A stretch of DNA of 64,000 bases, taken from positions 901,001-965,000 of the forward strand of contig NZ_LR134167.1 in assembly GCF_900635775.1 (NCBI RefSeq), read 5' to 3'. The first letter of the stretch is position 1, and every line of letters starts with the position of its first letter. The position numbers were made by a program, and so were the translations under genes. This document shows, one piece after another, positions 1-64,000 of this stretch. Source of the DNA: Avibacterium volantium (GTDB lineage: Bacteria; Pseudomonadota; Gammaproteobacteria; Enterobacterales; Pasteurellaceae). The notes under the pieces were generated by a model. That model did no database searches. It had not been told where the DNA came from and saw only the letters and a program-made list of their open reading frames with translations.

Positions 1-888
1 GTCGCTCACTATACTCGAGCTTCGACAGCACTTCTTTTATTGGAAAAAGATAAGTAAAAGGTTAGTAAGTTTCGATTAAGTTCAATCAGAGGCGTAAATG
101 ATCCAAAAGAAGGAATGATACTAAATGAATATTTAAACTTAGATAATTTCATTGAGCAAAGAGAGTTTATTTCTTTTATTAGTTGTTTTACTTTTAACCA
201 TGATAGCCTTAATCAGTTTAGACTTTATGGTAAAGAAAATAATAGAGAAGCCTCTGGCGTTAGTTTGGTTTTTAATGTAGATAATTTTTTTAGTTCTGAA
301 TATATAGATAGATTTTTACCTTTTTCAAATTTAGATAAGGATTCGGCTATTCTCGATGATAGTCCTGAAGAAAATAAGTTTCCTCTTTATCGTTGTATTT
401 ATATTGATCCTAAAAGTGATTATCTATCTATTGCTAAAAGAAGTAAGATTACTTTCTTTAGGCAGTATGAAGGTGGGAGAGAGAAATGGGAAGAATATCA
501 AGATAAGTTAGAAAATATAGAGGATACTGTAAGGGTAAGTTTTAAATTAATTAAGGATATTATAGGTGAAATTAATACGAGTGATGATGTAGTCAAAGAA
601 TTATTACATGATATATTAATGCCTCTACAATATTTAGTTAAGCATTATGCTTTTGAGGAAGAACAAGAATGTAGAATGGTAAGCATACGTTCTTTAACAA
701 AAGATTCGAACATAAAGGTTGATGAACAATTAAACTCTATGTATATAGAATATCCTGCTAGCGTTAGCGATGCTGTGAAAAAAGTTTATCTTTCTATTGG
801 TGCTAGGGAGAAAGAGCATTTTTTCATTAGAAAATTGGGTGATCATAGAAAAGTTGTCCTTTCAGAAAACCCTTTCAGGCAAAAGTAA
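1..888 (+). pseudogene. DUF2971 family protein gene, 5' end outside window, interrupted by an in-frame stop
   Basis: Reading frame 1 is open from the window edge and gives HYTRASTALLLLEKDK, then TAA at 55-57, then in the same frame KVSKFRLSSIRGVNDPKEG and on to the stop at 886-888. The NDPKEG motif, the FISCFTFNHDSLNQFRLYG stretch and the later HYAFEEEQECRMV stretch are typical of DUF2971 proteins, whose N-terminus normally carries an HYT motif. The coding sequence therefore spans the stop. The first ATG after it (115) has its purine-rich stretch directly against the start codon, too close for a good ribosome site, and would lose the NDP motif. I read this as a nonsense-interrupted gene. The region is AT-rich, has no uptake sequence inside, and looks like accessory DNA. 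The function of DUF2971 is not established. Confidence 0.7.
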
Positions 889-903
889 AAAATTTTCAAA
901 AAT

Positions 904-990
904 CCCACCGCACTTTGTTTTTGAGATTTTATTGTTTTCTCTAAAATTTTTGCGATCGCTATCGCAAAGAAAGTGCGGTGGTTTTTCTTT
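904..990. terminator. Inverted pair of uptake sequences, likely bidirectional terminator
   Basis: CCACCGCACTTT at 905-916 and AAAGTGCGGTGG at 970-981 are exact inverted copies, followed by a T-rich run. Between them lies a second small hairpin (TTTGCGAT / ATCGCAAA, about 949-968). Paired uptake sequences commonly act as terminators in Pasteurellaceae. It sits just after the broken DUF2971 gene. Confidence 0.6.
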
Positions 991-1180
991 TATTTTTCTT
1001 TTGGCTAAAATAGCGTTCAGGTTAGGCTGAAATTGCTAGATTAATCAAATAGAACTCTGTACAATCGCAACTCATTTTTTAAGCGGTAGAAACTTTCTTA
1101 ATTTATAGCGGGTAAACTTAGCCTGAAAAAGCGAAAAAGTTTAGCTATATCAATGCCGTAATGTGTAATAACGAGGCTTT

Positions 1181-2350
1181 ATGTTAGAACAGAATACAAC
1201 TCAACAAGAAGGCTGCCAGCCTTCAGCAGAACCTAAGAAAAAAATCAATTTAATGAATTTAACACGCCAGCAAATGCGTGAATTTTTTCAAGAGTTAGGG
1301 GAAAAACCGTTTCGCGCGGATCAATTAGTCAAATGGATTTACCATTTTGGTGAAGACAATTTTGACAATATGACGAATATTAACAAGAAGTTACGCGAAA
1401 AATTAAAAGCCGTAGCGGAAATTAAAGCGCCAGAAGTGGCGGTGGAGCAGCGTTCTGCGGACGGCACAATTAAATGGGCAATGCAAGTGGGTGATCAGCA
1501 GGTGGAAACTGTGTATATTCCTGAAGCCGATCGTGCAACTCTTTGTGTGTCTTCCCAAGTGGGCTGTGCGTTGGCTTGTACTTTTTGTTCCACCGCGCAA
1601 CAAGGGTTTAACCGCAATTTAACCGTATCAGAAATTATCGGACAAGTGTGGCGTGCATCAAAAATCATTGGTAATTTTGGTGTAACAGGTGTGCGTCCTA
1701 TCACGAATGTTGTGATGATGGGAATGGGTGAGCCTTTGCTTAACGTGGCAAATGTAGTGCCAGCTATGGAAATTATGCTTGATGATTTTGCTTATGGTTT
1801 ATCAAAACGCCGTGTTACCCTTTCCACTTCAGGGGTTGTGCCTGCGTTGGATAAATTGAGCGAAATGATTGATGTGGCATTGGCTATTTCTTTGCACGCA
1901 CCGAATGATGAATTGCGTGATGAAATTGTGCCGCTCAATAAAAAATATAACATCAAAACCTTGATTGATTCCGTTAATCGTTATTTATCGGTGTCTAACG
2001 CCAATCACGGCAAAGTAACCATTGAATATGTGATGTTGGATCACGTTAATGACAGCATAGAACACGCGCATCAGTTAGCGGAAGTATTGAAAAATACACC
2101 TTGCAAGATCAATTTGATCCCTTGGAATCCGTTCCCTGAAGCGCCTTATGCGAAAAGTTCTAATACGCGTATTGATCGCTTCCAGAAAACGTTGATGGAA
2201 TATGGCTTTACGGTGATTGTGCGTAAAACGCGTGGTGATGATATTGATGCCGCCTGCGGACAGTTAGCCGGTGATGTGATTGACCGCACGAAACGCACCG
2301 CACAGAAAAAGCGTTTTGGCAGCCCAATTAATGCAGTGCAAGTGCAATAA
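1181..2350 (+). CDS. rlmN: Dual-specificity 23S rRNA/tRNA (adenine-2) methyltransferase RlmN
   Basis: A radical SAM enzyme that methylates C2 of A2503 in 23S rRNA and of A37 in some tRNAs. The 389-residue product has the radical SAM cysteine triad C129-C133-C136 in [10 protein letters not shown], followed by the GMGEPLLN stretch. The C-terminus holds [14 protein letters not shown], which carries the cysteine that forms the methylated intermediate. Length is normal for the family. It heads a rightward cluster with pilW, rodZ, ispG and hisS, the same order as in Haemophilus influenzae. The ATG at 1181 is chosen by length; the upstream GAGG is a plausible ribosome site. Confidence 0.95.
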
Positions 2351-2380
2351 GTAGAAATTATCGACAAAGGAGAGAGAAAA

Positions 2381-2932
2381 ATGAAAATGCGTCAATGTTA
2401 TCTGGTTATGCTTTTTTCTCTCTTGCTTTGTGCTTGCGTTTCCCCACAAACAAGCAAAGAGGATTTTGACAAGCAACAAGCCGCGAAAGCCAGAGTGGAG
2501 CTGGGTATTGGTTATTTAGAACAGCGAGAGCTGAGTTTAGCCAAACAAAATTTGGATAAAGCCTTGGCTTATGCGCCTAATTATTATTTAGTGCATTCGG
2601 CGTTGGCTTATTTTTATCAACTACAAGGCGATAATGAGCGTGCAGAAAATGCTTATTTAACCGCGTTAAAATTAGATGATAGACAAGGCAACGTATTCAA
2701 CAATTACGCCGTGTTTTTATGCAAACAAGGCCGTTTTACACAAGCCTATCAGCAATTTCAACAAGCCTTAAATTCACCCAATTATTATCAGCAAACGGAT
2801 ACCTACGAAAATCTCGCCCTTTGCGCTTTAGCAGAAAAAAATACCGCACTTTATCAGCAGTATCGGGAATTGCTAGAAAAAGCAGCACCAACCCGCGCCA
2901 AATTGCTGCCTTCAAGTGTGGTGCAACGATAA
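2381..2932 (+). CDS. pilW: Type IV pilus biogenesis/stability lipoprotein PilW (PilF), TPR protein
   Basis: An outer-membrane lipoprotein (pilotin type) that helps assemble the PilQ secretin in type IV pili. The N-terminus is a lipoprotein signal with lipobox LCAC and lipidated Cys19. The rest is tetratricopeptide repeats from about residue 35 to 150 (ELGIGYLEQRELSLAKQNLDKAL, then YFYQLQGDNERAENAYLTALKLD). It lies 30 bases after rlmN with a strong AAAGGAGAG ribosome site, and before rodZ as in H. influenzae. The assignment rests on TPR architecture, lipobox and synteny. A prepilin gene begins at the right edge of this window, so a type IV pilus is likely present. Confidence 0.85.
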   Translation: MKMRQCYLVMLFSLLLCACVSPQTSKEDFDKQQAAKARVELGIGYLEQRELSLAKQNLDKALAYAPNYYLVHSALAYFYQLQGDNERAENAYLTALKLDDRQGNVFNNYAVFLCKQGRFTQAYQQFQQALNSPNYYQQTDTYENLALCALAEKNTALYQQYRELLEKAAPTRAKLLPSSVVQR

Positions 2933-3160
2933 ATTTCTCTTAGGTTTTTGGGAAAATTAAAGCCGTTTTTCATTGCTGATTTGAATCACCCAACTTTCTT
3001 TCTTAATTCGTAAGAAATTCATTGATTAATGGTTGCAAAACAGGAATGACAACTTTAAACTTTACCTTTTGAATTTTAACGCTGAGTGCCTTGATTTTCG
3101 CATTTTGTTAATGTGTCGCGCTGAGTGAAATCCTACAATTAAATTTTAAGAGAATTCCTT

Positions 3161-4213
3161 ATGGCAACCTCAAATGAGAACCAAGAAACCATTCAACAAA
3201 GTTTAGGCGAACATTTTCGCCAAGCGCGAGAAGCATTAAATTTATCGTTAGAGGATGTTTCTAAACAACTCAATTTACGTCCTTCAATTTTAGAACGTTT
3301 GGAAAATAATGAGTTTACTCATAGTTCTATTTCAGCAACTTACATTAAAGGTTATATCCGCAATTACGCAAAATATTTGCGTTTACCTGAAAGCCTTTGG
3401 TCGTCCGTGGTAAATTCCCTTGAGGAAACAACAAAAAATGATTTAACTCGTGGTGTGCGAGCGACTCAAGCCGTGAATGAATATTCTTCACATAACCGTT
3501 GGATTGGTTGGGTATCAGCGATGGTGGTTATCGCTTTATTAGCTGTAACGGCACTTTGGTGGTGGGAAAACTATCAAAAATCCAATGCAGAACGTGATGA
3601 TTTAGTGCAAAACTATGTGGAAACACAGCACACGCAAAATAATTCAACTTCACAAGAAAACCTGATTGTGCCTACACCTAAGCCGATCGAAGTAGAAAAA
3701 ACAGCGCAAAATTCTACCGCACTTTCCCAATCTGTTGCGGTAGAACAAATTACGCCAGTGGAAGAAAATAACACAAGTGCGAAAGCGAGCGTAGAAAATG
3801 CGTCGCCACAGGTGGCAGCAGTTCAATCTGTGAGTGCAGAAAATACGGATCGCCAAGCGGCGCAATCTGAAACTTCAGCGCAGCTATTACAATCAGAGAT
3901 GAATAAAATTAATACGGGTGAAAATCTCAGTACAATGGAAAGTGCGGTGGAAAATTCTGAAATTTCTACGCCAGCAATGAATAGTGTACTGCGTATTGAA
4001 ATTACTGGTGCGAGCTGCTGGGTTCGTGTACGCGATGTCAATCGCAAAGTGTTAGCGGAAAAACTTTATAAACAAGGTGAAGTGCTGAATTTCAATCAAG
4101 ACACTGCTTATGATTTAACCATTGGCGCACCAAGCAACGTAAAAATTACTTATAAAGGCGAGGCTTATCCACTTAAAGTTGATGGCCGTGTCGCTAAATT
4201 CAAATTGCAATAA
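3161..4213 (+). CDS. rodZ: Cytoskeleton/cell-shape protein RodZ
   Basis: A bitopic inner-membrane protein that links MreB filaments to the elongation machinery and maintains rod shape. Residues about 14-80 form a Cro/C1-type helix-turn-helix ([20 protein letters not shown]), which binds MreB in the family. A single membrane span lies at about 113-134 ([20 protein letters not shown]). A Gln/Ser/Thr-rich linker follows, then a C-terminal DUF4115 domain (about 275-350). Two uptake sequences lie inside the linker-coding part. The gene has a 228-bp upstream gap that may hold its own promoter and is followed 14 bases later by ispG. Confidence 0.93.
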
Positions 4214-4227
4214 GCAAAGAGATTACA

Positions 4228-5334
4228 ATGTCGTCATTTAAACCGAATATTAAACGTCGTGAATCGACCAAAATTTATGTAGGCAAGGTGCCAGTGGGTG
4301 GTGATGCGCCGATTGCAGTGCAATCTATGACTAACACGCGTACCACAGACGTAGAAGCCACAGTCGCACAAATTAAAGCGCTTGAGCGTGTTGGGGCGGA
4401 TATTGTGCGGGTTTCTGTACCCACAATGGACGCCGCAGAAGCCTTCAAATTAATCAAGCAACAAGTGAATGTGCCATTGGTGGCAGATATTCATTTTGAT
4501 TATCGTATTGCTTTGAAAGTGGCGGAATACGGCGTGGATTGTTTGCGTATTAATCCCGGTAATATTGGGCGTGAAGATCGCATTCGTGCCGTGGTGGATT
4601 GTGCCAAAGATAAGAATATTCCTATCCGTATTGGTGTCAATGCGGGATCGTTGGAGCGTGATATTCAAGAGAAATTTGGTGAACCTACGCCTGAAGCCTT
4701 GCTAGAAAGCGCCTTACGTCACGTTGAGATCCTTGATCGTCTTAACTTCGATCAATTTAAAGTGAGCGTGAAGGCATCTGATGTTTTCCTTGCGGTAGAA
4801 AGTTATCGTTTATTGGCAAAAGCGATCAAACAGCCGCTGCATTTAGGGATCACTGAAGCTGGAGGCGCAAGAGCGGGGGCTGTCAAATCCGCTGTTGGCT
4901 TAGGAATGTTATTGGCGGAAGGTATCGGTGATACCTTACGTGTTTCGTTAGCGGCTGATCCTGTTGAAGAAATTAAAGTGGGGTTTGATATTTTGAAATC
5001 CTTGCGCATTCGTTCACGCGGGATTAATTTTATTGCTTGCCCAACTTGTTCTCGTCAAGAATTTGACGTGATCGGCACGGTGAATGCCCTTGAACAACGC
5101 CTTGAGGACATCATCACGCCAATGGACGTATCGATCATTGGCTGCGTGGTAAATGGACCAGGCGAGGCACTGGTATCTGACCTTGGCGTTACTGGTGGCA
5201 ACAAGAAAAGCGGTTATTATGTTGATGGTGAACGCCAAAAAGAACGTTTTGATAATGAAGATTTAATCAATCAATTAGAAGCAAAGATTCGTGCTAAAGT
5301 GGCACAACAAGATCCAAAAAATCGAATTATTTAA
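4228..5334 (+). CDS. ispG: 4-hydroxy-3-methylbut-2-en-1-yl diphosphate synthase IspG (GcpE)
   Basis: Catalyses the reductive ring opening of MEcPP to HMBPP in the non-mevalonate isoprenoid pathway. The 368-residue protein has the TIM-barrel N-terminal half. The [4Fe-4S] ligands are visible as C271 and C274 (ACPTCSR), C306 and E313 ([10 protein letters not shown]). It is tightly placed between rodZ and hisS, probably co-transcribed. The ispD gene of the same pathway lies separately at about 35 kb. Confidence 0.97.
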
Positions 5335-5344
5335 GGAAAATATT

Positions 5345-6613
5345 GTGGCGAAAACAATTCAAGCAATTCGTGGAATGAATGATTGTTCCCCAACGGAAAG
5401 CCCGTTGTGGCAATGGGTGGAAAGCAAGGTTCGTAATGTTTTACAAAGTTATGGTTATTCTGAAGTACGTATGCCGATTGTGGAAAGCACCCCGCTTTTT
5501 GCGCGTGCTATCGGTGAAGTTACCGATGTGGTTTCAAAAGAAATGTACACCTTTTGGGATAATGATGAACAGCTTACCCTTCGCCCTGAAGGCACAGCAG
5601 GTTGCGTACGCGCTGCCATTGAACACGGTTGGATTTATAATAACGAACAGCGTTTGTGGTATATGGGGCCAATGTTCCGCCACGAACGCCCACAAAAAGG
5701 GCGCTATCGTCAGTTCCATCAAGCTGGGGTAGAAGTGTTTGGTATTGCGAATCCTGAAATTGACGCGGAATTAATCTTGCTTACCGCGCGTTTATGGAAA
5801 GAATTAGGCATTGATCAGCACGTCAGCTTACAGCTTAATTCTATTGGTTCATTAGAAGCGCGTAAAAATTATCGTTCTGCGTTGGTTGAATTTTTACAGC
5901 AACATATTGATTTATTAAGCGATGAAGAAAAAGAGCGGTTAGAAAAAAATCCGTTGCGTATTTTGGATAGCAAAAATCAAGCGTTGCAAGAAGTGCTTAA
6001 CGGCGCGCCTAAATTGCTAGATTATTTAGATGAAGAAAGTCGCACGCATTTTGCCCAGCTTTGTACCTTGCTTGATGAAATGGGCATTGTTTATGAAGTG
6101 AATCCAAAATTAGTGCGCGGTTTGGATTATTACAACAAAACTGTGTTTGAGTGGGTAACCAGCGCCCTCGGCGCACAAGGCACAGTGTGCGGTGGTGGCC
6201 GTTATGATGGCTTGGTTGAACAGCTTGGTGGACACGCCACCACAGGCGTTGGCTTTGCAATGGGCTTAGAGCGTTTAGTCTTATTGGTGCAAGAAGTAAA
6301 TCAGAATATTGACCTGCCAAGAGCGGTGGATATTTATGTGGTTCATACAGGAGAAGGCACAACCTTGCCGGCTTTCCAATTGGCCGAAAAACTTCGCACA
6401 GATTTACCGCACTTACGCACAATGACACATTGTAGCGGCGGAAATTTCAAGAAACAGTTTAAGCGCGCAGATAAAGTGGGCGCAAAATTTGCCCTTGTTA
6501 TTGGCGAAAGTGAAGCACAAAATCAGCAAGTGGTGGTCAAAGATTTGCTTGGTGGCGAACAGCAAGTTTTAGCGCAAGCTGATGTGGTAGATTTTTTAAA
6601 GACAGCACCTTAA
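5345..6613 (+). CDS. hisS: Histidyl-tRNA synthetase
   Basis: A class II aminoacyl-tRNA synthetase that charges tRNA-His. Visible motifs: motif 2 ([16 protein letters not shown]), the histidine-specific [14 protein letters not shown] and [10 protein letters not shown] stretches, and motif 3 ([11 protein letters not shown]). I chose the GTG at 5345, which has AAGGA upstream and gives [13 protein letters not shown], the family N-terminus; a longer frame to 5291 would run into ispG. Product 422 residues, normal length. It is followed 17 bases later by yfgM, the usual neighbour. Confidence 0.96.
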
Positions 6614-6630
6614 TAAGGTAAGGAAACATT

Positions 6631-7242
6631 ATGGCTTATAGCATTGAAGAAGAACAAGAACTGAATGAACTGAAAACGTGGTGGAAAGAAAATGGCAAAT
6701 TGATTGTCGCGATTTTCGTGCTAACCCTTGCGGGCGTTTTTGGTTGGCGTTATTGGCAATCTCATCAAATTGCACAAAATCAACAACGTTCAGTGCAGTA
6801 TGAGCAACTTGTTAGCCAATTTCAGGCGGATAAAGCGAACGTGGGGAGTGTAGAACAATTCGCACAAAGCAATGACAAAACTGCTTATGCCGTGTTTGCC
6901 TTATTAGATGCCGCCAGTATTTCTGTGCAAAAACAAGATTTCGCGCAAGCAGAAAATTTATTAAAGCAAGCGTTAGCCAATGCAGATGATGACATTTTAC
7001 GCTCGGTCAGTGCATTACGCTTGGCGGCCGTGCAGTTCCAGAAGCAGCAATTTGATAATGCCTTAGCTTCGCTTGATCAAGTTAAAGGGGACGCGTGGAA
7101 TAGCGCAGCATTCTTATTAAAAGGCGATATTCAACTCGCCAAAGGCGATAAAGAAAGTGCCAAAGCCAGTTTTGAACAAGGTCTAAAAAATGCCAGCCCA
7201 GTGGAAACAGATTTAATCCAAGTGCGGTTGAATAATTTATAA
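6631..7242 (+). CDS. yfgM: YfgM family protein, SecYEG-associated TPR membrane protein
   Basis: A 203-residue protein with a short cytoplasmic N-terminus, one membrane span at about 22-41 (NGKLIVAIFVLTLAGVFGWR) and a TPR-like periplasmic domain rich in Gln and Ala. In Escherichia coli YfgM associates with the SecYEG translocon and PpiD and helps hand over secreted proteins. Position directly after hisS is the conserved arrangement. A uptake sequence overlaps its 3' end and a strong terminator follows at 7249-7274. Confidence 0.88.
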   Translation: MAYSIEEEQELNELKTWWKENGKLIVAIFVLTLAGVFGWRYWQSHQIAQNQQRSVQYEQLVSQFQADKANVGSVEQFAQSNDKTAYAVFALLDAASISVQKQDFAQAENLLKQALANADDDILRSVSALRLAAVQFQKQQFDNALASLDQVKGDAWNSAAFLLKGDIQLAKGDKESAKASFEQGLKNASPVETDLIQVRLNNL

Positions 7243-7248
7243 TTTTCT

Positions 7249-7275
7249 AAGGCTTGCAAGTGCAAGCCTTTTTTA
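7249..7275 (+). terminator. Rho-independent terminator after yfgM
   Basis: Perfect 10-bp stem AAGGCTTGCA / TGCAAGCCTT with a 2-base spacer (AG), so the real loop is slightly larger, followed by a T run. It ends the rlmN-to-yfgM cluster. Confidence 0.85.
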
Positions 7276-7447
7276 TAACTAAATTTGGTTGGCTATGAAT
7301 AGTGTATGTGGTCAAAGCAGCGGAATAGCGAAAATATTCTCTATATCTCTCGTGATATAACAGATAAGTCCGTTATTGTTAGGCTGTTAGTATTTAAGCT
7401 ATTCTTTAGCTGTATGTAATGCTCTATAGAATTATATGGAGATTGAA

Positions 7448-7472
7448 AATCCACATGTGTTACATGTGGATT
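7448..7472 (-). terminator. Hairpin downstream of era, possible terminator
   Basis: An 11-bp perfect inverted repeat (AATCCACATGT / ACATGTGGATT) with a 3-base centre. Read on the minus strand, beyond the end of era, it is followed by TTTTC. The T run is short, so termination is plausible but not certain. The rest of 7276-7534 shows no gene that I can support. Confidence 0.4.
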
Positions 7473-7534
7473 GTTGGCTTTATACCATAGACAAAAGGAA
7501 AGAAAGCAGCAATACAAGTTTAATCGCTTTGCGT

Positions 7535-8458
7535 CTATTCTTCCATATACCCCAGACTGCGCAAGGCGCGTTCGTCATCAGCCCAGCCTGATTTCACTTT
7601 CACCCAGAGTTCTAAATGGACTTTGTTGTCAAATAAGCGTTCCATATCGGCGCGTGCTTCTGTACCGATCACTTTGATTTTTTGCCCTTTGTTACCGATA
7701 ACCATTTTTTTCTGACCATCACGTTCAACCAAAATCAGCGCGTTGATTTCATAAGTGCCGCGTTCGTTCGTTTTGAACTGTTCGATTTCAACAGTTACGG
7801 AATAAGGCAGCTCTTCGCCCATAAAACGCATTAATTTTTCCCGAATGATTTCAGATGCCATAAAGCGTTGTGAACGGTCGGTAACGTAATCTTCAGGGAA
7901 ATGATGTACGCCCTCGCGCAAGGATTCACGCACAATTTTTTCCAGTTCTTGCACATTGTTACCACGTTGTGCAGAAATAGGAATAATGGCTTTAAAATCA
8001 AATTTTTGGCTGATTTCGGTGATAAATGGCAGTAAATCCTCTTTATCTTTGATATTGTCGATTTTATTTATCGCCAACACCACAGGTGCTTTAGCACGGC
8101 GCAGTTTATTTAGCACCATTTCATCATCGGCATTCCAATGCGTGCCGTCCACCACGAAAATAATTAAATCCACATCGCCAATGGCACTACTTGCTGCGCG
8201 GTTCATTAAGCGGTTAATGGCGCGTTTTTCTTCAATATGCAGCCCTGGGGTGTCCACATAAATGGCTTGATAAGGGCCGTCTGTTTGAATGCCTAAAATG
8301 CGGTGGCGAGTCGTTTGTGCTTTTCTTGATGTAATGGAAATTTTTTGCCCTAAGATTTTGTTTAATAAGGTAGATTTCCCCACATTTGGACGCCCTACGA
8401 TAGCAATAAATCCGCAGTAGGTTGGCTGTTCTTGGTGATGTTCTGTTGTTTGTGTCAT
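7535..8458 (-). CDS. era: GTPase Era
   Basis: An essential GTPase that binds the 3' end of 16S rRNA and assists 30S subunit maturation. The 307-residue protein has G1 GRPNVGKS at 22-29, G3 DTPG at 69-72 and G4 NKID near 131. The C-terminal KH domain includes [13 protein letters not shown] near 256. Its ATG overlaps the rnc stop by four bases (ATGA), so it is translationally coupled to rnc. This is the usual lepA-lepB-rnc-era order. Confidence 0.97.
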
Positions 8459-9141
8459 TTTATATCCAATATTTTTAAGATTTGTTCTGCGGCGGCTTGT
8501 TCCGCTTTACGGCGGCTTGAACCTACGCCAATAAAAGTGCGGTCAATTTTTTTGATTTTTTCCACACGACATTCTACGGTAAAGGTTTGGTTATGCGCTT
8601 CCCCTTTAATATCAATTACTTTGTAGCTCGGCAAAGGGAAATGGGACGCTTGCAAATATTCCTGTAAGCGAGTTTTGGGGTCTTTTTGGTTTTCCCCTGG
8701 TTTGATATTTTTTAGCAGATCTTGATACCATTTTCGCGTAACTTGCGTACTCGTTGGCAGATCTTGATCAAGCGAAATTGCCCCAATAATGGCTTCCACG
8801 CAATCAGCTAAAATAGATTCACGGCGAAAACCACCGCTCTTTAATTCGCCCGGCCCAAGCAGCATATATTCGCCTAGCTCAAATTCTCGCGCCAGTTGGG
8901 CAAGGGTGGGTTCGCGCACAAGGGTGGCTCGCATACGGCTGAGCTCCCCCTCGTTGCATTTTGGAAATTGCTGATACAAAGCATCTGCAATGGTGTAGTT
9001 TAAAATCGCATCGCCTAAAAATTCCAAGCGTTCATTGTGATTTTTCGCCGCACTTCGGTGTGTCAGTGCTTGCTTAAGCCAATTAATATCTTGGAATTGA
9101 TAGCCAATTTTACGCTGTAAGCGTTCTAAGTTTTTTGTCAT
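8455..9141 (-). CDS. rnc: Ribonuclease III
   Basis: Double-strand-specific endoribonuclease that processes the rRNA precursor and regulates mRNAs. The catalytic signature [12 protein letters not shown] holds E40 and D44; the double-stranded RNA-binding domain spans about 155-226 ([11 protein letters not shown] to [14 protein letters not shown]). 228 residues, normal. Located 18 bases after lepB and overlapping era by four bases. Confidence 0.97.
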
Positions 9142-9159
9142 TATTCTGATTATTCGATT

Positions 9160-10191
9160 TTATTCAATTTTGCTAAACATTCTTTCAAAGCGCAGACCGG
9201 TTGGCCATTCGCCTTGTTTTTTATCAAGGCTTAACCAAATATATTTCGCTTTGCCGACAATATTTTTCTCTGGCACAAAGCCCCAAAAACGGCTGTCTGC
9301 ACTGTGATTGCGGTTATCCCCCATCACAAAATATTCCCCTTCTGGCACAACCCATTCGGTGATGTAATTTTGCTGGTTGCGATAACCTTGATACAAGTAA
9401 GTGGCATTCGGCGGTTGTGGATCCCAATGAATTTGGTGGGTTACATCGCCTGTTTCGGTTACTTTTAACGGGTGAACATTGCTATATACCGGCTTACCTT
9501 GGCGATCTTGCCCGATGATAATATTAAAATCCGCATCAGGCTGCGGTTCGCTATAAGTAAACGCTTTAGTTACGCAATTTTCCGTACATTCTTTGCCGTC
9601 TTTACCATAAGTAATCGTAATATGGCGATCCGCTTCGTTATATTCAATGCGATCCCCTGGAACGCCGATAATGCGTTTAATGTAATCCACATTTGGCTCT
9701 GGTGGCGCTTTAAATACGATAATATCGCCACGCTGTGGCTTGCCTGTTTCGATCAAGGTATTTTGAAAAACGGGATCTTTAATGCCGTAAGCATATTTTT
9801 CCACCAGTAAGAAATCGCCTACACGCAAAGTGGGTTCCATTGAGCCAGATGGAATCTGGAATGGCTCAAATAAGAAAGAACGCAAAATCAAAACAAAGGC
9901 AAGCACAGGAAAAAGTGAAGCTAAAAACTCACCGCTCTCTGAAATGGGTTCGATTTTCGCTTTTTCCTCTTCGCTTAACGATTTTCCGCTACGCTGTTCA
10001 ACGCGCTGAATTTGGCGTTCACGCTTAGGTTGCACCGCAAAACGATAATAAGCCCAAAGTGCGCCACAAAGTGCGGTTAATAAAATCAATAAAATGGTGA
10101 AAGTATTTGGCAAGCCTAAATGCTCCAACCATTTCCATATTCCATAGCCTGCGGCAATTAATAGAATAAAAAATATGTTTGATTTTGACAT
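9160..10191 (-). CDS. lepB: Signal peptidase I
   Basis: Cleaves signal peptides of exported proteins at the outer face of the inner membrane. Two N-terminal membrane spans (about 5-20 and 29-50) and a further hydrophobic stretch (about 89-106) precede the catalytic region. The Ser-Lys dyad is visible: S117 in FQIPSGSMEPT and K172 in YIKRIIGVPGD. The GDNRNHSADSRFWG box is present near the C-terminus. At 343 residues it is normal for the gamma-proteobacterial form. Follows lepA by 12 bases. Confidence 0.96.
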   Translation of the reverse strand: MSKSNIFFILLIAAGYGIWKWLEHLGLPNTFTILLILLTALCGALWAYYRFAVQPKRERQIQRVEQRSGKSLSEEEKAKIEPISESGEFLASLFPVLAFVLILRSFLFEPFQIPSGSMEPTLRVGDFLLVEKYAYGIKDPVFQNTLIETGKPQRGDIIVFKAPPEPNVDYIKRIIGVPGDRIEYNEADRHITITYGKDGKECTENCVTKAFTYSEPQPDADFNIIIGQDRQGKPVYSNVHPLKVTETGDVTHQIHWDPQPPNATYLYQGYRNQQNYITEWVVPEGEYFVMGDNRNHSADSRFWGFVPEKNIVGKAKYIWLSLDKKQGEWPTGLRFERMFSKIE

Positions 10192-10203
10192 TCTCTTTCC
10201 TTG

Positions 10204-11997
10204 TTAATCTTTGCCAACGTGTAAAATGGCTAAAAACGCTTCTTGTGGCACTTCAACGTTACCCAAAGACTTCATTCGTTTTTTACCTTCTTTTTGTTTT
10301 TGTAACAGTTTTTTCTTACGGCTTACGTCCCCGCCATAACATTTGGCGAGTACGTTTTTACGCAACTGTTTCACTGTTGAACGTGCGATAATGTGGTTAC
10401 CAATGGCTGCTTGGATCGCAATATCAAATTGCTGACGCGGAATCAGCTCACGCATTTTTTCCACCAATTCACGTCCACGATAAGGGGCGTTATCTTTGTG
10501 GACAATCAACGCCAGCGCATCAACACGTTCACCGTTGATCATAATATCCACACGCACCATATCGGAGGCTTGGAAACGTTTGAAACCATAATCCAATGAA
10601 GCATAACCGCGCGAAGTGGATTTTAAGCGATCGAAGAAATCCAGCACCACTTCACCCATTGGAATTTCATAAGTCAGCGCGACTTGGTTGCCGTGATATA
10701 CCATATTGGTCTGCACGCCACGTTTTTCAACGCACAGAGTGATCACGTTACCCAAATAAGTTTGCGGCAACAGCATATTACATTCCGCAATCGGCTCACG
10801 AATTTCGCTAATATTATTCAATGGTGGCAATTTTGATGGGCTATCCACATAGATCACTTCACCGTTAGTTTGCAACACTTCATAAACTACGGTTGGCGCG
10901 GTGGTGATTAAATCAAGATTATATTCACGTTCTAAACGCTCTTGAATAATCTCCATATGCAATAAGCCTAAGAAACCGCAACGGAAACCAAAACCAAGTG
11001 CGGTGGAATTTTCTGGCTCATAGAATAAAGAGGCATCGTTTAGGCTTAATTTACCTAGCGCATCGCGGAAGGCTTCATAATCGTCCGAACTAATTGGGAA
11101 TAAACCCGCATAAACCTGTGGTTTTACTTTCTTAAAGCCCGGTAACGCGGTGCTTGCAGGATTATTGTGTAGGGTTAAGGTATCCCCTACTGGCGCGCCT
11201 AAAATATCTTTAATGGCACACACGACCCAGCCCACTTCACCGCAGTTTAACACTTGGGTATCCACTTGTTTCGGGGTGAAAATCCCTAAGCGATCCACGT
11301 TGTAAGATTGTCCAGTGGACATCACTTTGATTTTATCGCCTTTGCGTAACGTACCGTTTTTAATACGCACGAGAGAAACCACGCCAAGATAGTTATCGAA
11401 CCAAGAGTCAATAATCAAGGCTTGCAATGGGGCATCAGGATCGCCCTCAGGTGCGGGAATTTTTTTCACAATGTCTTCTAGCACATCTTCAATGCCCTGC
11501 CCTGTTTTGGCAGAACAACGCACGGCGTCCATCGCATCAATGCCAACAATGTCTTCAATTTCTTCCGCCACACGTTCTGGCTCAGCGGCAGGCAAGTCGA
11601 TTTTGTTTAACACAGGCACCACTTCCAAATCCATTTCAATGGCGGTATAGCAGTTTGCCAAGGTTTGTGCTTCAACACCTTGCCCAGCATCCACCACAAG
11701 CAATGCCCCCTCACAAGCAGCAAGGGAACGTGAAACTTCATAAGAAAAATCCACGTGTCCGGGGGTGTCGATAAAATTCAGCTGATAGGTTTCGCCGTCT
11801 TTCGCTTTATAATTGAGCGTTACGCTTTGCGCTTTAATGGTGATCCCACGCTCACGCTCTAAATCCATTGAATCTAATACTTGTTCCGCCATTTCACGGT
11901 CGGACAGCCCACCACAGGTTTGAATTAAACGATCGGAAAGGGTTGATTTCCCGTGGTCAATATGCGCAATGATTGAAAAGTTACGAATGTTCTTCAT
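10204..11997 (-). CDS. lepA: Elongation factor 4 (LepA) GTPase
   Basis: A ribosome-associated translational GTPase, homologous to EF-G but without domain IV. The G1 loop is AHIDHGKS at 11-18, G3 is DTPGHVDF near 80 and G4 is NKIDLP near 134. The C-terminal domain ends in the Lys-rich [18 protein letters not shown] stretch. 597 residues, normal length. It is the first gene of the lepA-lepB-rnc-era operon; the promoter should lie in 11998-12245, shared with the divergent gene at 12246. Confidence 0.97.
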
Positions 11998-12245
11998 ATT
12001 TTATAAATAAACTAAACTCTAAAATTTGACAAAATTTAACTGGGCGATTGTACCTGAATATGCGTTGCTATGCTATATGAAAGGGAAAGTATTTCTGTGT
12101 TTGGAAGATTTCGTGAAGAAAACATTAATGCTTTTGAGCGTTTGAATTTATTTTTTTGTTTTAAATAAAAAAAGCAAGCAATTACAAGAACTTTTATCAT
12201 TCTTACCGCTCTAACAAGCACAAACTTTTTCTTTTTAGGAATATT

Positions 12246-14198
12246 ATGAATCGCCTTAAAAAACGACTTGGTGCGTTTTTCCCTATTTTTATTTTTGTCT
12301 GCATTAATCTCGTTATTTTATCTATTAGCCGATTATTATTTAGCATTTGGCAAGCCGATCGCATTTCAGCCATTAATGGCTGGCTTCCACTATTCTTACA
12401 AGGCATCAGGATTGATGTAGCAAGCCTATGCTGGTTATTTGCCTTGCCTATTTTGCTTACCTGCTTTTTTGCTGGCAATGGTTCAATGGGACGGCTGGTA
12501 AATGGCTTTGTGCGCATATGGCTCGTGTTAAGTAGTGTGTTTATTATTTTTATGGAAATTGCCACACCTGCTTTTATCGAAACCTATGATTTCCGCCCAA
12601 ACCGTTTGTTTGTAGAATATTTGGTCAATCCAAAAGAAGTGTTTACTATGCTCGCAAATGGCCATATTCTGGCGTTAATTTTGACTCCAATTTTGACCGC
12701 ACTTTTTGCTTATGGCTTCTGGCGATTGTCCGCTAATTTATGGAAAAATGTGCCTTATCCAAAATGGTATTGGCGGCCTGTGGTGTTCTTGCTTGTCGGC
12801 GCACTGACCTTTATTGGCGCGAGATCAAGTTTTCAGCATCGCGGTATTAACCCAGCAATGGTGGCATTTTCTTCTGATCCCTTAGTGAATTCTTTGGTAT
12901 TAAATTCCAGCTATTCCGTAATGTTTGCCATTCAGCAAATGAAAGACGAAGATCGCTCTTCTGAAATTTACGGCAAAATGCCATTAGACGAAGTAGTCGC
13001 TACGCTGAAACAAGTGAGAAACCGCCCTGAAAGCGACTATATTTCTGACAGCTTGCCAACAATGACGAAAAACGTGGCGAGCTATCAAGGCAAGCCAAAA
13101 AATTTAGTGATTATTTTGGAAGAAAGCCTTGGCGCGCAATTCGTCCAAACCCTAGGCGGCAAGCCCCTTTCTCCGTATTTTGATGAATTGGCAAAAGAAG
13201 GCTGGCTGTTTGAGAATCTTTATGCCACAGGCACGCGCTCTGTACGCGGTATTGAAGCTATAACGGCAGGTTTTCCTCCAACTCCAGCCCGTTCGGTAGT
13301 GAAATTATCGGGTTCGCAAAATAATTTCTTCACTATTGCTGATTTCTTAAAGCAACAAGGATATCAAACTTCCTTCATCTATGGCGGAGAAAAGCACTTC
13401 GACAATATGGCGAGTTTTTTCTATGGCAATGGTTTTGAAACCATTATTGATGAAAAAGATTATAAAAATCCACGCTTTACCGCAACTTGGGGGGTAAGTG
13501 ATGAAGATCTTTTTGCCAAAGCCAATGAGCAATTTAGCCAATGGCAAACAAGTGGCAAACCATTTTTTAGTCTGGTGTTTACGTCTAGCAATCACGATCC
13601 TTTCGAGTTTCCTGATGGCAAAATTGAACTTTATGAACAGCCTAAGCAAACTCGTAACAATGCTGCGAAATACGCCGATTATGCCTTGGGGTATTTTTTC
13701 CAATTAGCGAAAAAATCCAATTATTGGCAAGATACCGTGTTTTTAGTGATTGCCGATCACGATTCGCGCGTGAATGGCAGCACCTTAGTGCCAATCAAGC
13801 ATTTCCATATTCCAGCTCTGATTTTAGGGGAAGGCATTGCACCACGCCGTGATAACCGTTTAGTGAGTCAAATTGATATGCCGACCACCTTGCTTTCGTT
13901 GATCGGAGCGAGTGGCAATTATCCAATGATCGGCTATGATTTAACCCAGCCGCAAGATCCAAACCGTGCACTAATGCAATTTGACCGCACAATGGCTTAT
14001 CGCAAAGGGGACGATGTGGCAATTTTACAGCAAAATCAACCTGTACAAGGCTTCCGTTATGATGAGCAAGCAGGAAAGCTCATTCCAGCTGAAATTCCCG
14101 AAGCAATGAAAAAAGAAGCCTTAGCTTACGCCTTGTGGGGTAGCTATGCTTATAAGCAAAAGCTGTATCGCACGATGCCAGCTACAAAATCGAAATAA
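12246..14198 (+). CDS. LTA-synthase-like sulfatase-fold membrane protein (predicted phosphoglycerol/phosphoethanolamine-type transferase)
   Basis: A 650-residue inner-membrane protein. About five membrane spans fill the first 200 residues and are followed by a periplasmic alkaline phosphatase/sulfatase-fold domain. Active-site-like features are VIILEESLGAQF (metal ligand), the ATGTRSVRGIEA segment that should hold the nucleophilic Thr, SSNHDPFEFP, and VIADHDSRVNG near the C-terminus. This is the architecture of lipoteichoic acid synthase, but Gram-negative relatives probably modify glycans or lipids with phosphoglycerol or phosphoethanolamine. The substrate cannot be told from sequence. GGA lies close upstream of the ATG. 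It seems monocistronic; a uptake sequence follows the stop. Confidence 0.75.
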   Translation: MNRLKKRLGAFFPIFIFVCINLVILSISRLLFSIWQADRISAINGWLPLFLQGIRIDVASLCWLFALPILLTCFFAGNGSMGRLVNGFVRIWLVLSSVFIIFMEIATPAFIETYDFRPNRLFVEYLVNPKEVFTMLANGHILALILTPILTALFAYGFWRLSANLWKNVPYPKWYWRPVVFLLVGALTFIGARSSFQHRGINPAMVAFSSDPLVNSLVLNSSYSVMFAIQQMKDEDRSSEIYGKMPLDEVVATLKQVRNRPESDYISDSLPTMTKNVASYQGKPKNLVIILEESLGAQFVQTLGGKPLSPYFDELAKEGWLFENLYATGTRSVRGIEAITAGFPPTPARSVVKLSGSQNNFFTIADFLKQQGYQTSFIYGGEKHFDNMASFFYGNGFETIIDEKDYKNPRFTATWGVSDEDLFAKANEQFSQWQTSGKPFFSLVFTSSNHDPFEFPDGKIELYEQPKQTRNNAAKYADYALGYFFQLAKKSNYWQDTVFLVIADHDSRVNGSTLVPIKHFHIPALILGEGIAPRRDNRLVSQIDMPTTLLSLIGASGNYPMIGYDLTQPQDPNRALMQFDRTMAYRKGDDVAILQQNQPVQGFRYDEQAGKLIPAEIPEAMKKEALAYALWGSYAYKQKLYRTMPATKSK

Positions 14199-14333
14199 AA
14201 CAAAGTGCGGTGCTTTTTGACGGAATTTTTCTTTCAATATAAGAAAATCTTCCCTGCCCCTTGCTCAGTGGTTAAGTTTTGATATGATAGCCCGACTATT
14301 TTTTCATAAACCAAGAAGATAAGAGATAACAAA

Positions 14334-15236
14334 ATGGCCGATGATAGCCAAAATACTGGCTTAGAAACAGCAAACAAAAAGAGCTTTTTACATTCTCTTT
14401 TTGGGCGATTTTTCCAAGGTGAGCTGAAAAATCGTGAGGAATTGGTGGAGGTGATCCGTGATTCCGAACAAAATGAATTAATCGATCAAGATACCCGTGA
14501 GATGATCGAAGGGGTAATGGAAATCGCTGAATTGCGCGTGCGTGATATTATGATCCCGCGCTCGCAAATTGTGTTTATTGAAACAGATCAGGATCTGGAT
14601 TCTTGCTTGGAAACCATTATTGAAAGCGCTCACTCACGTTTTCCTGTGATCACGGACGAAAAAGACAACATCGCCGGGATTTTACACGCCAAAGAATTGC
14701 TCAAATTTTTGCGTTCTAATGCCGAAGAATTTGATTTACTTTCTCTGCTTCGCCCTGTGGTGATCGTGCCAGAAAGTAAGCGGGTGGACAGAATGTTAAA
14801 AGATTTCCGTTCCGAACGTTTTCATATGGCCATTGTGGTAGACGAATTTGGTGCGGTGTCAGGCTTGGTAACCATTGAAGATATTTTGGAGCAAATCGTT
14901 GGCGACATTGAAGATGAATTTGATGAAGAAGACGTGGCGGATATTCGTCAGCTTTCTCGTCATACTTATGCCGTGCGTGCATTAACGGATATTGAAGACT
15001 TCAACCAGCAATTCCACACCCATTTTGCCGATGAAGAAGTGGATACCGTGGGCGGCGTGGTAATGCAAGCCTTTGGTCATTTGCCGAAGCGGGGCGAAGA
15101 AATCACCCTTGAAAACCTGCACTTCAAAGTTACTTCAGCAGACAGTCGCCGCATTATTCAGTTGCGAGTTACCGTGCCTGATGAATGTTTGGAAGAAATG
15201 GAAACTCACGAAGAAAATAACGATAACACTCAATGA
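14334..15236 (+). CDS. corC: CorC/YbeX family CBS-domain protein
   Basis: A 300-residue soluble protein with a pair of CBS domains (about 65-195; [20 protein letters not shown] is the start of the first) and a C-terminal CorC_HlyC domain (about 205-290). It lacks the membrane DUF21 domain of larger relatives. The family has been linked to magnesium/cobalt efflux and, for YbeX, to ribosome metabolism; the exact job is unsettled. Its stop overlaps the lnt start by four bases (ATGA), the arrangement found in many gamma-proteobacteria. Confidence 0.9.
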
Positions 15237-16771
15237 AATCAGCATTAATTTATCTCATTGCTTTATTGTCAGGGGGATTAGGCGTTTTTGCCTTTTCTCC
15301 TTTTGATTTTTGGGGTGCGGCCTATGTTTCCCTATTGGGATTATTATGGGTGGTAAAAACAACGAAAAAAAGCACCGCACTTTGTGGCGCATTTTTATGG
15401 GGCTTGAGCTTTTTTACTTTTGGGGTGAATTGGCTACACGTTAGTATTCACCAATTTGGCGGTTCACCTTTGTGGCTCAGCTATATTTTGGTGGTGCTGC
15501 TGGCGGCTTATCTTGCCCTGTTTCCAACGTTATTTGCTTATTTAATTCAACGCTTTAAGGTGAATAATCTGGCACTTTATCCCGTGCTTTGGACATTCAC
15601 CGAATTTTTACGCGGTTGGTTATTTACTGGCTTTCCGTGGTTGCAATTTGGCTACACACAAATCGACAGTCCATTTTCGGGGCTTGCGCCCATCTTTGGT
15701 GTACAAGGGCTAACTTTCTTTGTAATGTGGGTAAGTGCGGTGCTTTTTTCGCTGATTTCTCACTTATTACAAAAAGATAAAAAATGGTTGGTGATCACTT
15801 CACAATCGGCGTTGTGTTTAATCGTAAGCGGTTTAGCGATCTGGTCATCGTCCGCCAATTATACGCAAGAAAAGCCAGAAAAAGCCTTAACCATCACCCT
15901 TGTGCAAGGAAATATTGAACAAAATTTGAAGTGGGATCCTGAATACCTCAACGCCACGCTAGAGATTTATAGCCGTCTTATCGCACAACATTTAGGTAAA
16001 AGCGATCTGATCATTCTGCCTGAAGCCGCACTGCCAACGCTCGAAAATCGTATTCAGCCGTTTTTAGCTTCCTTGCAACAAGTGGCACAAAACACCGGCA
16101 CGCAAGTGATGATAGGCACCATTTACCAAGACTGGCAAAAAGGGAAATTATTCAATTCCATCATAAACTTAGGCGATCCTGATTTACCTTATAGCGAGCA
16201 AACCAGCAACCGCTATAACAAACATCATCTTGTGCCATTTGGTGAATATGTACCGTTGGAAAGTTTGCTGCGTCCTCTAGGCTCAGTGTTTAATTTGCCG
16301 ATGTCAGCGTTCCAATCAGGGGAAGAAATTCAGCAACCATTTTTAGCCAAACAGCGTAAATTCACCCCTGCCATTTGTTATGAAATTATTTTTGGTGCGC
16401 AAGTGCAGAAAAATCTGCACGCAGAAACGGATTTCTTACTGACCATTTCCAATGATGCGTGGTTCGGTAACAGCATTGGCCCTTGGCAACATTTGCAAAT
16501 GGCCAGAGTGCGTGCGTTAGAATTAGGCAAGCCTGAAATTCGTGCCACCAACACAGGGATTACGGTATTTATTAATGCTCAAGGTAAAGTGATTGCCCAA
16601 GCGCCACAGTTCGTGGAAACCACGCTAACCCAGCGTATTGCACCAACCGTAGGTAAAACCCCTTATGCACAATTAGGTGATATGCCATTGTATTTATTGT
16701 GCTTTTTGCTAGTAATATTGCGTGGTGTGAATCTCTTGTTGTGGCGAATGATGCGTAAAAGAGCGGTGTAA
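15233..16771 (+). CDS. lnt: Apolipoprotein N-acyltransferase
   Basis: Transfers the third acyl chain to the N-terminal cysteine of lipoproteins in the inner membrane. Six or more membrane spans occupy residues 1-210, then a nitrilase-fold periplasmic domain, then a final span near the C-terminus. The catalytic triad can be placed at E264 (LPEAALP), K330 ([13 protein letters not shown]) and C382 (AICYEIIFG), close to the E. coli positions. 512 residues. Translationally coupled to corC. With lgt at 59.5 kb, two lipoprotein maturation enzymes are in this window. Confidence 0.96.
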
Positions 16772-16906
16772 ATTTTGCTCATTTTTTCTTTTGTAGAAGC
16801 AAGTGTGCAAATGAATTAATGCTTGCTTTCTAAACGAAAAAGCGTATTATAGCCGTCTAGACGCAAAAACATCTAAACAAATTTAATTGAAAATTTAAGG
16901 AAAGCT

Positions 16907-18061
16907 ATGTCATCGTATTTATTTACTTCTGAATCTGTGTCAGAAGGGCACCCAGATAAAATTGCCGATCAGATTTCTGACGCGGTGTTAGACGAAATTT
17001 TAAAACAAGATCCGAAAGCCCGTGTGGCCTGTGAAACCTATGTAAAAACAGGTATGGCGCTTGTGGGCGGCGAAATCACCACTTCAGCTTGGGTGGATAT
17101 TGAAAATCTTACCCGCCAAGTAATTTGTGATATTGGTTACAAGCACTCTGATATGGGCTTTGATGGCCATTCTTGTGCGGTGTTAAACGCCATTGGCAAA
17201 CAATCTTCCGATATTAATCAAGGCGTGGATCGTGAAAGTCCGTTAGATCAAGGGGCGGGCGACCAAGGCATTATGTTTGGTTATGCCACCAATGAAACCG
17301 AAGTGTTAATGCCTGCGGCGATTACCTATGCACACCGCTTAATGGAACGCCAAGCGCAAGTGCGTAAAGACGGCACTTTGCCTTGGTTACGTCCAGATGC
17401 GAAAAGCCAAGTTACACTAAAATATGAAAACGACAAAATTGTTGGCATTGATGCGGTGGTGCTTTCCACTCAACACGCTGAGGAAATCAGCCAAAATGCC
17501 TTGCACGAAGCGGTAATGGAAGAAATCATCAAGCCGGTGTTGCCAAGTGAATGGCTCGGCAAAGACACCAAATATTTTATCAATCCAACAGGACGTTTTG
17601 TGATTGGTGGCCCAATGGGGGATTGCGGTTTAACAGGGCGTAAAATTATCGTGGATACTTACGGCGGTGCAGCGCGCCACGGTGGTGGTGCATTCTCAGG
17701 TAAAGATCCATCAAAAGTGGATCGCTCAGCTGCCTATGCTGCACGCTATGTAGCGAAAAACATTGTTGCCGCTGGCTTAGCGGATCGTTGTGAAATTCAG
17801 CTTTCTTATGCCATCGGCGTGGCAGAGCCAACGTCTATTATGGTGGAAACCTTTGGTACGGGCAAAGTGAGCAATGAATTGTTGGTAAATTTAGTGCGTG
17901 AATTTTTTGATTTACGTCCTTACGGCTTAATCAAAATGCTTGATCTGATCCAACCAATCTACCGCCAAACAGCTGCTTACGGTCACTTCGGACGTGAACA
18001 ATTCCCTTGGGAAAAAACAGACCGCGCCGCAGAATTAAGAGCGGCAGCTGGGTTGAAATAA
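16907..18061 (+). CDS. metK: S-adenosylmethionine synthetase
   Basis: Makes S-adenosylmethionine from ATP and methionine. Visible signatures: [17 protein letters not shown] near residues 13-29, [12 protein letters not shown] near 120 and the [19 protein letters not shown] loop near 262. 384 residues, full length. The ribosome site AAGGAAAG precedes the ATG, and the 135-bp upstream gap should carry its promoter. An IS1016-like element starts 11 bases after the stop and separates metK from a large hairpin at 18804-18875 that may be its original terminator. Confidence 0.97.
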
Positions 18062-18071
18062 ATTAAAAAAT

Positions 18072-18784
18072 GGGGCTGTAGTAGATTAGCCCTAAATTTC
18101 ACACCATTTTCGCAATATTTTTAACTGCTCTTTTGGTGTCCCAAAGTTAAACCGAAATTCACATTCCTTCAAGAATAAAGGAAAGTTTTTTCGGTTAATT
18201 CCATTATATTTTCGCAGTATCCGCTTCGCCTGATTCCAAAAATTTTCAATGCCATTAATATGATTTTGTTTCACCGCAAATAGCTCGGAATGATTGATTC
18301 GTTCGTGGTGAAATTCACTCACATCAAGCGCATCATAACTGCGATAAGTGTCCGTATAAACCCAGCTATCAGGCTTGATTTTTCTTTTAATAACAGGGAG
18401 TAATGTTTCACTCTTGGTGTTTTCAACCACAACAGTAAATACCTTTCCTTGTCGTTTTAGTAACCCAAAAACAGCAACTTTTCCAGCCGCTCCTCGTCCT
18501 CGTTTTCCCTTTCGATGACCACCAAAATAGCTTTCGTCTAGTTCAATTTCCCCCTCAAAAATCTCGTTAACTTCAAGGGATAAATGATAGCCAATCACAA
18601 GCCTGATTTTATGGTAGAACAAAGCGGCTGTATTCGGTTGAATATCTAGCAAATTTGCTGCTGTTCTTGCAGTAACTTCTGCAACAAAAAACTCAAGCAG
18701 TTTTTTCTGTATAGATTTCTTTAATTTACAATATGTTATCTTCATTTTTGTAGTATAGTATTGTTGCTAATCTACTACAGCCCC
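18072..18784. mobile_element. IS1016-like insertion sequence (IS1595 family), complete
   Basis: 713 bp bounded by perfect 19-bp terminal inverted repeats: GGGGCTGTAGTAGATTAGC at 18072-18090 and its complement at 18766-18784. The inside holds one intact transposase gene on the minus strand. Size, ends and transposase type fit IS1016, known from H. influenzae. The left flank (TTAAAAAAT, 18063-18071) and right flank (TTAAAAAT, 18785-18792) differ by one A. This looks like an 8-bp target duplication with slippage in the A run, but a chance match in AT-rich DNA is possible. Confidence 0.92.
18092..18745 (-). CDS. IS1016-like transposase (IS1595 family)
   Basis: A 217-residue DDE-superfamily transposase of the ISXO2-like type. 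Acidic catalytic residues are seen in IELDESYFGG and VYTDTYRSY; the third position falls in NHINGIENFWNQAKR, where Asn replaces Glu in part of the family. The N-terminal helix-turn-helix (about 8-50) would bind the ends. There is no frameshift or internal stop, so the element may be active. The gene runs against metK and sprT, and its start lies about 20 bases inside the right inverted repeat. Confidence 0.92.
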   Translation of the reverse strand: MKITYCKLKKSIQKKLLEFFVAEVTARTAANLLDIQPNTAALFYHKIRLVIGYHLSLEVNEIFEGEIELDESYFGGHRKGKRGRGAAGKVAVFGLLKRQGKVFTVVVENTKSETLLPVIKRKIKPDSWVYTDTYRSYDALDVSEFHHERINHSELFAVKQNHINGIENFWNQAKRILRKYNGINRKNFPLFLKECEFRFNFGTPKEQLKILRKWCEI

Positions 18785-18803
18785 TTAAAAATTATTACAC
18801 TTT

Positions 18804-18875
18804 AAATATAGCTGAATTGATTTTATCCTTTTTGTTCTTATATTGGATAAAAGAAATTTAGCTATATTTTTTATT
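18804..18875 (+). terminator. Large hairpin with T run before sprT
   Basis: AAATATAGCT (18804-18813) pairs with AGCTATATTT (18860-18869), and TTTTATCC (18821-18828) with GGATAAAA (18845-18852). The outer stem is followed by TTTTTATTT. It resembles a terminator and was probably that of metK before the IS insertion. It ends right at the sprT start, so it could also act as a leader structure. Confidence 0.6.
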
Positions 18876-18876
18876 T

Positions 18877-19386
18877 ATGCCAGACACTCATTCTTCATTA
18901 CGTTTACTTAATATACAAATTCTTCGCCAGTTACGCCATTATTTGCAACTGGCGGAGCAACATTTTCAACGCACTTTTCCAATGCCAATAGTGAGTTACC
19001 AATTGCGTGGGGTGAAAGCGGGTGTGGCATATTTACAGAAAAATGAAATCCGTTTTAACCGCACTTTATTATTGGAAAATTCTGACTATTTTTTGCAACA
19101 AATTGTTCCGCACGAATTAGCCCATTTAATTGTTTATCAAGTGTTTGGGCGAGTAGCGCCGCACGGCAAAGAATGGAAAGCGGTGATGGAAAACATTTTC
19201 CAGCAACCTGCGGAAATTTACCACAATTTAGATGTTAAAAGTGTGCAGGGGAAAACCTTTACTTACCGCTGTGGTTGCCGCACTCACGATCTTAGCGTAC
19301 GCCGTCACAACAAAGTGCAAAAGCAAAGTGCGGTGTATTTTTGTCGAGAATGTAAACAAGCATTAACCTATTTAAAAATAGCTTAA
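18877..19386 (+). CDS. sprT: SprT family zinc metalloprotease-like protein
   Basis: A 169-residue SprT/Spartan-type protein. The zinc-protease motif HELAH is at residues 79-83, and the C-terminus has a zinc-ribbon-like set of cysteines (RCGC and CREC). Its cellular role in bacteria is not well defined; related eukaryotic proteins degrade DNA-crosslinked proteins. The location after metK matches H. influenzae. No clear Shine-Dalgarno precedes the ATG, which directly follows a hairpin and T run. A uptake-sequence terminator follows at 19437-19468. Confidence 0.88.
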
Positions 19387-19436
19387 GGGCTTGTTTGAAC
19401 TGATTATATAAATTCTTGTTATGAAGTATTAATGTT

Positions 19437-19468
19437 AAGTGCGGTGGGGGTTTCCACCGCATTTTTTA
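19437..19468 (+). terminator. Uptake-sequence-based terminator after sprT
   Basis: TGCGGTGG (19440-19447) pairs with CCACCGCA (19454-19461), followed by a T run. The left arm is part of an AAGTGCGGT uptake sequence. The hairpin lies upstream of the chosen holD start and argues against a longer holD frame. Confidence 0.75.
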
Positions 19469-19548
19469 TGCTGAAATATTTTGCTTTATTTGATGAACCT
19501 TTGCTAAATGTTTACAATACAGCAATTTTCTTAATCAACGGTAACATA

Positions 19549-19959
19549 ATGAAACGGCATCAACTTCTGTTACAAGAAATGGGGCTTTCCCAATGGCAAC
19601 TGGTACGCCCTGAAAGTTTGCAAGGCGTGGTAAATATTCCTATTGATGAGCAGGTGCGGTTGGTGATCATTAGTGAAACCGAAAATCCCCCTACGCGGTT
19701 ATTAGAAGATATTTTGCGCGGCTTAGATCTAAAGCAAAATGAATATTTAGCGATCCATTTTGATTTTATCCCTCATCTTCACGTTAGCCACGAAGTGCAT
19801 TATTGGCTATTAAGTGAAAATTCTGAAAAAATCCACCGCACTTTACCTTATTGTCAAAAAGCGTTGAGCCAATGGCGCTCGCCAGACTGGCAAACCTTTA
19901 TGGAAAGCCCACAAGAAAAACGTAAATTATGGCAACAAATTCAAGGAATTAACCCATAA
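19549..19959 (+). CDS. holD: DNA polymerase III psi subunit HolD
   Basis: The psi subunit joins chi (HolC) and the clamp-loader complex and links it to SSB. The family N-terminus MKRHQLLLQEMGLSQWQLVRP is obtained from the ATG at 19549. A longer frame from 19432 would cross the sprT terminator, so I reject it. 136 residues, normal. The TAA overlaps the rimI ATG by one base. HolD is poorly conserved in sequence; the QLRRP-like N-terminal motif and coupling to rimI support the call. Confidence 0.9.
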   Translation: MKRHQLLLQEMGLSQWQLVRPESLQGVVNIPIDEQVRLVIISETENPPTRLLEDILRGLDLKQNEYLAIHFDFIPHLHVSHEVHYWLLSENSEKIHRTLPYCQKALSQWRSPDWQTFMESPQEKRKLWQQIQGINP

Positions 19960-20402
19960 TGGTAAAAATTTCCCCGATTCTATCTCAGGATTTTGATCGA
20001 TTATTTGAAATCGAACAGCAAGCGCATCTTGTACCTTGGTCATTAGGTACATTAAAAAATAATCAAGGCGAGCGTTATTTCAATTTAAAATTAGAGAAAG
20101 ATCAACGTATTATCGGCTTTGCTATTTGCCAAAAAGTGCTTGATGAAGCCACTCTATTCAACCTTGCCATTGACCCAACTTATCAAGGGCAAGGCTTAGG
20201 AAAGCAATTATTGCATTCGTTAATTGATGAATTGCGTGAGCAGGGCATTTTGACGTTATGGTTAGAAGTGCGTCAATCCAATGAAATTGCGCAAAAACTT
20301 TATCTGCAATGCGGCTTTAACGAAGTAGATATTCGCAAAAATTATTATCCAACGTTAGACGGTGGGCGAGAAAACGCCGTGGTTATGGCGTGCTATTTAT
20401 AA
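19959..20402 (+). CDS. rimI: Ribosomal protein S18-alanine N-acetyltransferase RimI
   Basis: A GNAT acetyltransferase that acetylates the N-terminal alanine of ribosomal protein S18 (rpsR lies at 49.5 kb here). The acetyl-CoA loop is YQGQGLGKQLL; LFNLAIDPTYQG and QKLYLQCGFNEVDIRKNYY are typical of RimI. 147 residues. It overlaps the end of holD (TAATG) and is followed 9 bases later by a drug/metabolite transporter gene with AAGGA upstream. Confidence 0.93.
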   Translation: MVKISPILSQDFDRLFEIEQQAHLVPWSLGTLKNNQGERYFNLKLEKDQRIIGFAICQKVLDEATLFNLAIDPTYQGQGLGKQLLHSLIDELREQGILTLWLEVRQSNEIAQKLYLQCGFNEVDIRKNYYPTLDGGRENAVVMACYL

Positions 20403-20411
20403 GGAACAACA

Positions 20412-21302
20412 ATGTTAGAACGTTATCGTGGGGAAATTATCCTTTTATTTGTGACCATTTCGGCCGCTATTGGCTGGTTTTTTTCAAAATATGCCATTGA
20501 TGCTTTGCCCTCGGTAGGATTTATCGGTTTGCGGTTTTTTCTTGCCGCACTGGTTTTTCTGCCCTTTGCTTACGTTCACTTACGCCGTTTAAGCCGCCAA
20601 CAAGTGATAAGTGCGGTACTAATTGGTGGTGTTTTTGCAGTTTTTCTTGGCGTTTGGATTCTAGCCATCACCAATAATACCAATTTCGGTGAAGGTGCGT
20701 TTCTTACTAGTTTATCAATGTTGATCGCACCTTTGCTCGCTTGGATCGTGTTTAAACAAAAGCCACAATCGAGTTTTTGGCTCTGTTTACCCATTGCGGT
20801 TTTAGGCTTGTACTTTCTTGCCTTAGGCAACAATGGCTTTGATCTTTCTTCCGATAACAGCCTATATTTGCTCACTTCATTATTGGCGGCTAGCTATTTT
20901 GTGCTTAATCATCATTATGCACGGCACATTCCTGTGTTGCCACTCACCACCATTCAGCTTGCTATGGTTGGGATTTTATGTGGTTTGTATTCAATGTTTA
21001 TGGAAACTTGGCCTGCGAATATTCCTAATGAAACTTGGGGGTGGTTGGCTGTTAGTGTGTTGATCGCCACTAATTTCCGTTTTTTACTGCAAACGCTCGG
21101 GCAGAAATATTCCAGTGTCGGTAATGCTGCATTAATTATGCTGCTTGAGCCGGTATGGACGCTGTTTTTGAGTATGCTAATTTTCCACGAACCACTCACA
21201 GCCCATAAGGCACTAGGCTGCGGCTTAATTTTTATGGCCTTAATTTTCTACCGCTTGCCGAAAGAAAAAGTGAAACAGTTTTTGCGTAGAAAAAAATACT
21301 AA
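20412..21302 (+). CDS. DMT superfamily transporter (EamA family)
   Basis: A 296-residue inner-membrane protein with about ten membrane spans arranged as two EamA repeats (about 8-140 and 148-288), the second ending LIMLLEPVWTLFLSMLIFHEPL, a strong family signature. Such proteins export metabolites or drugs; the substrate cannot be predicted. It follows rimI by 9 bases, so it may be co-transcribed. A uptake sequence lies just after the stop. Confidence 0.85.
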   Translation: MLERYRGEIILLFVTISAAIGWFFSKYAIDALPSVGFIGLRFFLAALVFLPFAYVHLRRLSRQQVISAVLIGGVFAVFLGVWILAITNNTNFGEGAFLTSLSMLIAPLLAWIVFKQKPQSSFWLCLPIAVLGLYFLALGNNGFDLSSDNSLYLLTSLLAASYFVLNHHYARHIPVLPLTTIQLAMVGILCGLYSMFMETWPANIPNETWGWLAVSVLIATNFRFLLQTLGQKYSSVGNAALIMLLEPVWTLFLSMLIFHEPLTAHKALGCGLIFMALIFYRLPKEKVKQFLRRKKY

Positions 21303-21330
21303 AAAATGACCGCACTTTCTGTGCAGTGAG

Positions 21331-21771
21331 TTATATCCAGCGTCTAACTTGCTGGCAATATTGTTGATAGGCTTTGCCGAAAAGCCGTGATAGCACTTGT
21401 TCTTCTTGCTTAATTTGAAACTGGTTCATAATGAGAACAAAGAAAATCAGCCCCGAAATTGCCAGCCCATTGCCTAGCCATAAAAACCAGCTGAGTAAAA
21501 TCAACCATAAACTAAGATACATCGGATTGCGGCTAAACGCATAAATGCCTGTTGTGATAAGCTGCGAAGTTTTTTCTACCGACAGCGGACTGATCGTGGT
21601 TTTAGCTTGATGAAATTGCCAAAGGCTACAAATGGTGATAAGGCTTGCGAGTAACACTATAGGCAAAATAAGAAGTGTAGAAAGGTGAAATAATCCAAAG
21701 GGCGGAAGCAAATACATTCCGCCCGCACAAGCAAGGAAAACGAGGGGAGGGGGAAGGATAATCTTCCCCAT
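21331..21771 (-). CDS. Isoprenylcysteine carboxyl methyltransferase-like (ICMT/PEMT family) membrane protein
   Basis: A 146-residue protein with four membrane spans. The C-terminal half carries the SAM-binding stretch GIYAFSRNPMYLSLW and the EEQVLSRLFGKAYQQYCQQVRRW tail, both typical of the isoprenylcysteine/phospholipid methyltransferase family. The bacterial substrate is unknown. Its start overlaps the pflA stop by one base, so it is probably co-transcribed with pflA. Confidence 0.8.
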   Translation of the reverse strand: MGKIILPPPLVFLACAGGMYLLPPFGLFHLSTLLILPIVLLASLITICSLWQFHQAKTTISPLSVEKTSQLITTGIYAFSRNPMYLSLWLILLSWFLWLGNGLAISGLIFFVLIMNQFQIKQEEQVLSRLFGKAYQQYCQQVRRWI

Positions 21772-22511
21772 TAATAACTCACCTTATGCCCATAGCTTTC
21801 AAGGATTTGCTTGATATGCTCAAGGGATTCTTTTGTTGGTGGTTTAACATCTTCCAGTTCGTATTTTTCCCCTATCGCTTCCCATTTATGTGCGCCAAGG
21901 CGGTGGTAGGGGAGTAGCTCAACTTTTTCAATATTGTGCATATCTTGAATGAACTGCCCAAGCAAATGCACGTCTTCATCGCTGTCTGTCCAGCCCGGCA
22001 CAACCACATAGCGAATCCATACAGGCTGGTTGCGTTTTTGTAAATATCGAGCAAATTCTAAGGTGCGTTTATTAGGCACACCAATCAAATTTTGGTGTAC
22101 GCGATCATTGAGTTCTTTCAGATCGAGTAGCACTAAATCGGTAACATCAAGCAGTTCATCAATAATATGATCATAATGACGAACAAATCCGTTGGTGTCT
22201 AAGCAAGTATGAATACCTTCCTTTTTACAAGCACGAAACCAATCGCGCACAAACTCTGCTTGTAACACGGCTTCACCGCCAGAGGCAGTAACGCCACCGC
22301 CAGAAGCATTCATAAAATGGCGATAAGTAACCACTTCTTTCATTAGATCTTCTACGGAAATTTCTTTTCCGCCGTGTAGATCCCAAGTATCGCGGTTATG
22401 GCAGTATTTGCAACGCATTAAGCAGCCTTGCAAAAACAGGATAAAACGGATTCCCGGGCCATCAACCGTGCCGCAAGATTCATAAGAATGGTAGCGAGCT
22501 AAAACAGACAT
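21771..22511 (-). CDS. pflA: Pyruvate formate-lyase 1-activating enzyme
   Basis: A radical SAM enzyme that installs the glycyl radical on PflB under anaerobic conditions. The iron-sulfur ligands are C30, C34 and C37 in [29 protein letters not shown] is also typical. 246 residues. AAAGGAAC lies upstream of the ATG. It is separated from its substrate gene pflB by an acid phosphatase gene, so it probably has its own promoter in 22512-22643. Confidence 0.96.
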
Positions 22512-22584
22512 AATGTTCCTTTGTTAGAGAGAATGTAAAATCGTTAATTTCTATTTAAGGCTTTCAAAAAAGCATTAAATGGAA

Positions 22585-22615
22585 ATCAATCTGCCTAACA
22601 GCAAGGCAGATTGTG
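22585..22615 (-). terminator. Hairpin downstream of the acid phosphatase gene
   Basis: Perfect 10-bp stem CAATCTGCCT (22587-22596) / AGGCAGATTG (22604-22613) with a 7-base loop. The minus-strand T run is short (TGATTT). It could end the phosphatase transcript before pflA. Confidence 0.5.
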
Positions 22616-22643
22616 TATTATAGCGTAATCTTAGCGAAAAAAC

Positions 22644-23516
<873 letters not shown>

Positions 23517-23539
23517 CTACCGCACTTATTATAGCAGAT

Positions 23540-23585
23540 AAAGTAAAGGGAACAATAGATTTCTCTATGTTCCCTTTTTTATTTT
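23540..23585. terminator. Terminator between pflB and the acid phosphatase gene
   Basis: AAAGGGAAC (23545-23553) pairs with GTTCCCTTT (23569-23577), and the inner AATAGA/TCTAT bases extend the stem. There is a T run on both sides. It should end the focA-pflB transcript. An ACCGCACTT uptake sequence lies just to its left (23519-23527). Confidence 0.75.
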
Positions 23586-23608
23586 CTAAAAATTTACTAC
23601 ATTTTTAG

Positions 23609-25921
23609 TTACATTGTTTGCGTGAAAGTACGGGTAATTACGTCTTGTTGTTGCTCTTTAGTTAAAGAGTTAAAACGCACGGCGTAACCAGAAACACGAA
23701 TGGTTAATTGTGGATATTTTTCTGGGTTTTCCATTGCATCTAACAACATTTCACGGTTCATTACGTTCACGTTTAAGTGTTGTCCGCCTTCAACAGTCGC
23801 TTCGTGGTGGAAGTAACCGTCCATTAAGCCTGCAAGGTTACGTTTTTGCGCTTCGTAATCTTTACCTAATGCGTTTGGTACGATTGAGAAGGTGTAAGAA
23901 ATACCGTCTTTCGCGTAAGCAAATGGTAATTTCGCCACAGAAGTTAATGAAGCTACCGCACCTTTTTGATCGCGTCCGTGCATTGGGTTTGCACCCGGCC
24001 CGAATGGCGCACCAGCACGGCGACCATCTGGGGTGTTACCTGTTTTCTTACCATAAACCACGTTAGATGTAATAGTAAGAACAGATTGTGTTGGGGTTGC
24101 GTTGCGGTAAGTTTTATGCGTTTGAATTTTCTTCATAAAGCGTTCAACTAAATCTACCGCTAAATCATCAACACGGCTGTCGTTGTTACCGAATTGTGGA
24201 TATTCCCCTTCGATTTCAAAGTCGATAGCAACATTAGATGCCACTACGTTGCCATCTTTATCTTTGATGTCGCCACGAATTGGTTTCACTTTAGAGTATT
24301 TGATCGCAGCTAATGAGTCTGCTGCCACAGAAAGCCCTGCGATACCGCAAGCCATTGTGCGGAATACATCACGATCGTGGAATGCCATTAATGCCGCTTC
24401 ATAGGCATATTTATCGTGCATAAAGTGAATGATGTTCAATGCAGTAACGTATTGGGTAGCAAGCCAATCCATAAAGCTGTCCATACGTTCCATTACTGTA
24501 TCGAAGTCTAACACTTCATCCGTAATTGGGGCAGTTTTAGGGCCTACTTGCATACCTGATTTTTCATCAATACCACCATTGATTGCGTATAACAAGGTTT
24601 TTGCAAGGTTCGCACGCGCACCGAAGAATTGCATTTGTTTACCCACAACCATCGGGCTTACACAACAAGCGATCGCATAGTCATCACTGTTGAAGTCTGG
24701 ACGCATTAAGTCATCATTTTCGTATTGTACAGATGACGTATCAATAGATACTTTCGCACAATAACGTTTGAACGCTTCTGGTAACTGTTCAGACCAAAGA
24801 ATGGTTAAGTTTGGCTCTGGTGAAGGCCCCATTGTGTAAAGGGTGTGTAAGATACGGAAGCTGTTTTTGGTTACTAATGTACGACCGTCTAAGCCCATAC
24901 CTGCCAATGTTTCTGTTGCCCACATTGGGTCGCCAGAGAATAATTGATCGTATTCTGGAGTACGCAAGAAACGCACCATACGCAATTTCATTACAAGGTG
25001 GTCGATTAATTCTTGTGCTTCTTGTTCAGTGATTTTGCCCGCTTTAAGATCGCGTTCAATATAAATATCTAAGAAAGTAGAAACACGACCAAAAGACATC
25101 GCCGCACCATTTTGTGATTTCACTGCTGCAAGATAAGCGAAATAAGTCCATTGCACCGCTTCTTGTGCGTTAGTTGCTGGGTTAGAAACATCAAAGCCGT
25201 AAGAGGCTGCCATTTCTTTAATTTTACCCAATGCACGGTGTTGTTCAGCAATTTCTTCGCGTAATTGAATTGTCGCTTGAATATCTTCACCACGCTCTAA
25301 TTTTTCTTGTAATGAATTAAATTGGTTGAATTTATCTTTCATTAAGAAATCAGCACCGTAAAGGGCTAAACGGCGATAATCCCCAATGATACGGCCACGG
25401 CCATAAGCATCTGGTAAACCAGTAATTACGCCAGATTTACGGCAACGTAAAATATCTGGGGTGTAAACATCAAATACCCCTTGGTTATGGGTTTTACGAT
25501 ATTCTGTAAAGATATGTTCAATTTCAGGTTTTAATTCGCGGCGATAAACTTGGCACGAACCTTTTACCATTTTGATCCCACCGTAAGGCATAATGGCACG
25601 TTTTAATGGTGCATCAGTTTGTAAGCCCACGATTTTTTCCAAGTCTTTTTCAATGTAACCTGGTTTGTGAGAAGTAATGGTTGATGGCATATCTGTATCA
25701 ATGTCATAAGGTTCGTGAGTTTTGTTCTCAACCTTAATTTTTTCCATTACATCATTCCATAATTTCGTAGTCGCTTCTGTTGCACCTGCAAGGAATGATT
25801 CATCACCTTCATAAGGGGTGTAGTTTTTTTGAATAAAATCGCGTACGTTTACTTCGGTTTGCCAGTCACCTGGAGTAAAACCTTCCCACGCTTTTTTTTG
25901 CGCTTCTGTTAGTTGAGTCAT
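23609..25921 (-). CDS. pflB: Formate C-acetyltransferase (pyruvate formate-lyase)
   Basis: Cleaves pyruvate with CoA to acetyl-CoA and formate during anaerobic growth. The 770-residue protein has the active-site cysteine pair C419-C420 (IACCVSPM) and the C-terminal glycyl-radical box RVSGYAVRF (Gly near 745). It lies 74 bases after focA, the normal focA-pflB order. The activating enzyme PflA is encoded further downstream. Expression is expected to be anaerobically induced; an FNR-like box is upstream of focA. Confidence 0.98.
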
Positions 25922-25995
25922 TACTATTTTCCTTTAACGTAAATAAAATTTTAACTATGTAAAAACGGCGAAAAAACAACCGCTCTTACGCCAAA

Positions 25996-26853
25996 CTAAT
26001 GTGAATGTGGTTTGTTAGTAAACCACTGCATTAATGCAATACATACCCCGCCACCAACGATATTACCAAGCGTAACAGGAATAAGATTTTTTACGACAAA
26101 ATGATAAACATCTAAATCAGCAAATTGTGTAGCATTTAGCCCAAGGGATTGCCAAAACTCGGCTGAACTACAATGGGCTGTGATGATCCCAAGGGGAATC
26201 ATAAACATATTCGCCACACTATGCTCGAAGCCTGAAGAAACAAACAAGCCGATCGGTAAAATCATAATAAAGGCTTTGTCTGTTAAGGTTTTTCCCGCAT
26301 AGCTCATCCACACCGCAATGCACACCATAATATTACATAAAATTCCTAAGCTAAAAGCTTCAAACCAGCTATGATGAATCTTATGTTGGGCTGTTTTCAA
26401 AATCGTCAAGCCCCATTGTCCATTGGCCGCCATTGTTTGCCCAGCAAACCAAATTAAGCCTGCAATGATGATTGCCCCCACAAAATTACCTGCATAAACG
26501 GCAACCCAGTTGCGTAACATTTGAATGGTATTAATTCGTTGTCCTGCACGCGCTACCAATGTCATTGTTGATGAAGTGAATAATTCAGATCCACAGACAA
26601 CCACCATAATCACGCCCACAGAGAACACTAAACCGCCAACCAGTTTAGCCAATCCCCAAGACACATTCGCTAACCCTGTTTGCGTGGTGGTATAAAAGAC
26701 GAAAGCAAGCGCAATAAACGCTCCTGCTGAAATTGCGGAAAGAAAAGAATAGAATTGATTTTTCGTTGCTTTATATGTACCGACATCTTCGGCAAATTGA
26801 GCCATTTCTGTTGGCGTTGCCATAAAGCTGACAGAGTTTTCTTTTTTCATCAC
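25996..26853 (-). CDS. focA: Formate channel/transporter FocA
   Basis: A 285-residue inner-membrane formate/nitrite-type channel with six membrane spans, forming a pentamer in the family. It exports the formate made by PflB and can re-import it. Signature stretches are FLSAISAGAFIALAF near residue 37 and NFVGAIIIAGLIW in the third span. It heads the focA-pflB unit; the upstream region to 27164 is shared with the divergent hinT gene. Confidence 0.95.
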   Translation of the reverse strand: MMKKENSVSFMATPTEMAQFAEDVGTYKATKNQFYSFLSAISAGAFIALAFVFYTTTQTGLANVSWGLAKLVGGLVFSVGVIMVVVCGSELFTSSTMTLVARAGQRINTIQMLRNWVAVYAGNFVGAIIIAGLIWFAGQTMAANGQWGLTILKTAQHKIHHSWFEAFSLGILCNIMVCIAVWMSYAGKTLTDKAFIMILPIGLFVSSGFEHSVANMFMIPLGIITAHCSSAEFWQSLGLNATQFADLDVYHFVVKNLIPVTLGNIVGGGVCIALMQWFTNKPHSH

Positions 26854-27164
26854 ACACCCTACAAAAATTAACTGTGCCTATTCTAAGGTATAAACCTACA
26901 ACTTAAAACTAAAAAAAATTTTATTTTTTATAAAATTTGTTCAAAATCAAATTTGTTTACATTTGTGTAACATATTGAAATAAAAAATAAGTTTTGCATT
27001 AACATAAATTTAACAAATAGATTGCAAATTGCTATTTGGGGACTTTTCTGATAAAAATAACCGCACTTAATTTATCGCAAAATAGCAATTAATGAGCGAA
27101 TAAAAAGTGAGCGATAAATATTGTGTTTACCTCTAAATATCCCTTTAAAATATAAGGACTTCCT
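26854..27164. promoter_or_regulatory. focA/hinT divergent intergenic region
   Basis: A 311-bp AT-rich region between divergent focA and hinT. It contains the FNR-like box at 26937-26950 and a single uptake sequence (ACCGCACTT, 27061-27069). No gene or RNA was recognised. Promoters for both genes are expected here but I cannot fix their -10/-35 positions with confidence. Confidence 0.6.
26937..26950 (-). promoter_or_regulatory. FNR-like box upstream of focA-pflB
   Basis: TTGTTCAAAATCAA matches the FNR palindrome TTGAT-N4-ATCAA in 9 of 10 defined bases. It lies 84-97 bases upstream of the focA start, compatible with class II activation of an anaerobic promoter. This is a single site judged by eye. 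Confidence 0.5.
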
Positions 27165-27515
27165 ATGGCAGAAGAAACCATTTTCAGCAAAATTATTCGT
27201 AAAGAAATCCCCGCGAATATCGTCTATCAAGATGAATTAGTCACCGCATTTCGTGATATTTCACCGCAAGCGGCAACCCATATTTTGATTATTCCGAATA
27301 AACTGATTCCAACCGTGAATGAGGTTACCGAACAAGATGAAGTGGCATTAGGGCGTTTATTTACTGTGGCGGCTAAGTTAGCTGAGCAAGAGGGCATTGC
27401 GCAAGATGGCTATCGCCTTATCGTTAATTGCAACAAACACGGTGGACAAGAAGTGTATCATTTACATATGCACTTACTTGGTGGTGAACCTTTAGGAAAA
27501 ATGTTGGCAAAATAA
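27165..27515 (+). CDS. hinT: HIT family purine nucleoside phosphoramidase HinT
   Basis: A small hydrolase of aminoacyl-AMP and AMP-phosphoramidate substrates. The histidine triad is HLHMH at residues 99-103. 116 residues, full length. AAGGAC precedes the ATG. Its stop overlaps the next start (TAATG), so it heads a run with the YcfL-type lipoprotein gene, nagZ and rlmC, as in H. influenzae and, in part, E. coli. Confidence 0.95.
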
Positions 27516-27883
27516 TGAAAAAACTGTTTTTTCTGTGCGGATTAAGCCTATTGCTTGCGGCTTGTAGCTCCACGCTTTCGCAAAATATTGTGAGCGAAAA
27601 TGAGCCTATTTTAAATGTAGAAGCCAATCTCGCGCCATTGATTGAAACAAAATTACGCCACAACAATGTTTGGCTGAAAAACAAAAGTCAGCAGCAGCTT
27701 GATGTGGCTTATTATTTCTTTTGGTATGACAAAAATGGCGTAACCCAAGGGGAAGAGCCGAATTTAAACGCGCCCTCTAGTTTGCTGCTGCAACCAAGCC
27801 AACAAACCAACTTAACGCCTGTTCCGCCAACGGAACAAAGCGCCAATTACCGTTTATATCTTCGTTTGAATAAATTGCAATAA
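27515..27883 (+). CDS. YcfL family lipoprotein (DUF1425)
   Basis: A 122-residue lipoprotein. The signal peptide ends in lipobox LLAAC with lipidated Cys17. The mature part is a small beta-rich domain like YcfL of E. coli, whose function is unknown; it is regularly found next to hinT and nagZ, so a cell-envelope role is a reasonable guess. Coupled to hinT by a one-base overlap. Confidence 0.82.
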
Positions 27884-27891
27884 GGATTTCA

Positions 27892-28935
27892 ATGTCAGCG
27901 TTACTTATCGATCTTACTGGACAAGAAGTTAGCCAAGAAGAATTAGAATTGCTTGCGCACCCCTTAGTTGCTGGCGTAATTTTATTTACCCGTAACTTTT
28001 ATGATCGTGAGCAAATTCAACATCTTGTCGCCACCTTACGGCAGAAAGTAAAGAAACCCTTATTGATTACCGTTGATCAAGAAGGCGGGCGTGTACAACG
28101 TTTTCGTGCAGGCTTTACTCAACTGCCCGCAATGCAAAGTTTCGCTAGCCTAATCGCTGATCCGCAACAGCAACAAGCAATGGCATTGCAAGCTGGCTGG
28201 CAAATGGCTGCAGAAATGATCGCACTGGATATTGACTTAAGTTTTGCACCCGTGCTGGATTTAGGCCATCAATGCCGTGCTATTGGTGATCGCAGTTTTC
28301 ACGATGAAGCCGCACAAACCCTTGATCTTGCACGTCAATTTATTATTGGAATGAAGCAAGCAGGAATGGCCAGCACAGGCAAGCATTTCCCTGGACACGG
28401 ACAGGTTCTGGCAGATTCTCACCTTGAAACGCCTTATGATGAACGCCCAAAAGCAGAGATTTTTAATCAAGATATTGTGCCATTTCAACAGCTCATCGCG
28501 GAAAATTATCTTGATGCCGTGATGCCTGCGCACGTCATTTATACGCAATGCGATCCGCAACCTGCTAGCGGCTCTGCTTACTGGTTACAACAAGTACTCC
28601 GCCAACAGCTTGGCTTTAAAGGGGCGATTTTCTCTGATGATTTGGGAATGAAAGGTGCGGGTTTTATGGGCGATTTTGTGGCGCGTTGTCAGCAATCCCT
28701 TAATGCGGGCTGTGATTTACTATTGCTTTGCAATGAGCGTGAGGGCGTGATCCAAGTGCTAGATCATTTCCAACCGCAAGAATCCCCTGAGCAATATGCC
28801 CTTCGCCAACAACGTTTGCAACGCCTGTTTAAGCGTAGAAAGTCTGATTGGCAACGCCTTGAACGCTCAAGCCGTTGGCAAGAAAATCAGCAAAAATTGA
28901 CCGCACTTCAACAAACTTGGTTAGCGAGCGTCTAA
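27892..28935 (+). CDS. nagZ: Beta-N-acetylglucosaminidase NagZ
   Basis: A cytoplasmic family 3 glycosidase that removes GlcNAc from anhydro-muropeptides during peptidoglycan recycling. The family 3 signature KHFPGHG begins at K164 and the nucleophile-containing SDDLGM motif is at 248-253. 347 residues. AAGGA lies upstream of the ATG. Its stop is directly followed by the rlmC ATG. AmpD of the same recycling pathway is encoded at 63.1 kb. Confidence 0.96.
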
Positions 28936-30114
28936 ATGTCAGCAATGCCAGTTTGTCCGCACTTTATGGCAGGACAATGCCGTTCTTGCCAATGGCTTGA
29001 AATGCCTTATACCAAACAGCTTGATAAGAAAAAAGCCCATTTAGTTCAACAACTTAATGGGCTTGATCAATCACAGCTTAAATGGTTGCCAGCTTATACT
29101 TCTGCGCAACAAGGTTTTCGTAATAAAGCGAAAATGGTGGTGAGCGGTTCGGTGGAACGCCCGATTTTAGGCATTTTGACCGATCCCAATGATCCACAAA
29201 GTGCGGTGGATTTATCCGATTGTTTGCTCTACCCTGCACATTTCGCTGAGATTTTTGCCCAATTAAAAACCTTTATCGGGCGCGCGGGCTTAGTGCCTTA
29301 TCATATCGCAAAACGCAAAGGTGAACTGAAATATATTTTGCTTACCGAAAGCCAAAGTAACGGCACATTAATGTTGCGTTTTGTGTTGCGATCTACCGCC
29401 AAACTGGCTCTTATTCAGCGAGAATTACCACAATTATTGGCAAACTTGCCACAAATAAAGGTGGTGAGCCTGAATATTCAGCCTAAACACGCGGCAATTT
29501 TAGAAGGTGAAGAAGAAATTTTTCTCACGGAACAAAAGCAGCTCGCTGAAAGTTTTAACAAAATTCCGTTATTTATTCGCCCACAAAGCTTTTTCCAAAC
29601 CAATCCAAAGGTGGCAGAAGGCTTATACGGCACGGCACAGCAATGGATTAAAGATCTTCCGATTAGCAAAATCTGGGATCTGTTTTGCGGCGTAGGTGGC
29701 TTTGGTTTACATTGTGCGGCGATCTTGCAACAAAAAGGCGTAAACGTGCAATTAACTGGCATTGAAATTTCCCCATCAGCGATTGCTAGTGCTAGCTTGT
29801 CAGCAGAAAAATTGGGGTTAGCGCAGGTGAAGTTTCAGTCCTTAGATGCAGCAAATTTCGCTTTAGCACAAAATGAAAAACCAGATTTGCTGATCGTCAA
29901 TCCGCCACGCCGTGGCATCGGCAAAGAGTTGGCTCAATTTCTCAATAAATTACAACCGCACTTTATTTTATATTCCAGCTGCAATGCGGTTTCAATGGGC
30001 AAAGATTTGCAAGAATTAGCCAACTACCAAGCACAAAAAATCCAACTTTTTGATATGTTCCCTAATACGGCGCATTATGAAGTGTTGGTGTTGTTAGAAC
30101 GCTCAGGGGGATGA
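28936..30114 (+). CDS. rlmC: 23S rRNA (uracil(747)-C(5))-methyltransferase RlmC
   Basis: A SAM-dependent RNA m5U methyltransferase. The N-terminal cysteines of [14 protein letters not shown] should bind a [4Fe-4S] cluster. The SAM-binding motif is [13 protein letters not shown] and the catalytic cysteine lies in [21 protein letters not shown] is the usual substrate-side motif. At 392 residues without an N-terminal TRAM domain it fits RlmC rather than RlmD. It begins immediately at the nagZ stop. Confidence 0.93.
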
Positions 30115-30135
30115 TGGGCGTTCTTTCTCAAGTCC

Positions 30136-30375
30136 TTAGTGAGATTGAAGGCTTGTCGTGTTTTTACGATGTCTAATCAGCTGAATAACATTGATGATAA
30201 CGATAAAACCGTCTAACAGCACTACCGGTAAGGCATTTGTGTAGATCGCATAAATGGTAACGAAAAAAGCACCTGTGGCATTTAACAAACGTAATTTTAA
30301 TAGTGAGTTGGTCATAAATGAAAGCACCACTAATGCAGTGCCAAAATAGCCGAGAATATTCATTAATAAATCCAT
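30136..30375 (-). CDS. Small YgjV-like membrane protein
   Basis: A 79-residue protein with about three hydrophobic segments (NILGYFGTALVVLSFM, LLNATGAFFVTIYAIY, PVVLLDGFIVIINVIQLI) and a basic tail. The pattern resembles the YgjV family of bacterial inner-membrane proteins of unknown function. A good ribosome site (AAGGAAAT) precedes the ATG. It converges with rlmC and is followed upstream by argE on the same strand. Confidence 0.65.
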   Translation of the reverse strand: MDLLMNILGYFGTALVVLSFMTNSLLKLRLLNATGAFFVTIYAIYTNALPVVLLDGFIVIINVIQLIRHRKNTTSLQSH

Positions 30376-30484
30376 AAAATTTCCTTAAAAAGAATGGGAA
30401 AGAAAAAGGGGCGTATCTTAGCACAATGACGCAAAAAATACGGTGAAAAATCACCGCACTTTTTATTTTTAGCAAATCTCTGCG

Positions 30485-31627
30485 TTAGCAAAAATGCCCA
30501 ATCAACTTACTCAACAGTTCGTGAGTAGGTTTGATAAATTCGGCGGAGAGATATTCATCGGGTTGGTGGGCTTGTTCGATTGAACCGGGGCCTAGCACTA
30601 ATGTTGGGCAAAGTTGTTGAATGAAAGGGGCTTCGGTGCAATAATTCACCGCTTCGCATTTTTCGCCAAGTAATTTTTCCACCACTTGGACAACTTGAGC
30701 GGAATGTTCGCATTCATAACCTGGGGTGGGTTCGTGTAAGGCTTTGAGTGAAATAAGATCACCCCATCTTTCAAACATTGGACGGAGCTTTTCTTGTAGC
30801 ATTTCATTCAGATCTTCTAGACGCATTTGTGGCAACGGGCGAATATCAAAATGCAGTTCGCAGCACGCACAAATACGATTTACCGCATCGCCGCCGTGGA
30901 TTGCGCCAAAATTCATTGTCGGATAAGGAATAGCAAAGGCGGAATGATGATATTTTTCCTTTAACTCATTACGCATTTCCATTAAATAACCTGTGGCTTC
31001 GTGCATTAATTCAATGGCATTGATGCCTTTGTCAGGATCACTGGAATGCCCTGTTTTCCCTATAATTCGCACCGCTTGCCCGATATGTCCTTTATGCGCG
31101 CGCACGGGTTTTAAGGAAGTTGGCTCGCCGATAATGGCACAATCTGGGCGAATATGGCTGTGCTGGCTGAAGGTGCGTGCACCCAAAAGTGTGGTTTCTT
31201 CATCAGCGGTAGCAAGAATCCGCAACGGTTTGCTTAGTTTACTGAGATCAATATGACGTAAGGTTTCTAGCACAAACGCAAAGAACCCTTTCATATCTGC
31301 TGTGCCTAAGCCGTAAAATTTGCCGTCTTTTTCGCTGAGTTTAAAAGGCTCAAAATGCCAGCGCCCTTCATCGAAAGGCACGGTGTCCGTATGCCCTGCG
31401 AGCAATAATCCTCCTTCCCCTTCGCCATAGGTGGCTAATAAATTGAATTTATTTCGGCTGCCTTCCACGGGAATAATGTTGGTTTTAAAGCCTAGATCAC
31501 CAAGCCAAGTGGCAAGCAATTCAATTAAGGCTTTATTCGATTGATCAAATTCTGCTTCTACGCTACTAATAGTGGGCAATGCGATAAGCTGAGAGTACAT
31601 TTCAAGGAAAGGCGGCAATTTTTTCAT
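30485..31627 (-). CDS. argE: Acetylornithine deacetylase
   Basis: An M20-family zinc hydrolase that makes ornithine from N-acetylornithine. Metal-site motifs: [21 protein letters not shown] and [12 protein letters not shown], followed by [16 protein letters not shown]. 380 residues. It is divergent from argCBH across a 100-bp gap with an ArgR-type operator. The AGGATAAACTT ribosome site supports this start. Confidence 0.96.
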
Positions 31628-31662
31628 TAAGTTTATCCTGTATTAAATTAAAGGTTGATTTA

Positions 31663-31697
31663 TGATTAATTATGCACAATAATAGCATAATTAATCA
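31663..31697. promoter_or_regulatory. Tandem ARG boxes between argE and argC (predicted ArgR operator)
   Basis: TGATTAATTATGC (31663-31675) and GCATAATTAATCA (31685-31697) form a perfect 13-bp inverted repeat. Each arm resembles an ARG box (TGAAT-N4-ATTCA): 8/10 and 7/10 matches. Their centres are 21 bp apart, the usual spacing for an ArgR hexamer. The position between divergent arginine genes strongly supports arginine repression of both. Confidence 0.75.
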
Positions 31698-31727
31698 AGT
31701 GTTATATTTTTATCTACAAGGTGTTCT

Positions 31728-32735
31728 ATGCAAAAAGCCATTATTATTGGGGCAAGTGGTTATACAGGGGCTGAATTGGCTCGTATTCTAACCCTGCACC
31801 CTGCATTTCAGCTCAATGGATTATATGTTTCAGCGCAAAGCCAAGATGCGCATAAAGCCATTTCTGATATTTATCCACAACTGAAGCAGATTGTTGATTT
31901 ACCGTTGCAACCTTTGGACGAAAATTTAACCGCACTTGCACAACAAAATGATCTGGTCTTTTTAGCCACCGCACACGAAGTTAGCCACGATCTTGCGCCA
32001 ATTTTCTTGCAAAATCAATGTAAAGTATTTGATTTATCTGGCGCATTTCGGGTGAATAATGCGGAATTTTATCCACAATATTATGGTTTTGAACATCGCT
32101 ATCCTGAATTATTAGAAAAAGCGGTTTATGGTTTAGCTGAATGGAATGACAGTGCCATTGCGCAAACGGATTTAGTGGCAGTAGCTGGTTGCTATCCAAC
32201 GGTGTCGCAACTGAGTTTAAAACCATTAATTGAAAATAATTTATTAGATCTCAATCAGTTACCTATTATTAATGCAGTCAGTGGGGTAAGCGGCGCAGGA
32301 CGCAAAGCATCGCTCACGAATAGTTTTTGCGAGGTCAGCCTGAATGCTTATGGCGTATTTAACCACCGTCATCAGCCTGAAATTGCCACCCATTTAGGCA
32401 CAGAAGTGATTTTTACCCCGCACTTAGGTAATTTTAAACGGGGCATTTTAGCCACCATTACAGCTAAATTGAAAGATGGTGTAGGTGAACAGCAAATCCG
32501 TGAAGCCTATCAGCAATATTATGCGCATCGTCCTCTTGTTCGTATTTATGAACAAGGCTTGCCAAGCATTAAAGCGGTGGAATTTACGCCTTATTGCGAC
32601 ATCGGTTTTGCAGTGAAAAATGGCTACATTATCATTGTTGGCGCAGAAGATAATCTGCTTAAAGGCGCGGCAGCACAAGCGGTGCAATGTGCCAATATTC
32701 GTTATGGTTTTGCGGAAACCTTGGGATTAATTTAG
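31728..32735 (+). CDS. argC: N-acetyl-gamma-glutamyl-phosphate reductase
   Basis: Third step of arginine synthesis; reduces N-acetylglutamyl-phosphate with NADPH. The N-terminal nucleotide loop is [14 protein letters not shown]. The catalytic cysteine lies in [15 protein letters not shown], and VSGVSGAGR follows. 335 residues. It leads argC-argB-argH, with argB starting 12 bases later. Confidence 0.97.
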
Positions 32736-32747
32736 TGGAAGAAAAGA

Positions 32748-33521
32748 ATGAAACCTTTAGTAATTAAATTAGGCGGTGTGCTATTAGATACCCCGCAAGC
32801 AATGGAAAATCTGTTTACCGCACTGGCAAATTATCAGCAAAATTTCGACCGCCCTTTGCTTATCGTACACGGCGGTGGTTGCGTGGTGGACGAATTAATG
32901 CAGCGCCTTGCATTGCCTGTACAAAAGAAAAATGGCTTAAGAGTAACGCCAGCAGATCAAATTGATATTATCGTCGGTGCGCTGGCAGGCATTGCCAATA
33001 AAACCTTGGTGGCACAAGCGGCGAAATTTAATCTCAACCCCGTGGGGCTTTGTTTGGCAGATGGCAAACTCACCAGTGCCCAAGCTTTTGATGAAGAACT
33101 TGGCCACGTTGCCAATGTGAAGCCAAATAATCCTACGCTTTTGAATACCTTGCTAAGCGAAGCTTTTCTACCCATTATTAGCTCCATTGCGGTAGACGAT
33201 CAAGGGCGTTTAATGAACGTCAATGCAGATCAAGCGGCAACGGCAATTGCCGCATTAATTGGCGGCGATCTGGTGATGCTTTCTGATGTTGATGGCGTTT
33301 TAGATGCCAATAAACAACGCTTGCCACAGCTTAATAGCGAACAAATTCAACAACTTATTCAACAAGATGTGATTACAGACGGAATGATCGTGAAGGTTAA
33401 TGCTGCCTTAGATGCAGCAAAAATGCTTAACACAGGCGTGGATATTGCTAACTGGAAATATCCAGAAAAATTGACCGCACTTTTTGCAGGTGAGATAATC
33501 GGCACCAGAATTTTACCTTAA
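32748..33521 (+). CDS. argB: Acetylglutamate kinase
   Basis: Phosphorylates N-acetylglutamate in arginine synthesis. Amino acid kinase motifs: VIKLGGVLL at the start, [13 protein letters not shown] near 40, and [18 protein letters not shown] region near 178. 257 residues, the short, arginine-insensitive gamma-proteobacterial type. Followed by an 84-bp gap with a hairpin before argH. Confidence 0.96.
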
Positions 33522-33540
33522 ACGTAAAGCAATTTGGTAT

Positions 33541-33562
33541 GGGCGAACATTTGGGTTCGCCT
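33541..33562. other. Hairpin between argB and argH
   Basis: GGCGAAC (33542-33548) and GTTCGCC (33555-33561) form a perfect 7-bp stem with a 6-base loop, followed by CTCTACATTTTTT. It may reduce read-through into argH or stabilise mRNA. Similar GGGCGAA-type hairpins recur between genes in Pasteurellaceae. Confidence 0.5.
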
Positions 33563-33605
33563 CTACATTTTTTAATCATAAAAATCAAAAAGATAAGGAT
33601 AAACT

Positions 33606-34979
33606 ATGGCACTTTGGGGTGGACGTTTCACACAAGCAGCAGATAAACGTTTTAAAGATTTCAACGATTCACTACGCTTTGACTATCGCCTTGCAGAACA
33701 GGATATTGAAGGCTCAATCGGCTGGTCAAAAGCCTTGGTTAGCGTTGGCGTGTTAAGCGCGCAAGAACAGCAACAATTAGAGCAAGCCTTAAACGAACTG
33801 CTGATTGAAGTGCGGTCGAATTTGCAAGGTATTTTGCAAGATGACGCTGAAGACATTCACAGCTGGGTAGAAAGTAAACTCATCAACAAAGTGGGAAATC
33901 TGGGTAAAAAATTGCACACAGGACGTAGCCGTAACGACCAAGTGGCGTTAGACATCAAAATGTGGTGCAAACAGCGTGTAACCGAGTTGCAATATTCCAT
34001 TCGTGCCTTGCAGACCAAATTGGTGGAAACCGCAGAAAACAATCAACACGCCGTAATGCCGGGTTATACCCACTTGCAACGTGCGCAGCCCATCACTTTC
34101 GCCCATTGGTGTATGGCTTATGTGGAAATGCTTGAGCGTGATTATTCTCGCCTCACGGACGCTTATCACCGAATGAATACTTGTCCTTTGGGAAGCGGTG
34201 CGTTAGCTGGCACGGCGTATGCAATTGATCGTGAGCAATTAGCACAGGATCTCGGCTTTGCAATGGCAACCCGTAACAGCTTAGATAGCGTTTCCGACCG
34301 CGATCACATTATCGAATTGCTTTCCACCGCTTCGTTAAGTATGGCTCATCTTTCACGTTTTGCGGAAGATATGATTATCTTCAACAGCGGTGAAGCAGAT
34401 TTCGTGGAGCTTTCTGACCGCGTTACTTCGGGTTCTTCCTTAATGCCACAGAAGAAAAATCCTGATGCTTGCGAACTCATTCGTGGTAAAGCTGGCCGTG
34501 TAATGGGCGCGCTAACTGGAATGTTAATGACAGTAAAAGGCTTGCCACTGGCTTATAACAAAGATATGCAAGAAGACAAAGAAGGTATTTTTGATGCTTT
34601 GGATACTTGGCAAGACTGCTTAGATATGGCGACTTTCGTGTTAGATGATATTAAAGTGAACGTTGAGCGCACCCGTGAAGCGGCACTAAAAGGCTACTCA
34701 AATGCGACCGAGCTAGCCGATTATTTAGTGGCGAAAGGCGTACCATTCCGCGATTCTCACCACATTGTGGGCGAAACCGTGGTTTACGCCATCAGCGTAC
34801 ACAAAGGCTTAGAAGATCTGAGTTTAGAAGAATTCCGCCAATTTAGCGATGTGATCAGCGATGATGTATATGAGATCCTATCGCTACAATCCTGCTTAGA
34901 TAAACGCTGCGCCAAAGGTGGGGTGTCTCCACTGCGTGTGGCAGAAGCCATTGCTGAAGCAAAAGAGCGGTTGAAATAA
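33606..34979 (+). CDS. argH: Argininosuccinate lyase
   Basis: Last step of arginine synthesis; splits argininosuccinate to arginine and fumarate. The superfamily signature [12 protein letters not shown] is present near residue 277, with [16 protein letters not shown] near 153. 457 residues. AAGGATAAAC precedes the ATG. A good terminator follows at 34997-35027. Its companion argG is not in this window. Confidence 0.97.
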
Positions 34980-34996
34980 TTTGAGTTTTTGAAATG

Positions 34997-35027
34997 AAGG
35001 GCAAAGGAAACGTTGCCCTTTCTTTTT
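34997..35027. terminator. Terminator after argH, shared with convergent ispD
   Basis: AAGGGCAA (34997-35004) pairs with TTGCCCTT (35013-35020), followed by TCTTTTT. It lies between the convergent argH and ispD genes. Confidence 0.8.
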
Positions 35028-35029
35028 GC

Positions 35030-35737
35030 TTATGATGAAGTAAGTGCTGTTCTGCGACTTAAATAAAACTCCGCCAACGCTAAATCTTCAGGGCGGGTGA
35101 TTTTGAGATTATCACTTCTGCCTGCCACGAGATGAGGGTGAAAGCCCATTAACTCCATTGCAGAGGCTTCATCTGTGATGGTGAAATCGTTGTCTAAGGC
35201 TTGCTGTAAGGCGTGTTTTAGTGTTTGAGCGGGGAAAAATTGGGGCGTTTGAGCAAGCCAAAGTTGTGAGCGATCTTCTGTTTGTTGAATTTGTAAGCTT
35301 GAATTTGTGCGTTTTATGGTGTCCACGGCTGGAATGGCTAAAATTGCCCCATTGATGTCGTTGATTTGTAATAATTTATCGAGATCTTGATGAGTCAGAC
35401 AAGGACGTGCGGCATCGTGTACCATAACCCAAGTGTTCGCGTTGTTTTTAATTTGTTGTAAGCCGTTTAGCACAGATTCCGCCCGTGTTTTTCCCCCTTC
35501 AACAAGCTGAATTTTTGAATGATTGAGTAAGTCGATTTCCGCTAAATAAGGATCGCTGGAGGTTACCGCCACAATGATTTGGCTAATGGCAGGGTAGTGA
35601 ATTAGCACTTCAAGGGTATGCTCAAGAATGGTTTTTCCCTGAATTTTTAAATATTGTTTCGGTTTATCCGCTTGCATACGGCTGCCAATACCCGCTGCTG
35701 GGACAACGGCAATAATTTCACGGGGCGAATGTTTCAT
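35030..35737 (-). CDS. ispD: 2-C-methyl-D-erythritol 4-phosphate cytidylyltransferase
   Basis: Couples CTP to MEP in the non-mevalonate isoprenoid pathway. The nucleotide-binding loop is [20 protein letters not shown], and [11 protein letters not shown] is the second signature. 235 residues, full length. It follows ftsB by 12 bases, the conserved ftsB-ispD pair. The usual downstream ispF is not here; argH converges instead. Confidence 0.95.
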
Positions 35738-35749
35738 TATTGATGTCCT

Positions 35750-36028
35750 TTACTTATGCTCTTTCACAATGCGATAAAAAGTTTCGTTATTTTTTACCAT
35801 TTCGTGCTGTAATCTGGCGCGCTCTTCAATGGCGTCCACCCCTTCTTTGAGATCTTTAATTTCTGCCGCAATCACTTGATTACGCTGGGAAAGTTTTTCA
35901 TTTTCTTGTTGGCGAAGGGTGATTTCTTTTTCGGTGTTTTTGTAATCTAAATAACCGTTTTTGCCGAACCAAAAATTGTATTGAAAAAGTAAGGCAAAAC
36001 CCGCCAAAATAAAAATTAATAAACGCAT
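35750..36028 (-). CDS. ftsB: Cell division protein FtsB
   Basis: A small bitopic divisome protein that works with FtsL and FtsQ. From the ATG at 36028 it is 92 residues with one membrane span (MRLLIFILAGFALLFQYNFW), the FGKNGYLD motif and a coiled coil (about 30-70). A frame continuing upstream to 36106 has no family support and would run into the repeat element at 36088-36193, so I use the shorter start. Confidence 0.9.
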   Translation of the reverse strand: MRLLIFILAGFALLFQYNFWFGKNGYLDYKNTEKEITLRQQENEKLSQRNQVIAAEIKDLKEGVDAIEERARLQHEMVKNNETFYRIVKEHK

Positions 36029-36087
36029 AAATTTTCTCGTCAATTGAACGTAGCGATAGTTTACCTTGAAATGAGTAACATTTGTAG

Positions 36088-36193
36088 TATAGTCGTTTGA
36101 TTTCAAAATAATACTGTGTTACTTCGCCTTGCCGTACTAGTTGTACTGTCTGCGGCTTGTTGCCTTGTCTTATTTTGAACTTAAACGACTATA
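36088..36193. repeat. MITE-like 106-bp intergenic repeat element
   Basis: The ends are near-perfect 25-bp inverted repeats (22 of 25 match), each beginning TATAGTCGTTT. The core is GC-richer than its surroundings and reads CTTGCCGTACTAGTTGTAC and CTGTCTGCGGCTTGTTGCC. From memory this core resembles repeated intergenic elements of Haemophilus and Neisseria. It has no coding capacity. It lies 59 bases upstream of the ftsB start. Confidence 0.65.
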
Positions 36194-36238
36194 AATGGAT
36201 ATTTTTAAGTGCGGTGTAATTTTGGCAATTTTATGAAA

Positions 36239-36263
36239 AAAGCCTCGTTAGACGAGGCTTTAG
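36239..36263 (-). terminator. Terminator after nanM
   Basis: AAGCCTCGT and ACGAGGCTT form a 9-bp stem around TAG, and the minus strand has a T run after it. It ends the siaP-nanM transcript. Confidence 0.85.
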
Positions 36264-36283
36264 ATTATGTTTATCGGTATGTT

Positions 36284-37429
36284 TTATTCAACAACCAGTT
36301 TTTTTCCGTCATAACTCATTGTTTGAACTGCGGTGAGCGCTTTTCCTCCTTGACCTTCACCACCGATTAATAGCACTTTGTTATCATAGCTGACACTTAC
36401 CCCATAACCAATCGGCTCTGGTAAGTTACCAATGATTTTCCAAGTGCCTTTTTTGGCATTGAGTGCATAAACATCACTATGCCAAGTTTTTTTCAACCCA
36501 CCAGTGCGATGTGCATCGGTGATACCATTTTGATAATTTGCTCGCGCGCCCGGGAAGTTTGCCCCACCGGTTACGATATAGTTACCGTAGGTGTAGCCCC
36601 CCATTGCACCTGCAATACCTTCTTGTTGTTTTTGCCCTTTCGGTGTTGGTAAATCACCTAATTTTTTCCAAGTAACTCCATTTTTACCGATTGTACCAAG
36701 TTCCGTGGTCTGGGTTCGCAATCCTGCTTTTACTTCTCCGTTTACAACAAGAAGTTTGTTATCCTTAATTGCTACAGCTGCCCCTGCTCGTCCTGAGTAT
36801 GGGAAAATGCCTTCGTTACGCCAAGTATTGGTGGCTGGCTCATAGCTGACAATTTCTGGTGAGAAGAAGAAATCCTGTACGCGTAAATTGAAATAAGGAT
36901 CAAAAATGGCTTTTTCTTTGTCTTTATCGCCACCTGCGGCTGCGATGTCTTGGAAAAGTCCGTTCCAAATTTCTTGGTTAATTCCGCCTACAAAATAAAT
37001 TTTACCGTTCGTTTCTGCCACACTTGCGCCCACAGCTGAACGTGGTGAGCGAGTTTGCAATTTTGTCCAAGAGTTTGTTTCTGGATCATAGCGATAAGCA
37101 TCATTAATCACTTGATTTTTCGCCACATCAGTATCTTGGAAACCGCCAAACACATAGAGCTTACCATCTACGCCAGCAGAAACAGGCTGATTACGTTTTC
37201 CACCTGGGAAAGCTGGCAGTTCTTGCCATTTAGCGTCTTTCTCTTTTAAATTAAGAGAATAGAATTTATCTCCACCCGTTCCTAAACCTACATAAACGGT
37301 ATCGCCAATTAATGCCCCTGTTCCGCTTTTAATCCCTACAGGCAAATCAGGGTATTGGCTTGCTTGTGCAGCAAAGGCTGTCATTGCAATGGCAGCAAAT
37401 AATGCACTGTGTAATGCTGTTTTTTTCAT
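36284..37429 (-). CDS. nanM: N-acetylneuraminate epimerase (sialic acid mutarotase) NanM
   Basis: A periplasmic Kelch beta-propeller that speeds the conversion of alpha- to beta-Neu5Ac so that the transporter can take it up. Residues 1-23 form a signal peptide (cleavage after AQA). Several kelch repeats are visible, for instance [20 protein letters not shown] and [13 protein letters not shown]. 381 residues. It follows siaP by 52 bases and is followed by a strong terminator. Confidence 0.95.
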
Positions 37430-37481
37430 ATTGACCTCTTGTCGTTAAGGTTATTGCTTAATAAATTGAGTAAGCAAACCG

Positions 37482-38507
<1,026 letters not shown>

Positions 38508-38594
38508 TCAATCTAAATAGTTAGGGCATATTTCTCTTTGGGGATACGACAACGCCAAACAACGGAGGAAATGTCCTAATGGCTATATAATAAA

Positions 38595-38609
38595 TGAAGT
38601 AATATTTCA
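38595..38609. promoter_or_regulatory. Palindromic operator-like site (predicted SiaR site), siaP copy 1
   Basis: TGAAGTAATATTTCA. The identical 15-mer (17 bases with flanking AA) recurs at 40795-40809 in the siaQM-nanE region. RpiR-family sialic acid regulators bind such AT-rich palindromes. The site is 4 bases from a CRP-like box. Confidence 0.6.
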
Positions 38610-38613
38610 TTAC

Positions 38614-38629
38614 TGAGAGCTGTATCACA
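38614..38629. promoter_or_regulatory. CRP-like box upstream of siaP
   Basis: TGAGA-GCTGTA-TCACA matches the CRP consensus TGTGA-N6-TCACA in 9 of 10 bases. CRP is known to activate sialic acid uptake genes in H. influenzae. It lies about 150 bases upstream of the siaP start. Confidence 0.6.
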
Positions 38630-38713
38630 AAATTGAAAAAAGGTTGAAAAAACTTTTAAACGTATTTTTTCTTGAAATGACTTGGTTTTAAACGCATTAA
38701 GCATTTTTTTATA

Positions 38714-38728
38714 TGAAATGATACTCCA
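38714..38728. promoter_or_regulatory. Palindromic operator-like site (predicted SiaR site), siaP copy 2
   Basis: TGAAATGATACTCCA. It fits the motif TGAAAT-N2-TACTYCA shared with the other three copies and lies 119 bp from copy 1. Confidence 0.5.
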
Positions 38729-38802
38729 TTTTTTGCAAAAAGGATTTTTCTAAAAATCAAAGTGCGGTGCTTTTTTTCGGAATTTTTAGTGATAAATTGG
38801 CG

Positions 38803-38837
38803 ATAAAAAAGCGGGTGAATTTCACCCGCACTTTGTT
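38803..38837 (-). terminator. Terminator after siaQM
   Basis: GCGGGTGA (38811-38818) pairs with TCACCCGC (38822-38829) around a 3-base loop, followed on the minus strand by TTTTTTA. It separates siaQM from siaP. Part of it merges with a degenerate uptake sequence (CCCGCACTTT). Confidence 0.8.
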
Positions 38838-38849
38838 TTTGCTTTTCTC

Positions 38850-40697
38850 TTATGGCATTAAGAGATTTGGTATAAAGGTAATAATTTGTGGGAAGATAGT
38901 GATAAGCACCAAGGTAGTAAACACAGGGATTAAGAATGGTAGAACCCCTTTGGTTACCGTACTCACTGGCATATTCCCCACACGGGCTACCACGAACAAT
39001 GCCATTCCCATTGGCGGTGTTAAAATGCCCACCATCATATTTAATGTGGTCATCACGCCAAAGAAGACCAGATCAATGCCGAAATGCACCGCGATTGGAA
39101 TGAGCATTGGTAGCACTAAGAATTGTAGCGCAAGGGCATCAATAAACATTCCTAAGAATAAGAGTAGCAAGTTGATCATAATAAGCACCATTGTTGGTGT
39201 ATCAGCTACTGCCATAAAGAGATCGGCAATGCGCATAGCCACTTGCTCACGAGCGATCATATCGCCGAAGAAGGTTACCGTCATCACCATTAGGGCGGTT
39301 ACCCCAGTGATTGCCATTGCTTCCACACAGCTTTTGAATACCATTTTGAGCGTGAGTTCGCGGTACACAAACATTCCAATAATAATGGAGTAGGCAGCGG
39401 CGATCACGGCGGCTTCAGTTGGGGTGAACAAGCCAGAGAAAATGCCGCCAATAATTAAAATTGGGGTGAGGATTGCCCAAATGGCTTTTTTAAATGCTTC
39501 ACAACGTTGTTGTAGTGAGGCTTTTGGCGTTCTTGGATAATGACGTTTTTTCGCAATGGCATAGTTCATCGCCATTAATGCAATCGTGAGTAAAACCCCA
39601 GGTACAAAGCCTGCGACAAAGAGTTTGGCGATAGATTCATTGGCGATCACACCATAAATAATCATCGCAATACTTGGTGGTACAAGGGGGCCAATAATAC
39701 AAGATGCCGCCGTGATCCCTCCACAAATATCATCATCATAACCGGCATCACGCATTGCTTTAATTTCAAGCTGACCTAAGCCACCAGCGTCTGCTAGTGC
39801 TGAACCTGACATTCCAGAGAAAATCAAACTTGCGCCGATATTAACGTGTCCCATACCGCCAGAATAATGGCCTAACAAGGCTTTGGCGAAGTTGAAAATC
39901 CGTTCGGTTATGCCGCCTGTGTTCATCAAAATCCCCGTTAGGATAAAGAACGGCACGGAAAGCAGTGGGAAGCTGTTTAGGCTATCAACTAATTTTGATG
40001 AGGCAGAATTGACCACATTCCAGCGGGTCATTGCGAAATATAAAATAGTAACAATAAATAGCGACCAGCCCACAGGTGTGCCAAGGAACATAATCACAAG
40101 CCACACAATTAAGCAGACATACACCGCATTGCTGCCAAGTTTGATGTAGTTGCTAATGCGCAAGGCTTTGAACCATTCTGGGTGAGTCATCAAAATTGCA
40201 AACAGAAGCAAAGCGAAAATAATGTAGAAAGTGGCAGGCAAATAGCTCAGTTGATTTTTGTAATTTTCACTTTGCGCTTGCAGAAAGCGAACAAACACTA
40301 AAATTGAAATGAATGGCAGAGGCGCATAAAGCCATTTTTCCGAAATCTGCAAGGATACAATTTCAAAGCTAGCATCTAAAAAGACTTTGAAACCTAAATA
40401 GATAAACAAGAAAATACAAGCAAAGATAATCAGTTGAACAAAAGAGTTGATGGCTTTTCGCACCTTCTCAGGCATTAAATTGGTGAGAAAGTCGATGTAA
40501 ACGTGTTGTTGCGAACGCGTTGCCATACTAATGCCAAACATAGCGACATAAACAAAGAGTAAGCGAGCCAGCTCTTCACTCCAGATAAACGGAGAATCAA
40601 AAACTTGGCGAGCGATGATTTGGGCAAGAAGAATGATAAAAATGACGAGGAATAAAACGCCACCCACCCATTCTTCTAATTTATTGAAATATTTCAT
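38850..40697 (-). CDS. siaQM: Sialic acid TRAP transporter fused permease SiaQM (SiaT)
   Basis: A fused small (Q) and large (M) TRAP membrane subunit. The Q part covers about residues 1-165 (four spans; [19 protein letters not shown] is typical). The M part (about 190-615) has many spans and the TRAP signature [16 protein letters not shown]. With SiaP it drives sodium-coupled Neu5Ac uptake. I use the ATG at 40697, which has GGAG six bases upstream; a start 21 bases further out has no such site. 615 residues. Here siaQM precedes siaP, the reverse of H. influenzae. Confidence 0.95.
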
Positions 40698-40794
40698 AGG
40701 AACTCCAAAGATGTTCAACTAAATAGTGCGATATTTATCCATAATGAAATGCGAAACAGATTTGCCTTGTAATGCTTTCATTCTCAAATTTTAA

Positions 40795-40809
40795 TGAAGT
40801 AATATTTCA
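40795..40809. promoter_or_regulatory. Palindromic operator-like site (predicted SiaR site), siaQM/nanE copy 1
   Basis: TGAAGTAATATTTCA, identical to the site at 38595-38609. It lies about 100 bases upstream of the siaQM start. Confidence 0.6.
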
Positions 40810-40914
40810 AGAAAATCCTAATTTTGGTTTGAGAGGAGAGAAACAGCATTTTCAGCAAAAAACGTATTTCCCTTTTAAAATACAAGGCGAGTGGAGTTTT
40901 TTCAAATTGTTTTA

Positions 40915-40929
40915 TGAAATTTTACTCCA
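40915..40929. promoter_or_regulatory. Palindromic operator-like site (predicted SiaR site), siaQM/nanE copy 2
   Basis: TGAAATTTTACTCCA, closely related to the site at 38714-38728 (13 of 15 bases identical). It lies 120 bp from copy 1 and 3 bases from a CRP-like box. Confidence 0.5.
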
Positions 40930-40932
40930 ATT

Positions 40933-40948
40933 TATGATCTAGATCTCA
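40933..40948. promoter_or_regulatory. CRP-like box between siaQM and nanE
   Basis: TATGA-TCTAGA-TCTCA matches the CRP consensus in 8 of 10 bases and has the AT/GA-rich centre common in strong sites. It lies about 95 bases upstream of nanE. Confidence 0.6.
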
Positions 40949-41043
40949 CTTTTAAACTATTTTTCTTGTATTTTATTTTCAGAGGTCTATCCTAGCACCC
41001 AGCGAAAATTAACTTCCTTTCTTAAAAATATCTTGGAGTTTAT

Positions 41044-41733
41044 ATGTCAAAATTGTCACATCAAGATGTGCTAAACCAGATTCGTTACGGGCTTATTGCC
41101 TCTTGCCAACCTGTTGATGACGGTCCGATGGATAAGCCTGAAATCGTGGCGGCAATGGCACAAGCCTCAGTGCAAGGAGGCGCGGCTGGATTGCGAATTG
41201 AAGGAGTCGAAAACTTAAAAGCCACTCGCCCTGTGGTGGATAAGCCCATTATTGGGATTGTAAAACGTGATTTGCCAGATAGCCCTGTGCGCATTACGCC
41301 GTTTTTGCAGGATATTGAAGATTTAGCAGCGGCAGGGGCAGACATTATTGCCGTGGACGGCACGCTGCGCACGCGTCCTGTATCCCTTGAAAGTGCGGTG
41401 AAAAAAATCAAAGAATTAGGCTGTTTGGCGATGGCCGATTGCTCGAACTTAGAAGAAGGGCTGTATTGCCAAAAACTCGGCTTTGATATTGTGGGCAGCA
41501 CAATGTCGGGCTACACAGGCGGTGAAGTGCCTGATGAGCCTGATTATCAGCTAGTGAAAGATCTCAAAGCCGCAGGCTGTTATGTGATGGCGGAGGGGCG
41601 TTACAACACCCCAGAACTGGCGAAAAAAGCCCTTGAAATTGGCGCAGATGTGGTTACCGTGGGATCGGCGCTCACTCGCTTAGAACATATTGTGAGCTGG
41701 TTTGCCAGTGCGGTGAAATCAGCAAAATCATAA
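41044..41733 (+). CDS. nanE: N-acetylmannosamine-6-phosphate 2-epimerase
   Basis: Converts ManNAc-6-P to GlcNAc-6-P. The TIM-barrel protein of 229 residues shows the catalytic lysine region [18 protein letters not shown] and the phosphate-binding [17 protein letters not shown] stretch at the C-terminus. It is the first gene of the rightward catabolic operon nanE-nanK-nanQ-siaR-nanA. The ATG lies after CTTGGAG. Confidence 0.96.
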
Positions 41734-41751
41734 CTAACACAAGGACGGCGT

Positions 41752-42639
41752 ATGCGTTGTTTAGCATTAGATATTGGTGGCACAAAAATTGCCGCCGCAT
41801 TGGTGGAAAATGGCGTGATTTCACAACGCCAGCAAATTAGCACCCCTCAAGATCAGTCTGCACAAGGAATGGAGCAGGCGTTAAAAACCTTAGTTACAGG
41901 CTATGCAGGGCAGTTTGATGCGGTGGCCGTGGCGTCCACAGGGATTATTAATCGTGGCGTGCTAACCGCATTAAATCCGAAAAATTTGGGTGGCCTTGCT
42001 AATTTTCCACTGAAAGCGTGCATTGCGCGTTACACCGATAAGCCCATTGGCTTACTCAATGACGTGCAAGCTGCGGTCTGTGCGGAATATCAATTACAAG
42101 AACAAAATCAAAGTGCGGTGAAAAATTTCTTATTTATTACCGTATCTACTGGCGTGGGCGGTGGAATTATTTTAAATGGCGAATTAACCACAGGCGAGAA
42201 CGGCATTGCTGGGCATATTGGCCATACCCTCGCTGATCCCAACGGGCCAATGTGTGGTTGTGGGCGTAAAGGTTGTGTGGAAGCCATTGCATCAGGACGT
42301 GCCATTGAGGCGGTGTCTTCACAATGGGCAGAACCTTGTTCACCAAAAGAAGTGTTTGAACGCTTTAGAAAAAATGACGAAAAAGCCACCGCACTTGTGC
42401 AACGTTCCGCACAAGCCATTGCCAATTTAATTGCCGATATGGTGATTAGCCTAGATATTCAAAAAGTGGTGCTAGGCGGTAGTGTGGGTTTGGCGCAAGG
42501 TTATTTGCCTTTAGTACAACAATATTTACAGACAATGCCCAAGTTTTATCAATGCCCTGTTGAAGCCGCTCAATCTGGCGCTGATGCAGGTTTATTAGGT
42601 GCGGCTTATTGGCTAGAACAACAAGTAGTAAAACAATAA
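41752..42639 (+). CDS. nanK: N-acetylmannosamine kinase (ROK family)
   Basis: Phosphorylates ManNAc with ATP. The ROK signature is ALDIGGTKIAAALVE at the N-terminus; the zinc site is MCGCGRKGCVEAIASG near residues 163-178, and GENGIAGHIGHT carries the substrate-binding His. 295 residues. Starts 18 bases after nanE with AAGGACGG upstream. Confidence 0.95.
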   Translation: MRCLALDIGGTKIAAALVENGVISQRQQISTPQDQSAQGMEQALKTLVTGYAGQFDAVAVASTGIINRGVLTALNPKNLGGLANFPLKACIARYTDKPIGLLNDVQAAVCAEYQLQEQNQSAVKNFLFITVSTGVGGGIILNGELTTGENGIAGHIGHTLADPNGPMCGCGRKGCVEAIASGRAIEAVSSQWAEPCSPKEVFERFRKNDEKATALVQRSAQAIANLIADMVISLDIQKVVLGGSVGLAQGYLPLVQQYLQTMPKFYQCPVEAAQSGADAGLLGAAYWLEQQVVKQ

Positions 42640-43128
<489 letters not shown>

Positions 43129-43149
43129 ACAAACACAGGGGGAAGTTTT

Positions 43150-44019
43150 ATGGTTGCAACAAGCGGGAATATTCTGGATACCATCGGGGCGTTGTATAAC
43201 AGCCTGACAAAAACGGAGAAGAAAATTGCGACTACGATCTTATCTTCTCCACATTTGTTAAGCCAATTTTCATTGGCGGAAATTTCACAGCAGTTTGATG
43301 TGGGGGAGGCGACTTTTATTCGCTTTTGCCGAACTCTCGGGTTTAAAGGGTTTACCGATTTCAAATTGCAGCTTTCCATTGAATTGGCAACTAAAGAAAA
43401 ACAGCCAAATTCTTTGTTAGAAAGCGACATTACCAAAAATGATGATACGCAAAACATCGCAGAAAAACTGCATAATTCCATTAATAATGTGATTAAAGAA
43501 ACCATTAATTTGCTTGATGTAAAACAGCTTGAACAAGTGGTGCTGGCAATGCGTCAGGCAAAACGCGTGTTTCTTTTTGGCGTGGGCTCATCAGGCATTA
43601 CCGCAGAAGATACAAAACACAAATTAATGCGTATTGGGTTACAGGTGGACGCTATTAGCAACAACCATTTTATGTATATGCAAGCCGCACTGATGAATAA
43701 AGATGACGTGGTGATTGGCATTAGCCACTCAGGTTATTCTAAAGAAACCACGCAATCTTTAAATATCGCCAAGAAAAATGGGGCAACAACGGTGGCATTA
43801 ACCCACAATTTACGCTCGCCCATTACACAGGTTGCCGATTATGTTCTCATCAACGGACATAGACAGGGGCAACTACAAGGAGATTCTATCGGAACAAAAA
43901 TTGCACAGCTCTTTGTGTTAGATTTAATTTATGCCTTGATCGTGCAAGCCGAAGAAGAAAATGCAACAGAAATGAAGCAAAAAACCGTGAATGTGATTTT
44001 AGAACAGCGGATCAAATAA
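43150..44019 (+). CDS. siaR: Sialic acid utilisation regulator SiaR (RpiR family)
   Basis: A repressor of sialic acid genes with an N-terminal RpiR helix-turn-helix (about 1-80; SLAEISQQFDVGEATFIRFC) and a C-terminal SIS sugar-phosphate-binding domain (about 125-265; FLFGVGSSGITAEDTKHKL). In H. influenzae SiaR represses both divergent sialic acid operons and responds to glucosamine-6-phosphate together with CRP. 289 residues. It is the best candidate to bind the four palindromes described upstream of siaP and nanE. Confidence 0.92.
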   Translation: MVATSGNILDTIGALYNSLTKTEKKIATTILSSPHLLSQFSLAEISQQFDVGEATFIRFCRTLGFKGFTDFKLQLSIELATKEKQPNSLLESDITKNDDTQNIAEKLHNSINNVIKETINLLDVKQLEQVVLAMRQAKRVFLFGVGSSGITAEDTKHKLMRIGLQVDAISNNHFMYMQAALMNKDDVVIGISHSGYSKETTQSLNIAKKNGATTVALTHNLRSPITQVADYVLINGHRQGQLQGDSIGTKIAQLFVLDLIYALIVQAEEENATEMKQKTVNVILEQRIK

Positions 44020-44038
44020 ATTAGTTTAGGAGAAACCA

Positions 44039-44920
44039 ATGAAAAACTTAAAAGGCATTTTTAGCGCCTTGCTTGTATCTTACAACGAAGACGGCTCAAT
44101 CAATGAAAAAGGCTTGCGTGAAATTATTCGCTACAACATTGATAAAATGAAAGTGGACGGTTTGTATGTGGGCGGCAGCACAGGGGAAAACTTTATGATT
44201 TCCACTGCGGAGAAAAAAGAAATTTTCCGTATCGCCAAAGACGAAGCAAAAGACCAAGTAGCATTGATTGCACAAGTAGGGAGCGTCAATTTACACGAGG
44301 CTGTGGAATTAGGGAAATATGCCACGGAACTTGGTTACGACAGCCTTTCAGCGGTAACCCCGTTCTACTACAAATTTAGCTTTGCAGAAATCAAACATTA
44401 TTACGACACCATCATTGCCGAAACAGGCAATAATATGATCGTCTATTCCATTCCATTCTTAACTGGTGTAAATATTGGCGTGGAGCAATTCGGCGAGCTT
44501 TACAAAAACCCGAAAGTGTTAGGCGTAAAATTCACCGCAGGCGATTTCTATTTGCTAGAACGCTTGAAAAAAGCTTACCCTGATCATCTTGTGTGGGCAG
44601 GCTTTGATGAAATGATGCTACCAGCCGCGGCTCTTGGCGTGGACGGCGCGATCGGCAGTACGTTCAACGTTAATGGTATCCGTGCAAGACAAATTTTTGA
44701 ACTTACCCAAGCAGGCAAACTTGCTGAAGCCCGCGAAATTCAACACGTTACTAATGATCTGATTGAAGGCATTTTAGCAAACGGCTTGTATCTCACCATT
44801 AAAGAATTGCTTAAACTTGAAGGCGTGGACGCAGGCTACTGCCGCGAACCAATGACCGCCAAAGCTACCGCACAACAAATTGCTGTGGCAAAAGAGCTCA
44901 AAGCGAAGTTTTTATCATAA
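44039..44920 (+). CDS. nanA: N-acetylneuraminate lyase
   Basis: Class I aldolase that splits Neu5Ac to ManNAc and pyruvate. The Schiff-base lysine lies in [11 protein letters not shown] and the catalytic tyrosine in [11 protein letters not shown]; the pyruvate-binding GGSTGENFM motif is near residue 46. 293 residues. AGGAGAAACC precedes the ATG. Last gene of the catabolic operon; nagA and nagB do not follow it here. Confidence 0.97.
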
Positions 44921-44927
44921 CAAGAAA

Positions 44928-44956
44928 AAAGAGCGGAAAATCTCCGCTCTTTCTTA
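44928..44956 (+). terminator. Terminator after nanA
   Basis: AGAGCGGA (44930-44937) pairs with TCCGCTCT (44943-44950) around AAATC, followed by TTCTT. Confidence 0.8.
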
Positions 44957-45051
44957 GTCATCAATAATTTTTGGCTAGAGTTTCTAGCCTTTTTTCTTAT
45001 GTGTTTACCGCATTCGTGCAAAACAAAGTGCGGTGCAAATTTTTGTGATTT

Positions 45052-45603
45052 TTATAGCAGTAGGGTAGCGCCCCATTTAATAATATCAAAGAAAAACTTA
45101 TTATCATTAGTGGCAACGCCGTTGCTTGCTTTGCCGTCTTCTTCTTTGCTAACCTCTGCCATACCACTTTTATATTGCCCTTTTACCACGGCTAAATCAT
45201 CGCGAGCTTTAAGGCGTAGCACATTACATTCAGCCTGAGTTAAAGGTTCAAATTCGGTTTGTTTGAATTTTTTGAATTGGTATTGTGCATAACCCATAGA
45301 TTTTTCATCATCTTGAATGATTTTGAGGTACTCTTCACCGATAATGTTTTCTAATGGATAGAAGAACACATATTGCGCGTGGATATAAGCGTCTTCTTTA
45401 CTAAAATGTGCTTGCTGAATGCGAGTTAAATTAGGGTAAATACATTGTTCCGCTTGGCGACTTGCTGAAACCCAACGCTGTGCATCTTTATCGGATAACA
45501 CATAATCTGCCCCAGCAAATTGGGCTGGAATAGGTGTTGTAGCACTATGCCAGCTGCAAGCCGCAACTAAACTCATAAAAAAAGTGAGAACGAATTTTTT
45601 CAT
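45052..45603 (-). CDS. Hypothetical lipoprotein (DUF5358-like, Pasteurellaceae)
   Basis: A 183-residue protein with a short signal peptide ending in VAAC, which gives lipidated Cys16. The mature part has no motif I can tie to a function; from memory it resembles DUF5358 lipoproteins restricted to Pasteurellaceae. The C-terminus ends in a hydrophobic stretch ([14 protein letters not shown]), which is odd for a lipoprotein. It follows rlmB by only a couple of bases, so it is probably co-transcribed with it. Confidence 0.65.
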
Positions 45604-45605
45604 TA

Positions 45606-46346
45606 TTAGCCTGCCAAGCGCTGTCTTGCAATTTCAAATAAACACACACCCGTCGCAACCGATACATTCAGGGAAGAAACTGAACCCGCCATTGGAATAC
45701 TCACCAACTGATCGCAAGTTTCGCGGGTTAAGCGGCGCATTCCGTCCCCCTCTGCGCCCATTACTAACGCGAGCGATCCCGTTAATTTGCTTTGGTATAA
45801 GGTTTCTGTAGCCTCCCCTGCGGTGCCAACCACCCACATATTATAATGCTGTTGCAACTCTCTTAAGGTGCGCGCTAAATTGGTTACACGAATCAATGGC
45901 ACCACTTCTGCCGCACCACAAGCCACTTTGCGTGCGGTGGCATTGAGCTGTGCCGATTTATCTTTTGGCACGATCACCGCACACACGCCTGCCGCATCAG
46001 CGGTACGCAAGCACGCCCCCAGATTATGCGGATCAGTTACGCCATCTAGCACCAATACAAGGGGATTTTGCTGATCGCGTAAAATACGATCCAGATCATT
46101 TTCATTTAATTCTTTGGCAGGTTGCACGCGCGCAATAATTCCTTGATGTACTTCACCGTTGGCTTTTTTATCCAACGTTTCGCGATTAAGGAATTGCACG
46201 GAAATGCCAAGCTGATAAAGCGTATTGAGAACAGGCTGTAAGCGTTTATCTTCACGCCCTTTTAGCACATAAACTTCAATCAGCCGTTCAGGTGCATTTG
46301 CCAAAAACGCATTAACCGCGTGGATTCCATAAATATTTTCAGACAT
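45606..46346 (-). CDS. rlmB: 23S rRNA (guanosine(2251)-2'-O)-methyltransferase RlmB
   Basis: A SPOUT-class methyltransferase acting on G2251 of 23S rRNA. The N-terminal L30e-like domain starts [15 protein letters not shown]. The C-terminal knot holds [33 protein letters not shown] and [18 protein letters not shown]. 246 residues. It lies downstream of rnr on the same strand, the common rnr-rlmB order. Confidence 0.95.
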
Positions 46347-46479
46347 TGTTATCCTTTACATTGATACATAAAATTAGGCGGAATTATACGCTTGTTTGCC
46401 GTCCTTCCGCCAGTTTTTCGCAAAGCGATCTTCTTGCGCTATTTTTTTCGCAAGTGCGTTTTGACTAAATGTGTTTTAA

Positions 46480-48882
46480 CTAAGAGCGGTGCGATTTACG
46501 CTTATTTTTCTTAGCAGAAATTTCTGATTTTTTCACCGCACTTTTGTTTTTCGCTTTTTTCGTTGATTTAGCGTTGGATTTCCCTTTTTGTTTTTTCGCA
46601 CTTTCAGCATAGCGGAAGCTTTTTTTCGCTTTATCTTTGGCGGTTTTGCCTTCGCGGCGTGGCTTGCGTTCTGTGCTGATGAGTGTGAAATCCACTTGGC
46701 GCTGTTCAAGGCTAACGGCTTCTACATGCACTTCCACTTTATCGCCTAAACGATAAATCCGTCCGCTGTTTTCACCAATTAACTGCTGGCGGTTTACATC
46801 AAATTGGTAATAATCGTTATCCAAAGTTGAAATATGCACAAGCCCGTCAATGAACAAATCATCTAAACGCACAAATAAGCCAAAGCCCGTTACGGCAGAA
46901 ATTACGCCAGTAAATTCTTCGCCAACGTGATCTTGCATATATTCACATTTGAGCCAATCTGCCACTTCTCGCGTTGCATCGTCGGCACGGCGTTCGGTCA
47001 TTGAGCAATGTTCGCCTAGGTTATCCATTTCATCAAAAGAATAATGATAGCCACCTGAATCTGTGGTTTTGCGTTTTGAACCTTGCAATTTAGCCAGTAA
47101 GTATTTGATTCCACGATGTAAGGTTAAATCGGGATAGCGGCGAATTGGCGAGGTGAAATGGGCATATTGCGTAAGGGCTAAGCCAAAATGTCCGATGTTG
47201 TCGGCGGAATAAATAGCTTGACTGAGCGAACGCAGAAGCATTGTTTGAATCAGCTCGTGATCGGGGCGTTCTTTCACTTGTGCCAGTAACTTGGCATAAT
47301 CTTCTGTGCTTGGTTTCGCACCACCGCCTAAACTTAACCCTTGCTCTGCGAGGTAAGCACGGAAAGCACTGAGTTTTTCTTCACTTGGCGTGGCGTGAAC
47401 ACGGTATAGCGCAGGTTCATTGTGGGTTTCCATAAAATTCGCTGCGGCAATGTTGGCTAAAATCATACATTCTTCAATGATCTTATGAGCATCATTGCGC
47501 CTCACTGGCTCAATGCGTTCAATGCGTCCCATTTCATTAAATACAAATTTGCTTTCGATGGTTTCAAAATCAATCGCGCCACGTTGTTGGCGTGCTTTTA
47601 CCAAGGCTTGATAAAGATGATGTAATTCTTGCAAATGGGGAACAAGGGGTTCATAGCGTTGTTGCAGTTCTTCATCACCTTCCAAAATGCGTGCCACTTT
47701 GGTGTAGGTTAAACGCGCGTGAGAATTCATCACGGCTTCGTAAAAGCGGTAATCGGTCATTTTGCCTTTTGGCGAAATGCTGAGTTCACACACCATACAT
47801 AAACGATCAACCTGTGGATTGAGCGAACACAAGCCATTAGAGAGTACTTCTGGCAACATTGGCACAACACGATTTGGGAAATACACCGAGTTTCCGCGAT
47901 TATAGGCTTCGTTATCCAGTGCCGTGCGCAGACGAACATAGTAGCTCACATCGGCAATGGCAACCCAAAGTTTCCAGACGCCTTTTTCAGTACGCTGGCA
48001 ATACACCGCATCATCAAAATCTCGCGCATCTTCACCATCAATGGTGACTAAAGGAAGTTGGCGTAAATCCACCCGCCCTTTTTTTGCCGCTTCAGGCACT
48101 TCTTCGGTGAATTTTTTGACTTGCTTTTGCACCGCACTTGGGAAAACGTGCGGAATATCGTGATTGCGAATGGCAATTTCGGTTTCCATTCCTTTTGCCA
48201 TATTTTCGCCCAACACTTCAATAATCATTCCCACAGGGCGAGTAAACATTGCGGTGCGAGGTTTGAGTTCCACCACCACAACTTGCCCCATTCGTGCGCC
48301 GTGGCGATATTCATTTGGGAGCAAAATATCACGATTGATTCGGCTGTCATCAGGCACAACATAGCCAATCCCTTCTTCTAAAAAAAAACGACCCACAATA
48401 TGCTTTTTGCGTCCTTCAAGTAAACGCACAATGCGCACTTCTTGACGCCCTTTGCGATCAAAGTCGCTTGGCTGTGCAAGGACATAATCACCGTGCATTA
48501 CTTGCTTCATTTGTCCATTGGGAATGAATAAATCTTGCTTTGCACCGTCCACTTGTAAAAAACCGTAGCCTTCTTTATGCCCAATCACCATTCCTTTGAT
48601 TAAGTCTAATTTTTCTGGCAAGGCATAGCGCTTACGTTTGGTGAAAACAAGTTGCCCTTCATTTTCCATTGCGCGTAAACGGCGGCGCATTGCTTCTTGG
48701 CGCTCTTCATCGTGAATCGCCAAAACAGCATATAATTCTTCTTTTGACATTGGCGCATTATGATCACGAATAATATTGAGAATAAACTCACGACTTGGCA
48801 CAGGGTTGCTATATTTTTTTAATTCCTGCTGATAATTTGGATCGGAAAGTGCGGTGGTTTTTTTTGTTATTTTTTTAGCCAT
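46480..48882 (-). CDS. rnr: Ribonuclease R
   Basis: A processive 3'-5' exoribonuclease that can degrade structured RNA. Order of domains: winged-helix N-terminus (about 20-85), two cold-shock domains, the RNB domain with [16 protein letters not shown], an S1 domain ([20 protein letters not shown]) and a basic Lys/Ser-rich tail. I chose the ATG at 48882 (MAKKITKK), which has AAGGA seven bases upstream, over ATGs up to 42 bases further out. About 800 residues. Confidence 0.95.
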
Positions 48883-49026
48883 AATGATTTCCTTATAAGG
48901 CATAGATTGCTGTAAGTTTGACATTGCAGGAAGGGGAAAGCAAGGAAAGAATTGGGGATATTTTAGGCAAAGTGCTTTTTATCGTTATCATTTGTAAAAC
49001 AGCAAGGGGAAAATACGCTTACAAAC

Positions 49027-49053
49027 AAAAACCCAGCGCGTGCTGGGTTTTTT
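49027..49053 (-). terminator. Terminator of the rpsF-rplI operon
   Basis: ACCCAGC (49031-49037) pairs with GCTGGGT (49042-49048), loop GCGT, flanked by A and T runs on both sides. Lies just after rplI. Confidence 0.85.
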
Positions 49054-49073
49054 TATCTTATAAAAAGCTGTGA

Positions 49074-49523
49074 TTATTCAGCAACTACGATAAGACGTAA
49101 GTTTGCGAATACTTCACCGTGAAGTTGGAAACGAACTTCGTGTTCACCAGTAGTACGGATTAAACCATTTGGTAAACGCACTTCGCTTTTCGCTACTTCA
49201 ACACCACGAGCTGTGATAGCATCAGCAATATCACGAGTACCGATAGAACCGAATAGACGGCCTTCATCACCCGCTTTACTTGCGATGGTTACAGACTCAA
49301 GGGCTTCAAGACGCTCTGCGCGATCCATTGCTGCCACAAGTGCTTTCGCTGCTTTTTCTTCTAATTCTGCACGACGTGCTTCAAAATATTCAACGTTAGC
49401 TTTGGTTGCCATAACCGCTTTCCCTTGTGGGATTAAGAAGTTACGTGCATAACCAGATTTAACGTTTACTTGATCACCAACGTTACCGAGGTGAACAACT
49501 TTATCTAAAAGAATTACTTGCAT
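49074..49523 (-). CDS. rplI: Ribosomal protein L9
   Basis: A 50S subunit protein of 149 residues. The N-terminal domain [18 protein letters not shown] is the L9 signature; a long connecting helix and the C-terminal rRNA-binding domain follow. Last gene of rpsF-priB-rpsR-rplI, 18 bases after rpsR, with AAGGAGAA upstream. Confidence 0.98.
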
Positions 49524-49540
49524 TACCGTATTCTCCTTAA

Positions 49541-49777
<237 letters not shown>

Positions 49778-50104
49778 CTAATCTATAAATTCGATTTGCT
49801 CGGCGTGTAATACTAATTGACTTAAACCATTTGCAGATTTGTGTGCAGTGATAAACCCCGCTATCAATAAATTACTGCCGACCGTAATGCTTTGAGTTTT
49901 TGCAATTAACTGATTGCCACTAACTTGAACTGCGATTTTACACCACGCTTGACGGGGTAATCCTGCCTCTTGTTGTTCAGAACGATGTTCTAAATAAAAA
50001 CGGCAATGTTCAATTCCGTTAGGGCTTTTGCTTCGTTTGGGAAAGTCGCTGACTTGCCCTATTAATGAGAAGCGATTATCAATTTTTGAATTACTCTTCA
50101 GCAT
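49778..50104 (-). CDS. priB: Primosomal replication protein N (PriB)
   Basis: A small OB-fold single-stranded DNA-binding protein that joins PriA and DnaT in restart of stalled forks. The ATG at 50104 gives [18 protein letters not shown], the family N-terminus, and 108 residues. A frame extended seven codons to a TTG at 50125 is less likely. The start lies 14 bases inside the end of rpsF, so translation is probably coupled. Confidence 0.93.
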
Positions 50105-50468
50105 CCTCAAAATCGTTGTTTTCAACTTCAGCTAAAGGTTTACGCTCTTCGCGTGCTTTAACCATTGGGGACGCTTCTGTTACGGCGTGCTTAGTACGAA
50201 TAATTGCGTTACGAAGAACTGCATCATTGTAACGGAATGTTGTTTCTAGCTCGTCGATGACTTCTTGAGGCGCTTCTACATTCATTAGCACATAATGTGC
50301 TTTGTGTAATTTGTTAATTGGGTAAGCTAATTGACGGCGACCCCAATCTTCTAAACGATGGATTTGACCGCCCGCTTCTTTAATAGAATTGGTATAGCGC
50401 TCAATCATCGCTGGTACTTGTTCGCTTTGGTCCGGATGAACCATAAACACGATTTCGTAGTGACGCAT
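50091..50468 (-). CDS. rpsF: Ribosomal protein S6
   Basis: A 30S protein of 125 residues with the acidic C-terminal tail ([11 protein letters not shown]) that in E. coli carries added glutamates. [18 protein letters not shown] is the conserved N-terminus. First gene of the rpsF operon. AAGGAGCAGTA lies upstream of the ATG. Confidence 0.98.
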
Positions 50469-50884
50469 TACTGCTCCTTACGGGTTAATCAGCCTCCGAC
50501 TGTAAGACCAGCTACCAATCTTGCGGAAGCAAGGAACGAAAATGATGATGTAGCTGTAAGGCGTGCGATTATACAGGATTAACGAAAAAGCACAAGGGAA
50601 AATTATGTTATTTCATAAGGAAATTTTGAGTTTCAAATTGCACACTTTTAATATATATAAAAAGCATCAATTTACTCAAAATTACTCAAAAAATTTCGCA
50701 AAAAAACACCCGCACTTTAATGGAACTCATTCAGTAAAACCGATGAGCATTACAATTCAAAGATAGCTTGTAAAACTCAGGCTCTCGTCACCTCATTGCT
50801 AGCTTTGTAACCACTTGTATTTATAAACAAAAGTGCGGTGCAATTTTTTGAATTTTTTAATAGCGAATAAAGCAAATAAATAGG
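50469..50884. promoter_or_regulatory. rpsF leader and promoter region; gap after lexA
   Basis: 416 bp without a gene. The right-to-left rpsF promoter is suggested by TATAAT on the minus strand at about 50568-50573. The leader of roughly 90-100 nt contains a CTTGC/GCAAG hairpin at 50520-50533 and a pyrimidine/purine run with CCG; S6:S18-binding leader motifs occur in many bacteria, but I cannot confirm one here. Uptake-like sequences lie at about 50709-50717 (degenerate) and 50829-50837 (exact). I see no convincing lexA terminator. Confidence 0.5.
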
Positions 50885-51520
50885 TTACATCCACGCATTA
50901 TTACGAATGATCCCTACCGCAATCCCTTCAATTTCAAATTGTTCTGTTTCAGCAAGATCAACCACAATTGGCTCAAATTCTTCATTTTCTGCGTGAAGAT
51001 AAACAATGGAACCTTTGCGCTCAAAGCGTTTTACGGTAACTTCGTCTTCAATGCGAGCCACGATCACTTGGCCATTGCGTACGTCTTTGGTGCTATGCAC
51101 GGCTAATAAATCGCCGTCTAAAATGCCAATGTCTTTCATTGATTGACCATAGACTTTTAGCAAGAAATCCGCTTGCGGTTTGAACATATTAGCATCTACT
51201 TTATAAGTGCCTTCAATATGCTGTTCTGCTAAAATCGGCTCACCTGCGGCGACACGTCCGATAAGCGGTAAGCCATCTAGTTCTTCTTCCTCATTTTCTT
51301 CTGCAAGTAAACGAATACCGCGCGATGCGCCTGGGATAATTTCAATTACGCCTTTTCGTGCAAGGGCTTTAAGATGTTCTTCTGCCGCATTTGGTGAGCG
51401 AAATCCCAATTCACGCGAAATTTCCGCGCGAGTAGGCGGCATTCCTGTGGTTTCTAAATGGCGTTTTAGTAGATCATAAACTTCTTGCTGACGGGCTGTG
51501 AGGGCTTTCATCATTGTCAT
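50885..51520 (-). CDS. lexA: SOS repressor LexA
   Basis: Represses the SOS regulon and self-cleaves when RecA is activated. N-terminal winged helix (about 4-70, [24 protein letters not shown]); cleavage site A92-G93 in RVAAGEPI; catalytic dyad S127 (YGQSMKD) and K164 (TVKRF). I keep the ATG at 51520 because AGGGG lies six bases upstream; an ATG three codons in is possible. Two SOS boxes lie upstream, as in E. coli. Confidence 0.97.
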
Positions 51521-51529
51521 TTTATTCCC

Positions 51530-51545
51530 CTGTTTTTATATACAT
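51530..51545 (-). promoter_or_regulatory. SOS (LexA) box 1 upstream of lexA
   Basis: CTGTTTTTATATACAT on the plus strand; 7 of 8 defined bases of CTGT-N8-ACAG match. Closest box to the lexA start. Confidence 0.7.
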
Positions 51546-51550
51546 ATTCA

Positions 51551-51566
51551 CTGGTATTATATACAG
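51551..51566 (-). promoter_or_regulatory. SOS (LexA) box 2 upstream of lexA
   Basis: CTGGTATTATATACAG; 7 of 8 defined bases match. With box 1 it forms the tandem pair seen upstream of lexA in other gamma-proteobacteria. Confidence 0.75.
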
Positions 51567-51745
51567 AAACAGATTTGTTGCAATCTTCTTTTGTTCTATT
51601 AATGGGATTTGTTTGATTTTTGTTAGATTTATGCGAAATTTTAGCGCTAAATCAATTTATATCAGCGTAAATTGAAAAAAAATGCCAAAATTTTGTGGTA
51701 AAATGGCGTAACTTTTTATCTAGATAAATAAATTACGGAATTTAT

Positions 51746-54178
51746 ATGGCAAGTATGCTTAATTTATATAGAAAATTATTAGAATTACCGCTTTCTGTAT
51801 TAGTTAAAAATAATCCAATTCCTCACAATCCTATTGAAGAATTATCTTTAAATGTGCAGCAGCCTATCGTTTATGTGCTGCCTTATACATCGCAAACAGA
51901 TTTAGTGATTTTTCGCAAAAATTGTTTAAATGTTGGCTTGCCTGATCCTTTTGAGAAAAATGAAATTGGTGGCATTTCGTTGCCACGTTTTGTGTTTTTA
52001 GATGAAGGGCGCCGCATTTTTAAATCTAAAGGGGCAAAAAAGGAAACCATCGCCATTTTTAATAAATACCTAGAATTACATCGCACTTTAGCTGATCTTG
52101 ATGTGCAGCTTATTCCTGTTTCGGTATTATGGGGACGTTCGCCCGGCCACGAAAATAAAACAGGCTTGCCAAATTTACGTTTATTAAATGGTATTCAAAA
52201 ATTTGCCGCTGCGATTTGGTTTGGGCGTGATACCTTTGTGCGCTTTTCGCAAGCTGTTTCATTGCGTTATATGGTGAATGAACACGGCTCAGATGAAAAA
52301 ATTGCAGCGAAGTTAGCGCGAGTTGCGAAAATTCACTTTTCTAAACAACGCATTTCAGCTACAGGGCCACGCTTGCCAAATCGCCAAGCGATGTTTAATA
52401 AATTGCTGCAATCCCCTGCGATTCTAAAAGCCATTGAAGATGAAGCAAAAAGCAAGAAAATTCCAATGGAAAAAGCGCAAAAAGAGGCGTATAAAATCTT
52501 AGATGAGATCGCCGCCAATGTGAGCTATGAAGGCTTGCGTGTAGCGGATCGTTTCTTACGTTGGCTATGGAATAAACTTTATCAAGGTATTGATGTGCAA
52601 CACGCTGATCGTGTGCGCAAATTGGCACTTGAAGGCCACGAAATCGTTTATGTGCCTTGCCATCGCAGCCATATTGACTATTTATTGCTTTCTTATGTGT
52701 TATATCATCAAGGTTTGGTAACACCGCATATCGCTGCTGGAATAAACTTAAATTTCTGGCCTGTGGGCGCAATGTTCCGCCGTGGTGGCGCATTTTTTAT
52801 TCGCCGTACATTTAAAGGTAATCGACTGTATTCAACTATTTTCCGTGAATATTTAGGTGAATTATTCCATCGTGGTTACTCAGTTGAATATTTCATTGAA
52901 GGCGGACGTTCCCGCACTGGGCGTTTACTTGCGCCAAAAACAGGAATGATGTCAATGACCTTGCAAGCCTTGCAGCAACGCCAAACGCGTCCGATTTCTG
53001 TCGTGCCTGTTTATGTGGGTTATGAGCACGTTTTAGAAGTGGACACTTACGCCAAAGAATTGCGTGGTGCGGCAAAAGAGAAAGAAAATGCGGGGCTGGT
53101 GTTACGCGTAATCAAAAAATTGCGTAATTTAGGCAAAGGCTATGTGAATTTTGGCGAGCCGATTGTATTAAGCAGTTATTTGAACCAACATTTCCCAGAA
53201 TGGAAAGAACCACATTCAGAAGATGAGCGTTCACAATGGTTTAATAAAGCGGTTGATTCTGTTTCAAACCAAGTTATGGTGAATATTAATAATGCCGCAG
53301 CGGTTAATGCGATGAATTTAACAGGGACGGCATTGTTGTCATCTCGTCAGCGTGCCTTGACGCGTAAACAGTTATTAGAGCAGTTAGCAAGTTATCAGCA
53401 ATTTTTGCAGAATGTGCCTTATTCTGATGATGTGATTGTGCCAAGCGAAACGCCAGAAGAAATGCTCGATCACGTTTTAAACCTTGACCGCGTAGGCGTT
53501 CTGGTTGAAAAAGATAATTTTGGCGAAATTATTCGCTTAGAGCGTAATTCTGCTGTGTTGATGACTTATTACCGCAACAATATTCAGCACTTATTCGCTT
53601 TGCCTTCTTTGGTGGCCAGCATTGTGTTGCATTATGGTGCAATCCAAAAAGATCTTGTGTTGGAGGCAGTTGGAAAAATTTATCCGTTCTTGCGCGGTGA
53701 ATTATTTTTACATTTTAGCGATGATGAATTAAAAGAGCGTGTAGAAAATATTATTCAAGAATTGCAACGACAAAATATTATTCAGTGCAATGAGAATTTG
53801 CTCGCAATTCATAAACCGCAAGTCAGAATGTTGCAACTTTGGTCATCGGGCGTGAGAGAGATTTTGCAGCGTTATTACATCACAGTGAGCATTCTACAAA
53901 ATGATCCAACCATTTCTCGTGCGACATTGGAAAAAGAAAGTCAATCGGTAGCGCAACGTTTATCTGTGTTGCACGGTATTAATGCGCCAGAGTTTTTTGA
54001 TAAAGCGGTGTTTTCTGCGTTTGTGGGTAACCTAAAACAATATGGTTATTTTGATGAGAATAACCAAGTGAACGAGGCGTTACTTGACGAACTCAGCGAA
54101 ATTCTTGCGCAAATGATTTCTACTGAAGTTCGACTCACAATTAAAAGTGCGGTGGAAAAAACAGAAGAAATTGATTAA
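51746..54178 (+). CDS. plsB: Glycerol-3-phosphate 1-O-acyltransferase
   Basis: Inner-membrane-associated enzyme for the first step of phospholipid synthesis. The acyltransferase HX4D motif is H306-RSHI-D311 ([12 protein letters not shown]), followed by [10 protein letters not shown] and [14 protein letters not shown]. 810 residues, normal for the long PlsB type. It is divergent from lexA, the arrangement of H. influenzae. A uptake sequence lies within the last 12 codons; a diverged copy of this 3' end lies downstream. Confidence 0.97.
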
Positions 54179-54207
54179 TGTTGTGATTTAATATGTTCAA
54201 ATAAGTA

Positions 54208-54239
54208 AAAAACCTTAGCAAATAGCTAAGGTTTTTTGT
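54208..54239 (+). terminator. Terminator after plsB
   Basis: AAACCTTAGC and GCTAAGGTTT form a 10-bp stem around AAATA, followed by TTTTG. Confidence 0.85.
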
Positions 54240-54265
54240 ATTTTGAAACGTGGTATCTATTTTAG

Positions 54266-54437
54266 GTGGCAATCCGATTGCTAGGTGATCAAGAAACGCA
54301 TAGAAAAGTTTTCACCGAGATAATTAATGCTGAAATCAGGTTCACTATAAAAAATCACTGGAACAAAGAGTGGTGGAAAAAAGTGCGGTGAAAAAACGGA
54401 AGAAATTGAGCAATTTGTATCTCAATCATCTTAACAA
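54266..54437 (+). pseudogene. Diverged duplicate of the plsB 3' end (remnant)
   Basis: After the plsB terminator a second stretch carries AAAGTGCGGTGAAAAAACGGAAGAAATTGA-like sequence (54379-54409), almost the same as the true plsB end. In frame before it (54317-54352) it encodes EIINAEIRFTIK, matching [12 protein letters not shown] of PlsB. A one-base deletion after the uptake sequence breaks the frame, and a stop at 54263-54265 blocks it upstream. It is followed by its own terminator-like hairpin. It looks like the old or donor 3' end left after a recombination event. Confidence 0.5.
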
Positions 54438-54448
54438 CACACAATAAG

Positions 54449-54477
54449 AAACCCTAGCAGGTCGCTAGGGTTCTTTC
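54449..54477. terminator. Second terminator, shared between the plsB side and recN
   Basis: AACCCTAGC and GCTAGGGTT form a 9-bp stem around AGGTC, followed by CTTTCC. It resembles the plsB terminator in position and stem and also lies directly after recN on the minus strand. Confidence 0.7.
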
Positions 54478-54484
54478 CATAAAA

Positions 54485-56161
54485 CTATGCAATTAAACTG
54501 AGCATTTCTTCCGCATTGGCTAAGGCGCTTTCGGTAACCTTGGTTGAGCCAAGCAATCTGGCTAAGGCTTTCACACGCTGTTGCTGAGAAAGTGCGGTCA
54601 TTTTTGTTTCTGTTTTTCCGTCAATGGTTTGTTTTTCTACGCAAAAATGTTGATGTCCACAGCACGCCACTTGCGGCAAGTGGGTAACACAAATCACTTG
54701 GCATTTTTGCCCTAACTTGCGTAATAATTTTCCTACCACGCTTGCGGTTGCGCCGCTGATTCCTACATCAATTTCATCAAAAATAAGCGTTGGAATGGCG
54801 GATTTATCAGAGGTCAGCACCTGTAACACTAAAGCGATACGAGAAAGCTCCCCACCCGATGCCACTTTTGCCAAAGGCTGAGCAGATTGTCCAAGGTTCG
54901 CTTGCAGAATAAATTGCACCTGATCCATTCCGTGAGTGGTCAGTTTATTTTCCGCTTGTTCCACGCGAATAGAAAATTCAGCATTTTCCATTGCCAGTTG
55001 TTTAATCCCTTTGGTAACTTGCGTTGAGAGCTTTTCTGCCCCTTTTTGGCGGCTTGCACTCAAAGATCGAGCATTTTCTAACAACTGTGCATAAGCCTGT
55101 TTTTCCTGTTCAATGAGTGCATCTTCACTATCCGCAAAATCTACCAGCTGATCGAGTTCTTGTCTTAAGGAGCGATGTAACGCAACCAATTCCTCGGCTT
55201 TTACATTGTGTTTACGCGCAAGTTGAAGCGCTTGGCTCATTCTGCTTTCTACTTCTTGTAAACGATAAGGATCAGGTTCAATGTTGCTAGATAGATGTTG
55301 GATCTCAGAGCTGGCTTCTTGCACTTGAATCAGCGCTTCTTGCAACATTGTGAGTGCATCATTGTAGTGCGGATCAAGTGCGTGTAATTCCTCTAAATTT
55401 TGCACCGCACGATAGAGCAGGCTATCCACGTTCAGCTCATCATTTTCACTCAATAAATTCAACACGGATTGAGAAAGGGCGGTAAGCTCTTCACTGTTGG
55501 CAAGGCGGTTGTATTCTTCTTCTAATTCAGCAAATTCATTTTCTTGCAAATTAAACTCATCAAGTTCTTCCACCTGATATTGCAAAAGTTGTTTTTTCGC
55601 TTCATTTTCTGCGCATTTTTGTTGGAAGTTTGCCACTTGTTGTTGCAAATCTTTCCATTGGCGATAGTGTTTTTGCACTTTGGCAAGTAAATCATTATGA
55701 GCGCAATAGTGATCCAATAAAGTGAGTTGATAGTCATTTTTTAGTAAACGCTGTGAGGAATGTTGTCCGTTCACTTGAATTAAAAACTGGCCCAGCTCTT
55801 TAAGCTGGCTGGCAGAAACGGGAATGCTATTAATAAAGCCTTTGGAGCGCCCATCTGCGCTTATCACACGGCGTAAAATACAGTTTTCTGGATTATCTTC
55901 ATCTTGCAATTCTTGGGCTTTGAGCCATTTATCCGCAGGGCTGTTTGGCGCAATGTGGAATGTGGCACAAATATCCGCACGGTTTTGCCCCTCACGCAGC
56001 ATCGCACTTTCGGTACGTTGCCCTAAACACACGCCAAGGGCATCAATGGCAATGGATTTTCCCGCCCCAGTTTCACCCGTAATGACGGACATTCCTTGTG
56101 CTAATTCAATATCAAGATGATGAACAATGGCAAAATTATTGATCGTAAGTTGAGTAAGCAT
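54485..56161 (-). CDS. recN: DNA repair protein RecN
   Basis: An SMC-like ATPase for double-strand-break repair. Walker A is GETGAGKS at 29-36; a central coiled coil spans about 155-365; the ABC signature VASGGELSRIAL and Walker B LIFDEIDVGISG are near the C-terminus. 558 residues. A perfect SOS box lies 40-55 bases upstream of the ATG, so it should be LexA controlled. It follows nadK on the minus strand, the usual order. Confidence 0.96.
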   Translation of the reverse strand: MLTQLTINNFAIVHHLDIELAQGMSVITGETGAGKSIAIDALGVCLGQRTESAMLREGQNRADICATFHIAPNSPADKWLKAQELQDEDNPENCILRRVISADGRSKGFINSIPVSASQLKELGQFLIQVNGQHSSQRLLKNDYQLTLLDHYCAHNDLLAKVQKHYRQWKDLQQQVANFQQKCAENEAKKQLLQYQVEELDEFNLQENEFAELEEEYNRLANSEELTALSQSVLNLLSENDELNVDSLLYRAVQNLEELHALDPHYNDALTMLQEALIQVQEASSEIQHLSSNIEPDPYRLQEVESRMSQALQLARKHNVKAEELVALHRSLRQELDQLVDFADSEDALIEQEKQAYAQLLENARSLSASRQKGAEKLSTQVTKGIKQLAMENAEFSIRVEQAENKLTTHGMDQVQFILQANLGQSAQPLAKVASGGELSRIALVLQVLTSDKSAIPTLIFDEIDVGISGATASVVGKLLRKLGQKCQVICVTHLPQVACCGHQHFCVEKQTIDGKTETKMTALSQQQRVKALARLLGSTKVTESALANAEEMLSLIA

Positions 56162-56200
56162 AATACACTCCCATTTAACTGTATGTATATCAGTTTATAA

Positions 56201-56216
56201 CTGTTTTTATATACAG
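56201..56216 (-). promoter_or_regulatory. SOS (LexA) box upstream of recN
   Basis: CTGTTTTTATATACAG is a full match to CTGT-N8-ACAG. A second, imperfect palindrome (AACTG-N9-CAGTT, 56177-56195) lies nearer the start but has one base too few between the arms. Confidence 0.85.
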
Positions 56217-56238
56217 TAAAGGGTTTTGTGCAAATTTT

Positions 56239-57156
56239 TTATGCAGAATTTCTCAACCAGCCTAATTTTGTACTTAACACATTGTAATAATTGTAATTTT
56301 TTAAGTGCAATAAACGCAGTTTATGTTTGCTTTTATAAATATGCACCACATCATCAGGGGGGAATGGCAGGGCAACTTGGCTGTCACAACCCACTTCTAA
56401 TTGCGGCGTGTTGTAATCGGCAAAGCGAATGGAAATCTTACTTTCGCCGTCAATAACCAAGGGGCGAGAAGAAAGCGTGTGCGGAAACATTGGCACAAGG
56501 GCAATGGCGTTCAGTTGTGGAGTAAGAATAGGGCCGCCAGCAGAAAGAGAATAAGCCGTTGAGCCGGTTGGAGTTGAAATAATCAAGCCGTCAGAACGTT
56601 GTGAAAATGCCAGTTTATCATCAATATAAACGTGGAAATCGATCATATGCGCAATTTTGGCAGGGTGAATCACCGCTTCATTTACCGCATTGCTGGTGGC
56701 AATAATTTGCCCTTCGCGTTCAATTGCGGTTTCCAAAAGAAAGCGTTCTTCCACGAAAAACTCACCACGATCTAAACAGGCCTCCAGCTGCGCATAAGCA
56801 TTTTTCGGATCAATATCCGTGAGAAAACCTAAATTGCCACGGTTAATGCCAATTAAGGCAATATCATATTTTGCCAAGATTCTGGCACGCCCAAGCATAT
56901 TGCCATCACCACCAATCACGATAGCTAATTGCGCGCGTGTACCAATTTCATCTAACCCTGCAAGATGTTGCGCTGGCAAGTCTAAGCGCTCACCAACACT
57001 TTTTTCCACTAGCACTTGATAGCCTTTTTCGGACAGCCACTGAAATAAATTTTTGTGCATTTGCAAATTTACATCATTGCGCGGACACCCAACCAATCCA
57101 ATAGTATGGAAAGAATTATGCAAGGTTTTATTGTCGATTAAATGAGTTGTGGACAT
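56239..57156 (-). CDS. nadK: NAD kinase
   Basis: Phosphorylates NAD to NADP. The GGDGN motif is at 82-86 ([12 protein letters not shown]), and [15 protein letters not shown] is the second signature. I use the ATG at 57156 ([10 protein letters not shown], 305 residues); the frame also opens 11 codons earlier at a GTG inside a uptake sequence. No clear ribosome site is seen at either start. It overlaps the recN promoter region. Confidence 0.95.
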
Positions 57157-57245
57157 AATATTTATTTTTATGCGAAAAACAGACCGCACTTGAATTCAAG
57201 AAATTAGGGGCTATATTACACATAAACTGTGTCAGTGGCTAGTCT

Positions 57246-57294
57246 TAGGGTCTGTTGATAACTCAAATACAAAATGAATTATCAACAGACCCTA
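57246..57294. repeat. 16-bp perfect inverted repeat (possible MITE or terminator) between nadK and grpE
   Basis: TAGGGTCTGTTGATAA (57246-57261) and TTATCAACAGACCCTA (57279-57294) are exact inverted copies with a 17-bp loop. There is no T run. It lies in the divergent region upstream of both nadK and grpE. Confidence 0.55.
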
Positions 57295-57358
57295 GCAACT
57301 GTCAATTTTTATGTTTTTTGTTACAATAACGCAAACTTTTGAACAGATGGAGAAAACA

Positions 57359-57970
57359 ATGTCAGAACAAGAACAACAAGTGGAAAAAAACGAATTAGAT
57401 CAAGAACAAACGGAACAAGTGGAACAAGCAGAAAACGCACAAGAAACTGCTGAGCAGCAGGAAAGTGCTGAAAATCTTGAAGGCGATGCTTTAGAAGAAG
57501 CCATTGCTCGCGTGCAAGAGCTTGAAGAACAGCTCGCTGAAACAGCAAAAAAAGAGCAAGACATTTTGTTACGCAGTCGTGCGGAAATGGATAATATCCG
57601 CCGCCGTGCTGAGCAAGATGTGGAAAAAGCGCATAAATTTGCTTTAGAAAAATTTGCTAAAGATCTGCTTGAAACCATTGATAACCTAGAGCGTGCGCTA
57701 GCAACCCCAGTTAGCACGGAAGATGAGAGCTTAAAAGGCGTGCTAGACGGTGTAGAATTAACCTTAAAAGGTTTATTGGCAACGGTTGCACGCTTTGGCG
57801 TGGAAGCCGTGGGTGAAGTGGGCGAAACTTTCAACCCAGATTTACACCAAGCCATTTCAATGCAGCCGACAGAAGGCTTCGCAAGCAACCAAATCACAGC
57901 CGTATTACAAAAAGGCTATTTGCTAAACGGCAGGGTGATTCGCCCTGCAATGGTGATGGTGGCGGCGTAA
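57359..57970 (+). CDS. grpE: Nucleotide exchange factor GrpE
   Basis: Co-chaperone that releases ADP from DnaK. The acidic Gln/Glu-rich N-terminus (about 1-55) leads into a long coiled coil and the C-terminal beta domain with [17 protein letters not shown]. The ATG at 57359 follows TGGAGAAAACA and gives 203 residues; an earlier ATG at 57311 lacks a ribosome site. A bidirectional terminator follows. No clear sigma-32 promoter was seen by eye. Confidence 0.95.
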
Positions 57971-57993
57971 TAAAAGGTCATCATAATAAATAA

Positions 57994-58022
57994 AAATAGG
58001 CGAGTGTATCGCCTATTTTTTT
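57994..58022. terminator. Bidirectional terminator between grpE and tadA
   Basis: ATAGGCGA (57996-58003) pairs with TCGCCTAT (58009-58016), loop GTGTA, with A run before and T run after. It overlaps the last bases of the convergent tadA gene. Confidence 0.8.
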
Positions 58023-58534
58023 GGGTCTAAAGTTTCGTTGATATTTTTCTGAGCTAGCTTTTCTTGCTTTTTCTGTTCACGTCGTTTTTGAAAGAAAGCA
58101 CTGAGTTTTTGGCTACATTCTTCTTGCAGCACGCCACCTGTAATTTCAAGGCTGTGGTTCATTTTATAATCATCAAAAAAATGAAAGCGTGAACCCACAG
58201 CCCCAGTTTTGAGATCATAAGCCCCGAACACTAACCGTTTGATTCGGCTATGTAAAATCGCCCCTGCGCACATTGTGCAAGGTTCAAGGGTAACGTACAG
58301 CGTAGTGTTGAGCAGGCGGTAGTTTTGTTGCGCTTGCCCCGCTTGGCGCAGTGCCACAATTTCGGCGTGGGCAGTAGGATCGTGCTGAATAATGGATAAA
58401 TTCCAGCCCTCTGCCACAATCTTTCCTGCATCATCAACTAACACTGCGCCCACAGGAATTTCCCCTAAGGCTTCGGCTTTATCGGCAAGGCTTAGGGCGT
58501 AGCGCATCATTTTTTCATCAAAATCCGACCGCAC
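58013..58534 (-). CDS. tadA: tRNA-specific adenosine deaminase TadA
   Basis: Makes inosine at position 34 of tRNA-Arg. Zinc and catalytic residues are in DPTAHAEIVALRQ (His, Glu) and PCTMCAGAILHS (two Cys). The predicted GTG start at 58534 has AAGGAAAACAAAA before it and gives 173 residues; the GTG is part of a uptake sequence (AAAGTGCGGT). A tandem ATG pair eight codons in (58510) is an alternative. The C-terminal Lys-rich tail is normal. Confidence 0.92.
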   Translation of the reverse strand: MRSDFDEKMMRYALSLADKAEALGEIPVGAVLVDDAGKIVAEGWNLSIIQHDPTAHAEIVALRQAGQAQQNYRLLNTTLYVTLEPCTMCAGAILHSRIKRLVFGAYDLKTGAVGSRFHFFDDYKMNHSLEITGGVLQEECSQKLSAFFQKRREQKKQEKLAQKNINETLDPKK

Positions 58535-58565
58535 TTTTGTTTTCCTTATGAGCTGAAAGAATGTG

Positions 58566-58594
58566 AAAAATCAGCCATATATTGGCTGATTGGG
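58566..58594 (-). terminator. Terminator after thyA
   Basis: AATCAGCCA (58569-58577) pairs with TGGCTGATT (58583-58591), loop TATAT; on the minus strand it is followed by TTTTTCAC. It ends the rppH-TSUP-lgt-thyA cluster. Confidence 0.8.
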
Positions 58595-58648
58595 AAAATA
58601 AAGTGCGGTGCTTTTTGGCACAATTTTTTCATTTTGCTATTTTAATCT

Positions 58649-59500
58649 TTACACCGAGAAAGGATATTTAATCGCAGGGTGAGATTCATAGCCAATGACC
58701 TTGAAATCATCCATTGTTACCCAAGTTTCTAGATCCTCAAGGGTTTTGATGTCAGGATTAATTTCTAATTTCGGCAGTGGCAATGGCTCACGCTTGAGTT
58801 GAACATTTTGCATTAGCTCAAGCTGATCTTCATAAATATGCGCATTGACGATTTTATGATACGCCATTCCTGCTTTTTTCCCTGTAATCTGCGCCATTAA
58901 TGCTAAGAAAGTAAACACTTGAATTTGATTGAAATTCAGCCCGAGTGGTACATCGCAAGAACGCTGATAGCTGGTTAAATAGAGCATATCACCAAGCAAA
59001 GAAAAGGTGTGCGTGTGCATACAAGGACGCAAACAGCCGAGTTCAATTTCACCTGGATTATAAAACGTGATAATTTCGCCACGATCGTCTAGCCCTTTGG
59101 TTAAATCATTCACTACCTTACGCAACTGGTCGAGAGTTTCGCCGTTAGGTTTACGCCAAGCGCGCCCTTGCACGCCGTAAACACGTCCCATATCGTCCGT
59201 GCCTTTGCGGTGTGGATTATTCAACCAAGCCTGATTTTCATTGGCGTTGGCGTCCCACGTTTTTGTGCCAAGCTGGCGGAAATCTGCGGCGTTGTCATAG
59301 CCACGAATATAGCCTAAGAATTCCGCAATGGCCGCTTTCCAATAGCTTTTTCGCGTAGTGATTAGTGGAAATTCATTGTCCGCCACATTGTAGGTAAGAT
59401 CAGCGTTAATTAGGGTTAAACAACGTTTTCCAGTACGTTCATTTTCCACCCAAGTGCCGTTATCAATGATGTTTTTGCATAAATCTAAATATTGACGCAT
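58649..59500 (-). CDS. thyA: Thymidylate synthase
   Basis: Converts dUMP to dTMP with methylene-tetrahydrofolate. The catalytic Cys is in [13 protein letters not shown], replacing the more common PPCH wording but familiar in Pasteurellaceae; [16 protein letters not shown] is the substrate-binding signature. 283 residues. Follows lgt by 12 bases, the conserved lgt-thyA order. Confidence 0.96.
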
Positions 59501-59512
59501 TGTAAATTTCCC

Positions 59513-60313
59513 CTATTTTTTCACCGCACTTTTGTAAGCCATAAGCATAATCAGCGCACCGAGTAAAATCATTGGCAATGACAGAATTTGCCCCATTGAA
59601 ATATGCTGTTGGAAGAATAAGCCGAGTTGCGCATCAGGCTCACGAAAATATTCAATAATAAAGCGGAATGTGCCGTAGCCGACTAAAAATAATCCTGCCA
59701 CAGAGCCTGCTGGACGTGGCTTTTTGATAAACAGATTAAGGATAATAAATAGCACCAAGCCCTCTAACACTGCTTCGTAAAGTTGCGAAGGGTGGCGCGG
59801 TAAATAACCGCCAGAAGGGAACAATACCGCCCAAGGTACGTCCGTTACACGCCCCCAAAGCTCATCATTAATAAAGTTACCAATACGCCCCATTCCTAAG
59901 CCAAAAGGAATAAGTGGCGCAACAAAATCTGCTGTCGCCCAAAAGCCGCGGTGTTGTAATTTTGCGGTAATAAACATTGCCAAAATCACCCCAATTAAGC
60001 CGCCGTGGAAAGACATTCCCCCTTCCCACACGCGGAATAAATACATCGGATCTTGCAAGAAATAATCGAACTGGTAGAACATCACATAACCGATACGTCC
60101 ACCAAGAAATACACCAAGAAAACCGTTAAATAATAGGCTATCCACTTGTTCTGTTGTCCAGCCGCTATTTGGGCGGTTAGCACGGCGAACCGCAAGCCAG
60201 CGCGCGAACACAAAGCCGATTAAATACATTAATCCATACCAACGCAAGGCAACAGGGCCAAGCTGGAAAATGACAGGATCAAATTGGGGAAAGGTTAAAA
60301 ATTGTGAAGTCAT
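59513..60313 (-). CDS. lgt: Phosphatidylglycerol-prolipoprotein diacylglyceryl transferase
   Basis: Adds diacylglycerol to the lipobox cysteine of prolipoproteins, the first lipoprotein maturation step. About seven membrane spans; the Lgt signature [14 protein letters not shown] and the HGG motif (MSFHGGLIG) are present. 266 residues. It should act on PilW, e(P4), the YcfL-type and DUF5358-like lipoproteins encoded in this window. Confidence 0.96.
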
Positions 60314-60322
60314 ACAGTTCCT

Positions 60323-61114
60323 TTATTTTATTAACATATTGATCGCAATGCAGATCAATAGCACGGCAAAATAACGTTTTAAAGTTTTCACCGGCAATTT
60401 ATCTGTGGTGCTAGCCCCAAGTTTTGAAGTAAAAAATGAGGTTGCCGTAATTCCCACCACAGCAGGTAAATACACATAACCTAATGAATAACTTGGCATA
60501 TTTGCTTGTCCCCAGCCGCCCACAATAAAGCTTAGCATTCCTGAAAGTCCAAGCAACATTCCACAGAATGCTGATGAGCCGATGGCTTTTTTCATTTCAA
60601 TACCACGCCCATTCAAAAATGGCACAATAAAACCACCGCCGCCAATGCCTGCAATGCTGGAAGCAATTCCAATCAAGATTCCACCAATCACAGAAGAAGT
60701 GGTAGTGAGCGCTTTTTTCACTTCTTTCGGTTTAATCGAAAGCAACATTTTCACCGCGAGATACACTACCAAGCAGGCAAATAATTTGCTTGATACGCTT
60801 TTATCTAAATTGCCGACAAAAAGTCCTGAAATAAAGGTCGTTACCATAATCACAGGGGCAAGCACTTTCACCGCAGGCCAAACAATATTGCCTAATTTAT
60901 GATGACGTTGCGCCGAAGAAAATCCTGTTACCACAATGGTGGCGAAAGAGGTTCCCAATGCCGTGGACATCAAAAGTTCGCTAGGCACATCAACCATTGG
61001 CAATAAATAAACCAACACGGGAACAATAATCAGCCCGCCGCCAATGCCAAATAAGCCCGCTAAAAAGCCGACCAGACAGCCGACAATTAAACAAATAAGA
61101 AAAAAGCTCAGCAT
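60323..61114 (-). CDS. TSUP family (TauE/SafE) membrane permease
   Basis: A 263-residue inner-membrane protein with about eight spans and two GIGGG motifs (LFGIGGGLIIVPVLVY near the start, SIAGIGGGGFIVPFL near the middle), hallmarks of the TauE/SafE sulfite/organic-anion exporters. The substrate is unknown. The ATG overlaps the rppH stop by one base (TAATG) and lgt follows 9 bases later, the same order as in H. influenzae. Confidence 0.88.
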   Translation of the reverse strand: MLSFFLICLIVGCLVGFLAGLFGIGGGLIIVPVLVYLLPMVDVPSELLMSTALGTSFATIVVTGFSSAQRHHKLGNIVWPAVKVLAPVIMVTTFISGLFVGNLDKSVSSKLFACLVVYLAVKMLLSIKPKEVKKALTTTSSVIGGILIGIASSIAGIGGGGFIVPFLNGRGIEMKKAIGSSAFCGMLLGLSGMLSFIVGGWGQANMPSYSLGYVYLPAVVGITATSFFTSKLGASTTDKLPVKTLKRYFAVLLICIAINMLIK

Positions 61115-61731
61115 TATGCCCCCCTTGTTCGATGAAATGAACGTTTATGGAATTTGCCTGATGAATATTTTTTACCAGAATACTTGTTCGCCGTATTTGG
61201 TGCAGAATGGTTTGGCGAAGATTTCTGTTCTTGAGAATAGGAATTTGGCTGATTTTTCCCATTAAATAATACCGCCGCAAATTCCTTCATTGCCTTGCGG
61301 TACACTTCTTTTTTGAAAGGCACAACCTGACGCACAGGATACCAAAAACTCACCCAACGCCAGCCATCAAATTCTGGCGATTTGGTGGTTTGCATATTAA
61401 TGTCTTTTTCGTCCGAAACTAATTGCAATAAGAACCAACGCTGTTTTTGTCCGATACACATTGGTTTGCTGTCGTAGCGTAATAAGCGTTTAGGAAGTTT
61501 ATAGCGCAACCATTGTTTTGAAACATAAAGCAATTTAACATCTTTACGGGTTAAACCCACTTCTTCAAAAAGCTCACGATACATCGCCTGCTCAGCCGTT
61601 TCATTATCGTTTATGCCGCCTTGCGGAAACTGCCACGAGTTTTGCCCATAGCGTTTCGCCCACAAAACCTGACCTTTACGGTTACAAATGACAATTCCCA
61701 CATTCGGACGGTAGCCATCGAAATCGATCAC
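61114..61731 (-). CDS. rppH: RNA pyrophosphohydrolase RppH
   Basis: Removes pyrophosphate from mRNA 5' ends and so triggers decay. The Nudix box is [27 protein letters not shown], residues about 38-60. The family N-terminus [12 protein letters not shown] is read from a GTG start with AGGTG upstream. 205 residues; the C-terminal 45 residues are Ser/Lys/His-rich and look disordered. It is the first gene of the cluster running to thyA. Confidence 0.94.
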
Positions 61732-61897
61732 TATCGTTCACCTTAGTTTTAAAAATTTTAAATTCTGAATTGGTGAATTGTTTCACAAACTCAAGGTTTT
61801 AACAACCCGCAAACACGCTTTTAAGGCGGTTTTCTATCAGAATTTGACTAGATAAAATCTTCCTACCTGTTAATAAATTGAATTAAAATTACAACGC

Positions 61898-61906
61898 TGT
61901 GCATAA
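61898..61906 (-). promoter_or_regulatory. DnaA box
   Basis: TGTGCATAA, complement TTATGCACA, a full match to TTATNCACA. Confidence 0.55.
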
Positions 61907-61941
61907 CATTGTGAAAAGTGCGGGAATAAAATTAAATTATT

Positions 61942-61950
61942 TGTGCATAA
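61942..61950 (-). promoter_or_regulatory. DnaA box
   Basis: TGTGCATAA, same orientation as the box at 61898-61906; directly before the AT-rich stretch with a small AAGGAT/ATCCTT hairpin. Confidence 0.55.
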
Positions 61951-62133
61951 GGATAAAAAATCCTTTATTTTAAAATAAGTTAAAATAGATCCTTGTTAAC
62001 CATTAAGATCTAAAATCAAGATCCAAGATCGCATTTTTTTACTCCAATTACCGCTTAGAAAAAAATCATACTGTATTTTTATCAGGATTTTCACCGCACT
62101 TTTATTGTCAAACTGTGAGTTATTCAGCATTTC

Positions 62134-62142
62134 TGTGGATAA
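62134..62142 (-). promoter_or_regulatory. DnaA box (consensus R1 type)
   Basis: TGTGGATAA, complement TTATCCACA, the strongest DnaA box form in E. coli. Near-matches lie at 62153-62161 and 62265-62273. Confidence 0.55.
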
Positions 62143-62419
62143 AATTGTGGTTTTATACAGAATAGGTGGGAATTAAATGTTAAGTTTGCCATAAGCATAA
62201 TAAGCCAAAAGAATAAAACCATTAAAAATCAAAAAGATAGAGTAATAAAAACGCGTTTTCGCATTGTGAATTAAAAGCTAAAAAAGGACTGATTATTAAT
62301 TAATCGAAGATCAAAGTGCGGTGGTTTTCTCTCACATTTTTTACAAAATCTGCCCTAAAACTTGACCTTTACCACCTGTTAAACTTTATACTATGGCAAA
62401 TTTTTATTTAGGATCATTT

Positions 62420-63022
62420 ATGCACCATCACCACCACGATCACGGCTCACAAAATCAACGTATTTTAGCTTTCAGTTTTGCCATTATCATCGCTTATATG
62501 GTGATCGAATTTCTCGGCGGTTATTATTTCAACAGCCTAACTCTAATGGCGGACGCAGGTCATATGGCAAATGATAGCCTTTCTTTATTACTTGCCTTTG
62601 TCGCCCTGTTTTTCAGCCATAAAACACAAAAATATTTTGCTCTACTCAATGCGGTTTCTTTAATTATTGTGGCGATTTGGATTTTATGGGAAGCCATTGA
62701 ACGCTGGCAAAATCCTTTACCCATTAATGCCTTACCAATGCTAGGCGTGGCAATAGTGGGGCTGTTGGTCAATATGATTGTGGCGTGGTTAATGCTAAAA
62801 AGTGATCACGAAAATCTAAATATTCGTGCCGCCTATTTACACGTTCTGGCTGATTTATTTGGCTCTGTTATCGCGATCATTGCGGGGCTAAGCGCCTGGC
62901 TGTGGCAAATTCAGTGGATAGATATTGTCGCCAGCGCTATTTTAAGTATGTTTATTTTGCGCAGTGGGCTGAGCATAATGAAAGCCACAATAGCGGGGCA
63001 GCATTTAGGGCATTCTCATTAA
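62420..63022 (+). CDS. Cation diffusion facilitator transporter, short form
   Basis: A 200-residue inner-membrane CDF protein with a His-rich start (MHHHHHDHG) and six spans. The zinc-site motifs of spans II and V are present: LMADAGHMANDSL and LHVLADLFGSV. It ends just after span VI and a short HLGHSH tail, so the cytoplasmic C-terminal dimerisation domain of usual CDF proteins (about 300 residues) is absent. Zinc export is the likely role. I chose the ATG at 62420, with AGGAT upstream, over one nine codons earlier. Confidence 0.85.
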   Translation: MHHHHHDHGSQNQRILAFSFAIIIAYMVIEFLGGYYFNSLTLMADAGHMANDSLSLLLAFVALFFSHKTQKYFALLNAVSLIIVAIWILWEAIERWQNPLPINALPMLGVAIVGLLVNMIVAWLMLKSDHENLNIRAAYLHVLADLFGSVIAIIAGLSAWLWQIQWIDIVASAILSMFILRSGLSIMKATIAGQHLGHSH

Positions 63023-63054
63023 GCGAAATGTCAGCAGAATAGAAATTTGATGAA

Positions 63055-63102
63055 AACAAAGTGCGGTGGAAAAATTCAAAAAATTTCCACCGCACTTGTG
63101 TT
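63055..63102. terminator. Uptake-sequence pair terminator between the CDF gene and ampD
   Basis: AAGTGCGGTGGAAA (63059-63072) and TTTCCACCGCACTT (63084-63097) form a perfect 14-bp stem with an 11-base loop. It lies between convergent genes. Confidence 0.75.
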
Positions 63103-63656
63103 TATAGGCTGTTTAAATATTTTTCCCAATCAAAATATTGCCCGGGGTCGATTTTTCTGCCGGGGGAAATGTCGCTATGCCCCACAATGCGATCTTTACG
63201 AATTTTGGGATAACGTTGCATTATGCTTTGCGTGAGCGTTGTTAGTGTTGCATATTGCTGCTCTGTGAAGGGCTGATTGTTGCTGCCTTCTAATTCAATG
63301 CCAATCGCGAAGTCATTACATTTTTCACGTCCTTGAAAGCAGGATACGCCCGCGTGCCAAGCACGATCATTGAAGCTGACATATTGCGTAATTTTTCCCT
63401 CACGATTAATCAGGCAATGCGCTGACACGCGGAGATCTTTGATTTCTTCAAAATAAGGGTGCTGGCTTGGATCTAAGCGCCCTTGGAAAAAGGCATCAAT
63501 AAAATTTCCGCCAAATTGTTCGGGGGGAAGACTGATGTAATGAATGACGAGCAACGAAATATCTTGCGGATCGGGACGTAAATCATAGTGGGGCGAGGGG
63601 CAATGTTTTTGTTTTGCCAACCAGCCTGATTGATCAATGGAAAATATCGATTTCAT
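63102..63656 (-). CDS. ampD: 1,6-anhydro-N-acetylmuramyl-L-alanine amidase AmpD
   Basis: A cytoplasmic zinc amidase of peptidoglycan recycling. Zinc ligands are H39 (LVIHYISLP), H160 and D170 (VGHSDISPGRKIDPG). The ATG at 63656 gives MKSIFSIDQSGWL and 184 residues; a frame continuing to 63725 crosses a uptake sequence and has no family support. It is divergent from pilA, as in H. influenzae. NagZ of the same pathway is encoded at 27.9 kb. Confidence 0.95.
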   Translation of the reverse strand: MKSIFSIDQSGWLAKQKHCPSPHYDLRPDPQDISLLVIHYISLPPEQFGGNFIDAFFQGRLDPSQHPYFEEIKDLRVSAHCLINREGKITQYVSFNDRAWHAGVSCFQGREKCNDFAIGIELEGSNNQPFTEQQYATLTTLTQSIMQRYPKIRKDRIVGHSDISPGRKIDPGQYFDWEKYLNSL

Positions 63657-63798
63657 AGTTTTTTTGCGATCGTGATCGAGAAAAAGTGCGGTGCTTTTTG
63701 GCTTTATTTTTAATTTGCGCCACACTTATTCGCGCGGGTTATTCATTGCTCGTATTCTATCGAAAATTAATGTTAAGAGAAATCAACAAGGACAGCTT

Positions 63799-64000
63799 AT
63801 GAACAGATTTTCTACTCGTTTGAAGAATCAAGAGGGGTTTACGTTAATTGAATTAATGATTGTAATCGCCATTGTGGCTATTTTGGCAACAATCGCCGTG
63901 CCAGCTTATCAAAACTATACGAAAAAAGCGGCAATTTCAGAGCTTATTCAAGCTGCAAGCCCTTATCGCTCTGAAGTGGAACTTTGTGTGTATAACACAA
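63799..64000 (+). CDS. pilA: Type IV prepilin PilA (partial, cut by the window end)
   Basis: The first 67 residues are visible. The short basic leader ends at the prepilin peptidase site G13|F14 ([16 protein letters not shown]), with the conserved Glu at mature position 5 (E18). The hydrophobic assembly helix follows, then [12 protein letters not shown] with a cysteine that may form the pilin disulfide. AAGGACAGCTT is a good ribosome site. pilB, pilC and pilD normally follow. It links to pilW at 2.4 kb; the pilus also serves DNA uptake in this family. Confidence 0.93.

Follow-up and report, generated by a model that had tools for sequence, protein, structure and literature searches.

Results

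Organization of the sia/nan locus

The stretch of DNA analyzed here, referred to as the window, comprises 64,000 nucleotides of the genome of the bird-associated bacterium Avibacterium volantium (positions 901,001 to 965,000 of NZ_LR134167.1), which is a single contig of 2,230,476 bases. The sia/nan proteins encoded in the window are 97 to 100% identical to those of Avibacterium gallinarum, the genus being common to both. The gene order is nanM and siaP on the minus strand, siaQM also on the minus strand, and nanE-nanK-nanQ-siaR-nanA on the plus strand, and a crp-like gene is present in the genome. The relevant genes and control features, in window coordinates, are as follows.

37482 to 38465, minus strand: siaP, sialic acid TRAP binding protein, DctP domain
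38587 to 38592, minus strand: probable siaP -10 hexamer, TATTAT, its position conserved in the Avibacterium and Bisgaardia siaP regions
38595 to 38609, no strand assigned: O-A1, SiaR-type operator of siaP, between CRP1 and the probable -10; 19.6 bits
38614 to 38629, minus strand: CRP1, putative CRP box of siaP, centered at -41.5 if TATTAT is the -10
38714 to 38728, no strand assigned: O-B1, distal member of the siaP operator pair (SiaR type), spaced 119 bp from O-A1, kept in 8 of 8 siaP regions (7 Avibacterium genomes and Bisgaardia)
38811 to 38829, no strand assigned: terminator-like hairpin in the gap between siaQM and siaP, with 8 pairs and a T run on the minus strand
38850 to 40697, minus strand: siaQM, TRAP membrane subunits, DctQ and DctM domains
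40795 to 40809, no strand assigned: O-A2, SiaR-type operator on the siaQM side, its 15 bases unchanged in 8 of 9 distinct siaQM-nanE regions, absent in Bisgaardia
40915 to 40929, no strand assigned: O-B2, SiaR-type operator located upstream of CRP2 and spaced 120 bp from O-A2
40933 to 40948, plus strand: CRP2, putative CRP box of nanE, at about -60 from the inferred start
40966 to 40993, plus strand: probable nanE promoter, TTGTAT (40966 to 40971) and TATCCT (40988 to 40993), conserved 3' of the CRP box in relatives
41003 to 41017, no strand assigned: O3, degenerate operator covering the inferred start of nanE
41044 to 41733, plus strand: nanE, first gene of nanE-nanK-nanQ-siaR-nanA
43150 to 44019, plus strand: siaR, RpiR-family regulator (HTH_6 and SIS domains), the presumed operator binder

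A sequence-only reading of this DNA had placed four palindromes and two CRP-like boxes in the two control regions, and direct reading together with a pattern search recovered them at these positions. O-A1 and O-A2 are identical (TGAAGTAATATTTCA), with the identity extending over 17 bases, while O-B1 (TGAAATGATACTCCA) and O-B2 (TGAAATTTTACTCCA) share 13 of 15 bases. Start-to-start spacings of 119 and 120 bp agree with that reading, as do the gaps of 3 to 4 bp between each CRP-like box and one member of its pair: the gap is 4 bp at siaP, where CRP1 (TGAGAGCTGTATCACA) has 1 mismatch to TGTGAN6TCACA, and 3 bp at nanE, where CRP2 (TATGATCTAGATCTCA) has 2. The same reading overlooked a fifth site, O3 (CGAAAATTAACTTCC), which scores 6.5 bits in the window under the matrix described below and has stronger counterparts at this position in other genera.

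It is probable that siaP has its own promoter, given that the terminator-like hairpin at 38811 to 38829 separates it from siaQM; the stretch scanned held 3 terminator-like sites, compared to 2.4 in shuffled sequences. A sigma-70 consensus scan of positions 38400 to 41100 returned 10 promoter-like sites against 7.4 expected, none of them at the inferred siaP or nanE promoters, and the assignment of both promoters thus rests on conserved position. An Rfam search of positions 36000 to 45200 gave one match and none within the control regions. That match, at 37501 to 37617 on the plus strand, is to AaHKsRNA96, an antisense RNA of Aggregatibacter (50.3 bits, cut-off 43), and it lies antisense to the 3' part of siaP. 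The window as a whole also holds 51 copies of AAGTGCGGT, which we take to be the Pasteurellaceae DNA-uptake sequence, compared to 0.47 expected, and one copy (38760 to 38768) falls within the siaP control region.

Frequency of the operator motif

The loose consensus of the sequence-only reading proves nothing about these sites, since with up to 3 mismatches it matched 11 places in the window versus 11.87 expected in shuffled sequences. Across the genome it gave 1,380 forward and 1,356 reverse matches versus 1,138 and 1,126 for the reversed pattern, and the loose scans of window and genome are both uninformative. Limiting the consensus to 2 mismatches left 49 places in the genome compared to 32 for the reversed-pattern control, and requiring the strict symmetric form TGRARTNNNAYTYCA lowered the count to 9 places in the 2,230,476 bases (each one listed on both strands), compared to 2 for its reversed control. 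Four of these are the window sites, one lies 51 bp before nagB, two are elsewhere in intergenic DNA, and two are inside open reading frames. A genome-wide scan had been suggested in the sequence-only reading as a check on how common the motif is; the strict form proved rare, with 5 of its 9 places at sia or nagB control regions. The places at genome positions 29793 and 1023222 (intergenic) and 1223491 and 1625493 (inside open reading frames) had no supporting context and were not counted as SiaR targets.

We used the best 80 of 202 loci around siaR relatives for comparison. The 59 loci with nanE fed a motif matrix built from 65 control regions, and the other 21 were held out. The four window sites score 17.2 to 19.6 bits under this matrix, and the 65 regions contain 135 sites above 9 bits versus 4.25 in shuffled sequences, a count made in the matrix's own training regions.

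Association of the motif with siaR and nagB

On its predicted domains, SiaR is an RpiR-family transcriptional regulator (HTH_6, 87.1 bits, cut-off 28.3; SIS, 85.5 bits, cut-off 25), and it is 68 to 69% identical to the SiaR of Haemophilus loci in which siaR lies between nanK and nanA. The held-out set (21 loci, 388,678 bases), which is the sole independent test of the motif and whose species are related to one another, contained 8 sites above 14 bits. Seven of the 8 are located 65 to 106 bp upstream of nanQ and precede nanQ-siaR operons; 13 of the 21 loci had no site above 14 bits.

An operator also precedes nagB in all 7 Avibacterium genomes, a few bases after TATAAT (an AT-rich hexamer read by eye), and a CRP-like box starts 80 bp upstream. 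Five of these operators are identical (18.0 bits) and two are weaker (14.8 and 11.7 bits). The product of nagB, glucosamine-6-phosphate deaminase, consumes GlcN-6P, which in Haemophilus influenzae is the co-activator of SiaR (PMC2946308); in that species nagB and nagA sit within the sialometabolism cluster (PMC2836998). SiaR had been proposed as the natural candidate for the binding protein, and this is supported by the association of strong held-out sites with nanQ-siaR and by the nagB operators. Relatives point to SiaR as the protein that would bind the palindromes.

Outside the Pasteurellaceae, three Yersinia loci (L090 to L092) encode a SiaR relative that is 61 to 62% identical, and in 3 of 3 a 20-bit operator lies 53 to 74 bp before nanE.

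The operator-CRP unit across the Pasteurellaceae

The CRP-like box starts exactly 19 bp after the operator start in 13 of 22 clades and 18 bp after it in 4, two clades having both. Two operators with a CRP-like box are a widespread arrangement at siaP. In 39 of 40 control regions an operator and a CRP-like box are offset by 19 bp; 32 of the 40 carry a second operator above 10 bits no more than 300 bp beyond the CRP box, and 7 have the 19-bp unit alone, with no second operator. In Haemophilus aegyptius (L049) the siaP-side operator is degenerate (8 bits) and a better one stands on the nanE side, and four loci of the Haemophilus haemolyticus type retain the siaP-side operator at 15 to 19 bits. 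The 40 regions leave out the Lonepinella locus L027, which has two tandem siaP genes, and the genomes L154 and L158 are duplicates of L013 and L019.

A common order is found in the siaP regions of Avibacterium and Bisgaardia and at the second Bisgaardia siaQM copy, namely CRP box, 4 bp, operator, 2 bp, and a TATTAT- or TATAAT-like hexamer; Pasteurella bettyae has the same order as Avibacterium siaP with the hexamer slightly shifted. In class II CRP-dependent promoters, CRP is centered near -41.5 of the transcription start. CRP1 would occupy this class II position at siaP provided that TATTAT is the -10. The family as a whole does not share this geometry, given that no obvious -10 hexamer stands by the operator in the Haemophilus, Aggregatibacter, and Rodentibacter group and that the mapped siaP start of H. 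influenzae places CRP at -59 to -80 (PMC2946308).

Several loci depart from the usual gene arrangement. The tandem siaP genes of Lonepinella L027 lie beside siaQM and show 80% and 73% identity to the query; in the 600 bp ahead of the downstream copy, a stretch that overlaps the other siaP copy, neither an operator above 10 bits nor a CRP-like box is present. Bisgaardia hudsonensis (L145, L158) has two siaQM copies, each about 85% identical to that of the window, one beside nanE without siaP and the other elsewhere with siaP, nanM, and its own CRP-operator-TATAAT promoter. In Necropsobacter (L016, 6907 to 7689), where there is no SiaP relative above 37% identity, a GDSL-type hydrolase occupies the usual place of siaP behind a CRP-operator unit, and in Haemophilus parainfluenzae (L054, 6683 to 8149) an N-acetylglucosamine PTS transporter occupies that place. 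The siaP-nanE intergenic regions of L020 to L023 and L037 span 870 to 1025 bp, far longer than in most relatives. Finally, siaP, siaQM, siaR, and nanM each match in two pieces in A. endocarditidis (L089/L149), reflecting either decay or an assembly error.

Differences between the two control regions

The two control regions had been described as a repeated module. They are not copies of one module, differing both in the placement of the CRP box and in inter-operator sequence. The siaP operators enclose their CRP box. In the siaQM/nanE region the box stands beyond the pair, toward nanE, and the pair is split between two divergent genes. We considered and rejected the copying of one control region into the other: in all three comparisons of inter-operator DNA, shuffled sequences aligned as well as the real ones, in 157 of 1000 shuffles for the two window regions and in 235 of 500 and 127 of 500 for the others.

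On the nanE side, the layout reads O-B2, CRP box, TTGTAT, TATCCT, and a palindrome about 41 bp before nanE. Copies at the place of O3 score 10 to 16 bits in Gallibacterium, Necropsobacter, Pasteurella, Volucribacter, one Testudinibacter, L081, and Avibacterium paragallinarum, and the nagB operator, standing after TATAAT, resembles O3 in its placement. Such a position is a usual one for a repressor, and we infer that repression of nanE probably works through O3 and O-B2 jointly. The role of O-A2 is the least clear among the sites, since no CRP box adjoins it and in the locus L153 no -10-like hexamer follows it.

Conservation of the paired spacing

The spacing of the siaP operators in 7 Avibacterium genomes and Bisgaardia is 119, 119, 119, 119, 116, 119, 121, and 122 bp (standard deviation, 1.75), compared to a standard deviation of 18.8 for the operator-to-start distance in the same 8 regions; reduced to four lineages, the ranges are 3 bp versus 49 bp. 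The DNA from the CRP box to the distal operator in A. paragallinarum, genome G012, and Bisgaardia is 68, 67, and 60% identical to that of the window, whereas 200 shuffles averaged 59% and reached at most 67%. In A. paragallinarum, siaP and siaQM-nanE are on different contigs, and in G012 they are about 14 kb apart; in both, the operator pair stays with siaP. The spacing of the siaP pair looks constrained within the Avibacterium/Bisgaardia group, given that it was kept at 116 to 122 bp although the surrounding DNA has diverged and siaP has moved. Conservation in close relatives, another check named in the sequence-only reading, holds for the siaP pair in 8 of 8 regions.

At siaQM/nanE, the pair is spaced 118 to 121 bp in 8 of 9 distinct genomes (7 Avibacterium and Caviibacterium), and O-A2 is absent from the Bisgaardia siaQM/nanE region. 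The spacings in Necropsobacter are 119, 119, and 152 bp and that in P. bettyae is 122 bp. Between clades the spacing varies from 39 to 152 bp, with 39, 50, 61, 69, and 104 bp also occurring, and tests for helical phasing across clades gave p values of 0.04 to 0.52, varying with the set and the period.

Discussion

Our analysis documents the operator-like sites of this locus, their geometry, their conservation in relatives, and their association with siaR. The reading that we favor, and consider reasonably likely, is that SiaR recognizes the palindromes as operators and CRP the adjoining boxes, with O-A1 blocking a CRP-dependent siaP promoter and O-B1 strengthening the repression. Binding by SiaR and CRP, the start sites, the repression, and the effector all enter this scheme as predictions. 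SiaR without effector would occupy O-A1 and exclude RNA polymerase from siaP, because this operator occupies the space from CRP to the -10. O-B1, located 119 bp upstream on the far side of the CRP box, would strengthen the block, most likely through contact between SiaR dimers and perhaps through looping. SiaR without effector would also hold the nanE-side sites, of which O-B2 stands beside the putative CRP box at about -60 of nanE and the weak O3 would cover the nanE start. O-A2 would serve the siaQM side. O-B1 and O-A2 could act as partner sites that raise occupancy, possibly via a SiaR tetramer. The breakdown of sialic acid would then yield a phosphosugar (GlcN-6P in H. influenzae, ManNAc-6P in RpiR relatives) that changes SiaR, and the changed SiaR together with cAMP-CRP would switch the genes on.

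Features of this scheme have precedents. SiaR and CRP bind side by side in H. influenzae (PMC2946308), and RpiR relatives form tetramers bridged by their phosphosugar (PMC12713135). A by-eye reading of an alignment to PDB chain 8v4v_B, which we took to be Streptococcus pneumoniae NanR from its matching residue numbers, pairs NanR S135, R148, D160, S179, S181, and T184 with SiaR S148, R161, H173, S192, S194, and S197. The arginine reported as critical for the S. pneumoniae NanR tetramer is thus kept in SiaR (R161), and its aspartate is replaced by H173. A loop was proposed for S. pneumoniae NanR as one possibility and not demonstrated (PMC12713135). Against the scheme, a 5-bp insertion between the SiaR and CRP sites of H. 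influenzae uncoupled both regulators instead of derepressing, and the authors set SiaR against the looping repressors NagC and GlpR (PMC2946308). Also weighing against it are the 13 held-out loci that have no strong site, the siaP regions that have the 19-bp unit alone, the weak siaP-side operator of L049, the wide range of spacings between clades, the different promoter geometry of H. influenzae, the sigma-70 scan, and the absence of a -10-like hexamer after O-A2 in L153. A DNA loop between the window operators is speculative, and we regard it as somewhat doubtful. We would place slightly less trust still in a more specific proposal, offered tentatively, in which a SiaR tetramer bridges operators about 120 bp apart with the siaP CRP box inside the loop, and in which the H. 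influenzae switch is a reduced descendant whose siaP-side operator has decayed. Such a reduction in H. influenzae is suggested by L049, one genome of that species group.

We weighed four other explanations. The strongest is that the SiaR operators act independently, each serving its own promoter, with O-B1 as a site for activation or local concentration. The range of spacings between clades, from 39 to 152 bp with no clear helical phase, would fit this, as would H. influenzae, which manages with one operator set and in which SiaR also activates (PMC2946308). However, siaP spacing is held at 116 to 122 bp while neighboring distances and sequence drift, and O-B1 has no neighboring gene start of its own; we consider uncoupled operators unlikely, while giving them real weight. 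That the operators belong to another regulator, such as one of the three further RpiR-like matches in the genome (27 to 36% identical), is improbable. RpiR operators do look alike, as the TGAAAGTACTTTTA-type site of S. pneumoniae NanR illustrates (PMC12713135), but the motif travels with siaR across genera, including nanQ-siaR operons without nanE and the three Yersinia loci. Even less probable is that the siaP pair is a passive relic of control-region copying when siaP and siaQM were separated, leaving a second operator without a role. Although the operator order is the same and the spacing nearly the same in the two regions, the inter-operator DNA is no more alike than shuffled sequences in 3 of 3 comparisons, and the pair persists in diverged genomes with siaP elsewhere. 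Chance matches in A+T-rich DNA might explain why the loose consensus at 3 mismatches is no commoner than in shuffled sequences, but the strict motif is rare and is retained genus-wide with a fixed geometry, leaving chance a negligible explanation.

The favored scheme, SiaR operators with adjoining CRP sites, most resembles the SiaR/CRP system of H. influenzae, with the same regulator family and genes, a CRP box a few bases from the SiaR site, and divergent sia/nan genes (PMC2946308; CRP site sequence from PMC2836998). In contrast to nontypeable H. influenzae, where one operator set is common to both operons (PMC2946308), the window has two control regions with two operators each, about 120 bp apart. 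In addition, siaP and siaQM are each served by a control region of their own, the siaP promoter looks class II rather than having CRP at -59 to -80, and nagB has its own operator outside the cluster. The RpiR-family regulators NanR (S. pneumoniae, Vibrio vulnificus) and MurR (Escherichia coli) likewise act on amino-sugar or sialic acid genes through TGAAA...TTTCA-like sites, have more than one site per cluster, and are reported to form tetramers (PMC12713135). Unlike in the window, a CRP partner is absent from the available passages of that source, and the sites are closer, with 17 bp between MurR sites and a total of about 107 bp in the case of V. vulnificus NanR (PMC12713135). The loop-forming repressors NagC and GlpR of E. 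coli also combine several operators per control region with CRP, but they belong to other protein families, and their looping was demonstrated by phasing (PMC2946308), whereas a loop in the window is speculative.

The sequence-only reading knew of no description of such a layout. This stands for the paired arrangement in the literature searched, mostly outside subscription journals, where among the matches listed there was no paper on paired SiaR operators or on the SiaR motif across the Pasteurellaceae. It does not stand for control of sia/nan genes by SiaR and CRP, which is already known from H. influenzae (PMC2946308). Nor did the literature searched yield an earlier account of an operator-CRP unit kept fixed throughout the family, of a control region belonging to siaP separately, or of a nagB operator away from the nan cluster.

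In summary, our findings place the H. influenzae SiaR/CRP switch in a series of Pasteurellaceae layouts in which second operators lie 39 to 152 bp from the CRP-linked one, and the series suggests that a single operator set, as described for H. influenzae, is not the usual arrangement. The predicted geometry of the siaP promoter is now explicit enough to be open to experiment. If the bridging proposal is true, SiaR would combine phosphosugar and cAMP signals through the opening of one loop. The conserved pair enclosing a CRP box is a convenient place to ask whether RpiR regulators loop DNA.
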